DNA from: an uncultured Clostridia bacterium
GTDB taxonomy: Bacteria > Bacillota > Clostridia > Oscillospirales > Ruminococcaceae
Direction of reading: 5' to 3'
NCBI GenBank assembly: GCA_947175045.1
Contig: CAMWLH010000050.1
Span: forward strand, 1 to 10,204
DNA length: 10,204 nucleotides
Both the position numbers and the translations under genes were made by a program. Numbering within the stretch: the first letter of the stretch is position 1; every line of letters starts with the position of its first letter. Below, piece by piece: positions 1 to 10,204 of the stretch. The notes under the pieces were generated by a model. That model searched no databases. It saw only the letters and a list, made by a program, of their open reading frames with translations, and had not been told where the DNA came from.

Positions 1-1011
1 CCCGACGAGGAGCCCGCGCGTTTCAGCGAGATACTCGGCGAGTGCCGCTGCCTGCCGACAAATTTCACGCGCGATGTTATAATGAAGGCTCCGAGCAGCG
101 ATATAATGAATTCCATGACGAGGAGTATCCTCACCCTCGCTTCATATGACGAAGATCTGTTGGCGGGCGGGCTTGCGAACAGCCTGCGGCAGTGCGTTAT
201 GCTTATAGCGCGCTTCCCCATGCTCGCCGCCTATGCGTATCACGCGTATAATCACTATGAAAATGACGACAGTATGTATATTCACCGCCCCGATCCCTCG
301 CTGTCCACCGCGGAGAATCTGCTGATGATGCTGCGCCCCGATAAGGAGTACACCGAGCTTGAAGCGCGTGTTCTGGATGTGGCGCTTATGCTGCATATGG
401 AGCACGGCGGCGGAAATAATTCCACCTTTACAACGCGCGTAGTCACGTCCTCCGGGTCGGACACCTATTCCACCATGGCGGCGGCGATGTCCTCGCTGAA
501 AGGACCGAAGCACGGCGGTGCGAATATAAAGGTTATGGAAATGATTCAGAATATCCGCGAGAACGTCAAGGATATCCACGATAAGGACGAGATCTATTCC
601 TATCTTTCAAGAATGCTCAAGGGCGAGGTTTTTGATAAAAAGGGACTTATCTACGGTATGGGACATGCGGTATATTCGCTTTCCGACCCGCGCGAGCGTG
701 TGTTCAGAGGATTTGTTGAGAAGCTGGCGGCGGCAAAGGGACGCGACGAGGATATGGCGCTGTATGAATACATAGAGGAAGCCGCGCCCAAGCTGATAGC
801 CGAGCAGCGCAAGATAATGAAAGGCGTAAGCCCCAACGTGGACTTTTACAGCGGCTTTGTGTATGATATGCTGGGTATCCCCGCAGAGCTTTACACCGCG
901 ATATTCGCGATAGCGAGAATAGTGGGATGGAGCGCTCACCGCCTGGAGGAGCTGACCTCCGCGGGCAAGATCATCAGACCCGCCTATATGAGCGTAATGA
1001 AGCAGAGATAA
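1..1011 (+). CDS. gltA: Citrate synthase, 5' end outside the window
   Basis: Citrate (Si)-synthase family enzyme: condenses acetyl-CoA with oxaloacetate to citrate, feeding 2-oxoglutarate and glutamate synthesis in the cytoplasm. The frame is open from base 1, so the ATG at 82 is internal (LPTNFTRDVIMKAPSSDIMN spans it) and the true start lies upstream. The visible 336 residues contain the catalytic set: His171 in KHGGANIKV, His222 in GMGHAVYS with SDPRERVFRG after it, and Asp281 in NVDFYSG, then the conserved IVGWSAHRLEE near the C-terminus. Full-length relatives have about 430-460 residues, so roughly the first 100 are missing. A strong terminator follows 7 bases after the stop, so it is last in its transcript. 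A 2-methylcitrate synthase is the main alternative; the visible part cannot separate the two. Confidence 0.93.
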   Translation, partial: PDEEPARFSEILGECRCLPTNFTRDVIMKAPSSDIMNSMTRSILTLASYDEDLLAGGLANSLRQCVMLIARFPMLAAYAYHAYNHYENDDSMYIHRPDPSLSTAENLLMMLRPDKEYTELEARVLDVALMLHMEHGGGNNSTFTTRVVTSSGSDTYSTMAAAMSSLKGPKHGGANIKVMEMIQNIRENVKDIHDKDEIYSYLSRMLKGEVFDKKGLIYGMGHAVYSLSDPRERVFRGFVEKLAAAKGRDEDMALYEYIEEAAPKLIAEQRKIMKGVSPNVDFYSGFVYDMLGIPAELYTAIFAIARIVGWSAHRLEELTSAGKIIRPAYMSVMKQR

Positions 1012-1017
1012 TATGTA

Positions 1018-1047
1018 ATGGGCGAACCGCGCGGTTCGCCCATTTTA
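1018..1047. terminator. Hairpin terminator after citrate synthase, probably bidirectional
   Basis: A perfect 11-bp stem (ATGGGCGAACC, loop GCGC, GGTTCGCCCAT) at 1018-1043 is followed on the plus strand by TTTA. It sits directly after the citrate synthase stop and also just past the end of the minus-strand gene 1059-1184, so it can serve both. The U-tract is short, but the stem is very stable. Confidence 0.8.
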
Positions 1048-1058
1048 TGAATGTGCTC

Positions 1059-1184
1059 CTATTCCGATCTTTCAAAGTATCGGCAGTCGGAGCTTGACGG
1101 GCAGCCCGCGTGGGTAAGATCGTCGAGGGTACACAGTCCGTCCTTTTGCCAGCGGCAGCACTCGCTGCACATTATCATGTTCAT
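1059..1184 (-). CDS. Small Cys-rich protein (41 aa), putative metal binder
   Basis: A 41-residue minus-strand ORF starts at ATG 1184-1182, with GGAGG seven bases upstream, and stops at TAG 1061-1059. The protein begins MNMIMCSECCRWQKDG and has six cysteines (6, 9, 10, 18, 28, 34), arranged as CxxCC, GLC, GCP and DCRYF. This resembles the very short Cys-rich proteins common in Clostridia genomes, sometimes annotated as DUF1540-like or wrongly as dehydratases. The pattern suggests a zinc- or other metal-binding knuckle. It lies alone, convergent with citrate synthase and divergent from the lipase gene. Coding character is supported by the good ribosome binding site, the regular Cys spacing and the terminator beyond the stop. 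Function is unknown. Confidence 0.7.
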   Translation of the reverse strand: MNMIMCSECCRWQKDGLCTLDDLTHAGCPSSSDCRYFERSE

Positions 1185-1258
1185 ACCGCGCCTCCGCTAA
1201 AAAATAATCTCGTTTATATTTTTAGCGCAAACACGGTATTTATTCTGCAAAAATACGA

Positions 1259-1287
1259 TTGACAAAACCTGGTGATAGTTGTATAAT
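1259..1287 (+). promoter_or_regulatory. Consensus sigma-A promoter upstream of the lipase-like gene
   Basis: TTGACA (1259-1264), a 17-base spacer and TATAAT (1282-1287) match the vegetative consensus exactly. Transcription should begin near 1294 and run rightward, giving about 275 bases of leader before the ATG at 1569. The leader contains repeat copy A. Confidence 0.85.
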
Positions 1288-1347
1288 ATTAGTGATAAGT
1301 ATACTGCGGCGTAAAGTCGCCGCGTTAAGGCGCGGAAAAATCGCAGC

Positions 1348-1500
1348 GGCATTATGCTAACGCGGGGTAAATTCAAAAAGGTCGAGTTTTCCGAACGGCA
1401 GGCGATGACCGATTTTCGCAGCCGCGTGAAGTGAAGCGGAACGTGAGTGCGGGAATTTTGAAATTTTTTAAATCATTTGCTTCTCGTGAACAACACTTGA
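1348..1500 (+). repeat. Dispersed intergenic repeat, copy A
   Basis: This stretch matches 6252-6420 over its length. Shared runs include TTCAAAAAGGTCG, GCGGGAATTTTGAAATT and TTTTAAATCATTT, with a more variable GC-rich middle. The outer parts are complementary: AAATTCAAAA (1369-1378) against TTTTGAAATTT (1456-1466), with one base bulged, so the RNA or single strand can close into a long stem around the variable core. It lies inside the presumed 5' leader of the lipase-like gene. No protein is encoded here. Its origin (miniature mobile element, regulatory RNA or chromosomal repeat) cannot be told from one window. Confidence 0.7.
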
Positions 1501-1568
1501 CCGCGCCACTGCTCGGATAAACACCGAATTAAATTTTGAGCTTGGCAGTATATGAGAGGATAGGTAGA

Positions 1569-2903
1569 ATGAACTTTATAATACGGATACTTAATTTATT
1601 TGTAATGACATTTGTGCTGAACGCATCGCTGTTTATGAGCGAGCTGAACGTATGGGTGGGGGTAGCGGTAATGCTGGCGGCGGGAATTTATTTCATGGCT
1701 TACAATATCTTCCCCACGCTGAAAAGATATCCATCGTTTAGGCTTAAGGTGCTTGGCGACGGTGCGGAGCTGCTGCTGATGTTCTTTATAACCACGATAG
1801 CCTCGCTGCCGCTTGTGATAGCGGGATTGATCGGCACGATAGGCGGAAGGCTTGATATACCCGTGTATGTGGTGTATTGCGTGATTTTCGCGGTAGGGGA
1901 GCTTGTGCTGTTCTGGAACGGGATTATCAGGGTGTATCTGACCTCGGTGCAGCTAGGGATACGCTATCGGGTGCTGGGAGTTGTACTAGGATTTATTCCC
2001 ATAGCAAACCTTGTAATGCTGATGATAATTTATGTTAAGGTAAGACAGGAGTGCCGTCGTGAGATCGCGCTGGATAAGCGGGACAAGAGCCGCGCGGCGG
2101 ACAAGGTGTGCGCCACAAAATACCCGATCTTGCTTGTCCACGGGGTATTTTTCCGCGACAGCAAGCTGCTTAATTACTGGGGGAGAGTCCCCGCGGAGCT
2201 GGAGAAGAACGGCGCGGTTATATATTACGGCGAGCAGCAGTCCGCCTCGTCGGTTTCCGAAAGCGCCAAGGAGCTTGCGGAGCGTATAGAGAAAATAGTT
2301 AAGGATACCGGCTGTGAAAAGGTGAATATAATAGCTCATTCAAAGGGCGGGTTGGATTCGCGCTACGCGATAAGCAGGCTCGGCAGCGGAAAGTATGTGG
2401 CGAGCCTTACCACGATAAACACGCCGCACAGGGGCTGCCTTTTCGCGGAGTACCTGCTCGGAAAAGCTCCCGAAAAGCTGGTAAGGACTATCGAGAACAC
2501 CTACAACGCGGCTTTCCGTAAGCTCGGCGACCCGAATCCCGATTTTATGGCGGCGGTCAAAAACCTCACCAACAGCTTTTGCGAGGAGTTTAACAGGGAA
2601 GTCCCCAACGTTGAAGGCGTAATGTATCAGAGCTTCGGCTCAAAGTCTGCGAGAGCGCGCAGCGGGCGGTTTCCGCTGAATGTGTCCTATCCCGTTGTGA
2701 AAAAGTTCGACGGAGATAACGACGGGCTTGTTGCGCTGACCTCGGCGGAGTGGGGCGAGAAATTCACGCCGCTTTACCCCACGGGAAACCGCGGCATAAC
2801 TCACGCGGATGTTATCGACCTGAACCGCGAGGATTTTAAGGGCTTTGATGTTCGGGAGTTCTATGTGCAGGTAGCGGCGGAGCTGAAGCAGAGGGGCTAT
2901 TGA
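1569..2903 (+). CDS. Membrane-anchored lipase/esterase of the alpha/beta-hydrolase fold
   Basis: Predicted 444-residue protein. The N-terminal third holds about five hydrophobic segments (roughly 5-22, 28-45, 65-90, 95-115, 127-150). A basic linker (KVRQECRREIALDKRDK) follows, then a triacylglycerol-lipase-like domain from about residue 180. Lipase signatures are ILLVHGVFF (oxyanion region, His191), the nucleophile elbow IIAHSKGG with Ser258 (AHSKG replaces GxSxG), Asp385 in GDNDGLV, and His412 in GITHADVIDL. The order and the NDGLV motif resemble bacterial triacylglycerol lipases. The substrate is probably an ester or acyl lipid at the membrane; this is inference. An upstream in-frame TTG at 1536 exists, but ATG 1569 has an AGAGGA site eight bases before it and is preferred. 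It appears monocistronic under the promoter at 1259-1287. Confidence 0.85.
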   Translation: MNFIIRILNLFVMTFVLNASLFMSELNVWVGVAVMLAAGIYFMAYNIFPTLKRYPSFRLKVLGDGAELLLMFFITTIASLPLVIAGLIGTIGGRLDIPVYVVYCVIFAVGELVLFWNGIIRVYLTSVQLGIRYRVLGVVLGFIPIANLVMLMIIYVKVRQECRREIALDKRDKSRAADKVCATKYPILLVHGVFFRDSKLLNYWGRVPAELEKNGAVIYYGEQQSASSVSESAKELAERIEKIVKDTGCEKVNIIAHSKGGLDSRYAISRLGSGKYVASLTTINTPHRGCLFAEYLLGKAPEKLVRTIENTYNAAFRKLGDPNPDFMAAVKNLTNSFCEEFNREVPNVEGVMYQSFGSKSARARSGRFPLNVSYPVVKKFDGDNDGLVALTSAEWGEKFTPLYPTGNRGITHADVIDLNREDFKGFDVREFYVQVAAELKQRGY

Positions 2904-2907
2904 CGAG

Positions 2908-3015
2908 GTGATTACGTTTGAAGAGCTGTATGAAATTGAAACGGTCAACGGAATCGTTTTAAAGAGGGATTGGGATAAGATAACGGAAATTTACAGCTTT
3001 GATTTAGATATTTAG
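2908..3015 (+). CDS. Possible 35-aa peptide or gene remnant after the lipase gene
   Basis: An open frame begins with GTG five bases past the lipase stop and encodes an acidic, protein-like sequence (MITFEELYEIETVNG, ending YSFDLDI). The only ribosome-binding-like bases (GAGGTG) overlap the GTG itself, so initiation is doubtful. It may be the leftover N-terminus of a decayed gene. No family is recognised. Confidence 0.2.
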   Translation: MITFEELYEIETVNGIVLKRDWDKITEIYSFDLDI

Positions 3016-3048
3016 CAGTATTATCCCCGTGAAAGTCAACAGCGACAT

Positions 3049-3200
3049 TTCGCCCACGCAGGAAATTTTTCTGCGGGAGCCTGTGAAAACGGAGCAAAGT
3101 TTTGCGCAAATATCATGTTGCTGTCTGCGGTATTTTGTGACATTTTGCGCAAAACCTCGTGAAGTTTTCGCGGGCGGGTCGCGGGAAATTCTTTTTAATC
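3049..3200. repeat. Structured intergenic element with a large inverted repeat
   Basis: Two 26-base arms, 3085-3110 and 3144-3169, mirror each other as GAAAAC, 8 bases, GTTTTGCGCAAA and TTTGCGCAAAAC, 8 bases, GTTTTC, separated by 33 bases. Each arm includes the palindrome TTTGCGCAAA (3101-3110 and 3144-3153; centres 43 bases apart). A smaller hairpin (GCAG/CTGC) lies at about 3057-3074. The right edge, 3181-3200, is nearly the same 20 bases as the minus-strand repeat tail at 8498-8517, and resembles the tails of copies A and B. The short ORFs that cross it on both strands (3004-3225 minus, 3029-3256 plus) are best read as by-products of the palindromes. It lies in the 307 bases between the lipase-like gene and the gene at 3211. 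Confidence 0.6.
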
Positions 3201-3210
3201 GGGAGGACGT

Positions 3211-3747
3211 ATGTATCTTTATCATTATTATGACAGTTCACGCGCGCCGTTTCTGAATCTGTCCGATCTGCCGCGGGAGAGGGCGGAGGAACTTCTTGAT
3301 GGGATAAGACGCGGCAATCCCTCGTCGCAGGCGGCGAAACGCCACTCGGAATATGTTGCTGACAGGCTTTATTATGAGAGTATAATGCGGGAAAAATTTT
3401 CGGAGCTTGGCGGAATAAGAACGCGGAACGCGCCGCATTATATGGTGGTGGGGGAGTGCGAGTGGCTTTCGAGCTGGTTTGAGAACAGCGCTTTTATTAA
3501 AATATCGGTTTCAGAATTTGATCTGAGGATAATCTCTTTTACTTACGGGGATTCCCATCCGACGTTCAGTCCGCGAGTAAACGACGGTTTGGAGTACCGC
3601 AAGCGGCTTTACGACTACGGGGGCATATTGGAGATGATAGCGAAGTATGGAATGCCGCAGGATAATGAGTACGGGAATGTGCGCTATATCGAGGCGCAGA
3701 TTTGGAGCGACGAAACGATAGACAGGTACAGACAAGGCGTAAAATAA
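3211..3747 (+). CDS. Conserved protein of unknown function, 178 aa
   Basis: Starts at ATG 3211 with GGGAGG four bases upstream. The product is soluble, with no signal peptide or membrane segment. Notable stretches are YLYHYYDSSRAPFLNLSDLP, RHSEYVADRLYYE, APHYMVVGECEWLSSWFENS, ISFTYGDSHPTFSP and EAQIWSDETIDRYR. They are rich in aromatic and charged residues, typical of a folded enzyme or binding domain. It resembles hypothetical proteins scattered in Clostridia that share the HYMVV...WLSxWFENS and FTYGDSHPTFSP blocks, recalled from memory rather than searched. No catalytic motif is assigned. It is preceded by the structured element and followed by a 103-base gap before phoH with no clear terminator. 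Confidence 0.8.
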   Translation: MYLYHYYDSSRAPFLNLSDLPRERAEELLDGIRRGNPSSQAAKRHSEYVADRLYYESIMREKFSELGGIRTRNAPHYMVVGECEWLSSWFENSAFIKISVSEFDLRIISFTYGDSHPTFSPRVNDGLEYRKRLYDYGGILEMIAKYGMPQDNEYGNVRYIEAQIWSDETIDRYRQGVK

Positions 3748-3850
3748 GTTATGAAAATAAAGCAGTGAAAGCAAACATCAGCGCCGCGTAGGCGGAGTGG
3801 AGCTTTTACGGCGGATTGTGGGAAAATTCAAATTGAGATAAGGGGTTAAA

Positions 3851-4834
3851 ATGGCAGAGAAAAATATTAATATGGACAGCACCGAGCAGCTTCGCGCTGT
3901 TTTCGGTAATTTTGACTGTAACGTAAATCTGATACAGAGGGCATTCGGAGTTACGATTTTCAGCCGCGGAAGCGACGTGAAGATAACGGGCGACGAGAAA
4001 GACGTTCAAAAGGCTGAAAAGGCGATGAACACACTTGCCGGAATGCACAGCCGCGGTGAGGCTATAGTGGAGCAGAGCGTGCGTTACGCGATAGCAATGG
4101 TTGAGGACGGCAGCGAGGTAGATATCGCGCAGATGTCCTCGGATTGCGTGTGCGTTAGCTATGCGGGAAAGCCCATCAAGCCGAAAACGCTTGGTCAGAA
4201 GAAGTATTGCGATATGATACGTAACAACACGATAACCTTCGGCGTGGGACCCGCGGGCACGGGAAAGACATATCTTGCGGTAGCGCTGGCGGTAACTGCG
4301 TTCAAGGCACATCAGGTGCAGCGGATAATTCTCACCAGACCCGCCGTGGAGGCGGGTGAGAAGCTGGGTTTTCTGCCGGGCGATCTGCAAAACAAGGTAG
4401 ACCCATATCTGAGACCGCTCTACGACGCGCTTTTTGAGATGTTCGGGCAGGAGAGCTTCGCGAAGCTCCAGGAGCGCGGAACGATAGAGGTAGCGCCGCT
4501 CGCGTATATGCGCGGTCGTACTCTCGACGACAGCTTTATAATACTGGACGAGGCGCAGAATACTACCCGTGAGCAGATGAAGATGTTCCTGACAAGACTG
4601 GGCTTTAACTCGAAGATGGTCATTACGGGAGATATCACGCAGATAGACCTGCCCGAGACGAAAAAATCGGGGCTGATAGAAGCGCTGAAGGTGCTGAAAA
4701 ACGTGGAGGATATCGCGCAGAACCGTTTCAGCGAAAAGGACGTTGTGCGCCACAGATTGGTGCAGGATATCGTCAAGGCTTATGACGAGTATCAGGGAAG
4801 CTCCCGCAGGGATAAGGGCACATGGAAAAGCTGA
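3851..4834 (+). CDS. phoH: PhoH-family ATPase (YbeZ-like)
   Basis: Predicted 327-residue cytoplasmic P-loop ATPase of the PhoH/YbeZ family, linked to RNA metabolism and ribosome quality through its partner YbeY. The N-terminal 85 residues form a KH-like nucleic-acid-binding part (VTIFSRGSDVKITGDEKDVQ). The helicase-like ATPase core follows: Walker A GPAGTGKT at 133-140 (Lys139), TRPAVEAGEKLGFLPGD, Walker B FIILDEAQNT with Asp233 and Glu234, and the VITGD sensor motif near 257-261. Length is normal. It is first in a tightly packed run with a 152-aa unknown, ybeY and dgkA. The downstream start at 4822 overlaps its last 13 bases. The start ATG has a modest AAGGGG site just upstream. Confidence 0.95.
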   Translation: MAEKNINMDSTEQLRAVFGNFDCNVNLIQRAFGVTIFSRGSDVKITGDEKDVQKAEKAMNTLAGMHSRGEAIVEQSVRYAIAMVEDGSEVDIAQMSSDCVCVSYAGKPIKPKTLGQKKYCDMIRNNTITFGVGPAGTGKTYLAVALAVTAFKAHQVQRIILTRPAVEAGEKLGFLPGDLQNKVDPYLRPLYDALFEMFGQESFAKLQERGTIEVAPLAYMRGRTLDDSFIILDEAQNTTREQMKMFLTRLGFNSKMVITGDITQIDLPETKKSGLIEALKVLKNVEDIAQNRFSEKDVVRHRLVQDIVKAYDEYQGSSRRDKGTWKS

Positions 4835-5280
4835 CAGTGCTGCTGCTTTTGTTTTTGTCGGGATTTGGCTCGGCGGAGCCGTATTTTGCGGAGTTGGACA
4901 GGCTTTTCTTGGAGAGTCCCGATGACAGCTTTCTGTTTGAATTGGAGGACTGTCTTAAAGACCTACGAGGGCACTGGGCGCGCGTATCGGAGCGTTTTGC
5001 GGCGAATATTGGCGATGACATAAAGAAGTTTGGCAGGGAATTGTCGGGCGGAGTACAAGAATTTTTTGACGAGAATGTAAGCACGGGAAAGATAACGCTC
5101 AGGGAATTCGGCAGAATGGGCTATAAACTCTGGCTGCTTCTTTCCGATCTGAATATCGAAGTTGACAGCGATCCTTACGTTGTTCTCTGCTACGCTGACG
5201 AACCGCTGGATTACGGCGACGAAAAGCAGAGCCTCGAGCTGTACAGGTACTTTTTTGATTTTTACAAGGAGAGCTCATGA
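4822..5280 (+). CDS. Unknown 152-aa protein between phoH and ybeY
   Basis: The start overlaps the phoH 3' end by 13 bases, and the stop overlaps the ybeY start (ATGA), so translation is coupled on both sides. The N-terminus MEKLTVLLLLFLSGFGSAEP looks like a short signal peptide or single membrane anchor, with a possible cleavage after GSA. The rest is acidic and helical (FELEDCLKDLRGHWARVSE, ITLREFGRMGYKLWLLLSDL), ending LCYADEPLDYGDEKQSLELY. No known domain or catalytic motif is recognised. Its constant packing between two RNA-processing genes suggests an accessory role there, or merely a shared transcript; the hydrophobic start argues for a membrane location instead. Confidence 0.8.
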   Translation: MEKLTVLLLLFLSGFGSAEPYFAELDRLFLESPDDSFLFELEDCLKDLRGHWARVSERFAANIGDDIKKFGRELSGGVQEFFDENVSTGKITLREFGRMGYKLWLLLSDLNIEVDSDPYVVLCYADEPLDYGDEKQSLELYRYFFDFYKESS

Positions 5281-5762
5281 AAATCTATATTTTTTTAAGC
5301 GACGAGCAGGATAAAATTCCGATACCCGAATATGCGGAGCGTTTGATTGAGGACTGTACCCGCGAAGCCCTTTCCGAAGAGGAGATAGACGAGGACGCGG
5401 AGGTTTCTGTAACGTTCGTTGACAACGAGCGTATACGGGAGCTGAACGCGGAGTTCCGCGAGATCGACAGGGAGACCGATGTGCTGTCTTTTCCCATCGG
5501 TGATGAGGAGGGATTTGAGGTCGACCCCGACAATGACGCGATAATTCTGGGAGATATCGTGATATCGCTTGAAAAGGCTCGAGAGCAGGCTGAGGAGTAC
5601 TCCCACAGCTTTAAAAGGGAGCTGGCGTTTCTGATAACGCATTCGCTGTTCCATCTGATGGGCTATGATCATGTTAACGGCGGCGAAGAGGAAAGGATTA
5701 TGTTCTCGAAGCAGGAGAGAGTTCTTGAAAGGCTCGGGATAACTCGCGGTGAGGGGCAATGA
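5277..5762 (+). CDS. ybeY: Endoribonuclease YbeY (16S rRNA maturation)
   Basis: Predicted 161-residue UPF0054 metalloprotein. YbeY takes part in 16S rRNA 3'-end maturation and 70S ribosome quality control, in the cytoplasm. The metal site is intact: THSLFHLMGYDH supplies His122, His126 and His132 in the H-x3-H-x5-H pattern, followed by ExxxxMFSKQE. The central TDVLSFP block, which precedes a long acidic loop, is also typical. The start overlaps the previous stop by four bases (ATGA), and its own stop overlaps dgkA the same way. Length matches the family. Confidence 0.96.
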   Translation: MKIYIFLSDEQDKIPIPEYAERLIEDCTREALSEEEIDEDAEVSVTFVDNERIRELNAEFREIDRETDVLSFPIGDEEGFEVDPDNDAIILGDIVISLEKAREQAEEYSHSFKRELAFLITHSLFHLMGYDHVNGGEEERIMFSKQERVLERLGITRGEGQ

Positions 5763-6214
5763 GGGCTTTTTTCAAGGGATTTGCCTATGCGGGGCGCGGG
5801 CTGGCTCTGGCTTTCCGCGAGCGGAATTTTCGGTTTCATTTATGCGCGGCGGGATTTGTGAGCTGGTTCGCGGTGCGCTTTTACGAGCTTACCCGCGCGG
5901 AGTGGGCAATATTGCTGCTGACCTTCGGAGCGGTCATGGGGCTTGAAGCCGTCAATACCGCTCTGGAGCACCTTGCGGATAGGGTAACGCGCGAGCGCGA
6001 CGAGCATATAAGGCGTTGTAAGGATTGTGCAGCGGGTGCGGTGCTTGTCGCGGCGATTTTCGCTGTGGGAGTAGGTGCGGCGCTGTTCTGGGACTTGGAA
6101 AGATTCGCCGCGATAGCGGAGCATTTCACGTCGGAACCGTGGAGAATATTGGCGCTCGCAGCAGCTCTTGCCGTAGCCGCCGCGGTGGTTTTCGGAATAA
6201 AAACAAAAAAATAG
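5759..6214 (+). CDS. dgkA: Diacylglycerol/undecaprenol kinase family protein with an extra C-terminal helix
   Basis: Predicted 151-residue integral membrane kinase of the DgkA family. Gram-positive members phosphorylate undecaprenol, recycling the lipid carrier for wall synthesis; E. coli DgkA uses diacylglycerol. The hallmark block is GLEAVNTALEHLADRV (Glu63, Asn66, Glu70, Asp74), then CKDCAAGAVLVAA at 87-99. Three membrane helices at about 27-45, 48-66 and 91-110 are expected. A fourth hydrophobic segment at 127-147 (ILALAAALAVAAAVVFG) makes it about 20-30 residues longer than usual. It ends with a basic tail (KTKK). The start is coupled to ybeY by an ATGA overlap. It is the last gene of the operon. 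Confidence 0.93.
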   Translation: MRAFFKGFAYAGRGLALAFRERNFRFHLCAAGFVSWFAVRFYELTRAEWAILLLTFGAVMGLEAVNTALEHLADRVTRERDEHIRRCKDCAAGAVLVAAIFAVGVGAALFWDLERFAAIAEHFTSEPWRILALAAALAVAAAVVFGIKTKK

Positions 6215-6251
6215 CCCCCAAAGCAATTCGGGATTTGGCTTGCAGAAAAAG

Positions 6252-6420
6252 TTATAGTAGCATAACGCCCACGCAGCGGAATTTCAAAAAGGTCGGGTTC
6301 GCCGAACGACAAACGATGATCGATTCCAGCAATCGCGCGGAGCGAACGCAGTGAGCGGAGCACGCTTGCGGGAATTTTGAAATTCTTTTAAATCATTTAA
6401 TTCTTGTCAACATGACTTAA
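6252..6420 (+). repeat. Dispersed intergenic repeat, copy B
   Basis: Second, better preserved copy of the repeat at 1348-1500, in the same orientation. GAATTTCAAAA (6279-6289) and TTTTGAAATTC (6375-6385) are perfect 11-base inverted arms enclosing about 85 bases. Inside are small hairpins: GTTC-GCC-GAAC near 6297 and CGATT-CCAGC-AATCG near 6321. The tail TTTTAAATCATTT, then TTCTTGTCAACATGACTT, is shared with copy A, and in part with the minus-strand piece at 8475-8520. It fills most of the 319-base gap between dgkA and the sigma gene; no ORF of substance is present. Confidence 0.72.
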
Positions 6421-6462
6421 CAGCATGATAGACGAGATCAACACTATATATACAGGTGAGTC

Positions 6463-6487
6463 CCCGAAGAAATTCGGGATTTTTTTG
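6463..6487 (+). terminator. Rho-independent terminator ahead of the sigma factor gene
   Basis: CCCGAA, a GAAA tetraloop and TTCGGG (6463-6478) are followed by ATTTTTTTG. This is a clean plus-strand intrinsic terminator. It most likely ends the phoH-dgkA transcript after a long 3' region carrying repeat B; an attenuator role for the sigma operon is the alternative. Confidence 0.85.
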
Positions 6488-6533
6488 TGATATTTTGTTA
6501 TTTCGGGAGTCTTATGTATGAGGGGGTGAAACG

Positions 6534-7013
6534 GTGGAGGATTTTGAGCGGCTGTATATTGAGTATTTCGGCGACGTTTTCCGCTACTTGCGCGGACTGA
6601 CGGCAAACGAAGCCCTTGCGGAGGAGCTGACGAGCGAGACTTTTTTCAAGGCGATGAAGTCCGTTAAGGATTTCCGCGGGGACTGCGACGTGCGTGTGTG
6701 GCTGTGCGAGATTGCGAAAAACAGCTATTTTAGCCTGCTGAAAAAGCGCAGGCGGCTTACGGAGCTCAACGAGGCGGAGCTTATCCCCGACGAGCGCGAC
6801 ATAGCCAAAATGACCGAGGACAAGGACACAGCCTTTCGGCTCCACAAGAGCCTTCACGGGCTGCCCGAGCCCTACCGCGAGGTGTTCACGCTGCGCGTGT
6901 TCGGCGAGCTGCCCTTTGAGCAGATAGGGCAGCTCTTCGGCAAGACTGCGCACTGGGCGTGCGTTACCTACCACCGAGCCAAGGAAAAGCTGCTTAAGGA
7001 CTTTGAGAATTGA
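6534..7013 (+). CDS. ECF-type RNA polymerase sigma factor
   Basis: Predicted 159-residue sigma-70 family protein of the extracytoplasmic-function class, containing only region 2 and region 4. Region 2 covers about 1-75 (FERLYIEYFGDVFRYLRGL, ETFFKAMKSVKDFRGD, VRVWLCEIAKNSYFSLLKK). Region 4 covers about 105-155 (LHGLPEPYREVFTLRVFGEL, FEQIGQLFGKTAHWACVTYH, RAKEKLL) with the helix-turn-helix. The GTG start is chosen because AGGGGGTGA lies just upstream. It is followed after 27 bases by its probable anti-sigma factor. The regulon cannot be told from the window. A terminator lies 47 bases upstream, so it has its own promoter, which was not identified with confidence. Confidence 0.92.
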   Translation: MEDFERLYIEYFGDVFRYLRGLTANEALAEELTSETFFKAMKSVKDFRGDCDVRVWLCEIAKNSYFSLLKKRRRLTELNEAELIPDERDIAKMTEDKDTAFRLHKSLHGLPEPYREVFTLRVFGELPFEQIGQLFGKTAHWACVTYHRAKEKLLKDFEN

Positions 7014-7040
7014 AACGGAAACGCAGAAAGGAGCGCAAAT

Positions 7041-7583
7041 ATGAACGAATGTGAAGTTGTAAGAGACCTTATCCCGCTGTACGCGGAGAATATCGCGAGC
7101 AATGGCAGCCGCCGCTTCGTTGAGAGCCACACGGAGCACTGCTCGGATTGTCGCGCCGCGCTGGATACGGCGCGCGATAACAAGATAATTGTGAACGCCG
7201 CCGACCCGCTTAAAACCATGAAGCGCGGATTTCGCCGCTATACTGCGGAGGTAGCTGCGCTGGTGGTGACGGTGACACTGGCGGCGCTTTTGAACGGCTG
7301 GGTGTATTGCATCGATCCCGCCGACGAAATGGGGCTCACGCTGCCGTTGATGTATGTGGCTATATCGCTGTGCGGGCTGATCTGCGGGGCAGTCCTGGGA
7401 GCAAGGCGGGGGTGGCTCAAATGGCTGTTGCCGCTGTTCTGCTGTGCGGCGAATATCTCGGCGTGTCTGAGCGACCCTTTGAGACCCGATATGTGGATCG
7501 TTTTGCTGCTGTCTTTTGCCGCGCCCGCGGTGGGTATGGGGGTGAGCGCTCTTATCCGCAGAAGCCCGCAAAAAAACAAATAA
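7041..7583 (+). CDS. Membrane anti-sigma factor with zf-HC2 zinc finger
   Basis: Predicted 180-residue protein. The cytoplasmic N-terminus (about 1-45) is a ZAS/zf-HC2 domain: C4EVVRDLIPLYAEN, then His30, Cys34 and Cys37 in the H-x3-C-x2-C arrangement. Four hydrophobic segments follow (about 68-90, 99-121, 125-143, 151-172), more than the single helix of classical anti-sigma factors. It should bind and hold the sigma factor encoded just upstream at the membrane until a signal releases it. The start ATG has an AAAGGAG site at ideal distance. The transcript ends in the terminator at 7590-7615. Confidence 0.88.
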   Translation: MNECEVVRDLIPLYAENIASNGSRRFVESHTEHCSDCRAALDTARDNKIIVNAADPLKTMKRGFRRYTAEVAALVVTVTLAALLNGWVYCIDPADEMGLTLPLMYVAISLCGLICGAVLGARRGWLKWLLPLFCCAANISACLSDPLRPDMWIVLLLSFAAPAVGMGVSALIRRSPQKNK

Positions 7584-7589
7584 ACGCTT

Positions 7590-7615
7590 CGCGCCGACCT
7601 TTAAACGTCGGCGCG
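7590..7615. terminator. Bidirectional terminator between convergent genes
   Basis: A 9-bp stem (CGCGCCGAC and GTCGGCGCG) encloses an 8-base loop. On the plus strand GTTTCTATTT follows. On the minus strand the stem is followed by a T-rich run that includes seven T. It serves both the anti-sigma gene and the minus-strand patatin gene, which ends at 7620. Confidence 0.85.
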
Positions 7616-7619
7616 GTTT

Positions 7620-8453
7620 CTATTTAAGCAGTATTTTCCCGAGTGCCGCAGCGGTCTCGTGCTCTCCCAGCGCGATCCTCTCCGCGGCGTTCTTAGCGTT
7701 AAAATCCATAGTTCCGTTGTTGAGTATCGAGGTGTTGCGCTCACCCAGATATATATCATCAGATGGGACAAGCTCGATAAATTCTGCGTCGGGAAACTCC
7801 GATTTATCTGCGGTTTCCTCTCCGAGATACGAGATGATGAACCGCCTGAATCCCGCGTTGTACAGCGGCTTTATGGGACAGTTGTCCTTTATCCCGCCGT
7901 CACGGTAGCTGACCGCGCCTATTTTTTCAGGCGGAAAAGCCGCGGGGATAGCGCTTGAAGCGATAAGAATTTTGGTGATGGTCTCGGGGGAGTAGGCGCG
8001 CATATCAAAATATTCCGCCTCGCCCGTCTCCATGCTTGTGCAGCAGGCGAAGCACGGAACCCGCACCTCGGACAGCCGCAGGTTTATCCCGTTGCTCTCA
8101 ATAAGGTCTATCAGACCCTCCCGTGAAAACAGCCCCGAGTTTATCGCGCCGCTTATGCGCTCCTTGGTTATGCTTTTGTCATCCGACTTTATATATTTGA
8201 CAGCCGAGCCGATGACCTTCTCTATCGCGTCAATAGGGTCGGCTATAACAGCCTGCGAGATACTTTCCCAGACTTTTTCCGCGCCCTGTGCAGTGACAGT
8301 GGCAAACAAAGCCGCGTTGAGAGCTCCCACGGAAGCCCCCGAAAATCCTGTGATATTCTGGGCGAGACCGCTCTTGACAAGCGCCTTCCAGACGCCGACC
8401 TGATAAGCGCCGCGCCCTCCGCCGCCGCATAATACTAAGCCGTATTCCGACAT
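7620..8453 (-). CDS. Patatin-like phospholipase
   Basis: Predicted 277-residue serine acyl hydrolase of the patatin/RssA-like family, likely acting on membrane phospholipids or other acyl esters. The glycine-rich oxyanion loop CGGGGRGAYQVG lies at 9-20, the nucleophile elbow GASVG has Ser41, and the DGG motif has Asp185 (SYRDGGIKDN), completing the Ser-Asp dyad. SSAIPAAFPP at 166-175 is also typical. There is no signal peptide, so it is expected to be intracellular or peripheral. GGGAGG lies five bases before the ATG. It is monocistronic, convergent with the sigma operon and divergent from the recombinase gene. Length is normal for the short bacterial members. Confidence 0.93.
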   Translation of the reverse strand: MSEYGLVLCGGGGRGAYQVGVWKALVKSGLAQNITGFSGASVGALNAALFATVTAQGAEKVWESISQAVIADPIDAIEKVIGSAVKYIKSDDKSITKERISGAINSGLFSREGLIDLIESNGINLRLSEVRVPCFACCTSMETGEAEYFDMRAYSPETITKILIASSAIPAAFPPEKIGAVSYRDGGIKDNCPIKPLYNAGFRRFIISYLGEETADKSEFPDAEFIELVPSDDIYLGERNTSILNNGTMDFNAKNAAERIALGEHETAAALGKILLK

Positions 8454-8474
8454 AAGACCTCCCGAATGCTTTTA

Positions 8475-8560
8475 AGCTGTGTTGACAGGAATCAACCGAT
8501 TTTAAAGAATTTCCCGCACCGCCGAATGCTGAAAAGCAACATTCCCGCGCGGGCGGACAG
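8475..8560 (-). repeat. Degenerate repeat piece upstream of the patatin gene
   Basis: Read on the minus strand, this stretch carries the same tail as copies A and B: GCGGGAAATTCTTTAAAATC (8517-8498), then a TCCTGTCAACACAGCTT tail. The first block differs from 3181-3200 at only two of 20 positions. The body contains a hairpin (GAATG/CATTC) near 8524-8545. It lies in the leader of the patatin gene, as copy A lies in the leader of the lipase-like gene. Confidence 0.5.
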
Positions 8561-8637
8561 TTGATCTCCGCTTTGCCCCTATAATCCAACATTACAGTAT
8601 ATTCGCGCCCCGCAAGTACATATTCCAAAGCGGGCTC

Positions 8638-8666
8638 TTGTGTATACTTTCCGCATTTTGTATAAT
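8638..8666 (+). promoter_or_regulatory. Sigma-A promoter of the recombinase gene
   Basis: TTGTGT (8638-8643), a 17-base spacer and TATAAT (8661-8666). Transcription would start near 8673, so the start codon must lie downstream. This fits the TTG at 8696, behind GGAGG. Confidence 0.72.
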
Positions 8667-8695
8667 ACTGATTGGGAAAGAAAGGAGGGATCAAA

Positions 8696-9535
8696 TTGTT
8701 GATTTCCGACAAAGTGCGGGAGTACGCGGGAGAGCTTATGGAGCGGGAGCGTTCGGAGAATACCGTAAAAAAATACCTACGTGATCTCGGCAAGCTGATG
8801 GAATACGCGGGCGATTCTCCGCTTGACAAGGCTTTGCTGGTGAGCTTCAAGCATTCTCTTGCCGAAAAATACTCCCCGTCGAGCGTAAATTCGATCATTG
8901 CGGCGGTGAACGGCTTTCTTGATTTTGCGGGCATGAGCTCTCTGCGCCTTAAACCGCTGAAAATACAGCGCCGCGCGTTCCTGCCCGAGGAGCGCGAGCT
9001 TACCCTCGGGGAGTACAAGCGGCTTGTATCGGCGGCGGAGCGCGGGTCTGACGAGCGTCTTGCGCTGGTTTTGCAGACTCTCTGCGCCACGGGTATACGG
9101 GTCTCGGAGCTTAAATTCATCACCGCCGAAGCCGTCCGCGGGGGCAGGGCGCTCATATCCTGCAAGGGCAAGAGCCGAGTGGTGTTCCTGCCCGAAAAGC
9201 TGCAAAAAATCCTCGCGAAATACCTCAAAAAGCGGGGCATACGCGAGGGCGCGGTGTTTGTGACAAGGAGCGGCGTTCCGCTTGACCGCTCGAATATCTG
9301 GCGGGAGATGAAGCGCCTGTGCAGATCGGCGGGAGTTGCGGAGAAAAAGGTTTTCCCGCATAATCTGCGCCATTTGTTCGCCAGAACCTATTACTCGCTT
9401 GAAAAAGACCTGTCGCGCCTGGCTGATATTCTGGGACATTCCGCTGTGAACACCACAAGAATTTACACCATGGAAAGCGGAAAGATCCACGCAAAACAAA
9501 TAAATCGGCTCGGGTTAGTGCTCGATACAACATAA
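8696..9535 (+). CDS. Tyrosine recombinase, probable invertase for the adjacent switch
   Basis: Predicted 279-residue site-specific recombinase of the XerC/XerD/integrase family. The N-terminal SAM-like core-binding domain covers about 1-90 (ERERSENTVKKYLRDLGKLM). The catalytic domain follows with all active-site residues: Arg135 (ATGIRVSELK), Lys159 (CKGKSRVVFLP), His222 and Arg225 (HNLRHLFA), His248 (LGHSAVNTT) and the nucleophile Tyr257 (TRIYTMES). TTG 8696 is the chosen start: AAAGGAGGG lies seven bases upstream and the promoter at 8638-8666 excludes the earlier in-frame TTG at 8672. The last two codons and the stop lie inside the 26-bp recombination site. An exact inverted copy of that site lies 236 bp further on, so this enzyme probably flips the segment between them. 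A housekeeping Xer role at dif is possible but less likely given the paired sites. Confidence 0.92.
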   Translation: MLISDKVREYAGELMERERSENTVKKYLRDLGKLMEYAGDSPLDKALLVSFKHSLAEKYSPSSVNSIIAAVNGFLDFAGMSSLRLKPLKIQRRAFLPEERELTLGEYKRLVSAAERGSDERLALVLQTLCATGIRVSELKFITAEAVRGGRALISCKGKSRVVFLPEKLQKILAKYLKKRGIREGAVFVTRSGVPLDRSNIWREMKRLCRSAGVAEKKVFPHNLRHLFARTYYSLEKDLSRLADILGHSAVNTTRIYTMESGKIHAKQINRLGLVLDTT

Positions 9536-9551
9536 TGTTGATTATGTTGTA
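9526..9551 (+). repeat. Left recombination site of the invertible segment
   Basis: TACAACATAAT (9526-9536), core GTTG (9537-9540) and ATTATGTTGTA (9541-9551). The 11-base arms are perfect inverted repeats and only the 4-base core is asymmetric. This is the expected form of a tyrosine recombinase crossover site, with two binding arms around a short spacer. It overlaps the recombinase stop codon (9533-9535). Confidence 0.88.
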
Positions 9552-9563
9552 CAAGATCAAACC

Positions 9564-9593
9564 TTGCCGACTCTTTACAATACATATTATAAC
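9564..9593 (+). promoter_or_regulatory. Weak candidate plus-strand promoter in the invertible segment
   Basis: TTGCCG (9564-9569), an 18-base spacer and TATAAC (9588-9593), overlapping the -10 of the strong minus-strand promoter. If used, its transcript would run into the long hairpin at 9774-9829 and end there. The -35 is poor. Confidence 0.25.
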
Positions 9594-9614
9594 ACAACTT
9601 TTTTCGCTTGTCAA
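9586..9614 (-). promoter_or_regulatory. Perfect sigma-A promoter inside the invertible segment, pointing left
   Basis: On the minus strand, TTGACA (9614-9609), a 17-base spacer and TATAAT (9591-9586). Upstream lie T8 and T7 tracts. In the present orientation it fires toward the 3' end of the recombinase gene, antisense to it. After inversion it would fire toward the pilin gene, with a start near 9760. Confidence 0.88.
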
Positions 9615-9773
9615 CACTTTTTCAAAAAAAACACAAAAAAATTCCACCTGCACCTAGAAAACTTGTGAAAATTTTCAAAATACAAATTTTTCCATTTCTT
9701 GCGGGTTTGCAAAGCTGTTCCCGCTACTTACAGAATAATACAAAAAAGGAATAATATAAAAAAACGACCGCCG

Positions 9774-9838
9774 CCGCCGCGCGGCTTTACAACATAATCA
9801 ACATTATGTTGTAAATGCCGCTGCGGCGGTATTTTATC
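9774..9838. terminator. Long GC-rich hairpin straddling the right site, terminator-like, present only in this orientation
   Basis: Bases 9774-9798 pair with 9803-9829 over about 25 bp: the site arms, two extra T-A pairs, then CCGCCGC/GCGGCGG and GCGGC/GCCGC blocks with single bulges at 9816 and 9822. TATTTTAT follows on the plus strand. On the minus strand TTTTTTT follows (9764-9758) after nine bases. It should stop or reduce transcription in both directions. Its left leg (9774-9787) lies inside the invertible segment and its right leg outside, so inversion breaks the lower stem. Confidence 0.7.
9788..9813 (-). repeat. Right recombination site, inverted copy of 9526-9551
   Basis: TACAACATAAT (9788-9798), core CAAC (9799-9802) and ATTATGTTGTA (9803-9813). 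This is the exact reverse complement of the left site, 26 of 26 bases. Flanking bases do not match beyond the site, so the repeat boundary is sharp. It forms the top of the longer hairpin at 9774-9829. Confidence 0.88.
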
Positions 9839-10032
9839 GGTATGCGACCCTAAAAAAAGGGTTACATATAAAATCGCCCGAAGCGCGGGAGTGAAGCGGC
9901 TCGGCGGGCGGAACAGCGCGGTACATATTCTTTTTTAAACGGGCGAAAGCCAAAGACCGCGTGAATCCCGACCCACCGAAAAGCAGAAGCCAAGCGCAGG
10001 GCAGAAAAAACTTTTTTCAGGAGGTCTTTACT
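9839..10032 (+). promoter_or_regulatory. Long structured leader of the pilin gene
   Basis: About 200 bases without an ORF precede the pilin start. Seen elements: ACCCT/AGGGT around an A run near 9847-9862; CGCCCG (9884-9889), which can pair with either of two CGGGCG copies downstream (about 9903 and 9940); CGCGGT/ACCGCG enclosing a GGC-GAAA-GCC hairpin (about 9917-9961); and a GAAAAAA-C-TTTTTTC hairpin just before the AGGAGG at 10019-10024. No known riboswitch consensus was recognised. Alternative pairings make RNA-level control possible. No clear promoter of its own was found here. Confidence 0.45.
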
Positions 10033-10204
10033 ATGTTAAAGAAACTGCAATCCCTCAAAGCCAAAAAAGGCTTTACGCTGGTCGAGCTGATAGTTGTTAT
10101 CGCTATCATCGCGGTTCTGGCGGCTATCCTTGTGCCTACCATCCTGGGCTACGTTACTTCTTCGAGAGTTACATCGGCTGATTCGACAGAGGCTACCCTT
10201 AAGG
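10033..10204 (+). CDS. Type IV prepilin (major-pilin-like), 3' end outside the window
   Basis: The first 57 residues of a type IV pilin or pseudopilin are visible. A short basic leader MLKKLQSLKAKKG ends in the prepilin peptidase site; cleavage after Gly13 leaves the N-methylated Phe of FTLVELIVVIAIIAVLAAIL, with the invariant Glu at +5. The hydrophobic alpha1 helix continues into LVPTILGYVTSSRV. AGGAGG lies eight bases before the ATG. Products of this class are exported, processed by the PilD-type peptidase and assembled into surface fibres for adhesion, twitching or DNA uptake. It lies downstream of the invertible promoter segment and is its obvious target. Whether more pilus genes follow is beyond the window. 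Confidence 0.93.
   Translation, partial: MLKKLQSLKAKKGFTLVELIVVIAIIAVLAAILVPTILGYVTSSRVTSADSTEATLK

Follow-up and report, generated by a model that had tools for sequence, protein, structure and literature searches.

This locus raises the question of whether a tyrosine recombinase inverts a short promoter-bearing segment beside its own gene and thereby switches an adjacent type IV pilin gene off and on. The window, by which we mean the whole stretch of DNA analysed (10,204 bases), is an entire contig (C50) of the draft genome G000, which comprises 2.55 Mb in 443 contigs and is 78% complete; its family takes in a genome of Fournierella massiliensis, a species that NCBI places in the Oscillospiraceae, Clostridia. 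The recombinase gene, described as complete in the first-pass annotation, is indeed open from 8696 to 9535 on the plus strand, with TTG at 8696 or 8699 as its start and TAA at 9533–9535 as its stop, and profile searches of the product returned Phage_integrase at 94 bits together with Phage_int_SAM_1. A predicted candidate promoter for the gene (TTGTGT-17-TATAAT, three mismatches to the consensus) lies at 8638–8666 on the plus strand. An alignment of the window recombinase with nine relatives showed that R134, K158, H221, R224, H247 and Y256, which we take to be the catalytic residues, are invariant. Judged by its reading frame, its domains and these residues, the recombinase is intact. The window also contains dispersed repeats at 1336–1504, 6247–6426 and 8466–8513, about 50–100 bases long and 71–81% alike, which have no visible link to a switch.

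Two 26-bp recombination sites, at 9526–9551 on the plus strand and at 9788–9813 on the minus strand, follow the gene. As had been claimed, they are exact and opposite: the right site is the exact reverse complement of the left (100% complementary across 26 bp), and together they bound 236 bp in inverted orientation. By a simple estimate, the chance of such a pair in 10,204 bases is about 1e-8. Each site has the architecture TACAACATAAT-4 bp-ATTATGTTGTA, in which palindromic 11-bp arms flank a 4-bp spacer (GTTG/CAAC), and each contains a CATAA-N6-TTATG core that is presumably the same as in dif. The stop codon of the recombinase gene falls within the left site. The segment between the sites (9552–9787), which is predicted to be invertible, carries a perfect sigma-A-type promoter (TTGACA-17-TATAAT) at 9586–9614. 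This promoter had been recognized earlier with its orientation left unstated; it is on the minus strand and points at the recombinase, not at the pilin. With the promoter pointing the other way, the pilin gene is predicted to be OFF as assembled. Inversion of the segment in silico left both sites unchanged and moved the promoter to 9725–9753 on the plus strand, where it would end 34 bp ahead of the right site and face the prepilin start codon (ATG 10033), so that the segment promoter would face a gene after inversion.

We regard it as highly probable that the recombinase inverts the 236-bp promoter segment and switches the adjacent type IV pilin gene between OFF, the state as assembled, and ON. 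Strand exchange would occur within the matching spacer region of the dif-like sites, and the promoter in its inverted position would drive transcription of the pilin gene. In the OFF state, a predicted RNA hairpin across the right site (9773–9830, plus strand), whose arms pair beyond the site in the assembled orientation only, may keep transcripts of the recombinase gene from running on into the pilin gene; inversion would remove the part of the left arm that lies beyond the right site. The region 9755–9845 is predicted to fold at −44.0 kcal/mol as assembled, compared with −26.1 kcal/mol when flipped; for a slightly shorter stretch the values are −44.0 and −24.8 kcal/mol.

The type IV prepilin gene reported after the segment was found at 10033–10203 on the plus strand, where the first 57 codons from the ATG match N_methyl (PF07963, 37 bits against a cut-off of 21.2; TIGR02532). 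The gene is limited to these 57 codons in the window because the contig ends at 10204, and we assume an intact pilin gene from the complete prepilins of two matching cassettes. The cassette of G026 (L057) combines a 54% identical recombinase, the sites and a promoter facing away with a complete 192-aa prepilin, and that of G640 (L240), a member of a different genus within the family, combines a 72% identical recombinase and an exact inverted pair of 26-bp sites with a perfect segment promoter facing away from a 248-aa prepilin. The promoter thus points away from the prepilin in all three cassettes. A more distant cassette, L117, also has a prepilin target. The window cassette is one of a very large family, whose 110 examined targets included three prepilins; one more (L240) was found later. 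The cassette pilin of G026 is an extra copy, since other contigs of this genome hold further pilin matches, one of them 80% identical over the first 95 residues; G000 likewise has another pilin, on C293. The pilus platform family T2SSF exceeded its cut-off in G000 and was present in all four genomes checked; because it also matches 13 of 14 control genomes, it speaks only weakly for a pilus machine.

How widespread the recombinase and its sites are was assessed at several levels. Among 8,000 candidates scored, at least 7,888 proteins matched the recombinase at E ≤ 1e-60. It was present in 98 of 396 genomes of the family (E ≤ 1e-30) and in 109 of 396 genomes of the order (E ≤ 1e-60, 95% completeness requested), two overlapping sets that both count G000. 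At three mismatches or fewer, the site pattern occurs in 10 of the 43 genus-level genomes, G000 included, and a reversed control pattern in one of the 43. For the analysis of the sites, 150 loci were pooled (the best 80 of 586 confirmed from GTDB contigs, 60 family matches and 10 genus loci), and six duplicates were dropped to leave 144 unique loci; L148 and L158 of G178, for instance, duplicate L077 and L099. A consensus detector placed an inverted pair directly 3′ of the recombinase in 114 of the 144 loci, and in none of 640 shuffles or 73 upstream stretches. In 41 of these 114 loci the left site takes in the stop codon of the recombinase gene.

The notion that every relative carries a pair was rejected on these counts and on those of 20 later loci from the order search, which are mostly more distant and include several per genome. 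Of the 30 pairless loci among the 144, 17 are cut off by a contig end no more than 531 bases on, and the other 13 extend for more than 1.2 kb downstream. The later set has a pair in nine loci; nine others are pairless despite 5 kb of downstream sequence, and two end 18–20 bases past the recombinase. Relatives with the recombinase and without a pair by the consensus detector, of the kind that the first-pass annotation had expected to speak against a switch, thus exist in part. A consensus-free search that gave none in 220 shuffles recovered pairs from 3 of these 22 loci with room. Two of the three have dif-like AAAATC arms and the third is unlike the rest. A looser limit gave pairs in L069, L086, L116 and L129, one of which was also found by the consensus-free search. 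As pairless loci with room persist, a sizeable minority of loci has either no pair or an unrecognized one. Directly 3′ of the recombinases at L247 and L248 (G619:C1) there are pairs with AAAATC/GATTTT-like arms that the consensus detector overlooked, a hint that distant copies may use other classes of site. Five loci contain three site copies instead of two (L084:1507–1856, L105:3127–3448, L118:1218–1661, L126:8823–9123 and L138:8836–9185); two of the sites are close together with matching spacers, and alternative inversions or small deletions are possible there.

When sites were chosen by their arms only, 88 pairs passed the filter from the 161 loci offered. The 4-bp spacers of 86 of these 88 pairs match in the inverted register, with 59 distinct spacers represented, and drift would not keep so many different spacers matched. 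In the direct register, one of the 88 matches. That pair, at L187 (G309:C398), could favour excision or could contain a mis-chosen site. The register of the spacers also bears on the explanation that the enzyme is a mobile-element integrase with its attachment sites and not part of an invertible switch. The presence of an integrase-family domain agrees with this explanation, which is nevertheless extremely improbable in view of the near-uniform inverted register, the 236-bp size of the window segment with a promoter inside it, and the exact-arm site pattern, which has 0 matches in viral contigs. A phage origin of the sites was rejected on this last result as well.

A comparison of related genomes for the flipped form, as had been suggested, revealed opposite orientations within a trio of close species. 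Between Fournierella massiliensis (L077) and G344 (L151) on the one side and G247 (L150) on the other, the recombinase, 490 bases of upstream sequence and 2.5 kb of downstream sequence align collinearly at 88–91% nucleotide identity, whereas 139–141 bases of the segment align on the opposite strand at 81–85% identity. The target gene of this naturally flipped switch is a BTAD regulator. Recombinase distance was correlated with site-arm distance (Mantel r of 0.355 for the inner and 0.359 for the outer arms, n = 112), compared with r of 0.091 for a control flank, and none of 2000 permutations reached the arm correlations; shared ancestry contributes to this correlation. Contig ends within 350 bp of the recombinase were found 14 times on its 3′ side, where the sites are, and once on its 5′ side (134 loci, duplicates removed). 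Contig starts within 350 bases, counted by eye among the full-length family and order matches listed, numbered 20 on the 3′ side and two on the 5′ side, in sets that overlap. Such breaks at the sites fit, as indirect evidence, what mixed orientations would do to an assembly. The two further prepilin cassettes, the natural flip in relatives, the matching of spacers and the contig breaks all point to a phase switch, as the first-pass annotation had proposed from the window.

The cassette is also found before other kinds of genes. In four members of the genus it precedes an operon for a contractile injection system (eCIS; L052:5168–17853, L053:107–7089, L055:664–14374 and L056:1–13384), for which a scan of L055 alone gave matches to eCIS_core, Pvc16_N, sheath, tube, baseplate and AAA families. 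The promoters of all four loci face the recombinase, away from the eCIS operon. The eCIS sheath occurs in 19 of the 43 genus genomes, and the six copies that are at least 96% identical are those of the four cassette loci and of G011 and G012. In the latter two genomes, a single site (L062:599–624 and L063:6144–6169) and a recombinase remnant stand before the same eCIS operon; judged from their sequence, these loci are decayed switches. No site at up to four mismatches and no recombinase turned up in nine stretches next to further eCIS loci, several of these stretches being truncated at a contig end. In G037 (L061:5653–6787), the recombinase gene has several stop codons, with two degenerate sites alongside. 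Decay of this kind within the genus lends some weight to the view that the window cassette, too, is a frozen relic, in which the recombinase formerly inverted the segment and is now inactive in this lineage. We consider a relic very improbable, as the window reading frame is intact, the catalytic residues are common to the nine relatives and the two sites show no difference over their 26 bp.

The direction of the segment promoters was then compared across the family. A promoter with no more than one mismatch is present in 48 segments, facing the recombinase in 45 and the target in three, and in 30 of 1140 shuffled segments. At two mismatches or fewer, 67 promoters face the recombinase and 13 the target, and 34 segments have none; we prefer the stricter set because the two-mismatch set is less one-sided and some of its 13 target-facing promoters are oddly placed. 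At L107:8828–9270 and L118:1259–1661, strong promoters point both ways within the segment; whichever way it lies, both sides would be transcribed. The excess of near-consensus promoters facing the recombinase (45 of 48) could mean that the switch mainly regulates the recombinase, the assembled promoter making antisense RNA over its gene and the pilin being merely a neighbour. This is very improbable, given that two other cassettes have a prepilin in the same place, that four share the same eCIS operon, and that the promoters of L139, L140, L150 and L167 (one to two mismatches, 34–44 bp from the right site) face the target.

A hairpin restricted to the OFF orientation was rejected as a family trait, because 19 of 68 promoter-OFF loci beat shuffled flanks as assembled, compared with 14 of 68 when flipped. 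The mean folding energy at the right site was −20.9 kcal/mol as assembled and −17.4 kcal/mol flipped (n = 114, Wilcoxon 2.5e-5), and in L150, a locus in the ON direction, the assembled form gives the stronger hairpin. We retain the OFF-state hairpin for the window and for L240, whose hairpin, different in sequence from that of the window, is predicted to fold at −35.7 kcal/mol as assembled and −15.2 kcal/mol flipped, without the T-run of an intrinsic terminator after its stem; the contrast in L057 is weak (−22.6 compared with −16.7 kcal/mol). Searches of the window, L057 and L240 against Rfam at gathering thresholds found no riboswitch in the pilin leaders; the sole match was a T-box in L057, upstream of the recombinase. 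A Plasmodium family matching the other strand over the window hairpin (E 0.0017, 30.3 of the 70 bits required) was taken as chance.

Further cassette targets include UDP-galactopyranose mutase, GGDEF and EAL proteins, the BTAD regulator and a sugar transferase. By a crude rule, 47 of the 110 targets have a signal-like N-terminus, and large secreted proteins are among them. G000 itself contains a second inverted pair around a perfect promoter, at positions 8647–8672 and 8865–8890 of contig C5 (L006); the operons on its two sides diverge and encode glycosyltransferases and ABC-2 exporters. This pair shares the inner arms of the window sites but has another spacer, and may possibly be an either-or coat selector. 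The recombinase search gave no match on the 19-kb contig C5. Apart from the window recombinase no close member was found in G000, so this enzyme may act in trans on the C5 pair; a missing enzyme is as likely, because the draft is only 78% complete and in G026 a nearly identical pair has a recombinase of that genome next to it (L054). We tentatively put forward, as a possibility on the doubtful side, a portable, spacer-coded module of the Clostridia, in which the end of an Xer-like recombinase gene is fused to a dif-like site, and which is placed before type IV pilins, eCIS and glycan genes; in G000, the one detected recombinase would also flip the second promoter in trans, selecting between the divergent glycan-export operons and reshuffling fibre and coat together.

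Invertible promoters with adjacent tyrosine recombinases are already known. In E. coli, the adjacent tyrosine recombinases FimB and FimE reportedly invert the fimS promoter before an adhesin-fibre gene. The window resembles fimS in having an adjacent tyrosine recombinase and an invertible promoter before a fibre gene, but differs in that its sites are 26-bp dif-like palindromes, its target is a type IV pilin, and its protein scores 25.5 bits, far below the cut-offs of 221 and 222 of the NCBIfam tyrosine-type DNA invertase models PRK09870 and PRK09871. Type IV pili are likewise said to phase-vary through DNA inversion in Moraxella bovis, where the pilin genes themselves invert by means of an enzyme that is not a tyrosine recombinase; in the window, by contrast, the segment holds the promoter and the pilin gene lies outside it. 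As for Xer/dif, the window recombinase is of the same protein family (solved relatives 4a8e, 5hxy and 1a0p). It falls, however, below the Xer equivalog cut-offs of NCBIfam (140.8 of 220 bits for XerA, 118 of 329.6 for XerD and 108.3 of 335.15 for XerC), and unlike that system it has two inverted sites around a promoter. The available text of PMC5903667 describes the E. coli fimbrial switch as short and promoter-only, and RecV of C. difficile as a clostridial tyrosine recombinase that acts on invertible regulatory DNA and switches cwpV and flgB. By that account RecV acts on several separate invertible sites, whereas the left site of the window overlaps the end of the recombinase gene.

Inversion of tail fibres is dealt with, to judge from the available text, in PMC10598620. 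The closest counterpart is found in the accessible part of PMC11892184 (Microbiome 2025), where 32 of the 33 members of inverton group 139 come from the class Clostridia and the group is significantly linked to tyrosine recombinase group 35. The member from Clostridium sp. D5 has 26-bp repeats with 205 bp between them and shifts its orientation across passages, and in that from Intestinimonas butyriciproducens the repeats are 14 bp long and enclose 227 bp. The class, the type of enzyme and the repeat length of one of the two examples agree with the window cassette, and on this comparison, which is by description only, the family is probably inverton group 139 with invertase group 35. That part of the paper yielded no result on pilins, contractile injection or spacer matching. 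Among titles and abstract openings, in which subscription papers are thinly covered, we found no report of a Gram-positive type IV pilin gene behind an invertible promoter or of promoter inversion at a contractile injection system, which is no proof that none exists. To the earlier remark that no described system with this exact site or target was known, one correction applies: the family has probably been glimpsed before, as inverton group 139 with invertase group 35.

If the proposed switch is real, Gram-positive gut-type bacteria would use DNA inversion to hedge their bets on type IV pili and on a contractile injection system. The site grammar (11-bp arms, a pair-specific 4-bp spacer and, often, an overlap with the end of the recombinase gene) would then allow such switches to be found from sequence. 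The family is also naturally suited to the question of how Xer-like enzymes keep to their own site pair.
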